Notes under the pieces: model-generated
The model's database searches: none
Seen by the model: only the letters and a program-made list of their open reading frames with translations
What the model was told of the DNA's origin: nothing
Program-made: the position numbers and the translations under genes
Assembly: GCF_900107975.1 (NCBI RefSeq)
Contig: NZ_FNVF01000002.1
Coordinates: forward strand, 77,178 to 141,177
Reading direction: 5' to 3'
Length of the DNA: 64,000 nucleotides
From: Paenibacillus sp. UNC499MF
GTDB taxonomy: Bacteria > Bacillota > Bacilli > Paenibacillales > NBRC-103111
Shown: positions 1 through 64,000 of the stretch, piece by piece
Layout: each line of letters begins with the position of its first letter
How positions within the stretch are numbered: position 1 is the first letter of the stretch

Positions 1-95
1 CCAGTGCTCGCCAGTGCTCGCCAGTGCTCGCCAGTGCTCGCCAGTGCTCGCCAGTGCTCGCCAGTGCTCGCCAGTGCTCGCCAGTGCTCGCCAGT
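1..95. repeat. Decamer tandem array (CCAGTGCTCG)n
   Basis: Nine exact head-to-tail copies of CCAGTGCTCG are followed by a partial copy (CCAGT). The array runs off the left edge, so its full length is unknown. Because the unit is 10 nt, three copies make 30 nt and all forward frames stay open and encode the same 10-residue peptide repeat; the long forward reading frames that start here are therefore artefacts. The 160 bases between the array and the LacI stop codon show no gene I can support. Confidence 0.95.
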
Positions 96-255
96 CACGA
101 CGCGCCCGGTTCCTTCCGCCGGCTCCCGGACATCGCATCGCGTATCCGACGTCAGGAGCCTCCCGCGGCCGGACTGCGGCAGCTTCGCCCGAGGCGCCTT
201 GACGCCGCCTGCCGCGCTCCCGGCATGCGGCCCCGCGCCAACTCATCGAGCGCAG

Positions 256-1233
256 CTACACGGTCGCGCGTTCAATGAGGCGGAAAGGAAGCTCCCGGTG
301 TTCCACGGGGCTGGCGGGGTCCTGCAGCCGCTTAAGCAGCAGGGAGAAGGCCGTCCGCCCAATCTCGACGAGCCGGTTATCGATGGTAGTGATATCGAAA
401 AGCTGCGAAATCGGATGGTTGTCGAAGGAGACGATCGCCAGATCCTCCGGTACGCGGAGGCCTTTTCTGACCGCCTCGCTGATGATGCCGGCGGCAACCT
501 GATCCCCCGCCACAAGCAGGGCGGTCGGACGCTCGTCCATGTCCAGGATGCCGCGGACTACCTCCGCTCCGTCTTCGATGGAGTAGATCTGGTAGAACAT
601 CCATTCCTCCCGGACGGGAACACCCGCCGAAGAGAGAGCGTCGGAAAAAGCGCGGCGGCGGTTCCGGCTGTTGAAGCTGTGTCCCCGTCCCAGGCAGTAG
701 CCGATCCGGGTATGCCCTTTTTCCAGAAGAAGCTGCATGGCCAGCCGGAAACTGCCGTAATGGTCGATATGTACGGACGAGATCCGGTCGCTCTCGATAT
801 ATTCACAGGCAATGATCGGCCCAAACTGGGAGTAAGCCTCGATGACTTCCCATTCCAGAGAACGGGAACAGATCAGCAGGCCGTCGATCTGTTTGATTTT
901 CAGCATGTTCAGCAGTTCGGTTTCCTTATCCGCCCCGTACTTCGTCTGACTGACGAGGAGATGCACATTGGCTTCAAGCGCCTCTTGCGCGATGCCTTCC
1001 ATAATGCTGTTGAAGTAGGGCAGATTAAGATAGGGGATGACAACCCCAACCATGTTCGTTTTGCCGGTAATGAGATGAACCGCATTCACATTGCGGGAAT
1101 AGTTAAGGCGGTGTACGACTTCCTGTACAGCCGCGCGTTTGGCTTCGCTGACGTAAGGATGATCGTTGAGCACGCGGGAAACGGTCGTTACGGAGACTCC
1201 GGCCAGCCTGGCAATATCCTTGATGTTGGCCAT
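256..1233 (-). CDS. LacI-family transcriptional regulator
   Basis: A 325-residue DNA-binding repressor of the LacI/GalR family, the usual length. The N-terminal helix-turn-helix and hinge helix (residues about 3-50, with the core VSVTTVSRVLN) are followed by a periplasmic-binding-protein-like sensor domain to the C-terminus. The ATG has a strong AAAGGAGG site about 9 nt upstream. The effector is probably a sugar, by family, but the sequence does not say which one. The gene stands alone: no sugar transporter or glycosidase lies beside it in the window, and the left side is repeat DNA, so the regulon is unknown. The neighbour on the other side is a divergently transcribed HAD phosphatase, which could be a target. 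Confidence 0.93.
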   Translation of the reverse strand: MANIKDIARLAGVSVTTVSRVLNDHPYVSEAKRAAVQEVVHRLNYSRNVNAVHLITGKTNMVGVVIPYLNLPYFNSIMEGIAQEALEANVHLLVSQTKYGADKETELLNMLKIKQIDGLLICSRSLEWEVIEAYSQFGPIIACEYIESDRISSVHIDHYGSFRLAMQLLLEKGHTRIGYCLGRGHSFNSRNRRRAFSDALSSAGVPVREEWMFYQIYSIEDGAEVVRGILDMDERPTALLVAGDQVAAGIISEAVRKGLRVPEDLAIVSFDNHPISQLFDITTIDNRLVEIGRTAFSLLLKRLQDPASPVEHRELPFRLIERATV

Positions 1234-1344
1234 AGGTCCGGCCTCCTTTCTGTCCTCAGTTTAATCCAGCCCGATTGTCCGCGTCAAAAATTTACGATGA
1301 GTGACTTGACGTGAAAAGCATTTCATACCTTACGCTTAATTTGC

Positions 1345-1404
1345 AAGCCTTCACGACTCCGTCCGGCGTAACCTTAGGGGCGTTACGGACGAGGCGGAAG
1401 GCTT
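1345..1404. other. Large imperfect hairpin upstream of the HAD gene
   Basis: Three nested complementary segments pair: AAGCCTTC (1345-1352) with GAAGGCTT (1397-1404), CGTCC (1360-1364) with GGACG (1387-1391), and GTAAC (1368-1372) with GTTAC (1382-1386), closing a 9-nt loop. There is no T-run after either arm, so it is not a standard terminator. It lies in the divergent intergenic region 65 nt before the HAD start codon and could be an mRNA leader structure or an operator; I cannot tell which. Confidence 0.5.
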
Positions 1405-1468
1405 CCGCTCAAGACCTGGTTACCTCGGCACAATTTTAACGAACTTATACCGGAAGGGGTACAGAGAG

Positions 1469-2278
1469 ATGGAGAGAGCTATCGTATTTTTTGATATCGA
1501 CGGGACACTGCTGGATGAGAATAAAGAGATTCCCGCATCCACCCGCAAAGCCGTCAAAATGCTGCAGGAACGGGGCGTATATACGGCCATAGCGACCGGC
1601 CGCGTACCGTCCATGTTCAAAAACGTGAGAGAAGAACTCGGCATTTCGTCCTACGTATCCATTAACGGACAATATGTCCTTTTCGAAGGCCGGGAAATTT
1701 ATACGAATCCGATGGATCCCGCGAAGCTTGCGGAACTGGTCCGGGCGGCGGACGAGCAGGGCCATCCCCTGGCGTACTGCGGCCACCCAGAGACCCGCGT
1801 AAGCAGTTCGCATCCGCATGTGAAGGAGAGCTACGATAACCTGAAGCTTCCGTGTCCGGAAGCCGATCCGGAGTTTTACAAACATTCTGCGGTATTTCAG
1901 GGACATTTATTCTGCGATGCAGAGGCCGAAAAAATATACGCCGAGCGGTATCCGCATTTTCAGTTCATCCGCTGGCACGAGCATGCTCTTGACGTTCTGC
2001 CTGCAGGCAGCTCCAAAGCAATCGGCATTCAGGAGATGCTCCAAGCCGTCGGCATTCCGAACGAAAATTGTTACGCCTTCGGCGACGGGCTGAACGATAT
2101 TCAGATGCTCACCAGCGTCGGAAAGGGAATCGCGATGGGTAATGGGGCGCCGGAAGCGAAAGCCGCGGCCGATTTGGTCACGGACTCGTGCTCCGAAGAC
2201 GGCATCCTGAAGGGACTTGTCCGGGTAGGGCTCCTTCCCGAGGAGGCTCTTGAAGTTTTGGGTGAGCATGCCCGTTGA
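1469..2278 (+). CDS. Cof-type HAD hydrolase (phosphatase)
   Basis: A 269-residue cytoplasmic phosphatase of the HAD superfamily, subclass IIB (Cof type). Motif I is DIDGT at residues 9-13 (nucleophile Asp9), motif II the TGR segment near residue 43, the motif III lysine lies in SSKAIGI, and motif IV is GDGLND. The mobile C2 cap sits between motifs II and III. Members of this family dephosphorylate sugar phosphates, FMN or pyridoxal phosphate; the substrate cannot be read from sequence. The ATG follows GAAGGGG. The gene is monocistronic and ends at a bidirectional terminator shared with manA. Confidence 0.9.
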   Translation: MERAIVFFDIDGTLLDENKEIPASTRKAVKMLQERGVYTAIATGRVPSMFKNVREELGISSYVSINGQYVLFEGREIYTNPMDPAKLAELVRAADEQGHPLAYCGHPETRVSSSHPHVKESYDNLKLPCPEADPEFYKHSAVFQGHLFCDAEAEKIYAERYPHFQFIRWHEHALDVLPAGSSKAIGIQEMLQAVGIPNENCYAFGDGLNDIQMLTSVGKGIAMGNGAPEAKAAADLVTDSCSEDGILKGLVRVGLLPEEALEVLGEHAR

Positions 2279-2330
2279 GCCTAGGCCAGGGCCAAGTGCG
2301 AGATAGTATGTTTTGTTTTCATCGAACGTT

Positions 2331-2383
2331 AAAAAGCCTTCTTCCTACACGTGCGATCGGCACGGAGGGAAGAAGGCTTTTTT
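2331..2383. terminator. Bidirectional terminator between HAD gene and manA
   Basis: A perfect 15-nt inverted repeat (2331-2345 and 2368-2382) starts with AAAAA and ends with a T-run, so it can act on both converging transcripts. Confidence 0.9.
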
Positions 2384-2436
2384 ATGCAAATCTCAGGGGT
2401 TTGCCGGCAGGCTGGAAGCCTAACGCACGGCTTAGC

Positions 2437-3402
2437 TTATGGCAGGTAGGAACGCAGCACCGTCTGGCTGCCGCTGAGCGTGTAGCCGCCAAGCGTGGCC
2501 GGCAGCAGGAAGCAGTCGCCCGGCTTCATCGCGAGGGAGCCGTCGGCCCATTCCAGCGAGCCGCTGCCTTCGCAGGCAATCAGCAGCGTGAAGCTCTCCG
2601 GCGTCGTGGACAGGTTCCAGGGGGCGGTTACCACGCCCTTTTCCACCACGAAATAAGGCGAAGCGGCCAGCTCCAGCCATTCGTTCGGCGCGGCGTCCAT
2701 CGTTTTCATAAAAGTGGCGCCGGCCTTACCGAAGCCGATGACATTCAGCGAGTCTTCGATATGAAGCTCCCGCGGCTTGCCGTCGAGTCCGGGGCGGTTA
2801 TAGTCGTACAGGCGGTAAGTCGTGTCCGAGTTTTGCTGGATTTCCGCTACCAGAACGCCGGAGCCCAGGGCATGGACCGTGCCCGAAGGAATATAGAAGC
2901 TGTCGCCTTTCTCGGCTTCCACGGACATCATGGTGTCCAGAATGCGGTCTTCTTGTACGGCGGCTTCGAATTCGGAACGCGTGATTCCTTCCTTCAGCCC
3001 GTAGATGATCTTCGCTCCGGGCTTAGCATCCAGCACGTACCACATCTCGGTTTTTCCGAGCTCGCCCTGTGCCAGGTTCTCGTAGTCATTGCCGGGATGA
3101 ACCTGCACGGACAAGTCGTCGTTGCAGTCAAGCAGCTTGACGAGCAGAGGGAATCGACCGTTTCCGGCGGAAGCGCCTTTCGCGCCGAACCATTCGGCGC
3201 CCAGCTTTTCCCGGACTTCGTCCAGGCCGAGCCCTTTCAATTCTCCATTCGTAACGGTAGAGGTGCCGTTGGCATGATCCGCGATCATCCAGCCTTCTCC
3301 CACATGGCCTTCGGGAATCTCATAGCCGAATTCCTCCAGGGCGCGGCCGCCCCATACACGGTGTTTAAAATCGGGTTGAAAATGAATCGGGTAAGGTTTC
3401 AT
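2437..3402 (-). CDS. manA: Mannose-6-phosphate isomerase, class I
   Basis: Type I phosphomannose isomerase that interconverts mannose-6-phosphate and fructose-6-phosphate with a bound Zn ion. The cupin core shows the Zn ligands in VQVHPGND and further acidic/His residues (PSGTVHAL). The product is 321 residues, like Bacillus ManA/Pmi. I start it at the ATG at 3402, which has AGAGGAG 7 nt upstream, rather than at an upstream ATG inside mnmM. Its ATG overlaps the mnmM stop codon in an ATGA quadruplet, so it is translationally coupled to the tRNA-modification genes upstream. It ends at the shared terminator at 2331-2383. Confidence 0.93.
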   Translation of the reverse strand: MKPYPIHFQPDFKHRVWGGRALEEFGYEIPEGHVGEGWMIADHANGTSTVTNGELKGLGLDEVREKLGAEWFGAKGASAGNGRFPLLVKLLDCNDDLSVQVHPGNDYENLAQGELGKTEMWYVLDAKPGAKIIYGLKEGITRSEFEAAVQEDRILDTMMSVEAEKGDSFYIPSGTVHALGSGVLVAEIQQNSDTTYRLYDYNRPGLDGKPRELHIEDSLNVIGFGKAGATFMKTMDAAPNEWLELAASPYFVVEKGVVTAPWNLSTTPESFTLLIACEGSGSLEWADGSLAMKPGDCFLLPATLGGYTLSGSQTVLRSYLP

Positions 3403-4004
3403 TTCAGTACTCCTCTCGGTTTCTTTTTCTCTATACCAATCAGGTAAGGCGACCGTGCCGCACTGTTGATAAACCGGTAGCAGAGCACGCTCCACTTCTC
3501 CTGGGGAAGTCCGGCGGCCCAGCTTTCGACCGCCTGTGCCTCGGAAGCGCCGCCATCGTGCCCCGGATACAGGGCGATGGTTAGGACGCCTCCTTCGCGC
3601 AGCAGAAGGAGCGCGGCTTCCAGCGCGGGCAGCGTGGAAGCCGGCACGGTAATAACCCCGGGATCTGCGCCGGGCAGATACCCGAGGTTGAACATGACGG
3701 CGGCCGTCCGTCCCATACAGTCGTCCGGGAGGGCGGCCGCCATTTCGGCGTGGCTGCGCAGCAGGAGCGAGACCCGCTGCGCGCCGCCGGTATCGGCCAG
3801 CTCGCGTTCCAGCCGCGTACGGGCGGTTTCCAGCGCCTGAGGCTGGATATCGAAGCCGTACACGCGGCCACCGCCGCCGACGAGCCTGGCGAGGAAGAGG
3901 GTGTCCACCCCGTTGCCTACGGTGGCGTCAATCACCGTATCGCCGGGGCGGACACGTTCCTCGATCCATTTATGCGCGCAGCTCAATATGGAGAGAAATC
4001 CCAT
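3399..4004 (-). CDS. mnmM: tRNA mnm5U34-type methyltransferase, YtqB/MnmM family
   Basis: A 201-residue class I SAM-dependent methyltransferase. The SAM-binding motif is DATVGNGVDTLFLA (residues about 25-38), followed by the acidic GFDIQ and a NLGYLPG catalytic-region motif typical of the YtqB family. B. subtilis YtqB was identified as MnmM, which methylates the wobble uridine side chain of certain tRNAs; this assignment here rests on family resemblance and on the neighbour, since ytqA lies directly upstream as in Bacillus. The ATG has GGAGG 5 nt upstream. It starts 12 nt after the ytqA-like gene and overlaps manA by 4 nt. Confidence 0.82.
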   Translation of the reverse strand: MGFLSILSCAHKWIEERVRPGDTVIDATVGNGVDTLFLARLVGGGGRVYGFDIQPQALETARTRLERELADTGGAQRVSLLLRSHAEMAAALPDDCMGRTAAVMFNLGYLPGADPGVITVPASTLPALEAALLLLREGGVLTIALYPGHDGGASEAQAVESWAAGLPQEKWSVLCYRFINSAARSPYLIGIEKKKPRGVLK

Positions 4005-4016
4005 GGCGGCCTCCGC

Positions 4017-4985
4017 TTAAACCTGTCCGGCGGGGTTTGCGGGCGTCCACAGCTTTCCCTGCCAAGTATCCCGGCGCTTCAGCTCGGCGTCAATTGCATT
4101 CAGCACTTCCCATTTCTTCAGGCTCCACATGGGGCCTATGAGCAGGTCGCGCGGCGCATCGCCGGTCAGCCGGTGTACGATCATTTCCGGCGGGAGCAGC
4201 TCAAGCGTATCGACGATGAGCTTGATGTACTCATCCTGTTCCAGAAAGCGCAGCAGGCCCGCTTCGTACTGTTTTACCATCGGCGTTTTGCGCATCAGGT
4301 GAAGCAGATGGATTTTGATGCCTTGTACGTCCATGGCGGCGACTGCTTTTCCGGTCTCGATCATCATTTCATCCGTTTCCTGCGGCAGTCCGTAAATAAT
4401 ATGCGCGCACGTCCGGATGTTGTGTTTTCTCAGCTTCGCGACAGCTTCCGTGTAGCACTGCGTATCATGGGCCCGGTTAATGAGAGTAGACGTGCTTTCG
4501 TGAATAGTCTGAAGGCCCATTTCGACCCAAAGGTAGGTGCGCTCATTGAGCTCGGCCAAATATTCCACGACATCGTCAGGCAGACAGTCCGGCCGCGTAG
4601 CGATGGACAGCCCTACAACACCGGGCTGCTGAAGAATGACTTCATAATACTCACGCAGTTCATCCACGGGCGCGTAAGTGTTGGTGTAGGCTTGAAAATA
4701 GCCGATGTACTTGGCGTCCGGCCATTTCTGGTGCTGACGGTCCCGGATCGTGTTAAACTGCGTCACCAGGTCATCGCGGCGCCTTCCCGCAAAGTCGCCT
4801 GATCCTCTCGCGCTGCAGAACGTGCAGCCTCCGGTAGCGATTTTGCCGTCCCTGTTCGGGCAGGTGAAACCCGCGTCCAGCATGACTTTGAAAACCTTCT
4901 CGCCGAACTGGCGGCGCATTTCGTAATTCCATGTATGAAACCGTTTATCTCCCCACAGGAGAGGCTCGGCTGTAATTGCGTTCAT
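4017..4985 (-). CDS. Radical SAM protein, YtqA/TIGR01212 family
   Basis: A 322-residue radical SAM enzyme of the YtqA (YhcC-like) family. The Fe-S cysteines have the family's unusual spacing, C-x11-C-x2-C, in CPNRDGKIATGGCTFC, rather than the common CxxxCxxC. Elp3/radical-SAM barrel segments follow (GLSIATRPDC, EMGLQT, HIIYGLPQET). Its exact reaction is not established to my knowledge; linkage to mnmM suggests a role around tRNA wobble-uridine modification (inference). I start it at the ATG at 4985, which has AAAAGGAG 11 nt upstream; a longer reading from 5051 lacks a ribosome site. Confidence 0.87.
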   Translation of the reverse strand: MNAITAEPLLWGDKRFHTWNYEMRRQFGEKVFKVMLDAGFTCPNRDGKIATGGCTFCSARGSGDFAGRRRDDLVTQFNTIRDRQHQKWPDAKYIGYFQAYTNTYAPVDELREYYEVILQQPGVVGLSIATRPDCLPDDVVEYLAELNERTYLWVEMGLQTIHESTSTLINRAHDTQCYTEAVAKLRKHNIRTCAHIIYGLPQETDEMMIETGKAVAAMDVQGIKIHLLHLMRKTPMVKQYEAGLLRFLEQDEYIKLIVDTLELLPPEMIVHRLTGDAPRDLLIGPMWSLKKWEVLNAIDAELKRRDTWQGKLWTPANPAGQV

Positions 4986-5144
4986 GAGGTTTAGTACTCC
5001 TTTTTCAAATCTGACTTTTCCTATTGTAGCCCAAAACAAAAGGGAATGCACCCCTTCCTCTGCCAGTATGTACCCCGTTTAAAGCATCCCGGCGCGGACA
5101 TCCTAAGGGAGCAATAAAACAACTGCTTTGAAAGGGGACTGTCC

Positions 5145-5705
5145 ATGAAAAAGCTTCGCTATGCTACGCTTGCTGTTGCCCTGACTTCTATGCTTACGGT
5201 GGGTGCCGCGCACGCCAGCACGCTGGGTACAGGTTCGACGACAGGAACGACCAACACGACGGCAACCGGCACGACAACTCCGGGGACAACCATGAACGGT
5301 ACGAACCCGAACGGTACGATCGGCAACCAGCTTAACCAGGCTTACAACACCGGCCGCGGTGTCGTATCCGGTGCAGCCGGCGCAGTAACCGGCGGTGTGG
5401 GCGGAGCTGTCAGCGGTGCCGCCAACGGTGCGGCCAACGGCGTGAACGCCTACGGCACAGGCACCAACGGCAACACGGGCACTTACGGCACGACCGGCAC
5501 GACAGGTACCAACGGCAACCGTATGATGGATCGTATGAGCACAACAGGTACGAACAACCGCGGTGCTTATGACACGTCCACATACCGTACGTACGGAACG
5601 ACCCGCAACGATATGGACTGGGGATGGCTCGGTCTTCTCGGTCTGGTCGGTCTGGCCGGTCTGGGCGGCCGCAACAAAAAGGAAAACGAAATCCGCAACC
5701 GTTAA
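5145..5705 (+). CDS. WGxxGxxG-motif surface/secreted protein
   Basis: A 186-residue exported protein. Residues 1-25 are a signal peptide (MKK start, hydrophobic core, AHA-S cleavage). The body is a Thr/Gly/Asn-rich low-complexity tract with many TGTT-like units and a Gly/Ala segment (VVSGAAGAVTGGVGGAV). The C-terminus carries a WGWLGLLGLVGLAGL membrane segment followed by charged residues, the arrangement of WGxxGxxG proteins of Paenibacillus and relatives. It is probably anchored in or sorted through the membrane. Function is unknown. GAAAGGGG precedes the ATG. It is divergent from the ytqA-like gene. Confidence 0.8.
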   Translation: MKKLRYATLAVALTSMLTVGAAHASTLGTGSTTGTTNTTATGTTTPGTTMNGTNPNGTIGNQLNQAYNTGRGVVSGAAGAVTGGVGGAVSGAANGAANGVNAYGTGTNGNTGTYGTTGTTGTNGNRMMDRMSTTGTNNRGAYDTSTYRTYGTTRNDMDWGWLGLLGLVGLAGLGGRNKKENEIRNR

Positions 5706-5729
5706 TCCACGGAAATGTACGGGAAGCAG

Positions 5730-5761
5730 AAGGGCATCTCTTTCGGAGATGTCCTTTCCCT
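5730..5761 (+). terminator. Probable terminator after the WGxxGxxG gene
   Basis: AAGGGCATCTC (5730-5740) pairs with GAGATGTCCTT (5746-5756) around a short loop; the T-run behind it is short and broken by Cs. Confidence 0.6.
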
Positions 5762-5835
5762 CTGTCTCCCGGCATCCAGGCAGTCCGATATAGTTTGTAG
5801 AAATTTTTCATTCATTGACCGGGAGGTGAGAAGAA

Positions 5836-6021
5836 ATGCTGACTCTGAGCCGAAGGGAAAACCATGAGGAACAGGAAACGGCAGAAATCACGCTGGAGCT
5901 TACGCCGAAAGAAGCCATGATCCTGGCCGGCACCGCAAATTTCGCTTACGACATCCGGGCCGCTGCCGAAGCGCGCCGCAAGGTGCGCCGTGAAGTGGAG
6001 GCGGTTTTGTTTGACCGCTGA
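5836..6021 (+). CDS. Small hypothetical protein (61 aa)
   Basis: An excellent GGGAGGTGA site lies 7 nt before the ATG, and codon use matches the neighbours, so I take this as a real gene. The 61-residue product is charged and soluble (Glu-rich N-terminal half, TPKEAMILAG, Arg/Lys-rich C-terminus) and likely mostly helical. No domain is recognised and there is no signal peptide or membrane segment. It lies alone between a putative terminator and the trmB promoter. Confidence 0.65.
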   Translation: MLTLSRRENHEEQETAEITLELTPKEAMILAGTANFAYDIRAAAEARRKVRREVEAVLFDR

Positions 6022-6087
6022 CGTTTCCGGCCGGATAGATCCGTTGATTTTTAACATTTCCGACGCTTGCCGGATGCTTATTTTCCT

Positions 6088-6116
6088 TTGCATTTTCTTA
6101 GGGAATCGTCTATTAT
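6088..6116 (+). promoter_or_regulatory. Candidate sigma-A promoter for trmB
   Basis: TTGCAT, a 17-nt spacer and TATTAT lie about 70 nt before the trmB start codon. The -35 is weak. Confidence 0.4.
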
Positions 6117-6186
6117 TTGAAGCATGTTTCCGTGAGCCCGCAGGGATTGACCGAGGGGACCGGATAAGGATTAGGGGAGGTAAGCA

Positions 6187-6918
6187 ATGCGTTTAAGAGG
6201 AAGAAAAGGCATCCGGGAAGCAATCGAGAAGCAGCGCGATCTCATTGTTCTGGAACCGGCTTTATATAAAGGAAAATGGGCTGAAGTGTTCGGGAACGGC
6301 AATCCGATTCATGTGGAACTCGGGATGGGCAAAGGCCAGTTCATCAGTGAAATGAGCCGGCGCAATCCCGGCATTAACTTCATCGGAGTAGATATGTACG
6401 ATGAACTGATCCGCAGAGCCAGCGAGAAAGTCCGGATCGCTCACGGCATTGACGAGACCGCCGTGGATGTGTCGCTGGACAATATCCGGCTGGCGCTGTT
6501 CAACATCGAACGGCTGGAAGAAGTGTTCGACGAGAACGAGCTGGAGCGGATTTATCTGAACTTCAGCGATCCGTGGCCCAAGAAGAAACATGCCAGACGC
6601 CGTCTGACCCATGCGGGGTTCGTTCATAAATACAAACACGCGCTTAACGAGCGCGGCGAAATTCATTTCAAAACCGATTCCAGATCCTTGTTCGAATTCT
6701 CGCTGAATTCTTTTGCGGACATGGATTTGAGAATGCGGAACATTTCCCTTGATCTGCACGGCGGCTTCGAGGAAGGATTCAATCCGGATCACGTCATGAC
6801 GGAATACGAAACAAAGTTTGCCAAACAGGGCATGAATATACACCGCGTAGAAGTGGTGCTCGGGTCCCGGGCGCTTGCAGAGCACGTGGAGCGCCTGAAA
6901 GAAGAACAGCAGTCCTAG
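6187..6918 (+). CDS. trmB: tRNA (guanine-N7-)-methyltransferase
   Basis: A 243-residue SAM-dependent enzyme that makes m7G46 in tRNA. The SAM-binding motif VELGMGKGQF (about residues 43-52) and the TrmB signature NFSDPWPKKKHARRRLT (about 120-136) are intact. The ATG follows GGGGAGG at good distance. The last six codons plus stop lie inside a perfect palindrome shared with the end of the convergent glycosyltransferase gene; the two stop codons overlap in CTAG at 6915-6918. Confidence 0.96.
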   Translation: MRLRGRKGIREAIEKQRDLIVLEPALYKGKWAEVFGNGNPIHVELGMGKGQFISEMSRRNPGINFIGVDMYDELIRRASEKVRIAHGIDETAVDVSLDNIRLALFNIERLEEVFDENELERIYLNFSDPWPKKKHARRRLTHAGFVHKYKHALNERGEIHFKTDSRSLFEFSLNSFADMDLRMRNISLDLHGGFEEGFNPDHVMTEYETKFAKQGMNIHRVEVVLGSRALAEHVERLKEEQQS

Positions 6919-6938
6919 ACGGACTGCTGTTCTTCTTT
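6898..6938. terminator. Bidirectional terminator made of both genes' last codons
   Basis: A perfect 18-bp stem (6898-6915 with 6921-6938) and a 5-nt loop TAGAC. Each arm encodes the C-terminal KEEQQS of the gene that runs into it, so the trmB and glycosyltransferase products end alike. Each strand ends in a T-rich tract. Confidence 0.85.
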
Positions 6939-8051
6939 GTGTATAAGCGTCATGATGACTTGAGAATAGTCCGTTTGGAACATATTGCGGCAGCTTTCCC
7001 GGATATCTTCCCGCATCCGCCGCATTTCGCCGCCTCGTTCCGATAAACCTTTGAACCATAAGCGGATCGTTTCTTCCGACAAAATGGATTCCCCGAAGCC
7101 GTTTTCCGTAAAGAAGATAAGGTTTTCTTCTTCCTGCCCCGGTATAGGCTTGTGGAAAAGCATCGGAATGCCTTTAGCCAAACCTTCCGTACAGGTCATG
7201 CCTCCGGGTTTGGTCACCAGCAGATCCGAAATTTCCATCAGCTTGTCGACTTCGTTCGTAAAGCCGAGAAGCTTTACATGAGGATGAAGGAAGCGCGGGT
7301 CTTCCTGGCATTTCGCTAAGGCCTTCTGATTGCTTCCGAAGCAGAAAATAAGCTGCACCCGGTCGCGCCAGCGGAGCATTTCGTCAAGAACAGCGTCATC
7401 CCCGATGAGTCCCCAGCCGCCTCCCATGACCAGTACCGTCGGGATGGAAGCCAGCCCGAACCGGCGGCGGATTTCCGCCTTGTCGTGAGGCTGGCGGAAA
7501 CCGGGATGCACCGGGATGCCGGTGATCTCGATCTTGCCGCCGTCTACTCCGCGGTGGAGCAGCTTGGTCTTGACTTTGTCGGATGACACGAGATATTTGT
7601 TCACTTCCGGCGAAATCCAGGTGCCGTGCACGTCGTAATCCGTTATGACCGTGCACAAAGGCACGGACAGCCCGGCTCTCTTCAGACGGGAAACGACGAT
7701 GCTCGGGAACGGATGCGTGCAGACGATAGCGTCGGGACGCAGCTGGGTGATGATCTGGGCCGTCTGGGCGTAAAAGATCCGGTGGAGCGCCATTTGTGTA
7801 ATGGGATTCAACGATTTTTTGTATTGGAAGCGATAAAGCTTTCCGTATAATTTCGGCTGGGAGTGGAGCGCTTTGCGATAGGCGGAAAAAATCCATCTGG
7901 CTAGCGTCGGGTGAAGGAAAGCGCCCAGTTCCAGAACACGCGTCTGGATGCCTGGATACAGCTGCCGCATATTTTCGGAAAGGGCGTAAGCGGCCTGGGT
8001 ATGTCCGGCACCGAAGCCTTCAGATAACAGCAGTACTCTTTTTTTGCGCAA
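6915..8051 (-). CDS. MGDG-synthase-like processive lipid glycosyltransferase (UgtP family)
   Basis: A 378-residue GT28-fold enzyme. The N-terminal MGDG synthase domain opens with VLLLSEGFGAGHT and the GT28 C-terminal nucleotide-sugar domain has VMGGGWGL and the KPGGMTC donor-binding loop. Relatives add glucose or galactose to diacylglycerol at the inner face of the membrane, giving glycolipids and lipoteichoic acid anchors; the sugar and acceptor here are inferred from the family. The start is TTG at 8051, with AAAGGTGA 7 nt upstream; the next in-frame ATG would cut the acceptor domain. It lies 55 nt downstream of the PAP2 gene on the same strand and may share its transcript. Confidence 0.86.
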   Translation of the reverse strand: MRKKRVLLLSEGFGAGHTQAAYALSENMRQLYPGIQTRVLELGAFLHPTLARWIFSAYRKALHSQPKLYGKLYRFQYKKSLNPITQMALHRIFYAQTAQIITQLRPDAIVCTHPFPSIVVSRLKRAGLSVPLCTVITDYDVHGTWISPEVNKYLVSSDKVKTKLLHRGVDGGKIEITGIPVHPGFRQPHDKAEIRRRFGLASIPTVLVMGGGWGLIGDDAVLDEMLRWRDRVQLIFCFGSNQKALAKCQEDPRFLHPHVKLLGFTNEVDKLMEISDLLVTKPGGMTCTEGLAKGIPMLFHKPIPGQEEENLIFFTENGFGESILSEETIRLWFKGLSERGGEMRRMREDIRESCRNMFQTDYSQVIMTLIHKEEQQSV

Positions 8052-8106
8052 GTCTAGTCACCTTTCCTTCGCATCCATTAATTTCCATATCCTTACCATA
8101 CTCAAT

Positions 8107-8634
8107 TTAAGGCCACAGCGCAACGGAGGCAGCAGCCGCTCCAGAGCCGATTACCGCTCCGGCCAGACAGTCGCTCGGATAATGAAGCCCGAGATACATG
8201 CGTGACAGGGCGATGAGCAGGGCAAGCGGAATTAGGACAAAACCGAGAGCGGGCATATGAGCCACGAACGGGACGATTACAGAGAAGATGGCGGTCGTAT
8301 GGCCGGACGGAAAGCTGTGGTCCTGCAGGGGATTCCGGCCGGTTCTCGTATTGGGCACAACGAGATACGGACGTCTGCGGGGATACAGCCTTTTGACGAC
8401 GGCTACCGGAATGTGGCTGACCGCAAGGGCGGCGAGCGCCTGAATGCCGGCAGTCTGCCAGACCCCTTTTCCGAACAGGGAAAGGAGCAGCGTAATCGCA
8501 ATGGTCGCCGTAGCTCCGCCGAGATGAGTAAGCGTACCGAGGATTCCGTCCAGTATGGTGTGCCGGAACCGCTGGTTGACGTAGAGAAACATGCGTGTTT
8601 CGTGCCGGTGCATCCAATGAACGACTTTGCTCAT
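8107..8634 (-). CDS. PAP2-superfamily membrane phosphatase
   Basis: A 175-residue membrane protein with several hydrophobic helices and the three PAP2 motifs: KRLYPRRRP (KX6RP), PSGHTTA and SRMYLGLHYPSD (SRX5HX3D). Such enzymes remove phosphate from undecaprenyl diphosphate, phosphatidic acid or phosphatidylglycerol phosphate. The next gene downstream is a diacylglycerol glycosyltransferase, which would fit a phosphatidate phosphatase supplying diacylglycerol, but undecaprenyl-diphosphatase is equally possible. GGAGG lies 8 nt before the ATG. Confidence 0.85.
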   Translation of the reverse strand: MSKVVHWMHRHETRMFLYVNQRFRHTILDGILGTLTHLGGATATIAITLLLSLFGKGVWQTAGIQALAALAVSHIPVAVVKRLYPRRRPYLVVPNTRTGRNPLQDHSFPSGHTTAIFSVIVPFVAHMPALGFVLIPLALLIALSRMYLGLHYPSDCLAGAVIGSGAAAASVALWP

Positions 8635-8976
8635 GATGATGCCTCCTTCCCTGATAGCTAACGGTAGTGTACCTGTAATTTCTTAACGAGAACGAGTGCT
8701 AATTCTTAAGAAAGGTTTAATTTTTCATGGAGTTTATTCGTTTCTTATTTTGACGAGGAATTCCCTCGGACACCTTCAGTATAAAAGCATTTTGTTAGCG
8801 CAGTATCAACGGAGGTGCTGCCGGATATTTACAAGTTATTAACCGGGTTATGACTTTTCAAAGCTCTCTCCTTAACAATCGCCCTATACAATCGAGATGA
8901 GAAACTCCTTTGGAGCGCAGTGTCCTGCGGCTTCCGGGGGGATTCATCCGAGCTGTGAAAAACGGAGGGCTGTCTG
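8635..8976. other. Divergent intergenic region between PAP2 and GT4 genes
   Basis: 342 bases without a gene. It holds the palindromes TTCTTAAGAA and CGAGG-AATTC-CCTCG, which might be operators. I could not settle a clear promoter for either divergent gene. Confidence 0.4.
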
Positions 8977-10149
8977 ATGAGAGTCGCGTTGTTTACGGAT
9001 ACGTTTCTTCCCGATGTGAACGGTGCCGCCAAAACACTGGGACGCTGGGTCCGGTACCTGGAATCCCGCGGTGCGGCGTGCAGCGTGTTTGCGCCCGAGT
9101 CCGGGGAAGGAGGCGTCCCGGGCATCCGGAGTGTGGAACGATTTTACAGCATTCCGTTCTCATTGTATCCGGATTGCAGAATGGCGATACCCAATCCCCT
9201 GCTGATCGGCAGGATGCTCAAGGAATTCCGGCCGACCCTCATCCATCTCGCGACGCCCTTTAACCTCGGCCTGACCGGCCTCCATTACGGAAAGAAGCAC
9301 CGGATTCCTCTTGTCGCCTCCTATCACACGCATTTCGACCAGTATTTGGCGCATTACCGCCTCCAATGGATGGAACCGATGCTCTGGAAATATCTGCTTT
9401 GGTTTCACCAAAACTGTGTAAAGATATATGTACCCTCGCCCTCAACCGGTAATATACTCCATACAAAAGGGCTGACAGGTATCGAATTGTGGGGGCGGGG
9501 CATCGATACGGTCCAGTTCCGCCCTCATACGGATAGGCGAAAAGTTTTGCGCAAGCACAACCTTTTGCCCGGCAAATTCGTATTACTTTATGTAGGACGC
9601 CTCGCGCCCGAAAAAGGTTTGGATACGCTGGTCCGCGCCTTCGCCAATCTTCCGGAAACTTTCCGCGCGCAGTGCGCGCTGATTCTTGCGGGAGACGGCC
9701 CCATGCGCGCGGAACTGGAGAATCGGCTGGCACCCTACCCGGACGTCCGCTTTTGCGGCTTCGTGGAGGGCAGGGAGCTGGCGGAGCTTTACGCGGCCGC
9801 CGACGTATTCGTGTTCCCGTCCGCTTCGGAAACGTTCGGCAACGTGGTGCTTGAAGCGATGGCGTCGGGAACGGCCGTCGTCGGGGTGAACGCGGGCGGA
9901 GTGGCGGATAACGTCAGGCATGGGTATACCGGCCTGCTTTGTCCGCCCGACGACGCGTCCGCATTCTCCGCAGCGGTGCAAAGGCTTTACGAAGCCCCCG
10001 AACTCCGTCGAAAACTGGCGTTCGAGGGCCGGTCGTACGCGCTTACCAGGAGTTGGGACTCAATTTTCGAAACTCTCTACGAAAGTTATAGGGAGGCGGC
10101 CGGAGACGCAGGCTTTGCGGCGCGCAGGGCGGCAGGCATCGTGAAATAA
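8977..10149 (+). CDS. GT4 family glycosyltransferase
   Basis: A 390-residue GT-B enzyme. The N-terminal acceptor domain begins FTDTFLPDVNGAAKTL, typical of the MgtA/PimB-like branch of GT4, and the C-terminal donor domain has YVGRLAPEKG and the E-x7-E motif SETFGNVVLEAM. It probably transfers a hexose to a lipid or cell-envelope acceptor, going by this branch and its place beside a lipid glycosyltransferase. The ATG has GGAGG 9 nt upstream. No signal peptide or membrane span is present. Confidence 0.87.
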   Translation: MRVALFTDTFLPDVNGAAKTLGRWVRYLESRGAACSVFAPESGEGGVPGIRSVERFYSIPFSLYPDCRMAIPNPLLIGRMLKEFRPTLIHLATPFNLGLTGLHYGKKHRIPLVASYHTHFDQYLAHYRLQWMEPMLWKYLLWFHQNCVKIYVPSPSTGNILHTKGLTGIELWGRGIDTVQFRPHTDRRKVLRKHNLLPGKFVLLYVGRLAPEKGLDTLVRAFANLPETFRAQCALILAGDGPMRAELENRLAPYPDVRFCGFVEGRELAELYAAADVFVFPSASETFGNVVLEAMASGTAVVGVNAGGVADNVRHGYTGLLCPPDDASAFSAAVQRLYEAPELRRKLAFEGRSYALTRSWDSIFETLYESYREAAGDAGFAARRAAGIVK

Positions 10150-10405
10150 GCGCCCCGCCGGGACAGTCCGTCCAAGTTGTTTTGGTCCTGCGGCTCGATT
10201 ATAATGGAGCAGACGGCCCGCACACCGGAAAATAAAAACAAAAACGGGTGCGCAAATTTGAGGTTTTATAGAGGCCAAAGTCACAAAAGATTAGAAAACC
10301 GGGGGAAGAAGCCGCAATCGCACACGAGAACGAGCGCCGATTACTTTACTGGGGTCTTTTCGCGCTAAAATGTTCGAACCGACCAAATAGTCCATTAATA
10401 GGGTT
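10150..10405. other. Intergenic DNA before the GT2 promoter
   Basis: No supported gene or clear terminator. GC content falls sharply here compared with the flanking genes. Confidence 0.4.
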
Positions 10406-10434
10406 TTGACAAAAGCATGGAAACCCGTCACAAT
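10406..10434 (+). promoter_or_regulatory. Sigma-A promoter for the GT2 gene
   Basis: TTGACA (10406-10411), a 17-nt spacer and CACAAT (10429-10434). This would give an untranslated leader of about 120 nt before the start codon at 10562. Confidence 0.65.
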
Positions 10435-10561
10435 CAAGAACGATTGTATTGGCTTCTACAAAAAATGATTACATTGGCTTCAAGTGGAACAAAATGGGTT
10501 ACATACAAAGCGATAAATATAAAAACAGACTTTGTTGTGAACATTAAAAGGGGGGTTTACG

Positions 10562-11791
10562 ATGCTGGATACAATTTTGCTGGTCTTGCAAATTGTATTG
10601 GTGTTATTCGGGGCTTATCAGTTGTTTCTAACATTCTTTGGCTGGAAGCGCCCGAAAAAGAAAACGCAGCATCCGCCGCAGAAATCATTCGCAGTTCTGG
10701 TAGCGGCGCATAACGAAGAAGAAGTAGTAGGGGCCTTGCTTGAGAACTTAAAGCAGCTCGATTATCCGAAAGAGCTGTACGATGTTTTCGTCATTTGCGA
10801 CAACTGTACGGACAGTACGGCCGATATTGTCCGCAGTCACGGACTGTATGCGTGCGAGCGCAACAACCCGAATCTGCGAGGCAAGGGATACGCCATCGAA
10901 TGGATGCTCAAAGAGCTGTGGAATCGTCCGCGCCAGTATGACGCCGTCGTGATGTTCGACGCCGACAACCTCGTCGGCCACGATTACCTGCGTCACATGA
11001 ACGACGACCTGTGCAGCGGCTCCAAAGTCATCCAGGCGTATCTGGACACCAAGAATCCGAACGATTCCTGGGTTACGGCTTCCTACGCCATCTCGTATTA
11101 TTTCGCGAACCGCTTCTGGCAGGTTCCGCGTTCGAATCTGGGCCTCGCCAACTATCTTGGCGGTACAGGCATGTGCTTCGAGTCGAACCTGCTGAAGCAG
11201 ATCGGCTGGGGCGCGACGAGCCTCGTCGAAGACCTGGAGTTTTCGATGCGCTGCGTCAAGCTCGGCGTCAAGCCGACGATGAACTATTATGCGAAAGTTT
11301 ACGACGAGAAGCCGCTGACGTTCAGAGCGTCCGTCAAACAGCGCCTGCGCTGGATGCAGGGACACTTCGACGTCTGCCGCCGCTACCTGTTCCCGCTTTT
11401 GTGGCAGGGACTCAAGGAGCGCAGCTGGACCAAAATCGACGCCGCTTTCTATTCGGCTAACGTATATAACTATTTCTTCGGTTCCATCCTTAGCGTGGCG
11501 ATCTGGATCAAAGCCATTGTACCGGGCGGAACGGATATGAATTTGTACGAATTGGCTCCGATTGTCAACGTCCTGGCCATCTCGATTTATGTGATGCTGC
11601 CGATCTCGCTGTTTATCGAGAAGGCGTCCGGCAAAACGTACAAGTACCTTATCGCTTATCCGATCTTCATGCTGTCCTGGTGGCCGATTACCGTATACGC
11701 GTTCTTCACGCAGAACAACAAGCAGTGGAGCCATACGAAGCATACGCGTGTTATCCGCCTGGAAGAAGTGCAGAGCAAACAGGTCAGCTGA
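10562..11791 (+). CDS. Membrane GT2 glycosyltransferase
   Basis: A 409-residue processive-type GT2. One N-terminal helix (residues about 5-26) precedes the catalytic domain with VAAHNEE, FDADN (DxD), VEDLEFS and the processive signature QRLRWMQGH (QxxRW); several membrane helices fill the C-terminal 130 residues. It resembles the poly-GlcNAc, cellulose and N-glycosyltransferase group, so it likely makes a surface polysaccharide or glycolipid. The strong AGGGGGG site precedes the ATG. No c-di-GMP PilZ domain is fused. It stands alone behind its own promoter. Confidence 0.88.
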   Translation: MLDTILLVLQIVLVLFGAYQLFLTFFGWKRPKKKTQHPPQKSFAVLVAAHNEEEVVGALLENLKQLDYPKELYDVFVICDNCTDSTADIVRSHGLYACERNNPNLRGKGYAIEWMLKELWNRPRQYDAVVMFDADNLVGHDYLRHMNDDLCSGSKVIQAYLDTKNPNDSWVTASYAISYYFANRFWQVPRSNLGLANYLGGTGMCFESNLLKQIGWGATSLVEDLEFSMRCVKLGVKPTMNYYAKVYDEKPLTFRASVKQRLRWMQGHFDVCRRYLFPLLWQGLKERSWTKIDAAFYSANVYNYFFGSILSVAIWIKAIVPGGTDMNLYELAPIVNVLAISIYVMLPISLFIEKASGKTYKYLIAYPIFMLSWWPITVYAFFTQNNKQWSHTKHTRVIRLEEVQSKQVS

Positions 11792-11820
11792 CTTTTACCG
11801 GAGAGTGCAACAGAATCAAG

Positions 11821-11849
11821 TTGACTTGTCTTCTTGGGTATGATAAAGT
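11821..11849 (+). promoter_or_regulatory. Promoter of the infC-rpmI-rplT operon
   Basis: TTGACT, a 17-nt spacer and TAAAGT, about 200 nt before infC. Confidence 0.65.
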
Positions 11850-11859
11850 AGTACGAGTG

Positions 11860-12007
11860 ATTGCATAACTGCATATTTGTGAAAGAAGAGGCGCCCGCTT
11901 CTCACCTGACCGATTCCGTCGGCTGGTTACGATGAAATAACATCAACGTTTTGTTTTTGTGTAAACGAACCGTGGGGATGTGGGCTGTTAGCCTGCATCC
12001 CTTTTTT
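11860..12007 (+). ncRNA. infC-operon leader with attenuator terminator (L20-leader type)
   Basis: The leader between the promoter and infC contains the GGCGCCCGCTTCTCACC region usual in Firmicute infC leaders and ends in a strong terminator hairpin: GGGATGTGGGCT (11975-11986) pairs with AGCCTGCATCCC (11990-12001), followed by six Ts. In B. subtilis the equivalent leader is bound by ribosomal protein L20, which stops transcription of its own operon. The same control is inferred here from position and structure. Confidence 0.72.
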
Positions 12008-12052
12008 ATGTCCTTGCAACAAGCTTGGAAACAATGGTTGGAGGTGGAGAAT

Positions 12053-12568
12053 ATTAGTAAAGATCACATGGTTAACGATGAGATTCGCGCGAAAGAAGTC
12101 CGTTTGATCGGGCCCGACAGCGAACAGCTCGGCATTAAACCGATTCGTGAAGCGCTCCAAATGGCGGTTGACGCCAACTTGGATCTGGTGAACGTAGCGC
12201 CAACGGCTAAACCGCCGGTATGCCGCATCATGGACTATGGGAAATACCGTTACGAGATGCAGAAGAAAGAAAAAGAAGCCCGCAAGAACCAGAAAATCGT
12301 GGACATCAAAGAAATTCGCCTGAGCGCTACGATCGACGAACATGATTTCCAAACGAAGCTGCGCAATGCGGTTAAATTTTTGAATGACGGTGACAAAGTG
12401 AAGGCTTCCGTCCGTTTCCGCGGCCGTGAGATCGCTCACGCCGAGAACGGCAGAAAAGTCCTGCTGCGTCTTGCGACCGAAACCGAGGAGATCTCCAGCA
12501 TGGAGCGCGCTCCTAAGCTTGAAGGCCGCAGCATGATCATGATCTTGACACCGAAAGCAACAACCTAA
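12053..12568 (+). CDS. infC: Translation initiation factor IF-3 (ATT start)
   Basis: A 171-residue IF-3 with both domains: N-terminal VNDEIRAKEVRLIG and AKPPVCRIMDYGKYRY, a Lys/Glu-rich linker, and C-terminal DKVKASVRFRGREI. It binds the 30S subunit and checks the start codon. I start it at the rare codon ATT (12053), with GGAGGTGG just upstream, giving SKDHMVNDE after the initiator; this matches the AUU start known from Bacillus/Geobacillus and E. coli infC, where it allows self-regulation. An upstream in-frame ATG lies in the leader terminator and is not credible. Confidence 0.93.
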   Translation: MSKDHMVNDEIRAKEVRLIGPDSEQLGIKPIREALQMAVDANLDLVNVAPTAKPPVCRIMDYGKYRYEMQKKEKEARKNQKIVDIKEIRLSATIDEHDFQTKLRNAVKFLNDGDKVKASVRFRGREIAHAENGRKVLLRLATETEEISSMERAPKLEGRSMIMILTPKATT

Positions 12569-12628
12569 ATTTCTGGGCGCGTGCTACACGCGCCCTGCCT
12601 ATGAATTTTATTTGAGGAGGACTTCCAG

Positions 12629-12829
12629 ATGCCTAAGATGAAAACCCACAGCAGCTTGAAAGGCCGTTTTAAAATTACCGGTACCGGTAAAGTGAAAAGA
12701 TACAAAGCTTACAGAAACCACCTGCTCAGCGGCAAATCCGGCCGTCAAAAGCGCGTACTCGCTACAAACCCGGTTATGGCTCCTGGCGACGTTAGACGCC
12801 TGAAGCAAGGTCTTGCACAAATTAAGTAA
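12629..12829 (+). CDS. rpmI: 50S ribosomal protein L35
   Basis: A 66-residue basic protein with the L35 pattern (PKMKTHSSLKGRFKITGTGK and a C-terminal KQGLAQIK). GAGGAGG precedes the ATG. It lies between infC and rplT as in most bacteria. Confidence 0.97.
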   Translation: MPKMKTHSSLKGRFKITGTGKVKRYKAYRNHLLSGKSGRQKRVLATNPVMAPGDVRRLKQGLAQIK

Positions 12830-12873
12830 TCACTTCGTTTCCATTACCCAAAATCGTTTAGGAGGTCATCACT

Positions 12874-13233
12874 ATGGCAAGAGTCAAGGGCGGATTCACA
12901 TCCCGTCGTCGTCATAAAAAAGTACTGAAACTCGCAAAAGGTTATTTCGGTTCCAAACACCGTCTGTTTAAAACAGCTAATGAGCAGGTAATGAAATCCC
13001 TGCTTTACGCATACCGTGACCGTCGTACGAAAAAACGCGATTTCCGCAGATTGTGGATCGTGCGTATTAACGCGGCTGCACGCGTAAACGGCCTTAGCTA
13101 CAGCAAACTGATGCATGGTCTGAAACTGGCCGGCATCGAAGTTAACCGTAAAATCCTGGCTGAACTGGCTGTCAACGATGCTAAAGGCTTCGCTGATCTG
13201 GCAACGGCTGCAAAACAAAAAGTGAACGCCTAA
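12874..13233 (+). CDS. rplT: 50S ribosomal protein L20
   Basis: A 119-residue ribosomal protein L20 beginning [15 protein letters not shown], with the conserved [16 protein letters not shown] segment. It is needed early in 50S assembly and probably represses this operon through the leader. TTAGGAGGT lies before the ATG. It is the last gene of the operon and is followed by a good terminator. Confidence 0.98.
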
Positions 13234-13246
13234 ACCGGCGTTTTCC

Positions 13247-13288
13247 GAATCGTCATGCGTGATAACTGCGTATGGCGATTCTTTTTTT
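13247..13288 (+). terminator. Terminator of the infC operon
   Basis: GAATCGTCATGCG pairs, with G-U pairs, with CGTATGGCGATTC, followed by seven Ts. Confidence 0.88.
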
Positions 13289-13334
13289 GTCGGAGCTTGT
13301 AAAACGGGCTTACAATTATTTTAAAGAAAAGTTG

Positions 13335-13363
13335 TTGACTATAGAGAGCGGCGTGCATATAAT
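13335..13363 (+). promoter_or_regulatory. ilv-leu operon promoter
   Basis: TTGACT (13335-13340), a 17-nt spacer and a perfect TATAAT (13358-13363), directly before the T-box leader. Confidence 0.85.
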
Positions 13364-13399
13364 TATCTCTAAATCAATATTCTAAATTGTAAGACTCAT

Positions 13400-13745
13400 C
13401 AGAAATCGGCTATGAAGAGGACGAAGTTATAAGGGCCCTTATGCTCAGAGAGCGATCGGAAACGCTGAAACCATCGCCATAATCCCTTTGTACGAGCTCA
13501 CCTCGGAGCTGTTTTCCTGAAAAGCAAGCGGGCTGGTTAAGCCTTAACGCTTGGTGATTAGGGAGAATCGGATCGGCACACGTTACCGTGCCAAGTGTGC
13601 ATTATGTCTGACATAATGTAACCTGTTAAGGTCCTGTGCCGCGAGGCGCACGACAAACTAGGGTGGTACCACGGAAGAATTCAAACCCCTTTCGTCCCGT
13701 ATGACGCCGGAATTCCGGCGCTCGGGAGGATTGGGGTTTTTTGCA
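13400..13745 (+). promoter_or_regulatory. T-box leader, leucine (CUC specifier)
   Basis: The T-box sequence AGGGTGGTACCACG is at 13660-13673. The stem I region carries GAGCTCACCTCGGAGC, whose likely specifier codon is CTC (13497-13499), leucine. The competing terminator spans 13683-13742 (AAACCCCTTTCGTCCC pairing with GGGAGGATTGGGGTTT around an inner CGCCGG hairpin, then six Ts). Uncharged tRNA-Leu would stabilise the antiterminator and turn on the branched-chain operon. The specifier call is by pattern and should be confirmed by folding. Confidence 0.92.
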
Positions 13746-13799
13746 TGCTGCCATGCGTTGATTTTAAAAAAATGGAAACGAAACGAGAGGAGGATTCTC

Positions 13800-15542
13800 A
13801 TGAATGTGGGGACAGCCAAAAGGTCTAAAGAGGAATTGATGGAAGCGATGCGCAAGCCGGAACTGATTAACGGTTCGGAAATCTTGCTGCGGAGCCTGGT
13901 GCTCGAAGGTGTGGAATGCGTCTTCGGTTATCCCGGAGGCTCGGTACTTTATATTTACGACGCTATGCATGGATTCTCCGATTTTAACCACCTGCTGACG
14001 CGGCACGAACAAGGCGCGATTCACGCGGCGGACGGTTATGCGAGATCGACTGGCAACGTGGGGGTTTGTATCGCGACTTCGGGTCCGGGGGCGACCAACC
14101 TGGTAACCGGAATCGCTACGGCGTTCATGGACTCCGTACCGCTGGTCGTCATCACCGGAAACGTAGCGACGACGGCGATTGGTACGGATGCTTTCCAGGA
14201 AGCGGATATCACGGGAATCACGATGCCGATTACGAAGCACAGCTACCTGGTACGCGATGTGAACGACCTGCCGCGGATCATTCACGAGGCCTTCTTCATT
14301 GCAAATACGGGACGCAAAGGCCCGGTGCTGATCGATATTCCGAAGGACGTATCGGCACAGACGGCCATGTTCCACCCGGCAAGCGAAGTTAACATCCGCG
14401 GGTACAACCCGACAGTTCATCCGAACAAGCTGCAGGTAGAGAAGCTGATCAAGGCGATCGAAGAGGCGGAGCAGCCGCTTATCATCGCCGGCGGCGGAGT
14501 CGTTTACTCCAACGCATCCAACGAACTGCTGGAGTTTATCAACAAGACGCGGATTCCGGTCACGACGACGCTTCTCGGCCTTGGCGGATTCCCGAGCGCT
14601 CACGAATTGTGGGTGGGGATGCCGGGCATGCACGGCACGTACACGGCGAACCAGGCGATCCAGAATGCGGATCTGCTGATCTCGATCGGCTCCCGCTTCG
14701 ACGACCGGGTGACGATGAAGCTGGACGGCTTCGCGCCGAAAGCGAAAAAAATCGCCCACATCGACATCGATCCCGCCGAGATCGGCAAGAACGTGAAGAC
14801 GGACATTCCGGTTGTAGGCGATATCCGCTCCGTACTGGAATACGCCAACACGAAAGCGAAGCCGGCCAAATCGGAAGACTGGATCGCACGGCTTCAGGAG
14901 TACAAGCGGAACTTCCCGCTGAAGTATAAAGACTCCGATACGGTGTTGAAGCCGCAGTACGTGATCGAGATGATCAACGAAACGACGAAGGGCGAAGCGA
15001 TCGTGACGACGGACGTCGGCCAGCACCAGATGTGGGTAGCCCAGTATTATAAATTCCAGCATCCGCGCTCCTGGATTTCCTCGGGCGGTCTGGGCACGAT
15101 GGGCTTCGGTTTCCCTTCCGCCATCGGGGCGCAGATGGGCAACCCGGATAAGCTGGTCGTTTCGATCAACGGGGACGGCGGCATGCAGATGTGTTCCCAG
15201 GAACTTGCCATCTGCGCCATCAACAACATCCCGGTCAAAATCGTTGTCATCAACAACCAGGTGCTCGGGATGGTCCGGCAGTGGCAGGAAATTATTTACG
15301 ACAACCGCTACAGTCATATTGACCTGGCGGGAAGCCCGGACTTTGTCAAACTCGCGGAAGCTTACGGCGTTAAGGGTCTGCGGGCCACGAACAAAGAGGA
15401 AGCTCAGCGGGCTTGGCAGGAAGCTTTGGATACGCCGGGACCGGTACTAATCGATTTCGTGGTTGCCAAGCACGAGAATGTGTTCCCGATGGTAACGCAA
15501 GGCAGCACGATCAGCGAGATGTTGATGGGGGAGGACGACTAA
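13800..15542 (+). CDS. ilvB: Acetolactate synthase large subunit
   Basis: A 580-residue thiamine-diphosphate enzyme that joins two pyruvates, or pyruvate and 2-ketobutyrate, the first common step to valine, leucine and isoleucine. The catalytic Glu is in TRHEQGAIHAADGYAR; the ThDP-binding motif runs from NGDGGMQM to INN. The start is the ATG at 13800, preceded by GAGAGGAGG; an in-frame ATG at 13701 is inside the T-box terminator and cannot be used. One nucleotide separates its stop from ilvN. Confidence 0.97.
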   Translation: MNVGTAKRSKEELMEAMRKPELINGSEILLRSLVLEGVECVFGYPGGSVLYIYDAMHGFSDFNHLLTRHEQGAIHAADGYARSTGNVGVCIATSGPGATNLVTGIATAFMDSVPLVVITGNVATTAIGTDAFQEADITGITMPITKHSYLVRDVNDLPRIIHEAFFIANTGRKGPVLIDIPKDVSAQTAMFHPASEVNIRGYNPTVHPNKLQVEKLIKAIEEAEQPLIIAGGGVVYSNASNELLEFINKTRIPVTTTLLGLGGFPSAHELWVGMPGMHGTYTANQAIQNADLLISIGSRFDDRVTMKLDGFAPKAKKIAHIDIDPAEIGKNVKTDIPVVGDIRSVLEYANTKAKPAKSEDWIARLQEYKRNFPLKYKDSDTVLKPQYVIEMINETTKGEAIVTTDVGQHQMWVAQYYKFQHPRSWISSGGLGTMGFGFPSAIGAQMGNPDKLVVSINGDGGMQMCSQELAICAINNIPVKIVVINNQVLGMVRQWQEIIYDNRYSHIDLAGSPDFVKLAEAYGVKGLRATNKEEAQRAWQEALDTPGPVLIDFVVAKHENVFPMVTQGSTISEMLMGEDD

Positions 15543-15543
15543 T

Positions 15544-16032
15544 ATGATCACGAAGCATACCATTTCTATTCTGGTTAACAATCAGCCCGGCGTCCTCCAG
15601 CGGGTATCCGGCTTGTTCGGCCGCAGAGGATACAACATCGAAAGCATCACCGTGGGAGAGTCCGAAGAAGCCGGACTCTCCCGGATGGTAATCGTCACCG
15701 AAGGCGACGACAACACGCTGGAGCAGATTTCGAAGCAGCTGTACAAATTGATCGACGTGATTAAAGTGATCGATCTCAGTAAAAATCCGATGGTCGCCCG
15801 GGAGCTCGCGTTGATCAAGGTCAATTCGGAGCCCGCCCAGCGCCCTGAGATTCTCGGCATCGTGGACACGTTCCGGGCCGCTGTAGTCGATATCGGTCCA
15901 AGCTCCCTGATCGTCCAGACAATCGGCGATTCCGAGAAAATCGACGCGATGATCGAACTGCTCCGTCCTTACGGAATCCGCGAGCTTTCCAGAACGGGCG
16001 TTACGGCGATGATTCGGGGCGCTATCAAGTAA
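15544..16032 (+). CDS. ilvN: Acetolactate synthase small (regulatory) subunit
   Basis: A 162-residue regulatory subunit (also named IlvH). The N-terminal ACT domain (ILVNNQPGVLQRVSGLFGRRG) binds valine for feedback inhibition, and the C-terminal ALS_ss domain completes it. It follows ilvB by one base and is surely coupled. A 222-nt gap with a long hairpin separates it from ilvC. Confidence 0.96.
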   Translation: MITKHTISILVNNQPGVLQRVSGLFGRRGYNIESITVGESEEAGLSRMVIVTEGDDNTLEQISKQLYKLIDVIKVIDLSKNPMVARELALIKVNSEPAQRPEILGIVDTFRAAVVDIGPSSLIVQTIGDSEKIDAMIELLRPYGIRELSRTGVTAMIRGAIK

Positions 16033-16121
16033 AGCGGCCGCAGACCGTCGGACTTTTTAACCTTATCCCTTAATAACTTCGCTCTTTACGGAAATCAGAA
16101 AGGCCGATTCTTCGGCTAAGT

Positions 16122-16213
16122 CCCCTTGAATGGGACTTTCAGCCCTTAACTCTTTGCTGCTGCAAATCAGTAATTCATTGACGGTTGAAAGCTGAAAGGC
16201 CCATTCAATGGGG
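16122..16213 (+). other. Long hairpin between ilvN and ilvC
   Basis: The arms 16122-16143 and 16191-16213 are complementary over about 22 bases with one bulge and one mismatch; the 47-nt loop contains a second small hairpin (TTTGC/GCAAA). A small GCCG/CGGC hairpin lies just 5' of it. No T-run follows. It may be a processing or stabilising element for the ilvC message. Confidence 0.6.
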
Positions 16214-16239
16214 AAATCATACACGGTTATTCAATTTAA

Positions 16240-17247
<1,008 letters not shown>

Positions 17248-17296
17248 GCAAATCCGAATAAACAATCCAAACTCAAGCTTCAGGAGGTGAACGCAA

Positions 17297-18844
17297 GTGA
17301 GAAAAATCTATGTGTTTGATACGACGCTCCGGGACGGAGAACAGTCACCGGGGGTCAATCTCAACATGCAGGAGAAGGTCGAAATTGCGCTTCAGCTTGA
17401 GAAGCTGGGCGTTGACCGGATCGAGGCCGGGTTCCCGGCCGCTTCTCCGGGGGATCTGGAAGGCGTCGCTTCCGTAGCCCGCGCGGTGAGAAACGCGACG
17501 ATTATCGGACTTTCCCGCTCGCGGGAACAGGATATCGATGCGGCGCGGGAAGCGCTGAGGCACGCTCAGGATCCTTGCCTGCATCTGTTCCTGGCCACTT
17601 CGCCGATTCACCGCAAGCATAAGCTGCGGATGGAGAAGCAGCAGGTGCTGGAGACGGCCGAAGCCGCTATCCGTTATGCGAAGAAATATTTCGATAAAAT
17701 CGAATTTTCACCGGAAGATGCCGGACGGACCGAACTCGACTTCCTCTGCGAAGTAACCGAGATGGCGATCCGCGCAGGCGCTACCGTGGTGAATATTCCG
17801 GATACGGTCGGTTTCTTATATCCGAGCGAGTTCGGGAACATTTTCAAAACGCTGAAAGAAAACGTGCCGGGCATCGAGAAAATCCAGCTCAGCGCCCACT
17901 GCCACGATGACCTCGGCATGGCTACGGCCAACGCGCTGGCTGCGATTCTGAACGGCGCCGATCAAATCGAAGGCACCATCAACGGAATCGGCGAGCGTGC
18001 CGGCAATACGTCGATCGAGGAAGTCGCCATGGCGCTGGAAACCCGCCAGGAGTTTTTCCAGGCGAAAACCTCCCTCGTGCTTTCCGAAATCTACCGCACA
18101 AGCCGCCTGGTCAGTAAGCTGACAGGGATGGATGTGCCGGGCAACAAAGCGATCGTCGGCGCCAATGCCTTCGCGCATGAATCGGGTATCCACCAGGATG
18201 GCATGCTGAAGGAGAAGACGACGTACGAGATCATGTCCCCGGAGACGATCGGACTCAAGGAAAGCAAGCTCGTTCTCGGCAAGCACTCCGGCCGTCACGC
18301 GTTCCGCGAGAAGCTTGTGGACATGGGGTACGACCTCAATGATGAACAAGTAAACGCGGCGTTCGCCAAATTCAAGGATTTGGCCGATAAGAAGAAGAAC
18401 GTGCTGGATGACGACATCCGCGCGCTTCTGGAAGAGAAGCTTGTCAGCACGCCGGAAGTCTATGTGCTGGATTCCCTGCAGGTTTCTTACAGCAATCAGG
18501 CTGTTCCGAACGCTACGGTGCGTATCCATGCCGAAGACGGCCAAGTGCTGGAACAATCGGCAGACGGCAACGGTTCCGTAGATGCCATCTACAACGCAAT
18601 CGATAGAACGACCGGCGAGGAAGTGGAGCTGGAGGATTACACGATCAAATCAGTTTCCTACGGTAAAGACGCTCTCGGTGAAGTTCATGTCATTATGGGT
18701 CAAAAAGGCGTCTCCGTACAGGGCCGCGGAATTTCCACGGATATTCTGGAGGCAAGTGCCAAAGCCTATATCGATGCCTTGAACCGTTTGATCGAAAAGC
18801 GCAAAACACCGACTGCCAAGCGCAGCAATGTCACGTTGATTTAA
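17297..18844 (+). CDS. leuA: 2-isopropylmalate synthase
   Basis: A 515-residue enzyme condensing acetyl-CoA with 2-ketoisovalerate, the first step to leucine. The catalytic TIM barrel begins DTTLRDGEQSPGV and has the metal ligands HCHDDLGMA; the C-terminal LeuA dimerisation domain (from about residue 390) binds leucine for feedback control. The start is GTG at 17297 with a perfect AGGAGGTGA 7 nt upstream. A terminator follows. Confidence 0.97.
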   Translation: MRKIYVFDTTLRDGEQSPGVNLNMQEKVEIALQLEKLGVDRIEAGFPAASPGDLEGVASVARAVRNATIIGLSRSREQDIDAAREALRHAQDPCLHLFLATSPIHRKHKLRMEKQQVLETAEAAIRYAKKYFDKIEFSPEDAGRTELDFLCEVTEMAIRAGATVVNIPDTVGFLYPSEFGNIFKTLKENVPGIEKIQLSAHCHDDLGMATANALAAILNGADQIEGTINGIGERAGNTSIEEVAMALETRQEFFQAKTSLVLSEIYRTSRLVSKLTGMDVPGNKAIVGANAFAHESGIHQDGMLKEKTTYEIMSPETIGLKESKLVLGKHSGRHAFREKLVDMGYDLNDEQVNAAFAKFKDLADKKKNVLDDDIRALLEEKLVSTPEVYVLDSLQVSYSNQAVPNATVRIHAEDGQVLEQSADGNGSVDAIYNAIDRTTGEEVELEDYTIKSVSYGKDALGEVHVIMGQKGVSVQGRGISTDILEASAKAYIDALNRLIEKRKTPTAKRSNVTLI

Positions 18845-18851
18845 TACGCAG

Positions 18852-18890
18852 CACCTCACTCCCGCCGGGCGCGGAAGTGAGGTGTTTTGT
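18852..18890 (+). terminator. Terminator after leuA
   Basis: CACCTCACT (18852-18860) pairs with AGTGAGGTG (18876-18884) with GC-rich inner pairs, followed by TTTTGTT. Transcription of the next gene would need readthrough or its own promoter. Confidence 0.85.
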
Positions 18891-18911
18891 TAACACGAAA
18901 GGGGCGGCATC

Positions 18912-20117
18912 ATGAATTATCGGTTCTCAAAAACTTTGGAGGCATTTTCCTCCTCCGCTGTACGCGAAATTCTCAAGCTTACGCAGGGCAAATCCATCAT
19001 TTCTTTTGCAGGGGGCCTTCCGGCTGAGGAATTTTTTCCGGTAGAAGCCGTCAAAGAAGCGATCGGAAGAGTCATGGAGGGCGGCAAGTCAGCTTTGCAG
19101 TACGGGCTGACGGAAGGCTACACTCCGCTGCGCCAGAGCATCTGCAACCGCATGGCAACGAAGGGAATGCGGGTTACGCCGGACGACATGCTGCTGACGA
19201 CAGGCTCCCAGCAGGCGATTGATCTGCTTACCCGCGTCTACATCGACGAGGGCGACGTTATTCTCGTGGAGCGTCCGACTTATCTCGCGGCGATTCAGGT
19301 ATTCCAGGCGCGCGGCGCCAAAATCGTGTCGGTCCGGAGCGACCGCCACGGAATGGACTTGGGAGACCTCCAGGTCCAAATCAAGCAGCACCGGCCGAAA
19401 ATGGTGTATGTGAATCCGAGCTTCTCCAACCCGGCGGGCCGTGTGTGGAGTCTGGAGCGCCGCAAGGGCCTTCTGGCGGCCTGCCGACAGAACGATGTGC
19501 TCATCCTTGAGGACGATCCTTACGGCGAGCTGAAATTCGGCACGACCGAAATCATGCCGTCCATTTTCTCGCTCGACGAGCATCCCGAAGGAAGCTGTGT
19601 CGTGTACACGAGCACGTTCTCCAAAATCGTGGCGCCCGCACTTCGCACCGGCTGGGTCATGGGCGACCGTGCGGTTATCCGCAACATGGCCCAGGCCAAG
19701 CAGGCAGCGGATCTGCATTCGAGTACGCTCGACCAGATGACGCTGTACCAGCTTATGGAGCAGTTCGACATGGATGCCCATATCAAGCTGATCTCCGTCG
19801 AGTACGAAAAGCGGATGCGCACCATGGTCCAGGTGCTTCAGGAGAAGAACTGGCCGGGCGTCCACTGGAACGATCCGCAGGGCGGCATGTTCCTGTGGCT
19901 GGAGCTTCCGGCGCACATCGATACGGAGGCGCTGCTGGCCGCGGCCGTCCTGCAGGGAGTCGCGTTCGTGCCCGGCGTTTCGTTCTTCGCGGGCGAGCCG
20001 CAGCGCAACACGATGCGCCTGAATTACACGCATGCGGGAGAAGCGGAAATCAGGCTGGGCCTTGAACGCCTGGACGCCGTTCTGCAGCCTTTGCTGGCGG
20101 CGGCTCCGAAAGCATAG
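18912..20117 (+). CDS. PLP-dependent aminotransferase, class I/II
   Basis: A 401-residue fold-type I aminotransferase. The PLP lysine is in STFSKIVAPALRTGW, the cofactor-ring Asp/Asn region in YVNPSFSNPAG, and the C-terminal Arg in TMRLNYTH. It resembles the 2-aminoadipate/MocR-C-terminal group (LysN-like), which act on branched and aromatic amino acids. Its place between leuA and leuB suggests it makes the final transamination to leucine/valine, but this is inference. AAGGGGCGG precedes the ATG. Terminators flank it on both sides, so its expression may be separate. Confidence 0.85.
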   Translation: MNYRFSKTLEAFSSSAVREILKLTQGKSIISFAGGLPAEEFFPVEAVKEAIGRVMEGGKSALQYGLTEGYTPLRQSICNRMATKGMRVTPDDMLLTTGSQQAIDLLTRVYIDEGDVILVERPTYLAAIQVFQARGAKIVSVRSDRHGMDLGDLQVQIKQHRPKMVYVNPSFSNPAGRVWSLERRKGLLAACRQNDVLILEDDPYGELKFGTTEIMPSIFSLDEHPEGSCVVYTSTFSKIVAPALRTGWVMGDRAVIRNMAQAKQAADLHSSTLDQMTLYQLMEQFDMDAHIKLISVEYEKRMRTMVQVLQEKNWPGVHWNDPQGGMFLWLELPAHIDTEALLAAAVLQGVAFVPGVSFFAGEPQRNTMRLNYTHAGEAEIRLGLERLDAVLQPLLAAAPKA

Positions 20118-20135
20118 TTTTTGAACAGTTATAAG

Positions 20136-20199
20136 AGATCCTGCCGGGTTATGTCTGAACGTTAGAATCAGATATGACCAGGGCAGGGTCTTTTTTTTT
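20136..20199 (+). terminator. Terminator after the aminotransferase
   Basis: AGATCCTGCC (20136-20145) pairs with GGCAGGGTCT (20182-20191), extended inwards by a GGTTATGTCTGA / TCAGATATGACC stem, then nine Ts. Confidence 0.92.
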
Positions 20200-20428
20200 C
20201 GTTAAGGTTAAAGCCGGCAGTAGAGGTGAAAGAGACGGCGGCATTTTGGAATCAGGCAGAGGCGAAAGACATGCTGTGAGTTTATTTATAGGTTTTTCCT
20301 ATGAAACTGATAGCTTTTATATCTTAGTCATCCGTTACCAAATGTGTTAAAACTGAAAGTAGAGATGCAGTAGGGATCGGATTAGCACGGCCCTGTCAGC
20401 TACGGACAATCCAAAGGAGTGAACGAAC
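20200..20428. other. Region upstream of leuB
   Basis: About 230 bases with no gene. No second T-box motif is visible. An AT-rich patch (about 20280-20350) probably holds the leuB promoter, but I cannot fix its hexamers. Confidence 0.4.
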
Positions 20429-21508
20429 ATGTCAGACGTGAAAAAAATCGCCGTCATCGCGGGGGATGGAATCGGCCCGGAAGTCGTTGCGGAAGCGGAG
20501 AAAGTTCTCAAGAAAACGGAGGAGCTTTTCGGTCACCGCTTTGAAACGGAGCACGGCTTGTTCGGCGGAATCGCCATCGATGAGAAAGGCACGCCGCTGC
20601 CGCAGGAAACGCTGGAACTGTGTCAGCGCGCCGACGCGGTACTGCTCGGAGCCGTAGGCGGTCCGAAGTGGGACAACAATCCGAAAGAGCTTCGTCCGGA
20701 AACAGGGCTCCTCGGTATCCGCAAAGCGCTCGGCTTGTTCTCGAACATCCGCCCTGCAGTCGTGTTCGACTGCCTGAAGGACGCGTCCACGCTCAAGCCG
20801 GAAGTGCTTGACGGTACGGATCTTATCGTGGTCCGCGAGCTGACGGGCGGCATTTACTTCGGCGAGAAATTCCGCCGTGAGACAGAGAACGGACAAGAAG
20901 CGGTGGACACCTGCGCTTACAACGTAAGCGAAGTGGAGCGCATCGCCCGCCAGGCGTTCGAAATCGCCCGCACGCGCAGCAAGAAGCTGGCTTCGGTCGA
21001 CAAGGCGAACGTGCTGGAGACTTCCCGCTTGTGGAGAGAAACGGTTATCCGCATTTCCGCGGATTACCCGGACGTCGAGCTTGAGCACGTGCTCGTCGAC
21101 AACTGCGCGATGCAGCTTCTGCGTCGTCCTTCCAGCTTCGACGTCATCGTCACCGAGAACATGTTCGGAGACATTCTGAGCGACGAAGCGGCGATGCTGA
21201 CCGGATCGATCGGCATGCTGTCGTCCGCCTCGCTGGGCGAAGGCAGCTTCGGGCTGTACGAGCCGGTACACGGCTCCGCACCGGACATCGCCGGTCAAGG
21301 GATCTCCAACCCGATCGCGACCATCCTTTCGGTGGCCCTGATGTTCCGCCTGACGTTCGGCTATCACGAAGCGGCGGACGCGATCGAGCGGGCCGTGAAG
21401 GAAGTCCTCGATGCGGGTCACCGTACGGGCGATATCGCGGTCGATAAATCGAAAGCGATCGGCACCAAAGAAATGGGCGACCTGATCGTCGCGGCCATCC
21501 GCAAATAA
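20429..21508 (+). CDS. leuB: 3-isopropylmalate dehydrogenase
   Basis: A 359-residue NAD-dependent decarboxylating dehydrogenase of the leucine pathway. It has GDGIGPEV near the N-terminus, the Mg/substrate signature [20 protein letters not shown], and [21 protein letters not shown] precedes the ATG. No leuC or leuD follows in the window, so isopropylmalate isomerase must be encoded elsewhere. Confidence 0.98.
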
Positions 21509-21524
21509 TGAACGCCCTACACCG

Positions 21525-21561
21525 ACACGCAGAAGTGAAATACATTCTGCGTGTTTTCTTT
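21525..21561 (+). terminator. leuB terminator
   Basis: ACACGCAGAA (21525-21534) pairs perfectly with TTCTGCGTGT (21545-21554), followed by a T-rich tract. Confidence 0.9.
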
Positions 21562-21706
21562 TGTGAATAAAAGACGAAGTCCGAAGCCATACAATATGCG
21601 CACTATTATAATAGGAAGAGATTCGTTCCAAAAGCATGGAATGAGCGGGCGAAATCAAAAAGACGAAACTGCAACGGAAGCAAATGTTCGCACTTTTGTC
21701 ATGGAT

Positions 21707-21769
21707 TTATAATAATTATTATTTAATAGAGTCTATAATCTTGACTTTCTTTTGGGTGGATGATACCAT
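21707..21769 (+). promoter_or_regulatory. PerR-like box and promoter of the peroxiredoxin gene
   Basis: TTATAATAATTATTA at 21707-21721 matches the B. subtilis PerR box (TTATAAT-N-ATTATAA) at 13 of 14 fixed positions. It lies 20 nt before a sigma-A-like promoter TTGACT (21741-21746), 17-nt spacer, TACCAT (21764-21769). Peroxide control through PerR is inferred. Confidence 0.6.
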
Positions 21770-21812
21770 TTTATTATTCGACAAGGAATAGATTAAAGGA
21801 GGAATTTTTGAC

Positions 21813-22361
21813 ATGGCAGAACGTTTGGTAGGAAGACCGGCTCCTGATTTCACGATGGAAACCGCACTTGGAGACGGAACGGATTTCGGTACGGCTTCTC
21901 TTTCCGATTACAAAGGCAAATGGTTGGTACTTTTCTTCTATCCTCTAGATTTCACTTTCGTATGCCCGACTGAAATTACGGCACTTAGTGAAGCTGCTTC
22001 CACTTTCAAGGATCTGAAAACCGAAATCCTCGGTGTTTCCGTGGACAGCAAGCACTCTCACCGTGCATGGATCAATACCGCTCGTGAGGACAACGGCCTG
22101 GGCAAGTTGAACTTCCCGTTGGCAGCTGACCTGACGAAATCCGTAGCTCGCGACTACGGCGTCCTGATCGAAGAAGAAGGCGTAGCTCTGCGCGGCCTGT
22201 TCATCATCGATCCGGAAGGCGAACTGAAATACCAAGTCGTTAACCACAACGACGTAGGTCGCAGCGTAGAAGAAACTCTTCGCGTCCTGCAAGCTCTTCA
22301 GTCCGGCGGCCTGTGCCCGATGAACTGGAAGCCTGGCGACAAAAACCTGTCCGTAAAATAA
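21813..22361 (+). CDS. 2-Cys peroxiredoxin
   Basis: A 182-residue thiol peroxidase of the AhpC/Prx1 group. The peroxidatic Cys is in DFTFVCPTEIT and the resolving Cys in GGLCPMNW near the C-terminus, so it is a typical 2-Cys enzyme reducing hydrogen peroxide and organic peroxides. It resembles B. subtilis YkuU more than a partner of AhpF; no ahpF is adjacent. AAAGGAGGA precedes the ATG. A PerR-like box upstream fits peroxide induction. Confidence 0.93.
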   Translation: MAERLVGRPAPDFTMETALGDGTDFGTASLSDYKGKWLVLFFYPLDFTFVCPTEITALSEAASTFKDLKTEILGVSVDSKHSHRAWINTAREDNGLGKLNFPLAADLTKSVARDYGVLIEEEGVALRGLFIIDPEGELKYQVVNHNDVGRSVEETLRVLQALQSGGLCPMNWKPGDKNLSVK

Positions 22362-22378
22362 GCTAACGGACTGATTAT

Positions 22379-22425
22379 AAAAGCTCCCCACTTTCCGCTT
22401 AACGGCGGCGGGCGGGGAGCTTTTG
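22379..22425 (+). terminator. Peroxiredoxin gene terminator
   Basis: AAAAGCTCCCC (22379-22389) pairs with GGGGAGCTTTT (22414-22424). Confidence 0.9.
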
Positions 22426-22616
22426 TTACGTGGAAGCAATGTGAAGATCGGCGGATGTCACAAGTGAACGGAGGAAGCCGATAGCGAGTTCGTTTTTCAG
22501 ATACAGGGAAAAGAAGGGGAAGCCGTATGACTGACGTGAAGCAGTACGATTCCCGCCCGGATTGGTGTATGCTAGTGAGAAAGTCTTGACCTTTCAGGCA
22601 AGAAAGGAGGAGCAGG

Positions 22617-23003
22617 ATGGATATCCCGCAGGAACTGCTGTATACCCCGAATCACGAGTGGGTCCGGGTAGACGGAAGCCGGGCTACGATCGGATTGACG
22701 GATTACGTTCAAATGGAAATCGGACTGGTTGTGTTTGCGGAGCTTCCGGAAGAAGGGGAGGAGCTGCAGGCCGGCGATCTGCTCGGTACGATGGAGTCCG
22801 TTACGGCGGAGACGGATGTATTTATGCCGTTGTCCGGGACTGTTGTGTCCATTAACCGGGTGCTCGGTAAAAATCCCCACTATATTAACCGTTTTCCCTA
22901 TGGTTCGGGCTGGCTCATTCAGATTGAGATGAACAAACCGGAAGAACTAGAGGCTTTGTGGAGCGCTGAGAAATATGCCGATGTGTTTGAAGAGCGGCTG
23001 TAG
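22617..23003 (+). CDS. GcvH-like lipoyl-domain protein lacking the lipoyl lysine
   Basis: A 128-residue protein with the full glycine-cleavage H-protein fold: start YTPNHEWVRV, a central hammerhead segment, and the C-terminal NPHYIN-x-FPYGSGWL. At the position where H-protein carries the lipoylated lysine (ESVKA), this protein reads ESVTAETD, with Thr63 encoded by ACG. It therefore cannot be lipoylated there. No gcvT or gcvP is nearby. It may be a non-enzymatic paralogue or have a different partner; the reading frame is otherwise intact and has AAAGGAGG before the ATG. A real gcvH elsewhere is likely. Confidence 0.88.
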   Translation: MDIPQELLYTPNHEWVRVDGSRATIGLTDYVQMEIGLVVFAELPEEGEELQAGDLLGTMESVTAETDVFMPLSGTVVSINRVLGKNPHYINRFPYGSGWLIQIEMNKPEELEALWSAEKYADVFEERL

Positions 23004-23015
23004 CCTCTGAAGACG

Positions 23016-23060
23016 GAAAAAAACCGCGGGCCGGTCAATTACGACGGCTTGCGGTTTTTA
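23016..23060. terminator. Bidirectional terminator, GcvH-like gene and GH15 gene
   Basis: AAAAACCGCGGGCCG pairs, with two mismatches, with CGGCTTGCGGTTTTT; A-runs and T-runs flank it on both sides. Confidence 0.85.
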
Positions 23061-23076
23061 TCAGGAGCAGGCAGGT

Positions 23077-25041
23077 TTATTTTCCCGCAAGCTGCTCGTA
23101 TTTGCTCAAATATTTGACGACGGCGAGAACGAAGGTAGCGTGAGACCAAGTGAGGGGAGCCACGGATACCGGATCGCCGTTATACGGATCGAGCTGTTCG
23201 GGAAGAATCCCGCTTTCCATCTGATGGTTCACGACCCATTCCAGTGTCTGCCGCGGTGTTTCCAGGTCCGCAAGCGTTTTGGCGCATTCGATTTCCCATT
23301 CGGCGATCCACAGCGTGCAGATGATCCAGGGATTGCCCGGCACTTGGTTAATATCCTGCGACCGCTGGAAATAATAATCGTGATGATAACGGGCTACGCC
23401 GCCGACAGGGGTCTTGATGGACAGGCCGTTCTTGTTGGCCTGCATCGTGCGTACCACGCGGTCGTCGTCCGCCGGCAGAACGCCGAACTCGAATATACCG
23501 TACACCGAGCTTTCCAGTGTCATATCGCGGACCCAGGTTCCGTCCTTCTGATGCAAGCCCCGGGCGAAACGGCCTTCTTTCTCGTCCCAGAGATGAGTGA
23601 GGATGCCGTTTTTGATTTTCTCGGCCGTATGGCGGTAGCGGCTGCTCCGTTCCTCATCCCCGAACAGGTTGCAGAAATTGGCGGCGGCGATCAGTCCCCC
23701 GTAAACCGCGGAAGCGGTGAATGTGTAGATGCCGTAGCGTTCCTCCCACAGGTCGTAGCTCGGCTTCGGCAGGTTCAGCTCCTGATCGATGTAGGTGGAC
23801 ATGAAACGCGCGGCTTTACGGATGAGATCACGGTAGAGGGACTGTACCAGCTCCAGATTGCCGTGCTTCTTATAGTCCTGCCAGAGAGCGAACAGCACGA
23901 GCGCCGTCTCGTCTTCCTGAATCGGCAGCTGCTCGCCGCCGTTATGCACATAGGGATGCCAGCTCGATCCGACGGTTCCGTCCGGGTTGTATTTGTGATG
24001 CAAATACCCCTCGGGAGAAATGACGTTGGCGCAGAAACGGTAAAACGGCTCCATCATCGCCTGATGACCGGCCATGGACATGGAGTAGGCGACCAGAGCG
24101 CCGTCACGCGGCCACATATAGCTGTAATGGTCGCGGTTGCTCTGCATGATGTCCGAATCGTTAGCGGCGATAATCGCGCCGTTTACGTCGGTCTGGGTGC
24201 GTACGATGAGCAGGCTCTGCTTGAACAGGCGGATCACTTCTCCGCTCAGATCGCCGAATGACCGCTCTGTCTTGTTGACCCAGCGCTGCCAGTAAATTTG
24301 GACGCGGTCAAGAAGCTTGCCGGGATGGTTTTCCTTGACATACTTGTCGAGCTTTTTCACGTCTTCAAGCGTATGGCCCGCGCTCAGCCAGTAGTACAGG
24401 GTGTGATCGCCGGAAGGCGGCACATACATCCGGAACGAAATGGTGCTGTCGACCGAGCCTTGCGAGATAGGATTGCCCATCAGGTGACCGTCCTCGGCGT
24501 CGCGCCATGTCCCTTCGGCATTGTAAAAGCGCTTGACTCCTGTCGTATACTGAAAAATGCCGTCCGTTCCCGTGCTTCCGTTGAACATGAAGTACTTGTC
24601 TTTTTTATAGTGGAAAACGGTGTGATTGGCCGGGTAATAGGCGGCGGTGTCGCCGACTTCCGTCTCGTTGATGACGAGATCCTGGTTAAAAAATACCCGT
24701 ACTTCCTTCACCGCCGAGTGATGGTTGGTGATCTGAATCCGCTTCAGAAAAATATCCTCCCGCTGATGCACGCCGTCTTGAATGCGAAGCGTAACCCCGA
24801 GGCCGGGATGCGTCGCTTTCACGTCGGTCACTAAGGAGTCTTCCACATAAGCACGCTGAAACTGCCATTCAGGCGCGTCCAACCACGAAAAAGCACCGTC
24901 CACCCAAATTCCGACACGACAATGATACCCGCCGATATGATTCAGCTGCCCTACATAGGGATAATACAAATCCCGCATGTAAGAGTGTTCATCCAGATTG
25001 ATGAGAAACTTCCCGTTACCGACAACGAAATGTCTGGGCAA
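23077..25041 (-). CDS. GH15 glucoamylase-like glycoside hydrolase
   Basis: A 654-residue intracellular GH15 enzyme. An N-terminal beta-sandwich (residues 1 to about 270) precedes the (alpha/alpha)6 catalytic barrel, with MWPRDGALVA, the general acid in DLWEERYG and the general base in GILPEQLDP. There is no signal peptide. It likely releases glucose from the ends of alpha-glucans such as glycogen. The start is TTG at 25041, with AAGGAAGTGA upstream. It follows the GH57-GT4 gene by 73 nt on the same strand, so synthesis and breakdown enzymes are co-transcribed. Confidence 0.9.
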   Translation of the reverse strand: MPRHFVVGNGKFLINLDEHSYMRDLYYPYVGQLNHIGGYHCRVGIWVDGAFSWLDAPEWQFQRAYVEDSLVTDVKATHPGLGVTLRIQDGVHQREDIFLKRIQITNHHSAVKEVRVFFNQDLVINETEVGDTAAYYPANHTVFHYKKDKYFMFNGSTGTDGIFQYTTGVKRFYNAEGTWRDAEDGHLMGNPISQGSVDSTISFRMYVPPSGDHTLYYWLSAGHTLEDVKKLDKYVKENHPGKLLDRVQIYWQRWVNKTERSFGDLSGEVIRLFKQSLLIVRTQTDVNGAIIAANDSDIMQSNRDHYSYMWPRDGALVAYSMSMAGHQAMMEPFYRFCANVISPEGYLHHKYNPDGTVGSSWHPYVHNGGEQLPIQEDETALVLFALWQDYKKHGNLELVQSLYRDLIRKAARFMSTYIDQELNLPKPSYDLWEERYGIYTFTASAVYGGLIAAANFCNLFGDEERSSRYRHTAEKIKNGILTHLWDEKEGRFARGLHQKDGTWVRDMTLESSVYGIFEFGVLPADDDRVVRTMQANKNGLSIKTPVGGVARYHHDYYFQRSQDINQVPGNPWIICTLWIAEWEIECAKTLADLETPRQTLEWVVNHQMESGILPEQLDPYNGDPVSVAPLTWSHATFVLAVVKYLSKYEQLAGK

Positions 25042-25114
25042 AAAATCACTTCCTTACTGGTTACTGGTAAATCCAGGTTATTCGCCATAAGGTTACCGTT
25101 TTCAGAAGAAGAGG

Positions 25115-28100
25115 TCAACAAGTTTTTGTCGATCTTTGGCAATTTATGGCGCTTTGGTAAACGTTCGCGGTGGCGGCTCCGATTTCCTTCATATTAAAGC
25201 ACGTGCGTAATTTAGCAGAGGCACGTTTCGCAAAAAGAGCCGCAAGCTCCGGATCGCCGAGCAGAAGGCAAATCTTCCCGGCCCAAGCCCGGAGATCCGC
25301 GGGAGGAAGCCGGAAGCCGTCTACGCCGTCTTCGACAAGCCCGGCGAGCCCGCCGGTATCCGCAGCGACGAGAGGGACGCCCGCTCGCATCGCTTCAAGC
25401 GCTACGATCCCGAAGGGCTCGTATAGGCTTGGAATGGCGCAGACGTCGGCTTCCGCCAAAAGCAGGGCTTTGGCGGCTTCGTCGGCGAAGCCGGTAAACC
25501 GCACGCGGTCCCCGAAGGGAGAGGCCAGCCGGCCGAGGGAAGCCGCCTCCGGTCCCGTTCCGGCGATAACGAGCTCCGTCCCGGGGAACCGGTCCAGGAT
25601 ATAAGGGAGCGCTGCCAGAAGCAGCGGAACGTTCTTCTCGGGCACGAGGCGTCCTAGATATAAAATCCGGCGTTTCGCCAATGGCGATCCTTGCGAATCT
25701 CCGGAATCAGCGGCACATGCGGGAACCGGAAGCGGCTCCCGGCTGTTATCGGCCCCCGGAGTGAAAGGAAGCCCGTTCGGAATGACCGTCAGGCCGTTTT
25801 TTGTACGGTTGAAAAGCGACGTTACTTCCTCCGCCATGGAATCGCTGCATACGATAAGTTTATCGGCCAGCTCCACGAGACTGCTTTCCGCAGCGTGAAT
25901 TTTACGGGAGACGGGATCGTCCAGGCGGCCCAGCTTGCGGCCGTGTTCGGTTGCGTGCAGGGTAGCGACAAGCGGCAGGCCGAGAGTCTGTTTGCAGTCG
26001 CGGGCAGCGTAATAGACGAGCCAGTCGTGCGCGTGGAGGACATCGAACCGAAGCTCCCGGTGCTCCTCCATCAGACGCTCCACCCGCAAAATCATGGCGA
26101 TATTCAACCCGAACACCCAGTCGAGAAAAGCGGGGGTTTGGGAGCTTGGCGGCACTTCCACGCGGTGAACGTGTACGCCGTTCATAAGACTGTCCGAGGC
26201 TTCATCATTCCGGCGGCATGTGATCACATGCACTTTATGCCCGTCACGGGCCAATTGTGCGGTCAGGTCTCCCACCGAACGCCCGAGTCCCCCTATAAGA
26301 TGCGGCGGAAATTCCCAGGCCAGCACGAGGACGTGGAGGGCGGCATTTTTTCCGTTCTCCGGAACTGCGGGCGGGCTGTTCGTGGCAGGCGGTTTTACCT
26401 GCGGTCTTCCGGCGGGCGGCTTCTCGTTTGCAGCTTTAGGGGGCGCCGCTTGCCCGGACAGAACCGGGGACGAAACTTCGGTGGGCGCCGTGCCCGGCAG
26501 AGCTTCGGCAAGCTGCCCGGGAAGGTAAGCTCTCCAGTCCGCCCCGGGAAAGAGCGGAGCGTATTTTTCCATTCTATGAAGCAATTCTAGCTCTCCGGTT
26601 GTAAAAGCCGGGGGCTGTCTCGCATCTATATCATCCATTATCGGTATCAATTGATAGAAGTTATTCAGATGTTCCCGAAATCTTCCGGCGGCAAAGCCCG
26701 CCATTTCTCCCGATTCGATCATAAACGCCCAATCGCTGCTTTGGGCGAGCATAAGCTCCCGCGCGGCTTGGCGTAAAACTCTGTCGATGAGAGCAGGGTG
26801 CGAAAGATTTTCATTTTGCTGCGGGCCCGGACGGGGGACGGAAATTTTGCAGGAATATGGCTCCGAGGCCGTGTCCGGGATCATGTCATATGACGTCCCG
26901 AGGGCTTGTTGAGCTTTTTTTGCTGTGGAGTCAGTCCGGGCGGCTTTTGCGGCGGCCCGTTTCATAGCTTCTTCCGCTTCATGCAGAAGCGGATACATCC
27001 AGTCGGTGGCCGGATTCAGCCAGACGCTGGCATCGCCTCCCCGTCCCCAGCTGGATAGAACGGGGGCAATGCCTTTCTCGAAAGCGCGGCGCTCTTCATA
27101 TAGAGAGGGCGTTAGAAACACAGGCTGCTCCTCCGAACTGCGGAGTAAGGAGCCGCTACGAGAATCGCCGGCGGAATGCCGCTGCCGCCGGACACGGTCA
27201 CCTTCCCGCAGCAGGGTTTCCAGCCAGAGGGGGCCTTCGTGCCACCAGTGCCCGAACAGCTCCAGGTCGAAGGCGCAGACGGAAACCGGCCGGGGCGGCA
27301 GCAGGCGCGCCTCCGAGGCAGGAACGGCCTGCGGGCAGGCCCCGCTCTCTTCAGCATAGCTGCCGGAGAAACGGACGGGCTCGGCTTCCGGTGCTGCGTG
27401 CGTTTGCCGCGCCGAGTCCGCCGCAGGGTCCGCAGCCGCTGCGCTGCCCGGAGGCGCCGCTGCGCCGAGCGATGCGAGAAAATGCCTCGCATGCACGGCG
27501 GCCAGCTCCGACGCGCGGCCGGCGTCGTAAGGGGCTTTGCCTCCGGCTCCGCTTTCGCCAGCGGCAAAGCCCGTTACGCGACAGTACTTGTAGCCTGTCG
27601 CGGCGGGAGTACCGTCCGGCAGCACGTACGGCCGGATGTAAGCCTGCTCGGCCGGAGTGCCCCGGCCGAGCTCATAGCCGATATCGCGGTAATATTCGCG
27701 ATAATCGGGATGGCCGGGATAGCCGCTTTCCCGGCTCCATACAAGAGCCGAGGCTGCGGCATCCCGGGTGAAAACCTGCAGGCCGCCCGGAGTGACGTAT
27801 GGAGCCGCAGGCCCGCGTACCGTGCCAGCCGCTTTGTCGTCCGGGGAGGCCTCCAGGATCGTAAAGCGCAGCCCCAGCTTACGCAGTATAGGCTCCAGCC
27901 AGGATGCATATCCGCATTCCGGCAGCCAAATCCCGGACGGGGCAAAGCCGAAATGCCGCCGGAACTCTGTCACGGCGGTATAAAGCTGCGCATACGCGGC
28001 TTCCTCCGTTTTGAACAAAGGGAGGAAAGGGTGAGCGGCGGCGGAGGGAATGAGCTGTATCAGGCTCCGCTCGGCGTACAAACGCAGCCGGGGAATCATT

Positions 28101-28489
28101 TGGCCGTCCATCACGTCGAATAGATCAAGCATATCCGCATACCTTGCGGCATAACGGGAAGCGAGAGAGGCAGGTCCGGGCTTGTCTGCAAGCCGTTCTA
28201 TTTCTTTGAATCCGAGCTCGACGCGCCGCTTCAATATTTCCCGCGTACGATTCAGCAGGGCGGGATTCTCCCACATAGACAAAAGCACGGGGCTCACGGA
28301 CAAGGTCACGGGGGACTGAATGTTATCGGCCAGCAGACGGTCCATGCATTCCACGAAAGGAAGATAGACGTCGCACATCGCTTCATGGAACCAATATTCT
28401 TCCAGAGTGAGGCCGCCGTCGGGCCGGTACACGTAAGGCAGATGCGCGTGAAGAACGAGCAGAGCGGGAACGGGCTGGGACGTGCTCAC
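25115..28489 (-). CDS. GH57 branching-enzyme-like / GT4 glycogen-synthase-like fusion
   Basis: A 1124-residue two-enzyme protein. Residues 1 to about 660 are a GH57/DUF1957 domain: HAHLPYV at 14-20, nucleophile Glu191 in IWLPECGY, acid Asp408 in CAFDLELFGHWWHEGP. An Ala-rich insert (about 340-395) splits it. A Pro/Ala linker (about 660-715) leads to a GT4 domain (about 718-1110) with EFPPHLIGGLGRSVGDL, LYLGRLVPEKN and SLYEPFGIVALEAM. Families of this type make and branch alpha-1,4-glucan; having both in one chain would couple elongation to branching. The ATG overlaps the upstream stop by 4 nt. Whether both halves are active is untested. Confidence 0.88.
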   Translation of the reverse strand: MSTSQPVPALLVLHAHLPYVYRPDGGLTLEEYWFHEAMCDVYLPFVECMDRLLADNIQSPVTLSVSPVLLSMWENPALLNRTREILKRRVELGFKEIERLADKPGPASLASRYAARYADMLDLFDVMDGQMIPRLRLYAERSLIQLIPSAAAHPFLPLFKTEEAAYAQLYTAVTEFRRHFGFAPSGIWLPECGYASWLEPILRKLGLRFTILEASPDDKAAGTVRGPAAPYVTPGGLQVFTRDAAASALVWSRESGYPGHPDYREYYRDIGYELGRGTPAEQAYIRPYVLPDGTPAATGYKYCRVTGFAAGESGAGGKAPYDAGRASELAAVHARHFLASLGAAAPPGSAAAADPAADSARQTHAAPEAEPVRFSGSYAEESGACPQAVPASEARLLPPRPVSVCAFDLELFGHWWHEGPLWLETLLREGDRVRRQRHSAGDSRSGSLLRSSEEQPVFLTPSLYEERRAFEKGIAPVLSSWGRGGDASVWLNPATDWMYPLLHEAEEAMKRAAAKAARTDSTAKKAQQALGTSYDMIPDTASEPYSCKISVPRPGPQQNENLSHPALIDRVLRQAARELMLAQSSDWAFMIESGEMAGFAAGRFREHLNNFYQLIPIMDDIDARQPPAFTTGELELLHRMEKYAPLFPGADWRAYLPGQLAEALPGTAPTEVSSPVLSGQAAPPKAANEKPPAGRPQVKPPATNSPPAVPENGKNAALHVLVLAWEFPPHLIGGLGRSVGDLTAQLARDGHKVHVITCRRNDEASDSLMNGVHVHRVEVPPSSQTPAFLDWVFGLNIAMILRVERLMEEHRELRFDVLHAHDWLVYYAARDCKQTLGLPLVATLHATEHGRKLGRLDDPVSRKIHAAESSLVELADKLIVCSDSMAEEVTSLFNRTKNGLTVIPNGLPFTPGADNSREPLPVPACAADSGDSQGSPLAKRRILYLGRLVPEKNVPLLLAALPYILDRFPGTELVIAGTGPEAASLGRLASPFGDRVRFTGFADEAAKALLLAEADVCAIPSLYEPFGIVALEAMRAGVPLVAADTGGLAGLVEDGVDGFRLPPADLRAWAGKICLLLGDPELAALFAKRASAKLRTCFNMKEIGAATANVYQSAINCQRSTKTC

Positions 28490-28938
28490 GGCTTTTCTCC
28501 TTCCTGTTTGGGCGGCGGATAGATCGTGTAAGTAGAATAGAGGCCGTAATCAAGCGGCAGCAGAGGAAACGGGTCCTGTTTATGCCCGGCGTGCCGTCTT
28601 TCCACGTCCGAAAACGCGGGACCACCGCCCGTATATACGGGAACGGACCTCACGAAAGGGAGAAAGGCGCGGTTTGCACTCAGCATTCCCAGCTCTGCCT
28701 GCCAAAAGCCCTTCCGGCCCTCTGTGCGGATATAGGCGGAACCGGTATTTTCCGCCGGCGGAGAGGTTCGGACCTCATATACGACAGCCTCGCCGGAGCC
28801 TTCGCAATATCCGCTTACGCGGACGTTCAGCAGACATTCACCGGCTCCGGTTCCGTAATCGGCGATCATGGAAGCCAGCCGGGATGAAGCCGACCAGTAA
28901 ATAAACAGAACCGTCTGCTGCTGAATCATAAGATGCAC
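28486..28938 (-). CDS. DUF4912 protein
   Basis: A roughly 150-residue protein with the DUF4912 pattern (YWSASSRL, a beta-rich core, GRKGFWQAELGML). DUF4912 genes often sit beside GH57/DUF1957 genes, as here, where its stop overlaps the fusion gene's start by 4 nt. It may be a carbohydrate-binding or regulatory partner (inference). The start is unsure: GTG at 28938 or ATG at 28929; neither has a strong ribosome site. It is the first gene of a three-gene alpha-glucan operon. A weak promoter (TTGGGG, 17 nt, TACAAT) lies about 110 nt upstream on the minus strand. Confidence 0.75.
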   Translation of the reverse strand: MHLMIQQQTVLFIYWSASSRLASMIADYGTGAGECLLNVRVSGYCEGSGEAVVYEVRTSPPAENTGSAYIRTEGRKGFWQAELGMLSANRAFLPFVRSVPVYTGGGPAFSDVERRHAGHKQDPFPLLPLDYGLYSTYTIYPPPKQEGEKP

Positions 28939-29178
28939 ACTGCCGAGCTTGGGCCGCAGCAGCGGGGGTTGGAATGGACGGGGACCGTGCAGAGTAAATA
29001 CCTCTCTTCCTTGCCGGACATAAGCCGTATCGTTTGGATTGGTTCTATTGTAGCACAGCGGAAGGAAGCCCCCAATCTTTGAGGGAGGCAGCAGGTGAAT
29101 ACAGGCGGCGCGTGAGGCCCCGCGCTTCCGGATGCCTGCCCGGTCACTGCCGGTTATTTCACCTCCGGTCCGACTTCT

Positions 29179-29394
29179 TCATGTAGGGGTAGTTTGAGGA
29201 AGCCGGCGGGATTCCGTTAAGCGAATCAGTGTGTCGTAACGGTTTGGGGAGTCCCACAGGGCTTGAATGTCTTCCAGGTCGAAACCGGTATAGTTCTCCA
29301 CCTTTCCCGTGTGGTAATAAACCGAGAATTCACCGGTCTGGCTCTCGAATTTCGCAAAAGCGATCTGCCGAGAAATGATGGGAATAATCGTCAT
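29179..29394 (-). CDS. Small hypothetical protein (71 aa)
   Basis: The ATG has GGAGG 9 nt upstream, and the product is a plausible small beta-rich domain (FAKFESQTGEFSVYYHTGKV). I do not recognise a family with confidence. It is on the same strand as the alpha-glucan operon but separated from it by 240 nt. Confidence 0.65.
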   Translation of the reverse strand: MTIIPIISRQIAFAKFESQTGEFSVYYHTGKVENYTGFDLEDIQALWDSPNRYDTLIRLTESRRLPQTTPT

Positions 29395-29600
29395 TGCACA
29401 GTCCCTCCGATCTGGTTGTAAAAGGGACTCCGGCTTGCTTAAAGCAGTTCCCGGAAGTCCTGTTCCTCTTATTTTATGCGGGGTTTGTTAGTGTTAGAAG
29501 CGCGGCCGGCTTGGTCTTCGATAGAGGGAAGCTCCCGGTTCCGCCTGCCAATAACGGAATGGTGCGAGGCCTAATTTGCTAGAAAAAGAGGAATTTTCCT
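29395..29600. other. Intergenic DNA
   Basis: About 200 bases between divergent small genes; I see no gene, and only short imperfect repeats. Confidence 0.3.
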
Positions 29601-29630
29601 TTGTGCCGGTGAATAGGAATGTTGTAAAAT
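29601..29630 (+). promoter_or_regulatory. Candidate promoter of the zinc-binding-like gene
   Basis: TTGTGC, an 18-nt spacer and TAAAAT, 85 nt before the start codon. Confidence 0.45.
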
Positions 29631-29714
29631 AAAGCATCACATGCAAACGACATGCGTAAATTCACTTCCGCAGGCCGGGAAGGTCTGCAGGACGATCCTT
29701 GGGAGGGAAGTATT

Positions 29715-30140
29715 ATGAGTTTTTGCTGCGGTGCAAGTATGATCGGGTCGAAAGGGACCCTTAAACATATACGAACAAGCATTCACAATGTCCCGATTCT
29801 TTTCTGTCCGGTCTGCCACCGGATTGAGGTTCATCATCTGATAGAAAACGAGTATGAGCTGCTGGCCGAATACGCGCACGGAGACGGTGCCGCCGAGGTT
29901 GATTTCATCGATTATGTGGAAGGCAAGCAGGGACCGGCTATTTATGAGAACTGCGTGAACCACGAGGATGAGGAACCGATGGAAATTGTTCAGAATCAGA
30001 TCGATATGGGGCTGGATTTGCTTTCGGTCGCCAAGTCTCTGGGAGACGACGCATGGGAGGAACAGCTCAAAAAACGCCTTCAGGTGCTCAGCCGCCGCCG
30101 GAGCAAGCTTGTGAAAGGCCGTACGCCTCAAAGCCCGTAA
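29715..30140 (+). CDS. Small Cys-containing hypothetical protein
   Basis: A 141-residue soluble protein. The N-terminus has SFCCGASMIG and FCPVCHRIEVHH, which may form a zinc-binding knuckle, followed by an acidic middle (DFIDYVEGK) and a basic C-terminus (LSRRRSKLVK). I start it at the ATG at 29715, which has GGGAGGG upstream, rather than an upstream ATG. Function is unknown. It ends at a perfect bidirectional terminator. Confidence 0.7.
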   Translation: MSFCCGASMIGSKGTLKHIRTSIHNVPILFCPVCHRIEVHHLIENEYELLAEYAHGDGAAEVDFIDYVEGKQGPAIYENCVNHEDEEPMEIVQNQIDMGLDLLSVAKSLGDDAWEEQLKKRLQVLSRRRSKLVKGRTPQSP

Positions 30141-30189
30141 GCTGTGAAGCAAATAACCACACTTATATAATAGATGATAGTCTCATACG

Positions 30190-30226
30190 AAAAAGGCCGG
30201 TCAGAGTGTTCTGACCGGCCTTTTTG
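30190..30226. terminator. Bidirectional terminator
   Basis: A perfect 16-bp stem, AAAAAGGCCGGTCAGA with its complement, and a GTGT loop; T-runs on both strands serve the two convergent genes. Confidence 0.93.
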
Positions 30227-30296
30227 TTTTGTGCAAGGCGCTGGGACAGCCGGGTGAGAAGGGGTTTTCATACAGCTTAATTGATAAGTGCAGGAA

Positions 30297-31406
30297 TTAT
30301 TGGTTAAGAAATTTTCGGTTCAGCCAATGGATACCGGTCGGGGCCGGTTCATCAAGCGGCGCGATTTCTATAACATCGGGGTTCAGATCGAGTCTGAGTT
30401 TATTTAAGCCTTCCACGGTTGCGGTGCCTTCCAGCTCGGTCAAGTTGAAGTGAATAAATCCGGCTTGCGGGATTCTTAACAAGGAAGCGGTCTCCACATC
30501 GGAGTCAAACCAGCTTACGGTGTACTCTTCTTTGTTGGCTGTGATTCCGGCCGCATAAATTTGAGCCAGATTCAACTCGTATTTCTCTTCGAGTTTCTTT
30601 AAATGCTGCGCCGTGAAAGGTTTAGTAAACGTAACCGCAAATTGAACTTTCTCGCTGTCGAAAGAGTTATGCAGCGTACTGGCAGCTTCCTTTTTGAAAG
30701 CCTCCAGGGCTTCTTTGGAATTGATAAGCGCATAACTTTTTACTTTGGTTGCGGAAGGTTCTTTTTGATGCGGATATTGTTTGAAGAGGTCGTCAAAACC
30801 GGGCGGCAGGCCCAATCGGTTATATTTCATATCCAAGGGCTCCGCATTTGTAAAATTTTCCTTGTGGAGCAGGTCTGCGGGACCGGAAAGATCGTACAGG
30901 CTGCCGCCGGGCTGGGAATATCTTTGAAGCGAACTAAGAGAGACGGTGGGATGGTCTTCCAGTAGGTTCAACCAGGCCGTATAGAACGTATACGGTTTAT
31001 TCTGGGTTAGTGAGGAAGTGTCCAGAACGGAAAGTTTTATCTCCTCCCCGTCCGTATACCCGGCTTTTGTCCGTGTAAATTTGGCTCCCGGCAGGTTGGA
31101 GACCATTAATTTGGCGCGGGTGTCTACCGATTCTTGAACCTGCAAACGGAAGGCCGGAAAAAACTGCCGGTAGCGGTCCGTGTTCTGAAACTTGTCAAGC
31201 TGTTCGCCGCTCCACCGGACGTCTGCTTTCGTGTACAGCAGCTTCTGTTCGATTTTATAAGACTGAAACTTAGCGGCAGACGGTTTATCCCAGTTTTCGG
31301 CTTCTCCGGATGCCGGGGCTGCTGAGGCGGCGAAGGTGCTCCCCGAAACAAGCAGGCTTACGACAGCGGCGGAAACGAGCCATTTTTTGTGAAACATTTT
31401 CTTCAC
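30297..31406 (-). CDS. Secreted hypothetical protein
   Basis: A 369-residue exported protein: residues 1 to about 28 form a classical signal peptide (MKKMFHKKW, hydrophobic core, AASAAPA cleavage region). The mature part has no recognised catalytic motif; it is mixed alpha/beta with repeated FNLTELEG/VEGLNKL-like segments near the C-terminus. It has no LPxTG, SLH or membrane anchor, so it is probably released or wall-associated. GAAAGGAG precedes the ATG. It is monocistronic, between a terminator and the divergent sigI. Confidence 0.72.
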   Translation of the reverse strand: MKKMFHKKWLVSAAVVSLLVSGSTFAASAAPASGEAENWDKPSAAKFQSYKIEQKLLYTKADVRWSGEQLDKFQNTDRYRQFFPAFRLQVQESVDTRAKLMVSNLPGAKFTRTKAGYTDGEEIKLSVLDTSSLTQNKPYTFYTAWLNLLEDHPTVSLSSLQRYSQPGGSLYDLSGPADLLHKENFTNAEPLDMKYNRLGLPPGFDDLFKQYPHQKEPSATKVKSYALINSKEALEAFKKEAASTLHNSFDSEKVQFAVTFTKPFTAQHLKKLEEKYELNLAQIYAAGITANKEEYTVSWFDSDVETASLLRIPQAGFIHFNLTELEGTATVEGLNKLRLDLNPDVIEIAPLDEPAPTGIHWLNRKFLNQ

Positions 31407-31559
31407 TCCTTTCCACCTGATAATACCATTAATTTACTTATGCTGGAATATAATTATGCTTCTTCGGCATTTTTTGAGAAGATGAGGGGTATTCGGCTTT
31501 GTTTTCTGAGAAACTCCTGTGAAATTACTTAACTTTTTCGCCGATATTAAAGCTTGTGC

Positions 31560-31605
31560 TATAATAGCAAAGATTGACCCCCCGAAGAAATTGCTGGAAA
31601 TCGAA
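31560..31605 (+). promoter_or_regulatory. sigI upstream promoters (extended -10; possible SigI site)
   Basis: A TGCTATAAT extended -10 (31560-31565 is TATAAT) has no good -35. Downstream, ACCCCC (31577-31582) and CGAA (31602-31605) resemble the two elements described for SigI promoters, although their 19-nt separation would need checking. Self-activation of sigI is a reasonable inference. Confidence 0.4.
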
Positions 31606-31626
31606 TTGTATAAGTGAGGTGGAACA

Positions 31627-32448
31627 GTGATTCTGGTACTGTTTAAGAAGTTATTCGGCAGCAAACGTCAGTCCAGCCACCACCAAAAAAACGCACCGCA
31701 GCCTGAAGAGGTTGTGAAGAAAATACAGCAGGGAGACCTGCGTCTGCGCAATCAGTTTATCTCGGATTACCAGCCGTTTGTCATCAAGGTGGCAAGCCGC
31801 TTTTGCAAAAGATATATTGATCCTGCCAGAGACGATGAATTTAGTATTGCTTTAGCCGCGTTTAACGAAGCCATTAATCAGTTCTCCCATGACATGGGGC
31901 GTTCGTTTCTCGGTTTTGCCGAGACGGTGATGCGCCGCAGACTGATCGATTATTTGAGGAAGGAGCAGCGGTTTAAGGGACAGATTCCGTACAGTGCGTT
32001 TGACCAGGAGGACGAAGAAGATCATTACGTAAATCCCATCGAGATTCATCAAGCGCTGGAACAGTATGAGAAACAGAAGGGCATAGAAGAACGCCGCGGA
32101 GAAATTATGGAATTTAACCGCAACCTTGCCGTTTTCTCCATTCAATTTACCGATTTGGTCGATGCCTCTCCCAAGCACGAAGATTCTCGTATCATGCTAT
32201 TCGGGATCGGTAAGCTCCTCTCCGAAGACCCTGAACTGATGCGTCTTCTGCTTAGCAAAAAGCAGCTTCCTATCAAGGAACTTCTGGGTAAGGTTAGCGT
32301 CTCCCGCAAAACGCTGGAACGTAACCGAAAGTATTTGATTGCCATAGCGCTCATACACACCGGCTCCTATCCATATCTCAAAGAATATCTGCATATTAAA
32401 GAGCAATCAAAGCAAACTTTCCAGGAAAGAAGAGAGGCATATGAGTAA
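31627..32448 (+). CDS. sigI: RNA polymerase sigma factor SigI
   Basis: A 273-residue alternative sigma factor of the SigI family: region 2 (RNQFISDYQPFVIKVASRFC, ALAAFNEAINQF, GFAETVMRRRLIDYLRKE) and a divergent C-terminal DNA-binding part with SVSRKTLERNRKYLI. SigI responds to heat or cell-surface polysaccharide signals and is held by RsgI. The start is GTG at 31627 with GAGGTGG closely upstream. Its end overlaps rsgI by 8 nt. Confidence 0.92.
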   Translation: MILVLFKKLFGSKRQSSHHQKNAPQPEEVVKKIQQGDLRLRNQFISDYQPFVIKVASRFCKRYIDPARDDEFSIALAAFNEAINQFSHDMGRSFLGFAETVMRRRLIDYLRKEQRFKGQIPYSAFDQEDEEDHYVNPIEIHQALEQYEKQKGIEERRGEIMEFNRNLAVFSIQFTDLVDASPKHEDSRIMLFGIGKLLSEDPELMRLLLSKKQLPIKELLGKVSVSRKTLERNRKYLIAIALIHTGSYPYLKEYLHIKEQSKQTFQERREAYE

Positions 32449-33751
32449 AGGCATCGTCATGGAGCTGAAGGGAAACAGCATCATTGTCATGACGGAGGAG
32501 GGGCGTTTCGAGCGCATTTCCAATAAAGGGCGCAACTGCCAAGTCGGACAAGAAATCCGTTACAAATCGGCAGTGGGATTCGGACGTTCTCAGATCCTGG
32601 TTCTGACATCCGGGCTTGCGGCTGCCGCGATTATTTGTTTTGTCTTCATCGGCGGCTTATTAAACATGGGCACCCAGGTAAAGGTGGCGGCTTACGTGAC
32701 GATGGACGTCAACCCGAGCGTAGAGCTTGCGCTCGACGACGCGGAAATCGTACGGGAAGTCAGAGGGCTCAATCAGGACGGCGCCCAGATGGCCAAGGCG
32801 CTTCATGTGGAGGGCAAGCCTCTGACCCAGGCGGCATCCGTCATTCTGGATTGGCTCGATCAGGGCCCGCTCGCTAAAGGCGAAGGGGATATTATCATTT
32901 CGAGTACGGTTGTAGGCAACGAACGCAAGGTGAGCGACGTTCTGCTGGCCGACAAAATGGAGAAGCAGGTAACGGACCACCTGCTCGCCAACCATGCCGA
33001 TATGAGCAAATATGCGGTAGCGGCTTTCGCCGCGCCTCCGGAGCTGCGCAAGGAAGCGAGCACGCATCAGCTGTCCACGGGCAAGTACGCGATTTATTTG
33101 AACGCCAAAAGTATGGGAACGGAGATCAGCCTTGATCAGCTGCGCGAAATGTCCGTTTACACCCTGGCGAAGCAGATGGGCGGAATGGGTAAGCTGTACA
33201 ACCGCACGCAGCCTATCAACAAAGACAATCTTACAAATTGGCTGGCTATGGAAAAGGAAGGCTCCTGGAACAAGGATAACGTGGCTCTTCCCGGCGAAGA
33301 AGAGAAGAATCAGCCGGTTCCCTCCGAGACGCCGGTTCCTACACCGACGCCCACGCCTCCAAACAATTCTGCAGGAAACACGGCGAATACGGGCGGCAAG
33401 ACCCCCGCAGCCAAAACGACGCCTACACCTACTCCGACCCCGAAGAAGGAGAATACCTATACGGGCAGCGGCAATGCGGATAACGCGCGGGAAGAATGGC
33501 TTCGTCAAAAGGTGGAGCGGGAATATAAGCGGGCTCAGGAAGAGCTGAAGAGGAAACAGGCGGAACAGAAGGAAAAGGAAGAAAAAGAAAGAAAAGCACG
33601 GGAGAAAGAACGCGAGAAGCAGAAAGAAAAAGAAAAGAAAGACAAGGAACACGAGAAAGACGACGACAGGGATGACCGCGATTCCTGGAAGAACGGACAT
33701 TCTTTCCGGATTCAATTCAAAGACGGGCAGGCTTATTATACGATCGGCTGA
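32441..33751 (+). CDS. rsgI: Membrane anti-sigma-I factor RsgI
   Basis: A 436-residue single-pass membrane protein. Residues 1-50 are the RsgI_N anti-sigma domain that binds SigI; a membrane helix spans about 52-74; outside the membrane is a domain with VTMDVNPSVEL, where the Asn-Pro bond is the known self-cleavage site in RsgI proteins. A Pro/Thr-rich linker (about 285-345) and a highly charged Lys/Glu coiled coil (about 350-420) follow, ending in a short folded tail. No carbohydrate-binding module is attached, unlike clostridial RsgIs. The overlap with sigI indicates coupled synthesis. Confidence 0.9.
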   Translation: MSKGIVMELKGNSIIVMTEEGRFERISNKGRNCQVGQEIRYKSAVGFGRSQILVLTSGLAAAAIICFVFIGGLLNMGTQVKVAAYVTMDVNPSVELALDDAEIVREVRGLNQDGAQMAKALHVEGKPLTQAASVILDWLDQGPLAKGEGDIIISSTVVGNERKVSDVLLADKMEKQVTDHLLANHADMSKYAVAAFAAPPELRKEASTHQLSTGKYAIYLNAKSMGTEISLDQLREMSVYTLAKQMGGMGKLYNRTQPINKDNLTNWLAMEKEGSWNKDNVALPGEEEKNQPVPSETPVPTPTPTPPNNSAGNTANTGGKTPAAKTTPTPTPTPKKENTYTGSGNADNAREEWLRQKVEREYKRAQEELKRKQAEQKEKEEKERKAREKEREKQKEKEKKDKEHEKDDDRDDRDSWKNGHSFRIQFKDGQAYYTIG

Positions 33752-33816
33752 GCGGATGCCCGTTTCATTGCCTGAACGAGCACACAGTCGGACTGAAACA
33801 GGCCCAATAGGAGAAG

Positions 33817-33846
33817 ATAACCCCGCTGCCCGCGGGGTTATTTGGC
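33817..33846 (+). terminator. sigI-rsgI terminator
   Basis: ATAACCCCGC pairs perfectly with GCGGGGTTAT; the T-run is short. Confidence 0.8.
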
Positions 33847-34098
33847 TCTTGCCTCCGGACAGGCAGTAAAATCGGCCGACGGCGGGCGCGCCGTGTTTAA
33901 GGCGGGATCTTACATTTTCCTCTCTTTACGCTCCAAATCGTATCGTAATTTTAAACTTCCTATGTTACAATGAGTGAGATTCCGATAATTAACAAAATCG
34001 CGAGGAAATGTAAGATAATGACGAAAAAACCTTGATTTTTGACGAAAAGTGTCGTCGTGCCGGGTACACAACCCCACGCATAATCTAGGAGGAGTCAC
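33847..34098. other. Upstream region of the histidine kinase gene
   Basis: No gene. It holds TTACAAT at about 33965-33971, a possible -10, and AGGAAAT (34003-34009) followed 13 nt later by GAAAA, weakly like a SigH promoter. Neither is convincing. Confidence 0.3.
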
Positions 34099-35457
34099 AT
34101 GCCGGATATCCGAACGATGTACCTGCAAGTTTTGCAAGTATTGATGCAAAGCGGACCGGAAGAAGCCCGCTCTTATTCCAGCACTCTCAAGCCGTTTATC
34201 TCCGCTATGCTGCCGGAAGAGGTGACTCTTCTGCATGATAGATGCATGCGGGAGTTAATCCTCCCTGCCGGACCTGAAGATGCTGTGCTGTATTATCAGC
34301 AATCGTTCCAAATTCTTAGTGAAGTGATCTCCTTTTGTGCGCCGCCATTCGGGCAGGCCGTTAAAGATTCGTCAAGAGGCTTTACCGGCAAATTGATGCA
34401 GGACTCTTCGTTCCAGTCGGCCAACAGCAAGTATGAGAACGTGCTCCAGCATATGGACAGCGGAATAGCGTTGTTCGACCAGGAGGGCTTTCTTTCGTTT
34501 GCCAACGTAAAGCTGGGTCAGTTTCTGGGACTGCCCCGCAAAAGCATGATCGGGAGGACATTCTACGAGCTGGTCCGGCTGCGTAAACTGTCGAGAGGGA
34601 TGCGCAAGCTTCTGATCAAGCTCCACCGTGAGATGTTCGTGTACAGACTCCCCTTTCAGGAAGTGATTGACGAGAAGGGCCAGCACTTTCTGGTGACGGC
34701 CAAGTACGATGAAGAGCTGGACGGAGACATTCTCATTTCCGTCAAGGACGTGACCGACTTCAAGCGGATCGAGCAATCCGTCTATTATAACGACAAGCTG
34801 GCTATGCTGGGCAAAATCGCGGCTTCCATCGCTCACGAAATCCGCAATCCGCTTACGTCGATCCGCGGGTTTATTCAGCTTTTGCAGCCGGAGCTGCTCC
34901 GCCTGGGCAAACAGGATTACGCGGATATTATTTTAAGTGAAATCGACCGGGCCAACGATATTATTTTTGAATTTTTAAATTCGTCCAAGCCGACGGCTCC
35001 CGTGAAGCAGAAGATTCAGATCGCTTCGCTTATCAAGGAAGTCGTGCTGCTGTTCGAGAGCGAGGCTTTGTTAAAAGGCTGCGATATCCAGTTGAGCGAA
35101 TCGGACCCGAATTTGTACGTATGGGTAGATGTGAAGCAGATCAAGCAGGTACTGCTCAACATCGTTAAAAATGCCATAGAAGTGATGTCCGACGGACAGA
35201 AAGAGCATGGGCTTATTCGCATCCGGACCATTAAAGTGGATCATCAGGTATGGATTTACATAGAGGACAACGGAAGAGGGATGGATCAGAAAACGCTTTC
35301 AAAGCTGTTCGACCCTTTCTTCACGACGAAAGAAGACGGGACCGGCCTTGGACTCTCCGTCTGCTACCGTATCATCAAAAACCATGGCGGTGTCATTCAT
35401 GTGGAAAGCGAGGTTGGAGAGGGGACAAGCTTCCGGATCCAGCTCCCTTTAAACTGA
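34099..35457 (+). CDS. Soluble PAS histidine kinase (sporulation-kinase type)
   Basis: A 452-residue cytoplasmic sensor kinase without membrane helices. An N-terminal helical domain (1 to about 105) is followed by a PAS domain (about 110-225), a dimerisation/phosphoacceptor domain with His246 in SIAHEIRNPLTSIRGF, and an ATPase domain with N, G1 (EDNGRGM), F (FDPFFTTKEDGTG) and G2 boxes. Kinases of this form (KinA-E type) feed phosphate into the Spo0F-Spo0B-Spo0A relay; no response regulator lies beside it, consistent with an orphan phosphorelay kinase. GGAGGAG precedes the ATG. Confidence 0.87.
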   Translation: MPDIRTMYLQVLQVLMQSGPEEARSYSSTLKPFISAMLPEEVTLLHDRCMRELILPAGPEDAVLYYQQSFQILSEVISFCAPPFGQAVKDSSRGFTGKLMQDSSFQSANSKYENVLQHMDSGIALFDQEGFLSFANVKLGQFLGLPRKSMIGRTFYELVRLRKLSRGMRKLLIKLHREMFVYRLPFQEVIDEKGQHFLVTAKYDEELDGDILISVKDVTDFKRIEQSVYYNDKLAMLGKIAASIAHEIRNPLTSIRGFIQLLQPELLRLGKQDYADIILSEIDRANDIIFEFLNSSKPTAPVKQKIQIASLIKEVVLLFESEALLKGCDIQLSESDPNLYVWVDVKQIKQVLLNIVKNAIEVMSDGQKEHGLIRIRTIKVDHQVWIYIEDNGRGMDQKTLSKLFDPFFTTKEDGTGLGLSVCYRIIKNHGGVIHVESEVGEGTSFRIQLPLN

Positions 35458-35520
35458 AGCCCCCGTGTATTACAATAGAAAAGAATATCCCTATGCTCCC
35501 CGCTGACGATAGTTGCAGGT

Positions 35521-35548
35521 AAACTCGCCGGCCTGAGGGAGTTTTGCC
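35521..35548 (+). terminator. Possible weak terminator after the kinase gene
   Basis: AAACTC (35521-35526) can pair with GAGTTT ahead of a short T-run. It is weak. Confidence 0.35.
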
Positions 35549-35627
35549 TATTTAGAACGGGAATACTGCACACGCGGACCGAAGGGAAACAATTGCTTCG
35601 GGAGGCATGAGAGGAGCTGAATTTTTG

Positions 35628-37349
35628 ATGAGAGCGGACTATACGACAAATACGAAAATTACTATCGCGGAAAACGGAGGATGGGCCTCGGCGGATGCGG
35701 ATGCCCTGCTGTTCTTCACGACTGAGGGGGACCGGCGGAGCCTGCCGGATTTGCCGCAGGAGCTTCTGGCCGAGCTTGAACGGCTGAAGCGGGCCGGACG
35801 CTTTCAAGGAAGCGCCGGCGAAGTCACCGTGCTTCCGGCTTATGGCCGCCTGGCTGCGCCGTATGTGATCGCAGCCGGTCTCGGTGCGGCGCCGGCGGGA
35901 CGCGACACGCTGCGGCTGGCGGCCGTTCAAGCGGCCCGGGAGGCGCAGCGGCTCGGACTGGGCCGCCTGGCTGTGCTGCTGCCGGAGGGGGCCTTCCCGG
36001 CCGAGCCTCCGCGCGGCGGGACATATGCCGCTCCGCTTGCCGCGCAGGCGGCAGGAGGAGCCGGTGCCACGGGAGGCGCTGCGGTGAAGGCCGCAAGTGT
36101 GGACGGCATCCAAGCGGAGCTCCCAGGCACGAGCGGTGCGGTGGATGCACGGACATCGCCTGCCCCGCAGAGCACGAGCGCGGCAGGCTCACGGCCTGCC
36201 GGTGCGGCGTCTTCCGCCTTGGCGGTGTTCACCGTGGCGGAAGGGCTGCTGCTCGGCGCGTACCGCATCGCGACGTACGCGCGGGAGGCGAAGCCGCGGC
36301 AGGAACTGGCCGCGGCGCAGTTGTTCGTTCAGCGCGTCCCGCTGAACGTGGAAGAGCTGCGGGCGGCGGTCGGCGCCGCCGAAGCGTATGCGGTCGCGAC
36401 GAACTATGCGCGCGACCTGACGAACCTGCCCGGCAATCTGCTGCTTCCTTCCGATCTTGCGGAAGAAGCGGAGAAGCTGGCCGGGCAGTTCGGAATCGCC
36501 TGCGAGGTGCTGGATGAGCAGGCGATTGTGGAGCGCGGCATGGGAGCGCTCGCGGCCGTGGGCCTCGGCAGCGCGAATCCGCCGCGCATGATCACGCTGA
36601 GCTATGACGGTGATCCGTCGTCGGACGAGGTGCTGGGGCTTGTCGGCAAAGGCGTCACCTTTGACACCGGCGGTATTTCCATCAAGCCGGCGGGCGGAAT
36701 GGAAGAGATGATCAGCGACATGGGCGGAGCCGCGGTGCTGCTCGGGCTGCTGATTGTGGTGGGCCGGCTGAAGCCGCGCATCAACCTGCGGATTGTCATA
36801 CCGGCCGCCGAGAATATGCCTTCCGGAACGGCAATGCGTCCGGGCGATATTATTACGACTTTAAGCGGACGGACAGTTGAAGTGCTGAACACGGACGCGG
36901 AAGGGCGTCTTATCCTTGCGGATGGTGTCACGTACGCGATTGAGAAAGGGGCGACCCGTCTGATCGACATCGCTACGCTGACGGGCGCGGTTCTCGTCTC
37001 TTTCGCCGATGTCGCTACCGGTGCCCAGACGAACGATGACGCCTTCCTGGCTTCCGTTCTTCAAGCTTCCATACAAGCGGGTGAAAAGGTGTGGCAGCTG
37101 CCGAACTTCCCCGAATACCGGGAAATGCTGCGCAGCTCGGTCGCCGATATTAAAAACGCCGCGGCCCATAAATGGGCGGGAGCGATCATGGGCGGCTCGT
37201 TTATCGAGGCATTTACCGAAAACAAGCCGTGGATCCATCTGGATACGGGCGGTACGGCATGGCTTTGGGGTGACCGCGGAGTCGATCCGAAGGGCGGCAC
37301 CGGAGCTATGGTGCGTACGCTGGCCGAATATATTTGCCGGGGCCTATAA
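35628..37349 (+). CDS. pepA: Leucyl aminopeptidase, M17 family
   Basis: A 573-residue cytosolic metallo-aminopeptidase. The C-terminal catalytic domain has the M17 metal ligands in GKGVTFDTGGISIKP, SDMGGAA and NTDAEGRLILADG. The N-terminal macro-like domain is interrupted by an Ala/Gly/Ser/Pro-rich low-complexity stretch (about residues 130-200) absent from usual PepA, which makes the protein about 70 residues longer than common. I start at the ATG at 35628, with GAGAGGAG 11 nt upstream; an ATG 21 nt earlier has its ribosome site too close. The insert is in frame and not a frameshift. Confidence 0.9.
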   Translation: MRADYTTNTKITIAENGGWASADADALLFFTTEGDRRSLPDLPQELLAELERLKRAGRFQGSAGEVTVLPAYGRLAAPYVIAAGLGAAPAGRDTLRLAAVQAAREAQRLGLGRLAVLLPEGAFPAEPPRGGTYAAPLAAQAAGGAGATGGAAVKAASVDGIQAELPGTSGAVDARTSPAPQSTSAAGSRPAGAASSALAVFTVAEGLLLGAYRIATYAREAKPRQELAAAQLFVQRVPLNVEELRAAVGAAEAYAVATNYARDLTNLPGNLLLPSDLAEEAEKLAGQFGIACEVLDEQAIVERGMGALAAVGLGSANPPRMITLSYDGDPSSDEVLGLVGKGVTFDTGGISIKPAGGMEEMISDMGGAAVLLGLLIVVGRLKPRINLRIVIPAAENMPSGTAMRPGDIITTLSGRTVEVLNTDAEGRLILADGVTYAIEKGATRLIDIATLTGAVLVSFADVATGAQTNDDAFLASVLQASIQAGEKVWQLPNFPEYREMLRSSVADIKNAAAHKWAGAIMGGSFIEAFTENKPWIHLDTGGTAWLWGDRGVDPKGGTGAMVRTLAEYICRGL

Positions 37350-37417
37350 AAGTTGTTTCACGGATAGAACGGATAAGTTTTATCGGTCTGCCCTGCCCGT
37401 GCGTATCCTTTAAAATA

Positions 37418-37451
37418 AAAGCCCCGATCCTTGAAGAAGGATCGGGGCTTT
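37418..37451. terminator. Bidirectional terminator, pepA and stress-protein gene
   Basis: AAAGCCCCGATCCTT (37418-37432) pairs perfectly with 37437-37451 around a GAAG loop. Confidence 0.9.
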
Positions 37452-37497
37452 GCGTTTATTTTATAAGGGAAGGTGCCTTTGCTCGTTTATCGAGCTC

Positions 37498-38097
37498 TTA
37501 CAGACGGCGGGAACGGTCGATGTCATCGGCAGTGCCGTTGTAAGGCAGGCCCGAATTGACGTCGTACGCCGGGGTATCCGTATCGCGGAATACCTGATCG
37601 TCGTAAGTCGATGCGTTCAGGGAACGGTTCGTGCGGAACGTGTCGTAGACGTGAGCGTCGCGTTCGGCATCGGAATCGACAAGAACGAGGATTTTGCCTT
37701 CGTTCACATAGCTGTCGTACTGCTGGGCTTCATCCTCCGGGATGCCCATGCCTACCAGGCCGCCCACCAGACCGCCTGCGCCCGCTCCGACAGCGGCGCC
37801 CGTCAATGTAGCGGCGATCGGTCCCGCCGCGATGAATGGGCCTACGCCCGGAATGGCCAGCGCGCCGATACCGGCCAGCAGGCCGGTCACACCACCGAGA
37901 ACGCCTCCCGTAGCTGCGCCCGTTGCGACGCCTTCCGGCGCTTTCGTGCCGGTTTCATTTAAAATATCGGCTGAATCTTGTTTATCTTTAGCAATTACGG
38001 AGATATCATCGGCATGGAAACCTTGCTGTTTAAGACCATCGATCGCTTGAATAGCTTCTCTTTCAGTATCAAAAACACCAACAATTTTCTTATCCAT
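37498..38097 (-). CDS. YflT-type general stress protein
   Basis: A 199-residue protein. The N-terminal heat-induced-stress (YflT/GS17M) domain begins KKIVGVFDTEREAIQAIDGL; a central Gly/Ala-rich hydrophobic segment (about 60-115, GATGGVLGGVTGLLAGIGALA) could insert in membranes; the C-terminus is polar. B. subtilis relatives belong to the SigB general stress regulon. GAGGAGG precedes the ATG, and a SigB-like promoter lies 73 nt upstream. Molecular function is unknown. Confidence 0.83.
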   Translation of the reverse strand: MDKKIVGVFDTEREAIQAIDGLKQQGFHADDISVIAKDKQDSADILNETGTKAPEGVATGAATGGVLGGVTGLLAGIGALAIPGVGPFIAAGPIAATLTGAAVGAGAGGLVGGLVGMGIPEDEAQQYDSYVNEGKILVLVDSDAERDAHVYDTFRTNRSLNASTYDDQVFRDTDTPAYDVNSGLPYNGTADDIDRSRRL

Positions 38098-38169
38098 TTT
38101 GAACTACCTCCTCAGGTTTAGTGCCTGTTTCTTCATTTCGTTTAGCTTTGTTCCGGTTACAGCATATCC

Positions 38170-38195
38170 TTACCCCGCAGATGCCGTCCGTAAAC
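38170..38195 (-). promoter_or_regulatory. SigB-like promoter of the stress-protein gene
   Basis: On the minus strand GTTTAC (38195-38190), a 14-nt spacer and GGGTAA (38175-38170) match the SigB consensus GTTTAA-N12-15-GGGTAT. The -35 lies within a 9-bp inverted repeat (CGTCCGTAA / TTACGGACG, 38185-38193 and 38210-38218). Confidence 0.5.
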
Positions 38196-38297
38196 GGGTT
38201 GAAGACAACTTACGGACGTTTCCAAATATTAACGGGTCTCCTTGAATAGCAGAAGAGGGGGGCGCACACGGCGTTTTTTTACGGAAGCATAAGTTGA

Positions 38298-38366
38298 AAT
38301 GTAAAAAAGATTTGACATTACTGCCTCTTCTTTTATAATGATAGATGTAAAAAGTATTTGACATTT
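38298..38366 (+). promoter_or_regulatory. Strong promoter bracketed by two palindromic sites
   Basis: A promoter TTGACA (38312-38317), 16-nt spacer, TATAAT (38334-38339) has a 22-bp palindrome-like element over its -35 (38298-38319, AATGT...ACATT) and a second very similar one just after the -10 (about 38344-38365, GATGT...ACATT). Both have the pattern (A/G)ATGTnAAA-N-TTTGACATT. This is the layout of a repressor-controlled promoter; the downstream gene is the 71-residue membrane protein. Confidence 0.6.
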
Positions 38367-38421
38367 CAAGTGTAGTATTAGGGGCGATCGGCAGCCATGC
38401 ATGCACCGGGAGGAGAAGACT

Positions 38422-38637
38422 ATGAAATTTAAAATGCGCAAAGCGGATGAAATGGAACGCTACCAGACGGACAAGTCGGCGAAGATTGCCTTTGTTTTTT
38501 ATACGGCGGCTCTGCTTGCCTGGGGGCTCTATAATTTTATCAGCACGGGGAAGACGGGATGGGAGTTTACGATTCTGCTTATAGGCAATGCGGTGTTTCT
38601 ATGGTCCCGTGTGGTGTACGGACGGAAGATGCAGTAA
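38422..38637 (+). CDS. Small membrane protein (71 aa)
   Basis: A charged N-terminus (MKFKMRKADEMERYQTDKSA) is followed by two hydrophobic helices (about residues 22-41 and 47-63). GGGAGGAG precedes the ATG at 38422. No family is recognised with confidence. Its promoter appears to be tightly regulated by a palindrome-binding repressor. Confidence 0.68.
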   Translation: MKFKMRKADEMERYQTDKSAKIAFVFYTAALLAWGLYNFISTGKTGWEFTILLIGNAVFLWSRVVYGRKMQ

Positions 38638-38824
38638 GGATTGTAAGGGACGGCAATCTAAATCCTTTGGAGGGGAAGCCGGAAGAAAGGACGAGTCCAC
38701 TTCGGCCCCGAGGGTTTCTTTTTTGCGTTCTTGCTCGGGGGAGGATTTTTTCTCTTCTGCAGCGAAAAGTACTGCATACCCTATCTGGGATGCTGCATAT
38801 CCGTACCGAGGAGGAATATAAAGG

Positions 38825-39859
38825 ATGAAACGTTCTTTTTGGAAAAAAGGCGCATTGTCCGCTGGAACGGCCTTAATGCTTGTGATGGCTGCATCGCCTG
38901 CGGGCGCTCACTGGCTTTACGAGGATATTGACGGCGTTGCCTGGGCGCAGGACAGCTTAATCAGCACGTCCCAAATGCACGTGATCGACGGGGTGTCCGA
39001 TAAAATTTTCGATCCCGGTGCGAAGGTAACGGGCGTTCAGTTCGTCAAGATGGCCGTGATGGCGGGCGATCCGTCTTATAAACCGGATCTCACCGGCTAC
39101 GCAGCCTGGTACGGAGCTTATTTGGATCAAGCGAAGACGAAGATGGGCCTTGTGGACGAAGCTTTCGAGAAGAACATGCTCGATCCCGCTTCCCGCCTTG
39201 AAATCGTGCGTGTGGTGAGCAAGCTCATTCAGCCGGAATGGAGGTTTAAATCGGTTCCGGATGAAGATGCCGTGGCGCTTTGCGTTAAGGAGGGCATCCT
39301 GCAGGGCCGTGCCGAAGGCGATCTGGCCTTGGAGGCTCCGGTTACCCGTGCGGAAGCGGCGGTTCTGATCGACCGCGTCATGGATAAAACGGGCAAGTAC
39401 GGCAAACGGTTCGACAAACCGGTGGTCGGGGTGGAAGACGGGGCGTTCGTACTGAACGGACTGCGTCTCAAACAGAAGGCCGGTGACGTTACAGCTATAC
39501 TCGGAACTCCGTTTCTGAGGGGAGAGGATGAGCTGGACGGGGATATCGGGGATGAATATAAGAACTTCTACATCACGTATTATGAAGGCAAGACATCCAA
39601 AATTATGTATAAAGCGATAGACGAGAAGCTTCAGTCGGGCGATGTCGAGCTGCCGGGCGCGGCCGTTTTCAAAGGCTTTGACACTACTTACTATTACTTG
39701 GAGCAATCGGAGCAGATCCTGATGGTGAAAGATCAGAACACTTATCTGGGTTACGCGGACGGAAATTTTTATTTCCACGTCGATAACGGCGGCATCCGGC
39801 CGTATAACGAGGCAGCGGGCAAGCTGCACGATTTGTTCGAAAAGCATCAAAATCAATAA
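38825..39859 (+). CDS. Secreted S-layer-homology-like protein
   Basis: A 344-residue exported protein. Residues 1 to about 28 are a signal peptide ending PAGA-H. The segment to about residue 190 resembles degenerate SLH domains: ISTSQMHVIDGVSDKIFDPGAKVTGVQFVKM, and LEAPVTRAEAAVLIDRVM. SLH domains bind pyruvylated secondary wall polymers, so this protein is probably on the cell surface. The C-terminal 150 residues are a beta-rich domain of unknown role with many Tyr/Asp. GAGGAGG precedes the ATG. Confidence 0.78.
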   Translation: MKRSFWKKGALSAGTALMLVMAASPAGAHWLYEDIDGVAWAQDSLISTSQMHVIDGVSDKIFDPGAKVTGVQFVKMAVMAGDPSYKPDLTGYAAWYGAYLDQAKTKMGLVDEAFEKNMLDPASRLEIVRVVSKLIQPEWRFKSVPDEDAVALCVKEGILQGRAEGDLALEAPVTRAEAAVLIDRVMDKTGKYGKRFDKPVVGVEDGAFVLNGLRLKQKAGDVTAILGTPFLRGEDELDGDIGDEYKNFYITYYEGKTSKIMYKAIDEKLQSGDVELPGAAVFKGFDTTYYYLEQSEQILMVKDQNTYLGYADGNFYFHVDNGGIRPYNEAAGKLHDLFEKHQNQ

Positions 39860-39918
39860 GACCGGACAGCCGCCGTTTGTTATAACGAGGCCGGTTGCTC
39901 GGTCAAGAAATTACGGAT

Positions 39919-39942
39919 CGGGGATACCCTCGGGCTTTTTTT
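39919..39942 (+). terminator. Likely terminator after the SLH-like gene
   Basis: A short stem CGGGG/CCCTCG with a tight loop is followed by a run of seven Ts. Confidence 0.6.
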
Positions 39943-40066
39943 GTGGTTCCGTTCGAAGGAATCAACGATCAAGGACGGAAATTTTCTGCATGATCGATAG
40001 TTTATGGAGATGGAGGCTAAACATTTGACTGCCTTTTGTCGATATTAGAAGAGGTGATTCCAACAA

Positions 40067-40296
40067 ATGGGTAAATCGCCAGCCGAGCGTTAATGAACGC
40101 TTGATCGGAAGTTACCGTTTCTGCCGGGCGAACGCCATTGACCTAAAAGGGGGATCATATTTTCCAGGTACCGACAAGGACGTCGAAATTAAGTTCGGGT
40201 TCGGCACGAAAAGAAGGTCAGCTTTTTGAACAGCTGAGGAAGGACGGCTTGTCTAAGCAGGTTTCCGGATGGCTGTCCAACAAGAACAAAGACTAG
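40067..40296 (+). pseudogene. Frameshifted small gene remnant
   Basis: AGAGGTGAT precedes an ATG at 40067 whose frame stops after eight codons (MGKSPAER). The next frame is then open from upstream through 40226 and reads like protein (IGSYRFCRANAIDLKGG, YFPGTDKDVEIKFGFGTK); it stops at 40227. Around an A-run at 40209-40212 the third frame takes over (EGQLFEQLRKDGLSKQVSGW) and ends at TAG 40294-40296. Two +1 shifts would restore a protein of about 75 residues. I do not recognise the family. Chance open frames remain possible. Confidence 0.42.
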
Positions 40297-40304
40297 GAGA
40301 TGAA

Positions 40305-42890
40305 ATGATGCGGGCAATGAGGATTTTGGCTTTATTCCTTACCTTGACTCTGGTAACGGGCAGCTTCGGCGCGATGAGCGCGATGGCCGCGGAAGTGACC
40401 AGCCTGGTGCTGAACAAAAACGAACTTTCACTGGAAGTAGGCGGCACCGCTTCCCTTACGGCAACCGCGGTTTACGACAGCGGCGCAACCGAGAATGTTA
40501 CGGTTAAAACCGACTGGACCTCCGGTTCCCCGGACATCGCATCGGTGTATGCGGGATCGGTTACGGCGAAGAAAGAAGGCAAAGCCGTCATTACGGCCAC
40601 TCATAAAGGGAAAACGGTTATCGTCAACGTGACGGTAAGCAAGCATGTCCGTTCTCTCATTAAAGACGTACAAACGATTGATTTGCGCAAAGGCAAATCC
40701 GAACAAATCAAACTTACCGCCTACTATGACGACGGTACAAACGAAGACGTGACGAAAAAGGCCGAATGGAACATCGACAACGGTTCCGTGGCAACGGTAG
40801 TCAACGGTCTCGTTACGGGTCAAAGCTCGGGTACGGCGATCGTATCCGCAAAATATAACAACCAGACCGTTTCCGTACCGGTCAGCATCGAAATCGCGAA
40901 ACGGGTAGATCCCGATAAATCGCAGATCTCCATGCTTCTGAAAGATTCGGAAGCGATCACCCTGATCGCGACTTATCCCGACGGCACTTCCGAGGATGTC
41001 TCGGACATCGCCGAGTGGGAATCCGACAACCCGGATGTGGCGGATGTCTTGAAAGGAAAAGTAACCGGATACGGTCCGGGTAAGGCTGTGATCAAGGCAA
41101 GCTACGGCACGAAGTCCGCTGTTATCAAGGTAGACGTGGACAATGCCATCAAGCTGGATCTGGGCAAGGAAACGGTTCTGCTGAAGAAAAACGGCTCGGA
41201 GCAGCTGACCCTGAAAGCGACTTATGCCGACGGAAGCTCCGATGATATTACAGCCCGCGCGGACTGGACTTCCAGCAACGAGAATATCGTCAGCGTCGTC
41301 AAAGGCAAGCTCTTCGCGAATGCTACGGGCGAAGTGACGGTTACGGCCAAATACGGCACGAAAACCGTATCGGTCGTCGTAGACGTGGATGTTCCGAAGC
41401 GTCTGGAAGCCGAGAAGGAGCCGTTGTTCCTGCAAACCGGCAAAGAGGAGCAGATCGTCCTGTGGGCGACCTATGCCGACGATACGAAGGAAGACGTGGC
41501 GGACGAAGCCAAATGGTCGGTCGACAACGAAGCGGTTGTCAGCGTGACGGACGGCAAAGTAACCGCACGTAAAGCCGGTGAAGCCAACGTAACCGCGACT
41601 TACGGCGGCAAAACCGTCACTGTTAAAGTGTCGGTCGATATTCCGAACACGATCAAAGCAAGCACGAAGACCGTTAACTTCCAAGTAGGCAGCTACGAGA
41701 AGGTAACGCTGAACGCCATCTACAGCGACGGCAAGGTGGAAGATGTAACGGATAAAGCCGACTGGACTTCCAGCGCCGCGGACATCGCGGAAGTACGCAA
41801 AGGCGTGATTACCGGCGTAGGCACAGGTGCCGCGACGGTGACGGCGAAATACGGGACGAGAACGGCTGTCGTTCAAGTGTCCGTAGGGGTTCTGAAAACG
41901 TTGACCACCGGCAGCAAGACTACTATTTCCTTGAAAAAAGCCGGTACCCAAGTGCTGGACCTGACGGCAACGTATACGGACGGCACGAAAGAAGATGTGA
42001 CGAAAGAAGCGGCCTGGACGAGTTCCAATGAGAAGGCGGCGACCGTAGATGCCGGTCTGGTTACGGCTGTCGCTTCCGGCGAAACGACCGTTACGGCCAC
42101 ATTCAATAACAAGACGGTCACGTTCAAAATTCAAGTCGATATGGCGGACAAGCTGACGGCGAACCCGTCGTTCCTGAATTTCGATCTTGGCGAGAACAAG
42201 CTGATCACTCTTACGAGCACGGATGGCAGCGGAACGCCTAAAGACGTGACGAAAGAAGCCGAATGGACGTCCAGCAGCGCGGCAGTAGCCACGGTGGATA
42301 ACGGCCTCGTGACTCCGGTTTCCCGCGGCAAAGCGACGATCACCGCGAAGTACGGCGGCAAGACGGTTACGATTCCGGTCGAAATCGGCGTTGTGTCTTC
42401 CCTTGAAGTGGACAAGCGCTTCGTGTCGACCAAATCCGGATCGAGCGTCCAAATCAAGGTGACGGCTACTCTGTCGGACGGCAGCAAGAAAGACGTCACT
42501 TCGAGCGTTCTCTGGAAGTCCAGCAACTACAAAATTGCGGATGTGAACGCAGGCAAAATAACGGGCGTCAGCGCGGGAACCACGACAGTCTCCGCAACGT
42601 TCGGCGGCAAAAGCATTTCGATTCCTGTCGATGTCGACAAATTGAAATATTTGCAAACCGACAAAGTTACCATCGAACTGAAAGCGGGCGCTACGGCGAA
42701 AGTGAAGGCCACGGCAACGTTTGAGGATCTGTCCGAGCAGGACGCATCGGTCCAGGCGTTGTGGAAATCTTCCAACATCCGCGTAGCGGACGTGAAAGAT
42801 GGCGTCATCCGGGCAACCGGCAAAGGCAAAGCCACGATTACCGTGACGTATGCGAAGAAATCGACTAAAGTTTACGTAACGGTTAACTAA
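40305..42890 (+). CDS. Secreted protein of ten Big_2 (Ig-like) repeats
   Basis: An 861-residue exported protein. After a signal peptide (to about residue 29, ending AMAAE) it consists of ten tandem bacterial Ig-like (Big_2) domains of about 83 residues each, with the recurring core DGT-x-EDVT-x-xAxW-S(S/D)N-x-x-(I/V)A-x-V and GxATVTAKYGxKTVTVxV. No enzyme domain, SLH or sortase motif is present. It may be a surface stalk or adhesin-like spacer. AGGAG lies 5 nt before the ATG at 40305, overlapping the remnant gene's stop. A full-length open frame on the opposite strand is a shadow of the codon bias. Confidence 0.88.
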   Translation: MMRAMRILALFLTLTLVTGSFGAMSAMAAEVTSLVLNKNELSLEVGGTASLTATAVYDSGATENVTVKTDWTSGSPDIASVYAGSVTAKKEGKAVITATHKGKTVIVNVTVSKHVRSLIKDVQTIDLRKGKSEQIKLTAYYDDGTNEDVTKKAEWNIDNGSVATVVNGLVTGQSSGTAIVSAKYNNQTVSVPVSIEIAKRVDPDKSQISMLLKDSEAITLIATYPDGTSEDVSDIAEWESDNPDVADVLKGKVTGYGPGKAVIKASYGTKSAVIKVDVDNAIKLDLGKETVLLKKNGSEQLTLKATYADGSSDDITARADWTSSNENIVSVVKGKLFANATGEVTVTAKYGTKTVSVVVDVDVPKRLEAEKEPLFLQTGKEEQIVLWATYADDTKEDVADEAKWSVDNEAVVSVTDGKVTARKAGEANVTATYGGKTVTVKVSVDIPNTIKASTKTVNFQVGSYEKVTLNAIYSDGKVEDVTDKADWTSSAADIAEVRKGVITGVGTGAATVTAKYGTRTAVVQVSVGVLKTLTTGSKTTISLKKAGTQVLDLTATYTDGTKEDVTKEAAWTSSNEKAATVDAGLVTAVASGETTVTATFNNKTVTFKIQVDMADKLTANPSFLNFDLGENKLITLTSTDGSGTPKDVTKEAEWTSSSAAVATVDNGLVTPVSRGKATITAKYGGKTVTIPVEIGVVSSLEVDKRFVSTKSGSSVQIKVTATLSDGSKKDVTSSVLWKSSNYKIADVNAGKITGVSAGTTTVSATFGGKSISIPVDVDKLKYLQTDKVTIELKAGATAKVKATATFEDLSEQDASVQALWKSSNIRVADVKDGVIRATGKGKATITVTYAKKSTKVYVTVN

Positions 42891-42902
42891 TAGCATGTAG
42901 AC

Positions 42903-42933
42903 AAAAAGGACCAGCAGCCGCGGGTCCTTTTTT
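42903..42933 (+). terminator. Terminator after the Big_2 gene
   Basis: AAAAAGGACC pairs with GGTCCTTTTT around a GC-rich loop. Confidence 0.87.
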
Positions 42934-43200
42934 GTCATGTTCCCCGCAAGGTGGCTGGGTAAATTTATAAGGGGATTTATGAGCCGGCGGAGCAAATAAA
43001 GCTGGACCGTCAGAACGTACAGGCGACTTTAAATATGCCTTCCTGACAGGTATAAGAAAAAAAAATCATGTTTTTCCCTGCCACACCGGAGAGCCTGGTC
43101 TTTCTTAGTCCGCACCGCCCTAAGTGAGATTACCCACGAGGAAGTTCCGCGCCTTCTCCGGGTGAAGCTGCGATGCCCTACGGGCCTTTCGCCGGGCGAG
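42934..43200. other. Intergenic DNA between convergent genes
   Basis: About 270 bases with no supported gene; only short GC-rich inverted repeats near the end of the SDR gene. Confidence 0.3.
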
Positions 43201-43920
43201 TCAAGTCAGCAGATGTCCGCCTTCGACATGGAGGACGGTGCCCGTTACGAAGCTGTTGCGGAGCAGATACATCACGCTCTCGGCCACGTCCCGGGACCGG
43301 CCGACCCGTTTGGCCGGCAATCTGGCGGCCACGGATTCGTAGAAAGCGCTGCGCGCCGCGTCATCCATGCCGGCACGGGAAGGCGTATCAATGATGCCGG
43401 GCGAGACGACATTGACCCGCAGGGGAGCCAGTTCCAGGGCGAGGGTCTGGCCGAGCGATGCGACGGCGGCATTTACGGCACTGAGGCTCGCGGAGCCGGC
43501 CATCGGCTTGAAGGCGACCAGGCCGGAAAAGAGGGTGATGGAGCCGCCTTCCGTCACGAGAGGAGCGGCATGCTTCGCCGCATGGTACTGCCCCCAGAAT
43601 TTGCTGTCAAACAGCTGCCGGGCTTTTGGCGTTCCGGCGGCAAGGAAGGGGCCGGACCAAGTCTGCGCCGCCGTGACGACCAGATGATCCAGGCGCTTGA
43701 CGTCGCGCGTCATGAATTCCGTCACGGCCTGCTCGTCGGCCATATCCAGCTCGAAGGCCGTGACGGAAGAGCCGAGCGCATTGCGGGCTTGGCGGAGTTT
43801 GTTCGCCGATCGGCTGGCGATCACAACCTCGGCCCCCTGCTCCAGGGCCAAAGCAGCGGTCTCCAGCCCGATTCCGGAACTGCCTCCGATAATTACGATT
43901 TTTTTGCCTGCGAGTGTCAT
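43201..43920 (-). CDS. Atypical short-chain dehydrogenase
   Basis: A 239-residue SDR-fold protein. The cofactor motif GGSSGIG (residues 12-18) and the ASRSANKL NADP-binding loop are present, and the structure motif RVNVVSPGIIDT is intact. The catalytic YxxxK is missing: where it should be the sequence reads SASLSAVNAAVASL, so Tyr and Lys are replaced. A subgroup of SDRs shares this loss, and their chemistry is unclear. The ATG at 43920 has GAGGAGG upstream. It is divergent from an HxlR regulator, which probably controls it. Confidence 0.85.
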   Translation of the reverse strand: MTLAGKKIVIIGGSSGIGLETAALALEQGAEVVIASRSANKLRQARNALGSSVTAFELDMADEQAVTEFMTRDVKRLDHLVVTAAQTWSGPFLAAGTPKARQLFDSKFWGQYHAAKHAAPLVTEGGSITLFSGLVAFKPMAGSASLSAVNAAVASLGQTLALELAPLRVNVVSPGIIDTPSRAGMDDAARSAFYESVAARLPAKRVGRSRDVAESVMYLLRNSFVTGTVLHVEGGHLLT

Positions 43921-44077
43921 TTTAAACTTCCTCCTCAATTTGATTTCGTCATGATGGACTGTACTGGCGTAACTGGGAAACCAAGGTTCACAACAGGACG
44001 GCCGGTGTTGATTATTGTAATTCCAATAGTTCATTTAAGAAAGTAGTGATATTAAATTCACCTTATTTCCCTAAAGT

Positions 44078-44095
44078 AACTATTGTGATATAGTT
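44078..44095. promoter_or_regulatory. Candidate HxlR operator
   Basis: AACTAT (44078-44083), 6 nt, ATAGTT (44090-44095): a perfect inverted repeat in the divergent SDR/HxlR region. Another AATAGTT occurs near 44027. Binding by the adjacent HxlR protein is inferred. Confidence 0.45.
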
Positions 44096-44130
44096 GGTTC
44101 CATCAAAGAAATAAAACGGGAGGTCTATCG

Positions 44131-44460
44131 TTGGAGGAAGTTAAACTAAGCAAGGGCGCCCCCGGTATGAAGTGCCCGATCGAGGCGGCGCTCCGTATAA
44201 TCGGAAGCAAATGGACCTTTCTTATTATCCGGGATCTCTTGATCGACGGAACGGTGAGATTCGGAGAATTGCTGAAATCTTTGGAAGGCATCAGCCCCAA
44301 AACGTTATCGGTTCGTCTGAGAGAGCTGGAAGAGAGCGGAATAGTCGTGAGAACCGTGTATCCCGAAGTGCCGCCCCGGGTGGAGTACACGTTAACCGCC
44401 AAGGGAAAACAACTGGAGTCCATATTCATCGAGCTGAAGGTGTGGGGCTTGAAACTGTAG
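44131..44460 (+). CDS. HxlR-family transcriptional regulator
   Basis: A 109-residue winged-helix regulator of the HxlR family: the conserved CPIEAALRIIGSKWTFLIIRDL near the N-terminus with its single Cys, GISPKTLSVRLRELEESGIV as recognition region, and PPRVEYTLTAKGKQL as the wing. HxlR proteins usually sense reactive electrophiles or aldehydes and control a neighbouring oxidoreductase, here the divergent SDR gene. The start is TTG at 44131 with GGGAGG 7 nt upstream. Confidence 0.88.
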   Translation: MEEVKLSKGAPGMKCPIEAALRIIGSKWTFLIIRDLLIDGTVRFGELLKSLEGISPKTLSVRLRELEESGIVVRTVYPEVPPRVEYTLTAKGKQLESIFIELKVWGLKL

Positions 44461-44564
44461 AACGCGGTATCCAATAGGTGTTAGGTCGGATAACCGGCTG
44501 CCGTCTCTCTGAAGTTTCAACCAATCATCGGAGAGCCCATAGATCAAAATTCTTCTCATCAGAC

Positions 44565-44610
44565 AAAAAAATCCCCGTTCTCAGCCGGCAGGGAAGGCGC
44601 CGGGCGGGGC
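44565..44610 (-). terminator. Terminator of the GGDEF gene
   Basis: On the minus strand CCCCG and CCGGC arms pair with GCCGG and CGGGG, followed by a run of seven Ts. Confidence 0.75.
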
Positions 44611-44630
44611 AAACGGAGAGTAAGATACGG

Positions 44631-46133
44631 CTACAACGTATCGGGGGATGAGGACGTATTTTTTTTGTACGAGTGTTTCTCGATATACATTTCTTTATCC
44701 GCGGCTTCGATCACTTCGGCGGCGGACATGTCCGTATCTGGCCCTATATGAAAGAAACCGTGGCTGACCGAAACGGGAAAAGGACTGTCCGGTTCCCGGC
44801 TCAGCGTAAGCAGATCTTCGCGGATGCGGCTCCAGATGAGATCGGCGGCTTCCGGCGGAGTATGAAATACCAGAACGAATTCGTCTCCTCCGTAGCGGAA
44901 CAGATAGTCTTGCGGCTCCAGATTTCGCTGAAGCACTTCACACGCCTTGTTAATGAGCGAATCTCCTTCGGCGTGGCCGTAACGGTCGTTGACTTCCTTC
45001 AGGTTGTTGATATCGACGAAGCAGACGGCCAGCTCGCGGCCCTGTTCCCTGCATTGGACAAGCTCCTGCTGGAGAAGCGTCATTCCGTGGCCTCTGTTCA
45101 GCACACCGGTCAGAGCGTCGAGAGACGCGTAGCGCGCCAGCTCGGCTTCGGCTTTTTTCAGCTCCGTAATGTCCGTAATTCCCGCGAGTACGCATGTCTC
45201 GTTATCGTACACGATGAGCTCGTAGTTGATCATGACCCATTTGTGGGAATGAGGCGATACGGACAGCTGGCAGATCAGGTTCTTGATGCTGTCTTTTTGC
45301 ACCAGCTCATGGATGATCTCATCCTTCTCCAGGGCACCGGGGTACATGATGGAGGCGTCGGCGGGCGTGCCGCTGTCCAGCGGGATCTGAAAAAACTCTG
45401 CCGCTTCGGCATTCAGCTGTACGATGGTATTGTCCCGGATCCGGGACAGAACGAGCGGATACGGATTGACGGAGAACAGCTTCCGGAAACGGACTTCGTT
45501 CTCTTGAAGCTTCCGGGTGTTGGTGAAATCTTTTTTTCTCAGGTTATACAAGGTTAGGGCGACAAAAAAAGCGATCCCCGCGGTAGCGGTCGTATTGATT
45601 TCCTTCGTAAGCAGAGAGTACTTGTCTTTGTTTGCCATAGAAAGAAGGACTAGGAACACCGGATGGTTAATTAATAGAATAACCAAAAAATTCTTGGGGT
45701 GAATGGGAAGGATAATGGCCGCGCTCAGCAGAATGATGATATAGGCGTCTACGTTTCCGGTCAGGCTTTGGCTGTTGATCGAAGATAGCATGCCGATAAA
45801 TAGATAGAGGGCCGTATAAGTAGTAACAAGGAGGGGCGGCCAGAATGTCCGCGAAGCGGCAGCCTGATTCCGAAGCAGGCGGTAAACAACGAGGAACAGG
45901 ACCGAGATCAGCATACTCAGCAGGTGAATGCCGATAGAGCCGTACCTGTAAGCCTCGTCGGGAACGTCCCGGTAAAGAACGAAATCCGCGTAGAAGTAAT
46001 ACGGATAGACGGCAATAAGCAGTATGGAAACCAGTTTGATCCGGTGAAGCAAGTGTCCGTGATGGGACTGGGCGAAAAGCAGCGAATCACCGGTCTGTTT
46101 GGAGGGAAAGATCAATTCTCGCAAAGTACTCAT
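44631..46133 (-). CDS. Membrane PAS-GGDEF diguanylate cyclase
   Basis: A 500-residue protein. About six membrane helices fill residues 30-200; a PAS sensor domain (about 210-330, ending ITDITELKKAEAEL) and a GGDEF domain follow with the intact active site RYGGDEF and ASLDALTGVLNRG. It should make cyclic di-GMP at the membrane. No RxxD inhibitory site is obvious just before GGDEF. No EAL domain is present. A hairpin with T-run in the upstream leader (46229-46262) could regulate it. Confidence 0.88.
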   Translation of the reverse strand: MSTLRELIFPSKQTGDSLLFAQSHHGHLLHRIKLVSILLIAVYPYYFYADFVLYRDVPDEAYRYGSIGIHLLSMLISVLFLVVYRLLRNQAAASRTFWPPLLVTTYTALYLFIGMLSSINSQSLTGNVDAYIIILLSAAIILPIHPKNFLVILLINHPVFLVLLSMANKDKYSLLTKEINTTATAGIAFFVALTLYNLRKKDFTNTRKLQENEVRFRKLFSVNPYPLVLSRIRDNTIVQLNAEAAEFFQIPLDSGTPADASIMYPGALEKDEIIHELVQKDSIKNLICQLSVSPHSHKWVMINYELIVYDNETCVLAGITDITELKKAEAELARYASLDALTGVLNRGHGMTLLQQELVQCREQGRELAVCFVDINNLKEVNDRYGHAEGDSLINKACEVLQRNLEPQDYLFRYGGDEFVLVFHTPPEAADLIWSRIREDLLTLSREPDSPFPVSVSHGFFHIGPDTDMSAAEVIEAADKEMYIEKHSYKKNTSSSPDTL

Positions 46134-46469
46134 CCTTCTTTATCTGCTATACAATATGAATCATTTTATCACAAAATGAGGAAAGGCCGATTCTTTTTTC
46201 GGCGGATTTACGAGAAGAAAAAAATAGAAAAACCCTTTTCCACGGAAAGTGAAAAAGGGCTTGAATTTAAAGGAAAGTTGTGATAAAATCACAAGTACTT
46301 ATTTTTAAGTTAGATATTTACAATATATCATAATTTCATCTTGGTGTCAATACTCATAATTATAGCGATTGCAGTTGCGGTCATTACCCGGAGCTTTGGC
46401 GGGTGCAGACGAAGAGAACGACAATGCACTGGACGTGATTCCGGTTTCGGGAAGCAGGGGGCTGAGCAT
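46134..46469. other. Divergent GGDEF / sigma-factor control region
   Basis: This region holds TTTTATCACAA (46164-46174) and its inverted partner inside the perfect palindrome TTGTGATAAAATCACAA (46278-46294), with the hairpin at 46229-46262 between them. These could be operators for a CRP/FNR-like or other dimeric regulator. I see no clear sigma-A hexamer pair for the sigma-factor gene. Confidence 0.5.
46229..46262 (-). terminator. Terminator-like hairpin in the GGDEF leader
   Basis: Read on the minus strand, AAGCCCTTTTTCAC pairs with GTGGAAAAGGGTT and is followed by a long T-rich run, about 95 nt before the GGDEF start codon. It could attenuate that gene's transcript. Confidence 0.55.
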
Positions 46470-47447
46470 ATGACAAAAGATCAACAAACAGGAACAGAGG
46501 CAGGACAACAATTCCAACCGGTACTAGATCCGTTTATGAAACCGGGAAAAGACGACTCCCGGGAAGCGGAGCAGGGCGGACAGCAGGATGACCTGTCTCT
46601 GCCGCATGGTATCCGCATGGATGATCCCGTACGTATGTATCTGAAAGAAATCGGACGTGTCGGGCTTCTTTCGGCTGAGGAGGAAGTCAATATCGCCAAA
46701 AGGATCGAACAGGGAGACGAGGAAGCGAAGCGTATCCTGGCGGAAGCGAACTTGCGTTTGGTCGTCAGCATTGCGAGAAGATATGCGGGACGCGGCATGC
46801 TGTTCCTCGATCTGATCCAGGAAGGCAACATGGGATTGATGAAGGCCGTCGAGAAATTCGACTATACCAAGGGATATAAATTCAGTACGTATGCGACCTG
46901 GTGGATCCGTCAGGCCATCACCCGCTCTATCGCCGACCAGGCGCGGACGATCCGTATTCCCGTTCATATGGTGGAAACAATCAACAAGCTGAGCCGCGTA
47001 TCCCGGGAGCTTCTCCAGGATCTCGGGCGGGAGCCCGCTCCGGAGGAGATCGCCAAGGAGATGGAGCTCAGCGTGGAGAAGGTGCGCGAGATTATGAAGA
47101 TCGCCCAGGAGCCGGTTTCGCTTGAGACCCCTGTCGGCGAAGAAAGCGACACGAACCTGGGAGATTTCATCGAGGATCAGGACGCGATGGCTCCGGCCGA
47201 CGCCGCCGCGTTCGAGCTGCTGAAGGTGCAGCTGGAGGACGTGCTCGACACGCTCAGCGAGCGGGAGGAGAACGTGCTGCGCCTGCGTTTCGGCCTCGAC
47301 GACGGGCGTACCCGCACGCTGGAGGAAGTCGGCCAGGTATTCGGCGTCACCCGCGAAAGAATCCGCCAGATCGAGGCGAAAGCCCTGCGCAAGCTGAGAC
47401 ATCCGAGCCGCAGCAAACGACTGAAGGATTTTCTGGACGAATCATAA
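46470..47447 (+). CDS. RpoD-like sigma-70 factor lacking region 1.1
   Basis: A 325-residue sigma-70 with regions 1.2 ([12 protein letters not shown]), 2 ([40 protein letters not shown] and the [13 protein letters not shown] promoter-recognition helix), 3 and 4 ([22 protein letters not shown]). The regions are nearly identical to primary SigA, but the product is about 45-50 residues shorter and the acidic region 1.1 is replaced by a Gln/Gly-rich tail. It is not in the usual dnaG-rpoD context, so it is likely a second RpoD-like factor. The ATG at 46470 has AGGGGG upstream. Confidence 0.88.
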
Positions 47448-47467
47448 GAGCATGGGAGATGAAAGGC

Positions 47468-47707
47468 ATGACTGCAGGGTTTGTCATCCGCTGTCTGAAC
47501 TGCGGGGAAGAACATAAAGTGGTGCCCGGCCAGCGTGCTTACCGGGATGAGCGCATCGTGTTCGGCACGGACAATTACGGGGCCGATCAGATTTCCTGCG
47601 AATGCGGGAACGCTCTTGAGGAGCACAGCGAATACAAGGGCGAAGCGTTTCACAGCGAGTTCGTCGTAAAGTGGCGGGATTTATCCGGCAAGGAGCCGGC
47701 CAACTGA
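47468..47707 (+). CDS. Small zinc-ribbon-like hypothetical protein
   Basis: A 79-residue protein with CLNCGEEH near the N-terminus and SCECGNALEEH later, two Cys pairs that could bind one zinc. GGGAG lies 9 nt before the ATG at 47468. It starts 20 nt after the sigma-factor gene and is probably in its operon. Function is unknown. Confidence 0.7.
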   Translation: MTAGFVIRCLNCGEEHKVVPGQRAYRDERIVFGTDNYGADQISCECGNALEEHSEYKGEAFHSEFVVKWRDLSGKEPAN

Positions 47708-47742
47708 AGCGATACATCGATTGAACAGAGCCGTTCCGGCAG

Positions 47743-47805
47743 GGCATTTCCCCGGTTGGGTACTCGCGCGAAGCGCGGTATTCACCCGGCGGAGATGCCT
47801 TTTTT
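47743..47805 (+). terminator. Terminator after the zinc-ribbon gene
   Basis: A long stem starting at GGCAT (47743-47747) and ending at ATGCC (47795-47799), with an inner CGCGC hairpin, followed by six Ts. Confidence 0.85.
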
Positions 47806-47915
47806 GATGGAGCGCAAGAAAGAGGGTTGCATAGTCCGGCCGTTCTGTGGAAAAATTAGCAGGGATTCAACCCGCCCGGCGTGGCGGGAAATTAACGGCA
47901 AGGAGTCAGAACCCG

Positions 47916-49106
47916 ATGATTCATTTGTATACACATAACGATCTGGACGGAGTAGGATGCGGCATTCTGGCCAAATGCGCGTTCGGCGAGGAAGCCGAGG
48001 TCCGGTACAACTCCGTGGAAGGGCTGAACGTGCAGGTTCAGAAATTCCTGGAACTTGCCCGGCAGGGAAAAATCAAGAACGAGTACCTCTACATAACGGA
48101 TTTGTCGGTTAATGAGCAGAATGAGCAGGAGCTGAGCGAATACGCCCAGGCCGGCGGCAAGATCAGCATGATCGACCACCATAAGACGGCGCTGCACTTT
48201 AATGCGTACCCGTGGGCGGCGGTTACGGTGGCGTACCCCGACGGCAGGCTTGCTTCCGCCACGTCCTTGTTTTACGAGCATCTGCTGCGCAGCGGTTTTT
48301 TGAAAGCGACCCCGGCGCTGGATGAATTCGTCGAGCTGGTCCGCCAGTACGACACCTGGGAATGGGAGGCGAACGGCAACGGGCAGGCCAAGCGGCTGAA
48401 CGATCTGTTCTACCTCGTGTCCATCGATGAGTTCGAGGAAAAGATGGTGCCCCGTCTCCTGGGGAGCGAGCCTTTCGCTTTCGACGATTTCGAAGAAAAG
48501 ATTCTGGATATGGAAGAGAGCAAGATCGAGCGCTATATCCGGAGAAAACGCCGGGAAATCGTCCAGACCTTTATTCACGATTACTGCGTAGGCATCGTTC
48601 ACGCGGAATCGTACCATTCCGAGCTGGGCAACGAGCTGGGCAAAGAATACCCGCATCTGGACTATATCGCGATTCTGAATATGGGCGGCAAGCGCGTCAG
48701 CTTCCGGACCATCCACGATCACGTGGATGTATCCCAGGTGGCCGGACGCTACGGCGGCGGCGGTCATGCGAAGGCTTCCGGCTGCTCGTTGACCGACGAG
48801 GTTTATCCGGCCTATGTGGCCGAGCCGTTCTCCGTCGAGCCGATCCGCACGGACGCTTTCCGCAACTACTACAACGTGAAAAACAGCAGCTTCGGAACGC
48901 TGTATGAAGGGCGCAGCGACACGCGCTTCTTCCTCTATCCTTTCGACGGAAAGTGGAAGATGGAGATTAACGGCGAAGAAGTCGACGCTTCGTACGAAAC
49001 GTACGAGGAAGCCGAGCGCTTTATTAAACGGCATTATGCCGCGTGGCTGGTGCGTGATGAAGTGTTCGTGAAATTTCTGATGAAGCATTTCAGGAAGCAA
49101 GTTTGA
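47916..49106 (+). CDS. nrnB: DHH-family oligoribonuclease, NrnB type
   Basis: A 396-residue DHH/DHHA1 phosphoesterase close in length and sequence layout to B. subtilis NrnB (YngD), which degrades short RNA oligomers to nucleotides. The metal-binding motifs are HNDLDGVGCG near the N-terminus, ITDLSVN, and IDHHKTAL; the DHHA1 substrate motif is GRYGGGGHAKASG. The start is the ATG at 47916 with AAGGAG 10 nt upstream; a longer frame begins inside the preceding spacer. Its product may also clear the pGpG left when c-di-GMP is broken down (inference). Confidence 0.85.
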   Translation: MIHLYTHNDLDGVGCGILAKCAFGEEAEVRYNSVEGLNVQVQKFLELARQGKIKNEYLYITDLSVNEQNEQELSEYAQAGGKISMIDHHKTALHFNAYPWAAVTVAYPDGRLASATSLFYEHLLRSGFLKATPALDEFVELVRQYDTWEWEANGNGQAKRLNDLFYLVSIDEFEEKMVPRLLGSEPFAFDDFEEKILDMEESKIERYIRRKRREIVQTFIHDYCVGIVHAESYHSELGNELGKEYPHLDYIAILNMGGKRVSFRTIHDHVDVSQVAGRYGGGGHAKASGCSLTDEVYPAYVAEPFSVEPIRTDAFRNYYNVKNSSFGTLYEGRSDTRFFLYPFDGKWKMEINGEEVDASYETYEEAERFIKRHYAAWLVRDEVFVKFLMKHFRKQV

Positions 49107-49143
49107 GCCGTGCGGCAGGGCAGTAGGCTGCGGCAGGCCGTTG

Positions 49144-49187
49144 AAAGCCCCTGAGGCCCCTAAAGGCCCCTAAAGGCCCCTGAAGGC
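49144..49187. repeat. Short degenerate decamer repeat
   Basis: Consecutive units CTGAGGCCCC, TAAAGGCCCC, TAAAGGCCCC and TGAAGG follow one another just after nrnB. The unit is 10 bp, like the array at the left edge, but a different sequence. Confidence 0.6.
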
Positions 49188-49198
49188 TGCTGGGCGAC

Positions 49199-49230
49199 AA
49201 AGTGCATCCCACCAGGGATGCACTTTATTA
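49199..49230. terminator. nrnB terminator
   Basis: AAAGTGCATCCC (49199-49210) pairs perfectly with GGGATGCACTTT (49215-49226) around an ACCA loop. Confidence 0.9.
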
Positions 49231-49265
49231 ATTTTATGGTGCCAACATCGGCTTAGTAGGGGATT

Positions 49266-49448
49266 TTAAATACCCAAATGTGCCCGAAGAGTCGCGCCTG
49301 CATATTCGTTTCTGAACGAGCCTCTTTCAACTAGACGAGGCATAAGTTTTTCAAAAAATAGTTCCATCGATTTTTCCGGACCGCCCGGAAGAGCTATAAA
49401 TCCGTCGATAGCACCAGCCTCAAAACGCACGATAAGTACATAAGCCTC
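49266..49448 (-). pseudogene. C-terminal remnant of an LLM-class (NtaA-type) FMN monooxygenase
   Basis: Reading the minus strand to the stop at 49268-49266 gives about 60 residues including DGFIALPGGPEKSMELFFEK, PRLVERGSFRNEYAGATLRAHLGI as a pattern, which is the conserved C-terminus of NtaA/SnaA/DszA-type flavin monooxygenases. Upstream of the EAYVLIV segment the similarity stops abruptly and there is no start codon or room for the roughly 380 missing residues. It is a truncated relic at the left border of the AT-rich insert. Confidence 0.6.
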
Positions 49449-49543
49449 TGTATAGGTGGGTTTCCGGGCGCGTTTTGAGAGGGGGAAGGGTTTGGTACCT
49501 TTTCTCTCAGTATCAGTGTTCTACTGCATGATATACCCCTAGT

Positions 49544-49596
49544 AAAAAACGGGGTGCGGTTGGTCTATGAATGACCGCCGTGCCCCGTTCTTTTTA
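49544..49596. terminator. Bidirectional terminator at the HAAS gene end
   Basis: AACGGGG-TGCGGT pairs with the ACCGCCGTGCCCCGTT arm; A/T-runs of six or more lie on both sides. Confidence 0.8.
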
Positions 49597-49599
49597 TTA

Positions 49600-50154
49600 T
49601 TACAATGTTTTCTTTTTCGGACTAATTACGTGTATGTATTTAATAGTAAGTTTCCATAACACTTTCCCCAACAAAAACATCAACACACCAAATACAATAG
49701 AAACGGGCAAGAACTGCATTGGGCTTGGTATAAATGCTCCAATTTCGATTGTTATTCCGGCAATATCATATCCCATAAGATACCCGACAAATTTAATAAT
49801 GCCGCCTATCGGTGTAATAACTCCACCAATCATTAAAGCAATGGAAAGAGTACTGATAATCGGCAAAAGAAACATACCGCTGACGCCTGCAAAGCTGCTG
49901 CAAAATGCAAATACAGCGCCGAATTTACGCCAACTAAATGTACTGTTCTTTGAAATGGCTTCACCTAAGTATGCTTTCGCTAATTCTTTCGGGTTTCCTA
50001 ACCGTTCGATGATTTGCTCAGAAGATACACCATTATTTTGCAATTCAAGCATTACACTTTTGATTTCTTTTACAATGTCAATACGCTCGGAATCGGGCAT
50101 AGATTTCAAATACTTTTCTATTTTTACAAGATAGTCATTCATAATTTTATCCAT
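49600..50154 (-). CDS. HAAS (DUF1700-like) membrane protein
   Basis: A 184-residue protein. The N-terminal HAAS domain (MNDYLVKIEKYLKSMPDSER...GNPKELAKAYL, residues about 5-62) is a helical signalling module that normally accompanies PadR regulators; three to four membrane helices follow. It overlaps padR by 8 nt, the standard PadR-HAAS arrangement, where the pair senses membrane or antibiotic stress. Its codon use is AT-rich, unlike the flanking genome, which suggests acquisition by transfer. Confidence 0.85.
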   Translation of the reverse strand: MDKIMNDYLVKIEKYLKSMPDSERIDIVKEIKSVMLELQNNGVSSEQIIERLGNPKELAKAYLGEAISKNSTFSWRKFGAVFAFCSSFAGVSGMFLLPIISTLSIALMIGGVITPIGGIIKFVGYLMGYDIAGITIEIGAFIPSPMQFLPVSIVFGVLMFLLGKVLWKLTIKYIHVISPKKKTL

Positions 50155-50491
50155 GATCTAACGCTCCTTTAATTTCTGATATAGCTGTTAATAAATTATC
50201 CCATTCTAAGGACATAGCGTTTAAGTATTCGTTTCCTTTTTCTGTAAGGGTATAATATTTTCTTGGTGGCAAACCCTCTGTACTTTCTTGCCAAGATGAA
50301 GAAATATATTCTTCTTTCAATAATCTTCTTAGCAGAGGATAAATTGTATTTTCTTTTGCAGCAACAATAGGATACTGCTCTAACTTACTAATGATTTCAT
50401 ACCCATAGTAGGGTCGTTGCTTTATTAGCAAAAGAATACAAAAATCGAGTGTTCCTCGCTTAATTTGTGATTTCCAATCTTCTACATTCAT
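50147..50491 (-). CDS. PadR-family transcriptional regulator
   Basis: A 114-residue winged-helix repressor: QIKRGTLDFCILLLIKQRPYYGYEII, then the wing EGLPPRKYYTLTEKGNEYL and a short dimerisation helix. The ATG at 50491 has AGGAGG 7 nt upstream; a longer reading has none. The upstream DNA carries direct repeats of TGATATACT, likely its own operator, and a near copy of this region lies before the serine hydrolase gene. Confidence 0.9.
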   Translation of the reverse strand: MNVEDWKSQIKRGTLDFCILLLIKQRPYYGYEIISKLEQYPIVAAKENTIYPLLRRLLKEEYISSSWQESTEGLPPRKYYTLTEKGNEYLNAMSLEWDNLLTAISEIKGALDHG

Positions 50492-50496
50492 GTTTG

Positions 50497-50551
50497 TACC
50501 TCCTGCATATACATCGTACAACACAGTATATCAAATATCAATAGTATATCA
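50497..50551 (-). promoter_or_regulatory. PadR upstream region, copy A
   Basis: 55 bp including the padR ribosome site and two AGTATATCA repeats (TGATATACT on the coding strand). It matches copy B at 52104-52158 in 51 of 55 positions and in the same orientation. Confidence 0.7.
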
Positions 50552-50681
50552 TATTTTTTCATTCCACGTAATTAAGATATTTTTCCTTTTTATGGCTTCA
50601 TACATTAGGTACAGATAATCTTAAATCATACGTTGAAAATAAAGAAGTGTATTGGTTAAGTCTTTCTGGGCTCATGAGTGT

Positions 50682-50745
50682 TGAATCGATAGATTCATCA
50701 AAAAACGCCATCCTTTCCTATGATTTCACAGAAAGAATGGCGTAT
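50682..50745 (-). terminator. Terminator of the serine hydrolase gene
   Basis: ACGCCATCCTTTC (50705-50717) pairs with GAAAGAATGGCGT (50731-50743); on the minus strand it is followed by a T-run. A second perfect hairpin, TGAATC-GATA-GATTCA, lies at 50682-50697. Confidence 0.75.
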
Positions 50746-50823
50746 TTTCTCTTTAGAGAGAATTTTGTTTTATTAGCTTAATGGCGTTGGGTTAAATTCC
50801 GTTTTTCCGTTTTCCTTGTTTGC

Positions 50824-51993
50824 CTACTTGCTAAATTCAGCAAGTAAAATATTTTTAAAAGGATTAGGACTGTTATCTCTACCCAAACTGTTCAAACTGA
50901 CGGCCAACGTATGCTTGCCTCCAAGTGTACCTCCAGCAATAGTAGAAAACCCTAGAATGCCACCTGTGTGTCCCCATATCGAGACATCGTTTGGAAGCTT
51001 AAATTCAAAGATCCCAAGACCATATCCGTCCATTCCTGCTCTTCCTGTAGGAACTGTAGTAAGCATTTGTTTTAGTTGCTGTTCCTTCAGCAACTTGCCA
51101 CCGAGCAAGGAAGAGAAGAATTTATTTAAGTCGTCAGCAGTAGAAATCATATCTCCAGCCGAGCTGCCTGCACTGGGGTTATAATAAGTAACGTCTTTTA
51201 TCTCACTTGCTTCGTCTGGTTGGGAATATCCCCGAGCATGCTTGGTGCCTGGAATAACGCTTGAATTCCCAGGAAGGAATGTATCCGACAATTCAAGCGG
51301 TTCAATAATCCGATTTTCAATCTCTTCCGCGTAGCTGTTTCCGGTTACTTTTTCAATAAGAATACCCAGTAATACGTATCCTGTGTTTGAATAAGACCAG
51401 CCTTTTCCTGGGGCAAAGTCTGGGGGCAGAGAAATCCCCATCTTCACTATTTCTTCAGTCGTATACGATTTTTTTGTATCCATAAAATCTGCGTCTTTTG
51501 ACCTTGAGTATTCAGCGATACCACTTGTATGGTTCAATATCTGCCGGATGGTAATCTGTTTACCATCATATCCATTTCCTTGAATGACACCAGGCAACCA
51601 TTTTTCGATGGAGTCGTCTAGATTCAAGCGGTTCTCTCCAGCTAATTGAAGTACAACCGTTGCGGTGAACGTCTTCGTCACGCTGCCAATGCGAAAGCGA
51701 AAATCTGTTTTCATTGGTTTCTTGGTGCTCAGATTCGCTACCCCAGCGGCATAACCCCATGTTTTTCCATCCTTAAAACTTATAGCAAGTATTCCCGGGA
51801 ATCCAAGTTGCAATGTATCCCGCATTGCTTGCTTGACGGATTTATGATCTCGTTGAGTGCTTGTTTGTAACGAGCTAGATACATTTTGAGTGGGCTCTGC
51901 TTTTATAATTGAGGTTGGCGATGTGTATAGCAGGGAACTTCCAGTTATTAAAAGGGCCAGACTTGCAAATGTAATTTGATTACGTATTTTCAT
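50824..51993 (-). CDS. Exported serine hydrolase, beta-lactamase / DD-peptidase family
   Basis: A 389-residue exported class C beta-lactamase-fold protein with signal peptide (residues 1 to about 32). The active-site motifs are SVTK (SxxK nucleophile), YSNTGY (YxN) and HTGG (HxG). Such proteins are D-alanyl-D-alanine carboxypeptidases, esterases or beta-lactamases; the closest type is the B. cereus-like DD-peptidase. GAGGAGAG precedes the ATG. It is AT-rich like the adjacent PadR/HAAS genes, and 111 nt upstream lies a copy of the padR control region, so it is likely in the same regulon. Confidence 0.87.
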   Translation of the reverse strand: MKIRNQITFASLALLITGSSLLYTSPTSIIKAEPTQNVSSSLQTSTQRDHKSVKQAMRDTLQLGFPGILAISFKDGKTWGYAAGVANLSTKKPMKTDFRFRIGSVTKTFTATVVLQLAGENRLNLDDSIEKWLPGVIQGNGYDGKQITIRQILNHTSGIAEYSRSKDADFMDTKKSYTTEEIVKMGISLPPDFAPGKGWSYSNTGYVLLGILIEKVTGNSYAEEIENRIIEPLELSDTFLPGNSSVIPGTKHARGYSQPDEASEIKDVTYYNPSAGSSAGDMISTADDLNKFFSSLLGGKLLKEQQLKQMLTTVPTGRAGMDGYGLGIFEFKLPNDVSIWGHTGGILGFSTIAGGTLGGKHTLAVSLNSLGRDNSPNPFKNILLAEFSK

Positions 51994-52103
51994 AAGACAT
52001 TTCTCTCCTCTTTTTCACACAGAAATTACTTCTTTTCCTTTGAAATACACTTGTTAACGGGTTTGTTTTTTATATACGACATATCTGTTCAGCCTTTCCC
52101 GTC

Positions 52104-52158
52104 TACCTCCTGCATGTACATCGTACAACACAGTACCTCTAATATCAATAGTATATCA
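52104..52158 (-). promoter_or_regulatory. PadR upstream region, copy B (before the serine hydrolase)
   Basis: Four mismatches in 55 bp from copy A, including the ribosome-site AGGAGG but with no padR start after it. It lies in the same orientation, upstream of the serine hydrolase gene, and keeps one TGATATACT repeat; the other is altered. Confidence 0.7.
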
Positions 52159-52625
52159 GAATTTATTTATTCAATTTAATCCCATTTATCATACACGATA
52201 CTTACAGGTGCGCTATCCTGCCCATTAGTTATGATGCCTCGTCAGTCTAAGACATTATTTTCTCGGTCTAATTCTTCCTATTTCTTGAACAATATGTCCA
52301 GGTAGACAGTTTTATAAAGCTGTATGATGTCTGCTAGAATTAGAGCGAAAGTTTATAAACTTAACAAGACAAAAATAGCTACTTGTATCAGCGGCCCGGT
52401 GCTGGGAACACCGGCCAGGCCGCTGCTTTTACGATTTATTCAGCTATTTGAAACGGCTGTTTCTCCTGTTCAACTGAAATCTGTTGTGCCGTTAAAGATA
52501 AACGGCCTTTAAGGGATTACGGTGCTTGCATCAGGGGTAAGATGTACCAAACGGACGGGAAGACTTCGTGAATGCGCTTTCTGACGGGGCCCTTCCGTAT
52601 ACGTCTTTTGAAAGGGGAGAAGGCT
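52159..52625. other. Border of the AT-rich insert
   Basis: No supported gene. AT-rich to about 52380, then GC-rich. It contains the orphan terminator at 52390-52430, whose gene I cannot find, which suggests that a plus-strand gene was lost when the insert formed. Confidence 0.45.
52390..52430 (+). terminator. Orphan terminator
   Basis: AGCGGCC-CGGTG pairs with the CACCGGCCAGGCCGCT arm, followed by TTTT. Confidence 0.75.
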
Positions 52626-53423
52626 GTGAGAAGGAAAATTCTCATCACGGGAGCGTCGGGAAGAATCGGCAGCGCTCTGCTGGAAGGACTGGGCAGCCTG
52701 GATCGCTACGACATCACGGCGGCCGATCTGGAGGCTGATGAAGCGGCCGGAGTCGTTCCGCTGGATGTGACGGATGCCGACCGTCTGGAGCGGCTGACGC
52801 AAGGCGTGGATACGATTCTGCATATCGCCTGGGCCAAGGACAACGAGGATTTCCTCGGGAAAGTGCTGCCGGTCAACGTGACGGGCGCTTACCATGTCTA
52901 TGAAGCCGCCCGCAAAAACGGAGTGAAGCGGGTCATTTTCGCCAGCTCCAATCATGCGACGGGGTTTTACAAGGTCGGGGACGATGTGGAGGTTACGGAC
53001 CCTTACCGGCCGGACAGCTTTTACGGACTCAGCAAGTGTTATATCGAACTGCTTGGACGCTTGTACGCGGATAAGTACGGTATTTCCTCCTTCAACATGC
53101 GGATCGGCAACTTTCCCGGCGATGACCGCCCTCATTCCGAGCGTTCGGCTCACATCTGGATTTCTTCCCGGGATATGGTGCAGCTTGCCGAGCGCTGCAT
53201 TGAAGCGGACGCGTCGATGAAGTACCTCGTTCTTTACGGAACGTCGGCGAATACGGGGAATTATTACGATATCGGCTATTTAAAAGAGTTGATCGGCTAC
53301 GATCCGCAGGACGATTCCGCCGTTCTGATGGAGGAAGCCCGGCAGCGAAGCGAGCACATCAAGGAAGACGAAACCCCTTTTCAGGGAGGAAGTTTCGTGG
53401 ATAAGAAGCCCTCCCAGGAATAG
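52626..53423 (+). CDS. Extended SDR / uronate-dehydrogenase-like oxidoreductase
   Basis: A 265-residue NAD-binding protein of the epimerase/dehydratase (extended SDR) family: GASGRIG at the N-terminus (residues 8-14), FASSNHATG, and the catalytic YGLSK. The order and the RIGNFPGD segment resemble uronate dehydrogenases, which oxidise glucuronate or galacturonate. The likely start is GTG at 52626, preceded by AAGGGGAG; an ATG 54 nt earlier has no ribosome site. It is monocistronic between terminators. Confidence 0.8.
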   Translation: MRRKILITGASGRIGSALLEGLGSLDRYDITAADLEADEAAGVVPLDVTDADRLERLTQGVDTILHIAWAKDNEDFLGKVLPVNVTGAYHVYEAARKNGVKRVIFASSNHATGFYKVGDDVEVTDPYRPDSFYGLSKCYIELLGRLYADKYGISSFNMRIGNFPGDDRPHSERSAHIWISSRDMVQLAERCIEADASMKYLVLYGTSANTGNYYDIGYLKELIGYDPQDDSAVLMEEARQRSEHIKEDETPFQGGSFVDKKPSQE

Positions 53424-53506
53424 GGGGGAAGGTATATTACGTGCGCCTTTAGCTGTATCCGCAGCCCGACCGGGCTCTAGGTCCGAAAGGCATGCAGACA
53501 AAACGT

Positions 53507-53540
53507 AACCCCCGGTATGAAGCATACCGGGGGTTTGCGC
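53507..53540 (+). terminator. Terminator after the SDR gene
   Basis: AACCCCCGGTATG pairs perfectly with CATACCGGGGGTT around AAG. Confidence 0.88.
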
Positions 53541-53640
53541 TGCCTTAGGGCATGGATGGGACTGACGTGCGGTTCACTTCTCGAATGGAATCAGACCATT
53601 CTTACGGCCAGACAACTGTTTAAACGGAACTAACCGTTCC

Positions 53641-54189
53641 TCAGATTCCGAAATGCCCGATCACCACGCCGCCGTAGACAAACGCGGCAATGATCACGAA
53701 CGCCGGATGAATTTTGCGCCTTTGCATGGCCCAATACGCAACGGCGGCAATGCCGAGCGACTGCCAGATGCCGATGGACCGGACAGAGCCTTCCGCCATC
53801 TGCCAGGTCAGCACGACCATCATGACGGCGATGACCGGCTGGACGAGCAGCGTCATGCCTTTCACGACGGAGGACTGCCGGTGCTTCTGAAGCAGCTTCA
53901 GAAGCACGATCAGGGCAGCCGCCGAAGGAACGACGGTGGCGGCTATGGCGACGGTCAGTCCGATCCAGCCGGCGGCGTCGTAGCCGACATAGGCGGCGAA
54001 CTTCGTCGCGATCGGTCCGGGCAGCGTGTTGCCCAGCGCGAGGATGTTCGAAAACTGGCGGTCGTCCGCCCAGTGATAATGCGTCACCACCTCCTGGTAC
54101 ACGAGGGGAATGGAGGACGGGCCTCCTCCGTAACCGAGAACGTTGGCGACGAAAAACCCGATGAACAGGTTCAGCCACTCTTCCATCAT
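53641..54189 (-). CDS. Chromate transporter half-subunit (ChrA family)
   Basis: A 182-residue membrane protein with about six helices and the family motifs GYGGGPSSIPL and LGNTLPGPIATKFAAYVGY. Two such half-length proteins together equal one full ChrA. Its start overlaps the other half's stop by 4 nt (ATGA). In B. subtilis the equivalent ywrB-ywrA pair works with the Lrp-type YwrC. They export chromate, judging by the family. Confidence 0.87.
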   Translation of the reverse strand: MMEEWLNLFIGFFVANVLGYGGGPSSIPLVYQEVVTHYHWADDRQFSNILALGNTLPGPIATKFAAYVGYDAAGWIGLTVAIAATVVPSAAALIVLLKLLQKHRQSSVVKGMTLLVQPVIAVMMVVLTWQMAEGSVRSIGIWQSLGIAAVAYWAMQRRKIHPAFVIIAAFVYGGVVIGHFGI

Positions 54190-54809
54190 GAACGGTCCTC
54201 TTTTCCGTCATCCGGCGTGCCGCGTTTGCCCGGCCCGCTCCGCAGCCGGCGGACGACTTTATAATGAAACGCGCCGTAGGCAAGGAAGGCGATAATGACA
54301 ATCGCCGCGTGGATATGGATGACCTCAAGCATCACCAGCGACAGCGCGAAAAAACCGAAGCCTGCAAGCTTGCCGAGTCCTTTGACGGCCCGTTCGGCGA
54401 ACTCGTAGGCCATCAGGCCGATCATCACGGCCACGACCGGGACGACGGCGGCGATCATCCCTTGCACCACGGTCGAGCTGCTCAAGTAGCCGACCACGGA
54501 AAGCAGCGCGATCATCGCCAGCGACGAAGGCAGAATATGCGCGATGACGGCGACGATAGCGCCGAGGGTGCCTTTCTGCCGGTAGCCGAGGTAGGCGGCG
54601 ATCTTCGTCGCGATGGGTCCGGGGAGGGCGTTGGCCAAGGCCAGAATTTCGCCGAACTCCTCGTCCTCCATCCAGCCGTAATGATTGACGGCCTCATAGC
54701 GGATCAGAGGAATGACGGAGGGGCCTCCGCCGTAGCCGAGAATGCCGGTTTTGACCATTGCGGAGGTCAGTTCGTAGTAAGGCTTTCGCCCGCGGGAAGC
54801 CTGCCGCAT
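54186..54809 (-). CDS. Chromate transporter half-subunit (ChrA family)
   Basis: A 207-residue membrane protein paralogous to its neighbour, with GYGGGPSVIPL and LANALPGPIATKIAAYLGY, six membrane helices and a charged C-terminal tail (GKRGTPDDGKEDRS). It starts one nucleotide after the regulator's stop codon and is the middle gene of the operon. The two halves probably form a heterodimer. Confidence 0.87.
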   Translation of the reverse strand: MRQASRGRKPYYELTSAMVKTGILGYGGGPSVIPLIRYEAVNHYGWMEDEEFGEILALANALPGPIATKIAAYLGYRQKGTLGAIVAVIAHILPSSLAMIALLSVVGYLSSSTVVQGMIAAVVPVVAVMIGLMAYEFAERAVKGLGKLAGFGFFALSLVMLEVIHIHAAIVIIAFLAYGAFHYKVVRRLRSGPGKRGTPDDGKEDRS

Positions 54810-54810
54810 T

Positions 54811-55293
54811 TTACAACCTCATTCCCATGCGGCTTTTGAACCGGGTGATCAGCACCTGGCAGTCCACACTCGTAATGCCCGGCAGCGGGTACAGCTTTTC
54901 TCTAAGGAACAGCTCCATCTCATGATGGTTCGTAAAAAGCCCGTGCATATGAAGCTTACTGGGGCCCGTCATATGATAGAGGCTCGTCACCGAAGGCTCT
55001 TCCGCCAGCTCGTCGGCCACTTGGTGCAGAAACTTGGGCTCTACCTCTACGTTAAAAAAGGCGGAGACCCCGATTCCGATTTTCTCGGGATTGATGACCG
55101 CGGTGAATCGTTCGATCACTCCCGATTCCATCAAAGCTTGTATGCGTCCCTGTACGGCCACACGCGACAGCCCGATGTCTTTGGCCAGATCGGTATAGGA
55201 AATGCGGCCGTTGGCGTTCAGGGCCCGGATAATTTTGCGGTCGGTTTCGTCGATCCCCGCTGATTTGGTTTCCGGAAGCTCTTGGATGTTCAT
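54811..55293 (-). CDS. Lrp/AsnC-family regulator of the chromate operon
   Basis: A 160-residue regulator. An N-terminal HTH ([35 protein letters not shown]) and an AsnC-type ligand domain (about 75-150) are present. In B. subtilis the same gene order (ywrC-ywrB-ywrA) makes the chromate-responsive regulator ChrS/YwrC. The start is the ATG at 55293; the ribosome site is modest (GAAAGGCAGG). A longer reading adds 29 hydrophobic residues with no support. Confidence 0.86.
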
Positions 55294-55750
55294 TCGGATC
55301 GCCTGCCTTTCTTTTGTTTTAAATACAAAGTGTCGGATTAATAAACAAAATGATTTCGTTATGTAATAATATATAGGCATTTGCTTTCGATTTCAAATAT
55401 TATTGTAAAATTCCGGAACTATCGCAGGAGAGGGAACCGGATTTGTCCGAGCGGCGAGCATCCGAGTTTCCGGCTCTCAGGCTTTTCAGCTCGCCGCCTT
55501 TTTCAGTTCTCAGCCTCATTCAGTTCCTCCGGCTCTTCCGGTTCTTGTTTATGCCTCTGTCATTCCGTCACCACGTCTCAGCCGATTCCGTAACGTGGTT
55601 ATAGGGCAGCGCAAAGCTTCGCGCCATCGGCCGGGCTCGGGGCCGTATCCATTCCGCCGGCGTCCGTTTAGTTTGACCGGAAAAAGGCCGCCGCATGAAA
55701 GAGCGGGCCGGAAACACCCGGCGGCAAAACCGGATCTCCCGCCCCGCTTC
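55294..55750. other. Intergenic region between the chromate operon and the ABC exporter
   Basis: The minus strand has TTGTTT, 17 nt, TATTTA about 30 nt before the regulator start, a weak promoter. A perfect 9-bp inverted repeat, GCGGCGAGC with GCTCGCCGC (55451-55459 and 55489-55497), precedes a T-run and could be a plus-strand terminator. No gene. Confidence 0.45.
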
Positions 55751-57943
55751 TTACAAAACGGCCTGCGCTTCCGCAAACTGGCTGTTCCACAAGGCGCTGT
55801 AAGCGCCGCTCCGCCGCATAAGCTCGTCATGGCTCCCGGTCTCGACGATACGGCCCCCGTCCATGACGCAGATCCGGTCGCAGTGCCGGACCCCGCTCAG
55901 CCGGTGGGAGATCATCACCGTCGTGATGCCGAGGCCGGCAACCAGCGAGGTAACGGCCTTCTCGGTGACGGCGTCCAGACTGCTCGTCGCTTCGTCCATC
56001 AGAAGCAGGTGGGGCTTCTTCATAAGCGCCCTGGCAACCGAAAGCCGCTGGCGCTGGCCTCCCGACAGGTTGGAGCCGTTCTCCTCCAGCACCGTTTCGT
56101 AATGCCGGGGGAGCGAGGCGATAAAGTCGTGAATCTGCGCCTGCTTGCACACTTCCGCGACTTCTGCCAGAGAAGGCTTGGGGTCGAGTCCCAGACACAA
56201 GTTGTCGTACACCGTGCCGTGATAGAAAAACGCTTCCTGCGGCACATACGCGATCCGGCTGCGAAGGACACCGGCGGGGATTTCGCGCAGATCGCGGCCG
56301 CCAATCGCAATGCTTCCCTGCTCGGCTTCGTAAAATTTCATGAGCAGCTTAAGCAGGCTCGTTTTGCCGGATCCGCTCGGTCCGACCAGCGCCGTCGAGG
56401 AACCTTCACGGATCGTCAGACTTACATCGTTTAACGTAAGGGGTCTGCTCCCGTACCGGTACGAAAGATTGCGGATCAGAACATCCCCCCGCAGATCAAG
56501 ATCTTCCTTGGAGACGGCGGTTTCATCCGGCGAAAGCTCTTTTTCGGGCGCCAGATCCATGTACTCACCGAGTCTGGAGGCGGCGACATAGGCCGACTGG
56601 AGCACGGGCTGGAGGTCGATCAGCCGCTGCAGCGGGCTTAGAAAATAGGCCAGGAGCACGTTGAAGGTAATAAGCTGGCCGGCTGTAATCTGCCCGTCCA
56701 GCACCTGCCTGGCGCCGATCCACAGCAGGGCGACACCGCTTATAAGCTGGAGGGCCGTCTTCAGGGCCGACTGGACGTTGTTCATCAGGCCGTACTTGAA
56801 TGCCGTAGCCAGAAACGCTTCGTATTTCGCCCGTGCGGTCTCTTTAACCTCCTTTTGCGCGGTGGAAGCTTTGACGGTCTCGATTCCTTTAATGGATTCG
56901 ATGACATAAGAAGTCAGCTCGGCATTTTCGTTCATCATTTTCCGGTTATAGCGGTCAAAAATCCCCCGGAATCCCCCCATGATCAGCACATAAACCGGTA
57001 CGAGCAGCAGCGTAAGGCCGAAGAGAAGCGGATTCTGGTTATAAAGAACGGCAGCCGCTATCAGGAGCGTCAGGGAATCGACCGCAATATGAAGGGAGGC
57101 TTCGGAGAGCGCGTCCCGCACGTTGGAGGCGTCGGTCAGCCTGGAAGTGATTTCGCCGGTTTTGCGCGAACTGAAAAAACTCATCGGCAGCGAGATGACG
57201 TGATTGTAATATTGAAGCACAAGACCGCGGTCGATGCGCTGAGCGAGATATAGGAACAGATGATTCCTCGTGAAGTCGAGCAGGGTCTGAACCGCATACA
57301 GGACAATAACGCCGACCGAGACGAGCGTGAGGGTGCCTTGAAGCTTTTCGGCCATAATCGTATCGAGCAGAATTTGAAAATAAAAAGCGCCGGCCATGCC
57401 GATCGCCGTTACGAGAAGCGAGGCGGCAAGAATCGGCGCGAGAAGCTTCCGGTTGCTGCGGAGCAGAGGGAAGAAGCGTTTCACAGCGCCCGTCACCCGG
57501 CTGCCGGGTTTGAAGTGTTCGCCGGGCGTCAGCAGAACTAACACGCCGGTCCACAAGTTCAGAAATTCCTCCGTTTTGTAAGTCCGCATTCCTTCGGCGG
57601 GGTCGGCAGCGAGGACCTTCTCCCCGGTAATCTTGTAGATTACGACATAATGCTGGACTTCCTTGTCGACCACATGCGCGATAGCCGGAAGCTCGAATCC
57701 TGCGAACAGAGCCTGGGCGTCTCCTTTTACCGCTTCGGCGTTGAAGCCGAGCTTTCCGGCCCCCTGCACGATGCCGTAGGCATTCGTCCCCGTATGATCC
57801 GTACCGCAAGCTTCGCGGATCAGGGAGAGCGGCATTTTCAGACCGTAATAGCGGGCTACGGCAGCCAGGCAGGCGGGAGCACAATCTTTCCGGTCGTGCT
57901 GCCGGATACAAACCGGTTTTCGGTTTAAGCTCAACACAATCAC
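55751..57943 (-). CDS. Peptidase-containing ABC transporter (C39-ABC, SunT type)
   Basis: A 730-residue bacteriocin processing exporter. The N-terminal C39 protease (residues 1 to about 140) has the oxyanion Gln15, catalytic Cys21 in RKDCAPACL, His98 in QHYVVI and Asp114. Six membrane helices lie in about 165-430, and the ATPase (about 480-730) has Walker A GPSGSGKTS, signature LSGGQRQRLSVAR and Walker B LLLMDEATSSLD. Such proteins cut a double-glycine leader and export the core. It is divergent from a gene encoding exactly such a precursor. The start is unsure: GTG at 57943 or 57937, or TTG at 57934, near AGGAAGG. Confidence 0.93.
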   Translation of the reverse strand: MIVLSLNRKPVCIRQHDRKDCAPACLAAVARYYGLKMPLSLIREACGTDHTGTNAYGIVQGAGKLGFNAEAVKGDAQALFAGFELPAIAHVVDKEVQHYVVIYKITGEKVLAADPAEGMRTYKTEEFLNLWTGVLVLLTPGEHFKPGSRVTGAVKRFFPLLRSNRKLLAPILAASLLVTAIGMAGAFYFQILLDTIMAEKLQGTLTLVSVGVIVLYAVQTLLDFTRNHLFLYLAQRIDRGLVLQYYNHVISLPMSFFSSRKTGEITSRLTDASNVRDALSEASLHIAVDSLTLLIAAAVLYNQNPLLFGLTLLLVPVYVLIMGGFRGIFDRYNRKMMNENAELTSYVIESIKGIETVKASTAQKEVKETARAKYEAFLATAFKYGLMNNVQSALKTALQLISGVALLWIGARQVLDGQITAGQLITFNVLLAYFLSPLQRLIDLQPVLQSAYVAASRLGEYMDLAPEKELSPDETAVSKEDLDLRGDVLIRNLSYRYGSRPLTLNDVSLTIREGSSTALVGPSGSGKTSLLKLLMKFYEAEQGSIAIGGRDLREIPAGVLRSRIAYVPQEAFFYHGTVYDNLCLGLDPKPSLAEVAEVCKQAQIHDFIASLPRHYETVLEENGSNLSGGQRQRLSVARALMKKPHLLLMDEATSSLDAVTEKAVTSLVAGLGITTVMISHRLSGVRHCDRICVMDGGRIVETGSHDELMRRSGAYSALWNSQFAEAQAVL

Positions 57944-58121
57944 GCCTTCCTACAGCAGGTTCTTATCTTTAAATAACCCGTAACGGACAGATTAATAACA
58001 GTTTTAAATAGTAAAAAACAATAAATAAATGGATAATATACCCAAGTAACGATTAAATTTCAGAACCGGGGGTTAAATAAATACGAGGTTATTCAACCTA
58101 CTTCGGAAAGGAGCACTTACA

Positions 58122-58343
58122 ATGAAAACACTCAAAAGTAATCACTCTTTCACCAAGCTGGATGAAACCGAAATGATGGACGTCAACGGCGGCGACTGGA
58201 GAGACCATGCGCGCTGGGCGGCTGACTTCGTACGGGGCCTCTTCTCGAATCCCCTCGGCTGCGGACTCGGCGATGTAACCGGTGGCAACAGCAAACCGGC
58301 TAAAGGCTGCTCGCCTTACCCGGCCAAGAACAGCAACTGCTAA
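58122..58343 (+). CDS. Double-glycine-leader bacteriocin precursor (putative glycocin)
   Basis: A 73-residue precursor with AAAGGAG before its ATG. The leader FTKLDETEMMDVNGG fits the double-glycine rule: Leu at -12, Glu -8, Met -7, Val -4, Gly-Gly at -2/-1 (G23-G24). The predicted 49-residue core starts DWRDHARWAADFVRGLF, likely an amphipathic helix, and has Cys47 (in LGCGLG), Cys63 and the C-terminal Cys73. Divergent C39-ABC exporter and a downstream SunS-like glycosyltransferase make a glycocin cluster. The GCG context of Cys47 recalls the glycosylated cysteine of sublancin. Three cysteines, not the usual four or five, are unusual. Confidence 0.8.
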   Translation: MKTLKSNHSFTKLDETEMMDVNGGDWRDHARWAADFVRGLFSNPLGCGLGDVTGGNSKPAKGCSPYPAKNSNC

Positions 58344-58380
58344 TCAGGAAATAATCAGGCAATAATGTGGAAAAAGAGCG

Positions 58381-58405
58381 GGGCCGGGTTAACCGGCCCT
58401 GTTTT
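58381..58405 (+). terminator. Terminator between precursor and glycosyltransferase genes
   Basis: GGGCCGG (58381-58387), loop GTTAA, CCGGCCC (58393-58399), then TGTTTT. Partial readthrough would give much precursor message and little enzyme message. Confidence 0.7.
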
Positions 58406-58468
58406 CATTCCGTCATGCCGGGTAATGAACCCGGGAGGAAGACCGATAAGGCAGAGAGGAGCGGGAGG

Positions 58469-59983
58469 ATGGCTAACGAGGAAAGGGATCGGCTTGAAGG
58501 GTACAGGTATAATCTTCCGTTTTTTGAACATTTACATAAAAAGCTGCAGGATGCGGCGGGAATGTCCCGGAACCCGGCGGGGGAGGACGCGTCCGGAGAG
58601 GGATACGGCTCATCGGGAGCGGGAACTGCACCCTCCGGGACGCCCCGCACCGAACGAACGCTTAGTACGGGCCCGGGGGAGGAGAACCTGCTCCGCCTGA
58701 TAGAAGAGCGCATTGCCCTGCTGGATAAGGTGAGGGAATGCTCGGATGATCTTGTCCCGCTCATCGGGGAAGAGCCGCCCGGCATGGGTGAAGAGCTAGC
58801 CATGCTGGGCGAAACCGGGTACGGGGACCTGCAGGATACCCTGCTCCGGCCGGGCCGGGCGTCGATATCGGTCGTCATTCCCGTCTTCAATGAAGAGCGG
58901 TGCATCACGCGGTGCCTGGACAGTATCCGGGGGCTGGCCGACGAGATCATCGTCCTGGATACGGGTTCGACCGACGGCACTGTCGACTTGATCCGCGGCG
59001 AATACCCGCACGTCCGGCTCGAATTTGCGGAATGGCGGGACGATTTTGCCGAAATCCGCAACCGGCTGAACGATCTGGCGGCGGGAGACTGGATTTTCCA
59101 GTTGGATGCGGACGAGGCACTGATCGGCGATGGAGCGGAGCTCAGAGCTTTTTTGCAGCTGTTCTACGATTGTCCGGCCGAAGCGCTTGTCGTCTCGCCC
59201 AAAATCGTCAATCACGACGGCGGGGAATTGACGCTGACCCGCCGGATTTTCCGCCGCGAAGACGGGCTTCGCTACTACGGGGTCATTCATGAAGACCTGC
59301 GGAAGGAGATGGACGAAAGAGGCGGGGATCTGCGGCATCTCATGACGGAGTTCACCCTATCTCATGACGGGTACGAGCCTCAGGTGATCAAGGCGAAGAA
59401 CAAGCACGAGCGCAATATCCGGCTGGAAGAGCAGATGGCGGCGAGAGAGCCGGACAACATCCGGTGGCACTACTTTCTTGCACGGGAGAAGCAGGAAGCG
59501 GGGTTTCCCGATCATGAAATCGTGGAAGGCATCCGCACCGGACTCCAGCTGCGGGGAACGCGTACCGAGCCGGATCATTTTCATCTGCGCAGTCTGCTGC
59601 TGCTTGCCGGTATACTGGACAGCCGGCCTCAATATAACGAGCCGCTGAATGCCCTGGCGGAAGAAATCAACGCGCTTTATCCCGAATGCACCGACGGGCT
59701 GTACTATCTGCTGCTACATGAATATACGGACGGGACAGGGAATCTGGTAACCCGGGCCGAATCGGGGCTGAACCGGCTCAAACGGCTGGAAAATCCGTAT
59801 TCCCTCCTGCATCCGAGGAGCGATCATGTCATCCAGCTGCTCGGGGAAATGTTTATGGCGGCTGGGCAGTACAAGCGTGCTTTCCATCTCTACTCCCAAA
59901 TTTCCGACGAAAGAATTCTCCAAAATCTCCGGAAAAGGCTGGGCGGCCTGCAGGACGAAATAGCCGCTTTTCTGGAAGGATGA
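58469..59983 (+). CDS. SunS-like peptide glycosyltransferase (GT2)
   Basis: A 504-residue protein. After a polar N-terminal extension (to about residue 130) comes a GT2/GT-A domain: SVVIPVFNEERC, DEIIVLDTGSTDGTVDL, FAEWRDDFAEIRNR, LDADE (DxD at about 213-215), RRIFRREDG, GVIHEDL and LSHDGY; a TPR-like helical tail follows. This order matches SunS/ThuS, the S-glycosyltransferases of glycocins. It starts 125 nt after the precursor gene. The start is the ATG at 58469 with AGAGGAG 7 nt upstream; earlier in-frame ATGs lack ribosome sites. The sugar and acceptor residue are not predictable from sequence. General GT2-TPR proteins look similar, so this is strong but not final. Confidence 0.78.
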   Translation: MANEERDRLEGYRYNLPFFEHLHKKLQDAAGMSRNPAGEDASGEGYGSSGAGTAPSGTPRTERTLSTGPGEENLLRLIEERIALLDKVRECSDDLVPLIGEEPPGMGEELAMLGETGYGDLQDTLLRPGRASISVVIPVFNEERCITRCLDSIRGLADEIIVLDTGSTDGTVDLIRGEYPHVRLEFAEWRDDFAEIRNRLNDLAAGDWIFQLDADEALIGDGAELRAFLQLFYDCPAEALVVSPKIVNHDGGELTLTRRIFRREDGLRYYGVIHEDLRKEMDERGGDLRHLMTEFTLSHDGYEPQVIKAKNKHERNIRLEEQMAAREPDNIRWHYFLAREKQEAGFPDHEIVEGIRTGLQLRGTRTEPDHFHLRSLLLLAGILDSRPQYNEPLNALAEEINALYPECTDGLYYLLLHEYTDGTGNLVTRAESGLNRLKRLENPYSLLHPRSDHVIQLLGEMFMAAGQYKRAFHLYSQISDERILQNLRKRLGGLQDEIAAFLEG

Positions 59984-59998
59984 CGGGGCATCCCCGCT

Positions 59999-60043
59999 AA
60001 AGGTTCTGTGCCGCGGTCCGGCTGCCGGTACAGGGCCTTTTTT
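59999..60043 (+). terminator. Terminator after the glycosyltransferase gene
   Basis: AAGGTTCTGTGCCG pairs, with G-U pairs, with CGGTACAGGGCCTT, followed by six Ts. Confidence 0.82.
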
Positions 60044-60062
60044 GGTATAACGAATCTTGCAC

Positions 60063-60092
60063 TTGTGGGCAGGCTCTCCCCTCTGGGATAAT
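60063..60092 (+). promoter_or_regulatory. Candidate amidase promoter
   Basis: TTGTGG, an 18-nt spacer and GATAAT, about 70 nt before the amidase start. Confidence 0.45.
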
Positions 60093-60160
60093 GGAATTAT
60101 GTGGAGTACCGCGGAACAGGCGGGCTAGTATTCTGAAGGCAAAAGAGAGGGAGAGCCATC

Positions 60161-61609
60161 ATGAGTTTATTTACGGAAGCGACCATTGCAGAGCTGCAGC
60201 ATGCCATGGAGCAGGGGGAATGCACATCCTTTGAGCTGGTCGGGTATTATATGAAACGGATCGCGGCATTCGACCGGCAGGGACCCGGCATTAATTCGGT
60301 TCTGGAGCTGAATCCGGACGCCCTGCATCTCGCGGAGGCGGCAGACGCTCAAAGGCGGCTCGGCCAAGTCCGGGGTCCGCTTCACGGCATTCCCGTTCTG
60401 CTCAAGGACAACATTCAGACGGCGGATAACATGCACACAAGCGCGGGTTCCATCGCGCTCAAGGATCATTACGCCCGGGAAGACGCCTTCCTTGTCAAAA
60501 AGCTGAGAGAAGCCGGGGCGATTATCCTCGGCAAAGCGAACATGACGGAGTGGGCCAATTTTATGGCCGATGACATGATTTCCGGCTACAGCTCCCGCGG
60601 GGGCCAGGTGCTCAACCCCTACGGGGCGGACCTGTTCGCCGGAGGGTCGAGCACGGGAAGCGGCGCTGCCGTCGCCATCGACGTCACGACGGCGGCCGTC
60701 GGAACCGAGACGTCGGGCTCCATTCTCAGCCCGGCGATCCACAACTCCGTCGTCGGCATCAAGCCGACGCTGGGCCGCATTTCGCGCAGCGGGATCATTC
60801 CGCTCGCGCACAGCCAGGACACCGCGGGACCGATGGCCCGGACGGTGGCGGATGCCGCCGCGCTGCTGGGCGTGCTCTGCGGGTACGACCCGCGGGATGC
60901 GGTCACAGGCAGCGCGGCCGGTCTGGAAGAGCCGGACTTTACCGTCCATCTGGACAAGGACGGCCTGAAAGGCGCGCGGATCGGCGTTCCGCGCAGCGAG
61001 CACCTGGACCCGCTCACCGATGAAGAGCGGGAGCTTTTCGAGGGCCTCCTGCGGGAAATCCGGGAGGCGGGAGCGGTCATCGTCGATCCGGTGGAGATTC
61101 CCTCGCTGGAGGAGCTGTCCGGGCACCGCTCGGAGGTGCTTTTCTACGAGTTTAAGGCGGACATCAATGCGTATCTGGCCAGACTTCCGGAAGGATTGCC
61201 GGTGCATACGCTGCAGGAGCTTATCGCCTTCAACGAAGCACACGCGGACGAAGCGCTGAAGTACGGGCAGGGGGTGCTGATCCGTTCGGAAGCCACATCG
61301 GGCAGGCTGACCGAACCCGATTATCTGCTGCACCGGCTGGCCGATCTCCGGCTGTCCCGTACAGAAGGGATCGACTTCGCGATGCAGAAGCATCAGCTCG
61401 ATGCGCTTCTGTTCCCGAACACGGCGGGCGACGATATCGCGGCCAAAGCCGGATATCCTTCCATTGCCGTACCGGGAGGCTACTTAGAGAGCGGGATGCC
61501 TTTCGGCGTGATGTTCACGGGAGGAGCCTTTGCGGAGCCTGTGCTTATCAAGCTGGCCTATGCCTTCGAACAGCTCCGTCCGCGGCGCAAGCCTCCGGTT
61601 CTGGGGTAA
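60161..61609 (+). CDS. Amidase-signature-family hydrolase
   Basis: A 482-residue amidase with the Ser-cisSer-Lys triad: Lys in VLLKDNI, cis-Ser in FAGGSSTGSGAAVA and the nucleophile Ser in GTETSGSILSP. The family hydrolyses aliphatic or aryl amides; GatA is a member but no gatB/gatC is present, so this is a stand-alone amidase. There is no signal peptide. GAGAGGGAGAG precedes the ATG. It has its own promoter and is not clearly part of the bacteriocin cluster. Confidence 0.9.
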   Translation: MSLFTEATIAELQHAMEQGECTSFELVGYYMKRIAAFDRQGPGINSVLELNPDALHLAEAADAQRRLGQVRGPLHGIPVLLKDNIQTADNMHTSAGSIALKDHYAREDAFLVKKLREAGAIILGKANMTEWANFMADDMISGYSSRGGQVLNPYGADLFAGGSSTGSGAAVAIDVTTAAVGTETSGSILSPAIHNSVVGIKPTLGRISRSGIIPLAHSQDTAGPMARTVADAAALLGVLCGYDPRDAVTGSAAGLEEPDFTVHLDKDGLKGARIGVPRSEHLDPLTDEERELFEGLLREIREAGAVIVDPVEIPSLEELSGHRSEVLFYEFKADINAYLARLPEGLPVHTLQELIAFNEAHADEALKYGQGVLIRSEATSGRLTEPDYLLHRLADLRLSRTEGIDFAMQKHQLDALLFPNTAGDDIAAKAGYPSIAVPGGYLESGMPFGVMFTGGAFAEPVLIKLAYAFEQLRPRRKPPVLG

Positions 61610-61821
61610 ATGCTCACATAGTAAACTGCCGAGGCGGCCCGACTATCCGAACCGCAAGAAGCCCCCAGAGTCTCCCGGCACATGGTGCTCGGCGTCACAT
61701 GACGGTGGTCAACCGCCGGACTATCCGAGCGGGCCGGGCTCATCGCTTTATACAAAGGGCGGGAGGCTTCCGTCCTTAAGCAAACTAATCCGGGTCTTGC
61801 TCACACACCGCAAAACAAACA

Positions 61822-61849
61822 AAACCCCCGCGTTAATCCGCGGGGGTTT
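61822..61849. terminator. Bidirectional terminator overlapping a stop codon
   Basis: AAACCCCCGCG (61822-61832) pairs with CGCGGGGGTTT (61839-61849). The loop contains the stop codon of the minus-strand glycosyltransferase, whose last codons lie in the stem. Confidence 0.85.
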
Positions 61850-62927
61850 CCGTATTTTCGGCCAGCACGCCTTCCAGATAGGCTTTGTTGGCCAAAGCCT
61901 GGCGGTCGCCCGGGCGGTACTCCAGCACGGTCTCGTTGTGCCGGTGCGCCAGCTCATGCTCGCCCAGCCGGTCATAGCAGACGCAAAGCTGCAAATGCGG
62001 GAGCCAGGTCGAGCAGGCAACATGGGTCAGCGCCCATGAATCCGTATGCTTTCCGGCCTGCAAAGCGGCCTCATACCAGTAAGCGGCGGTGCGGTAGTCT
62101 CTTTTTCGTAAAAAGACATAGCCCAGACGGCAGCAAAATTCCGCGCGCGGGCTGGCGTAGAGGAACGAGCGGAACACGCTGTCCAGCTCCTGCTTCTCGT
62201 CTCCCAGCGCGTGAAAACAGTCCGCCAGCCTGCCGCATGCGGAGATATTGTCCTCGATCCAGCCGTTTCCGGTGCCGAGAAACTCTTCGTAATAATGGAT
62301 GGCCCGGTTGTATAACCGGTGGTCTTTCAATTCATTCGCGAAATAAAACAAATCCCGCGGGGAGAAAGTTTCCCCCTGGGCCAGCCTGTTTTCATAGATG
62401 CGCAGGTTGCGTCCGCTGTCGTGGTGCAAGGCCCGGTGGGTGACGGCGATATCCGCCGTCCGGACGTTGCCGCGGACCTCCAGATATTCATGCACGGGCC
62501 CGTGCCAGAGAAAGCCGCGGCTTTTCTTGACGAGCCGGTTGCGCCGTATGCTGGCGGAGACTTGGCCGAATTCGTCAAAAGCGAGGTTATAATTCATATT
62601 CACCGCATCGACGGAGGAATCGAGGGTTCTTTTGAGCGCGGCGAACTTGATCCGGTCCGGCTCTTCGAATACGTCGTCCGCGTCCAGCCAGAGGATATAC
62701 TCTTTTTCGGCCAGGCTGAACGAATAATTGCGGGCGGCGGCGAAGTCATCGATCCACCGGAAATGATAGATGCGGTCCGTATATTCCCGTACGATAGAGA
62801 CCGTTCTGTCTGTGGAGCCCGTATCCACGATGACGATCTCGTCGGCGAGATCCGCCACGGACGCGAGGCAGCGCCCGATATGGTCTTCCTCGTTCTTCAC
62901 GATCATACAAAGGCTGATGGTAGGCAA
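61833..62927 (-). CDS. GT2 glycosyltransferase with TPR-like tail
   Basis: A 364-residue protein: a GT2 domain (1 to about 225) with MIVKNEEDHIGRCLASV, DEIVIVDTGSTDRTV, WIDDFAAARNYSF, LDADD (DxD), GPVHEYL and VTHRAL, and a helical-repeat tail (about 230-364). It is the common short form of this architecture in Bacillus and Paenibacillus and is related to, but shorter than, the SunS-like protein at 58469. The start is TTG at 62927 with GGGAGGG 7 nt upstream. The acceptor is unknown; a role in the bacteriocin cluster is possible but separated by the amidase. Confidence 0.85.
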   Translation of the reverse strand: MPTISLCMIVKNEEDHIGRCLASVADLADEIVIVDTGSTDRTVSIVREYTDRIYHFRWIDDFAAARNYSFSLAEKEYILWLDADDVFEEPDRIKFAALKRTLDSSVDAVNMNYNLAFDEFGQVSASIRRNRLVKKSRGFLWHGPVHEYLEVRGNVRTADIAVTHRALHHDSGRNLRIYENRLAQGETFSPRDLFYFANELKDHRLYNRAIHYYEEFLGTGNGWIEDNISACGRLADCFHALGDEKQELDSVFRSFLYASPRAEFCCRLGYVFLRKRDYRTAAYWYEAALQAGKHTDSWALTHVACSTWLPHLQLCVCYDRLGEHELAHRHNETVLEYRPGDRQALANKAYLEGVLAENTETPAD

Positions 62928-63069
62928 AAAAATCCCTCCCGAAGGTTGCTTACAGCATCCTATTCAGCTTGGAGGAAGGGGTGACGGGCTGTCCGCCTGC
63001 CGGGGCAGATGCCGGGCGGCGCGGAAAAAGGAAGGGTAAGTAAAGGATTCGCTTGATCCGGTGGGTTGC

Positions 63070-63126
63070 GGTTTAGATCAGCGGCAGCGGGAGCTGATCT
63101 AAACCCGAACCCGAACCCGAACCGCA
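63070..63126. repeat. Hairpin followed by CCGAAC hexamer repeats
   Basis: GGTTTAGATCAGC (63070-63082) pairs perfectly with GCTGATCTAAACC (63093-63105) and runs directly into about four CCGAAC units and then degenerate GAACC-like repeats to about 63180. It lies beyond the end of the GntR gene on the minus strand. Confidence 0.7.
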
Positions 63127-63196
63127 CCGGGAACCGGAATGGAACTGGAACCTGAATCCGAACCCCCAATTCGAACCCAAAACCCGATAAACAGGT

Positions 63197-63928
63197 TTAC
63201 CGGGACGAAACATCGGCGCCTTTTTCGCCCAGCACCTGCTCTACCTTGGTGATATGCTGCTCCATCCGTGCGGAAGCATCCTGCGGCTGCCGGGAGCGTA
63301 TGGCGTCGAAAATGGCCTGATGCTCGCGCAGCAGACGTTCCGCCGACGAGCGTTCGGCATAAAACCAGAGCGCCCGCGTGTCTTTCATGCTGTCGTGCAG
63401 CTTCTGCGAAAGCGACGCCATCAGATCGGCCAGCACGGGATTGTGCGTAGCGGCCGCAATCTGCTCGTGGAAGCGGACATCCGCCTGCTCGCTCAAAGCT
63501 TCGTCGCCGAGATGCTCCTCCATGCTGCGCAGGGTACCCGCGAGCGCGGCGAGATCGGCCTCCGTCCGGCTGACGGCGGCAAGAGAAGCGCAGCCGGTCT
63601 CCAGCACGCGCCGGACTTCCAGGATATGCCGCAGCGATTCGGCCCGGCCGACCCATTCGGGGTGCAGCAGGCCCGGGTGCGGGGGCTCGGAGGGCAGCGC
63701 CTTGACGAAGGTGCCGCCGCCCTGCCGGATATCGAGCAGGCCCATAGCCTTCAGGACGCTGAGCGCTTCACGGATCGTGGAGCGGCCCACGCCGTATTGC
63801 GCGGCAAGGTCCACTACGGAAGAGAGGCGGTCGCCGACCGCGAGCTTCCCTTCCTCCAGCTGCTTACGAAGATCGTTCAATACCCATTCGTGACTTTTAA
63901 GCGGCCGTCCGTTCGTATTTATGTCCAT
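63197..63928 (-). CDS. GntR-family regulator, FadR/FCD subfamily
   Basis: A 243-residue regulator: a winged helix at the N-terminus (LRKQLEEGKLAVGDRLSSVVDLAAQYGVGRSTIREALSVLKAMGLL) and an FCD all-helical effector domain (about 90-225, with metal-binding His residues such as RFHEQIA and LLREHQAI). Relatives such as LutR respond to lactate or other organic acids. Its target operon is probably off the right edge; the window ends 72 nt upstream of its start. The ribosome site is weak (GGGGG, 8 nt). Confidence 0.9.
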   Translation of the reverse strand: MDINTNGRPLKSHEWVLNDLRKQLEEGKLAVGDRLSSVVDLAAQYGVGRSTIREALSVLKAMGLLDIRQGGGTFVKALPSEPPHPGLLHPEWVGRAESLRHILEVRRVLETGCASLAAVSRTEADLAALAGTLRSMEEHLGDEALSEQADVRFHEQIAAATHNPVLADLMASLSQKLHDSMKDTRALWFYAERSSAERLLREHQAIFDAIRSRQPQDASARMEQHITKVEQVLGEKGADVSSR

Positions 63929-64000
63929 ATGTTAAGCCCCCGTATTAAAAAATTTATTTTCCGTCTTCCGGTCGATTAATTTTAGTGTATACTTAATTGT

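Follow-up and report, generated by a model that had tools for sequence, protein, structure and literature searches.

The question raised by this locus is whether a glycocin can be made by three genes only. In the window (the whole stretch of DNA that was analysed, 64,000 nucleotides), the glycocin-like set of one Paenibacillus-group bacterium comprises three genes, for an exporter, a precursor and a glycosyltransferase (GT), and going by sequence it is most likely a compact cluster of the rare glycocin type without the usual disulfide-forming and immunity genes. The first-pass annotation had described a minus-strand exporter, a divergent precursor of 73 residues and, 125 nt downstream, a SunS-like GT2. 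All three genes are present in this order and on these strands, and the 125-nt gap is exact when the GT starts at ATG 58469 (504 aa), which same-genus relatives favour over GTG 58367, where the listed ORF begins. The features are as follows:

55751-57943, minus strand: C39-peptidase ABC exporter, SunT-like, with C39, membrane and ATPase parts (TIGR01193, PF03412/PF00664/PF00005)
57944-58121, no strand: regulatory region in the divergent exporter-precursor gap, ending in a strong ribosome-binding site GGAAAGGAG; conserved in two same-genus loci
58122-58343, plus strand: precursor gene, 73 aa, divergent from the exporter, with a double-glycine leader
58122-58193, plus strand: precursor leader peptide, 24 aa, ending in Gly-Gly; residues invariant in 5 of 5 loci
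58194-58343, plus strand: precursor core peptide, 49 aa (stop codon included), with 3 invariant Cys
58375-58405, plus strand: hairpin with a T-rich end in the gap between precursor and GT; folds in 5 of 5 loci
58469-59983, plus strand: SunS-clade GT2, 504 aa, with N-terminal extension, GT2 domain and C-terminal domain (TIGR04195; 7msk/7msn)

A conserved precursor had been expected beside orthologues of the GT, and it was found at all five loci: the precursor family occurs in 5 of 98 searched genomes from 2 genera (own genome counted), and exporter and GT adjoin it in every carrier of both genera. Because it is conserved in these genomes, with a dN/dS of about 0.06 within the genus, the precursor is not a chance ORF. 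Of the full set of window ORFs 30 aa or longer (16 kb), only the three genes, their alternate frames and a second GT2 matched the two other-genus loci, and the match of the second GT2 is a family likeness to the GT. Thus the genes common to the loci of both genera are only exporter, precursor and GT, which stay together there between otherwise unrelated flanks. Identity across genera is 75% for the precursor core, 65% for the exporter and 52% for the GT, while the exporter is 93-94% identical in two same-genus genomes. In G035, frameshifts split the exporter as well as the GT. The cores of Paenibacillus chitinolyticus NBRC 15660 and HGH0039 are identical. When 392 genomes of the order were searched with a precursor profile, 17 had matches at E<=0.01; the five known carriers reach E<=1.8e-48, and the remaining 12 are weak (E 7.5e-4 or worse) and probably chance matches. 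The plasmid search for precursor relatives gave 3 spurious records only (E 3-6).

The exporter scores 668 bits against TIGR01193 (cut-off 524) and 122.6 bits against PF03412, and is the only C39 match found in its own genome (assembly 95.8% complete). These above-cut-off matches and the double-glycine leader, invariant in five of five loci, agree with the C39-exporter part of the glycocin definition, and cleavage is predicted. Seven leader residues are invariant (F10, L13, E17-M18, V21 and G23-G24), in the classical double-glycine pattern. Searched against family libraries, the precursor matched 7 families, all below their cut-offs (E 0.02-0.33), including class IIb/IIc bacteriocin models and ComC-type models, the latter mainly on the leader. 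The core begins with an amphipathic segment (two orthologues give p 0.008 and 0.003 for the helical moment), followed by an LGCGLGD loop with Cys47 and a C-terminal segment from Cys63 to Cys73. There are three Cys only, invariant at the five loci (C47-X15-C63-X9-C73); the C-terminal spacing in the family is C-X9-C or C-X8-C, and all five orthologues end in Cys although the length varies immediately ahead of this residue. S42, T53, S57 and S64 are invariant too, and the residues directly before the three Cys are Gly, Gly and Asn/Arg. Purifying selection on the core is strong, with a dN/dS of 0.048 and 0.054 relative to two same-genus genomes, versus 0.24-0.28 for the GT.

As for the GT, it reaches 203.7 bits against the SunS model TIGR04195 (profile positions 57-417 of 421) and aligns with SunS across the catalytic and C-terminal parts. 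This is below the curated equivalog cut-off of 350 bits, which was passed by a single genome of the order (392 searched) and a single one of the class (398 searched), in a scoring that left out enterocin- and GccF-type GTs. A dedicated SunS-type GT beside the precursor, as expected of a glycocin, is found here, though the cut-off is not reached. By sequence, the best solved structures are 7msk (184.5 bits) and SunS 7msn (141.9 bits). The GT2 domain carries D213-A-D215, and catalytic-type residues are conserved: an alignment with 12 other GTs has invariant columns at, among others, D164, S167, D169, T171, W189, R197, N198, D213, D215, H274, E275, H299, K312, R315, N316 and W333. In Bacilli, 51 SunS-profile matches were collected (44 order-level and 7 further class-level), and a C39 exporter lies beside 8 of them, this GT family included; these are exactly the 8 top scores (186-478 bits), the other 43 scoring 167 bits at most.

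The earlier annotation had named grouping with general GT2-TPR proteins as the outcome that would count against a glycocin, and the GT falls with the C39-linked set in both trees. In the 31-row tree a 14-row set (99/98) unites it with every one of the 9 other C39-linked GTs included. In the 59-row tree all 43 unlinked GT2s lie across one branch from it (84/72), and its sister is L090, a GT of enterocin F4-9 type (98/89), at a point where the program flags long branches meeting; L090 is the nearest C39-linked GT in the 31-row tree as well (89/74). When the 59-row tree is midpoint-rooted, the root not being inferred, the precursor-linked GT family and L090 side with the unlinked GT2s (93/89), and a single glycocin-GT clade is therefore not proven. 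When 13 C39-linked GTs were constrained to form a clade without L084, that topology was weakly rejected (p-AU 0.037). With moderate support, C39 linkage and tree placement argue against a general GT2-TPR protein, and together with the conserved precursor the trees uphold the glycocin reading of the three-gene set. The second GT2 (61833-62927), considered as a further member of the system, was rejected: it scores 74.8 bits against TIGR04195 and groups with the unlinked GT2s.

Two features of classical glycocins are missing, namely two disulfides on a CX6C helix-loop-helix and a thioredoxin-like or DsbB gene in the cluster. The annotation had noted the absence of bdbB and of an obvious small immunity gene, and this was borne out as far as the search went: Pfam detected no bdbB/thioredoxin, DsbB or immunity family in the 12 other window ORFs at 49.6-64 kb (10 matched unrelated families, 2 nothing), and no thioredoxin-like or DsbB gene in the 7 flanking ORFs of one other-genus locus (L069). 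A hidden fourth gene was likewise rejected, since no further ORF is shared with the other-genus loci and the 12 other window ORFs have unrelated Pfam families or no match. One DsbB-family protein is encoded elsewhere in the genome.

The known clusters resemble this one in different ways. L090 lies on an Enterococcus faecalis plasmid (NZ_CP144766) and is presumably the enterocin F4-9 cluster enfT-A-B-C-I, judging by gene order and residue positions. It shares the C39 exporter, a double-glycine precursor and a C-terminal C-X8-C, but its precursor has four Cys, and the cluster includes thioredoxin-like genes and, following the GT, a small membrane-type protein; its GT, on a long branch, is 31% identical to ours, and the core similarity is not significant (p 0.28 and 0.07). 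Sublancin 168 (L089, phage SPBc2) likewise combines a precursor (SunA), the GT SunS and a C39 exporter (SunT), and an annotated stem-loop follows the precursor gene at the same place as the present hairpin. It differs in having BdbA, a DsbB-type protein, SunI and two disulfides, whereas the present locus lacks these genes and its precursor has too few Cys; SunS is 25-27% identical to the GT, and the core of SunA is not significantly similar to the present one (p 0.07). The SunA sugar is placed on Cys22 in the excerpt of PMC5100339, and this glycosyl-Cys sits in a GCG motif, which the present core also has. Among 10 other precursors beside SunS-clade GTs, GCG occurs in 4 (SunA, L071, L239 and L240, the last a second three-Cys precursor) and is missing from 6 (L072, L090-L094); it arises in 5% of shuffled cores. 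Glycocin F and ASM1 (L091, L092) share the GT and exporter type and a precursor ending in Cys, but have two thioredoxin-like genes, a LytTR regulator and at least 5 Cys, with GTs 28 and 27% identical. Two-Cys precursors with GT and C39 exporter are those of L094 (E. faecalis pUAMSEL2), with weak core similarity (p 0.009 and 0.04, uncorrected), and L093 (Edwardsiella tarda), with none of significance (p 0.12 and 0.26); both have accessory genes missing from the present cluster. The same excerpt of PMC5100339 mentions, without detail, that a Paenibacillus sp. has a putative cluster for a glycocin. No report of the present locus is among the glycocin/SunS/Paenibacillus matches listed; Singh & Rao 2021 (cited in PMC12457901) may include it.

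The three genes quite probably form a self-contained glycocin-type cassette which makes, glycosylates and exports a small peptide. The course that we infer, from attenuation and glycosylation (with its sugar and site) through the disulfide to bacteriocin activity and self-protection, would run as follows. The precursor would be made in excess while the intergenic hairpin lets less GT message pass. In the cytoplasm the GT would attach a hexose or HexNAc to the core, with Cys47 of the Gly-Cys-Gly loop as the most likely site; the C39 domain would cut after Gly24, so that a 49-residue glycopeptide is secreted. After export, a disulfide between Cys63 and Cys73 might form a small loop at the C-terminus, either spontaneously or with the help of the DsbB-type protein that serves the cell in general. 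The mature product, in which the glycosylated loop follows an amphipathic helix, could act as a narrow-spectrum bacteriocin, with self-protection by the exporter or an unlinked gene.

Different sites for the sugar can be considered. Glycosylation on Ser or Thr (S42, T53, S57 or S64, all invariant), with the cysteines otherwise used, for example as dimer or free thiol, is possible though somewhat doubtful: in the excerpt of PMC8620827 the sugars of enterocin F4-9 are O-linked to Ser/Thr, and L090, whose GT is the nearest C39-linked one in both trees, has a precursor with Ser37 and Thr46 at just these sites, yet both directly precede Cys, unlike any residue here, and the L090 GT is the distant, long-branched relative described above. 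A sugar on Cys73 with a Cys47-Cys63 disulfide appears rather unlikely. Glycocin F and ASM1 are glycosylated on their last Cys, ASM1-type precursors likewise end in Cys, and the terminal Cys is kept in all five orthologues; however, the GT is not near the AsmA/GccF-type GTs in either tree, and the core has no similarity to that of ASM1 (p 0.73 and 0.45). We read the product as a glycocin variant with a single sugar, perhaps attached to Cys47, and a single disulfide loop at the C-terminus. Tentatively, it could even represent a stripped-down class, in which these replace the double-disulfide helical hairpin and three genes suffice; the near-invariant core and the missing immunity gene would then suit a secreted glycopeptide that has a single fixed target or receptor and is possibly a signal and not a weapon; two disulfides are said, in the excerpt of PMC8620827, to occur in all glycocins.

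A glycosylated pheromone, made by the same biosynthesis and sensed by the producer's population or a partner, would need no immunity gene. It would suit the lack of a cross-genus fourth gene, a core far more conserved than the GT and the weak ComC-type matches, but these lie mainly on the leader, no receptor or regulator is conserved beside the precursor in the two-genus comparison, and characterised glycocins are antibacterial, except the modified peptide Hyp2, inactive on the strains tested (PMC6405829, in excerpt); we regard it as unlikely. Finally, a plain class II bacteriocin without modification, encoded with its exporter next to an unrelated GT2, is highly improbable: the leader resembles class II leaders, class IIb/IIc models match weakly, and these genomes contain many general GT2 relatives, but the GT stays with precursor and exporter in a second genus, clusters with C39-linked GTs and, in the 98-genome search, has no close match where precursor and exporter are absent.

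There are few peptide S/O-glycosyltransferases, and they make useful tools; three genes with one short three-Cys substrate are about the simplest system for asking what a peptide GT recognises. The cluster also lets one ask whether glycocins can dispense with an immunity gene and with the double-disulfide hairpin, and the agreement between C39 linkage and the 8 best scores among 51 gives a practical rule for separating glycocin GTs from general GT2s in Bacilli.

Besides, the hairpin at 58375-58405 is modelled as a probable attenuating terminator, with z = -4.7, -2.0, -3.1, -4.7 and -4.2 across the five loci; the terminator scan picks a shorter stem (58386-58399), and the whole scan gave 9 sites versus 5.5 +/- 2.5 in shuffles. 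The divergent region has one weak minus-strand promoter match (58063-58035). On viral contigs, the alignment of this GT family found zero relatives, while the 13-GT alignment gave relatives of which the best 80 of 311 match mostly over the GT2 part, and the SunS query gave 6 loci, each 100% identical to SPbeta SunS.

All three genes that the first-pass annotation had assigned to a glycocin gene cluster, namely exporter, precursor and glycosyltransferase (GT), were confirmed in the window:

55751-57943, minus strand, C39-peptidase ABC exporter
58122-58343, plus strand, 73-residue double-glycine precursor
58469-59983, plus strand, SunS-like GT2 (GT)

For GT, the ATG at 58469 was preferred to the listed GTG at 58367 because the same-genus relatives start there. 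It turned out that 5 of 98 genomes searched, counting the source genome (37 contigs), carry the precursor (three of one genus, two of another), and in each of these it lies between exporter and GT, which bears out the expectation of a conserved precursor beside the GT orthologues. The close versions in Paenibacillus chitinolyticus NBRC 15660 and Paenibacillus sp. HGH0039 have precursors with 96% identity. In genome G035, exporter and GT are each split by frameshifts, which were kept unmended, and this GT was excluded from alignments and trees. The precursor was not found in the two other same-genus genomes searched, G001 and G004, where no exporter matched at E<=1e-100 and the top-scoring GT matches (E about 3e-23) only reach the level of general GT2s. 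We compared all window ORFs from 30 aa upwards across 16 kb with four relatives, and only the three genes, besides inner alternate frames and a second window GT2 that matches through family likeness to GT, had counterparts in both other-genus loci; thus, no fourth gene is conserved with the cassette. This second GT2 gene (GT2-TPR; 61833-62927, minus strand), about 2 kb downstream and conserved in the genus, was rejected as a cassette member by TIGR04195 score, tree and cross-locus comparison.

Cross-genus identity is 75% for the precursor, 65% for the exporter and 52% for GT. Since synonymous sites are saturated or nearly so against the other genus, we relied on same-genus dN/dS (Nei-Gojobori; versus HGH0039 and NBRC 15660, respectively). 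The precursor has values of 0.057 and 0.063, and its core (a short stretch of 49 codons after Gly24) 0.048 and 0.054. GT reaches 0.28 and 0.24. Exporter and neighbouring amidase both stand at 0.10, and an AsnC-type regulator at 0.11 and 0.06. An Lrp/AsnC-type regulator (54811-55380) lies next to two adjacent chromate-transporter halves (PF02417; 53641-54809, minus strand).

GT scores 203.7 bits against TIGR04195 (SunS), below the curated cut-off of 350, and by sequence match it aligns with the solved structures 7msk and 7msn (SunS) into the C-terminal part. SunS-profile searches gave matches in 44 of 392 genomes at order level (E<=1e-40) and 9 of 398 at class level (E<=1e-38; at most four candidates scored per genome), two of the latter already in the order set. 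The neighbourhoods of all 51 GT loci, several ending early at contig edges, were inspected with a profile of seven exporters, including that of the window, and C39 was nearby in eight (6 of 44 and 2 of 7). These eight GTs score 186-478 bits, and the other 43 at most 167.4 bits. The first-pass annotation had named grouping with general GT2-TPR proteins as the outcome that would count against it, and in the main the trees show otherwise: in a 31-row tree the cassette GT falls into a 14-row set with all nine other C39-linked GTs used (support 99/98), and the 59-row tree places all 43 unlinked GT2s (42 from the survey and one from Bacillus velezensis) behind one branch (84/72), with the cassette GT sister to that of L090 (98/89), an Enterococcus faecalis plasmid locus (NZ_CP144766). 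Against a simple GT story speak the midpoint rooting of the 59-row tree, which puts the cassette GT family and L090 on the unlinked-GT2 side (93/89), a warning from the tree program that the join with L090 unites long branches, and the weak rejection (p-AU 0.037) of a forced clade of 13 C39-linked GTs without L084. The L084 GT belongs to a lanthipeptide-type cluster and is therefore also peptide-linked. Its gene (G376:C60:424000-437000, 6175-7473, minus strand) is of the SunS clade, and the cluster around it resembles those of class I lanthipeptides: it encodes Lant_dehydr_C, three LanC-like proteins and an ABC transporter, and its product is possibly a glycosylated lanthipeptide.

In the leader, F-15, L-12, E-8, M-7, V-4, G-2 and G-1, the classical double-glycine pattern, are all invariant. 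The core opens with a stretch whose helical moment is high (0.69 with p 0.008, and 0.74 with p 0.003 in an orthologue); LGCGLGD, Cys63 and the terminal Cys73 follow, and the three cysteines are invariant despite the variable length of the last segment. This is fewer than in the characterised glycocins compared here, which are described as having five cysteines until the seven- and eight-cysteine cases of PMC12457901, and, in PMC8620827, as all having two disulfides. The L090 precursor, which we take as enterocin F4-9 because of gene order and Ser37/Thr46 at the sugar positions of the abstract (PMC8620827), has four. Of ten other precursors encoded next to SunS-clade GTs, four contain Gly-Cys-Gly (SunA, L071, L239 and L240), and L072 and L090-L094 lack it. 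As this motif recurs there, including in SunA, whose sugar is reported on Cys22 (PMC5100339), Cys47 may be the sugar site; it is only a proposal, because the motif turns up in 5% of shuffled cores and the core does not resemble that of SunA significantly (p 0.07). The best core likenesses outside the family, to L094 of E. faecalis pUAMSEL2 (p 0.009 and 0.04) and L071 (p 0.02 and 0.33), are leads only, with p values uncorrected for 14 comparisons. Besides, L240 (G601:C20:36000-45944, 5733-6005) is a three-cysteine Gly-Cys-Gly precursor beside a SunS-clade GT and a C39 exporter, perhaps a natural single-disulfide relative.

Each of the five loci has a predicted hairpin with a T-rich end between precursor and GT (z = -4.7, -2.0, -3.1, -4.7 and -4.2); for the weakest, in L067, 5 of 200 shuffled sequences do equally well. 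The two genera differ in their stem sequences. The sublancin record likewise has an annotated stem-loop directly 3' of its precursor gene. The hairpin probably acts as an attenuator, so that more peptide than enzyme would be made.

The first reading saw neither bdbB nor a small immunity gene, and Pfam agrees: 12 further ORFs of the window and seven ORFs flanking the cassette at L069, in the other genus, gave no match to a thioredoxin, DsbB or immunity family. One DsbB-family protein above the Pfam cut-off is encoded elsewhere in the source genome (contig C36), so a general disulfide route exists in the cell. Characterised glycocin clusters are described as containing thioredoxin-like genes and, in most cases, an immunity gene (PMC8620827, PMC6405829), and database records show the same content; in the accounts of these sources, pallidocin is made from five genes, none named as an immunity gene. 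Self-protection must come from the exporter or an unlinked gene, or be unneeded.

Judged by its genes, the cassette would work like a glycocin pathway and falls within the biosynthetic part of the definition; it lacks the classical structural features, namely two disulfides and an oxidoreductase gene, and we therefore regard it as a new, variant glycocin type. The glycocin-type assignment is quite probable, and bacteriocin activity of the product seems likely with somewhat less assurance.

Related systems were also found. L072 (G295:C1:3225000-3239000) is a glycocin-type cluster in Paenibacillales with a five-cysteine precursor, a C39 exporter and, judged from translations alone, thioredoxin-like and DsbA-like genes. 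Plasmids of Edwardsiella (L093), Enterococcus (L094) and Photobacterium (L096) contain SunS-clade GT and C39 genes and share an alike accessory protein of roughly 112-125 aa, annotated as hypothetical or NifS; L093 and L094 have two-cysteine precursors, and tblastn located a related unannotated one in the L096 record.
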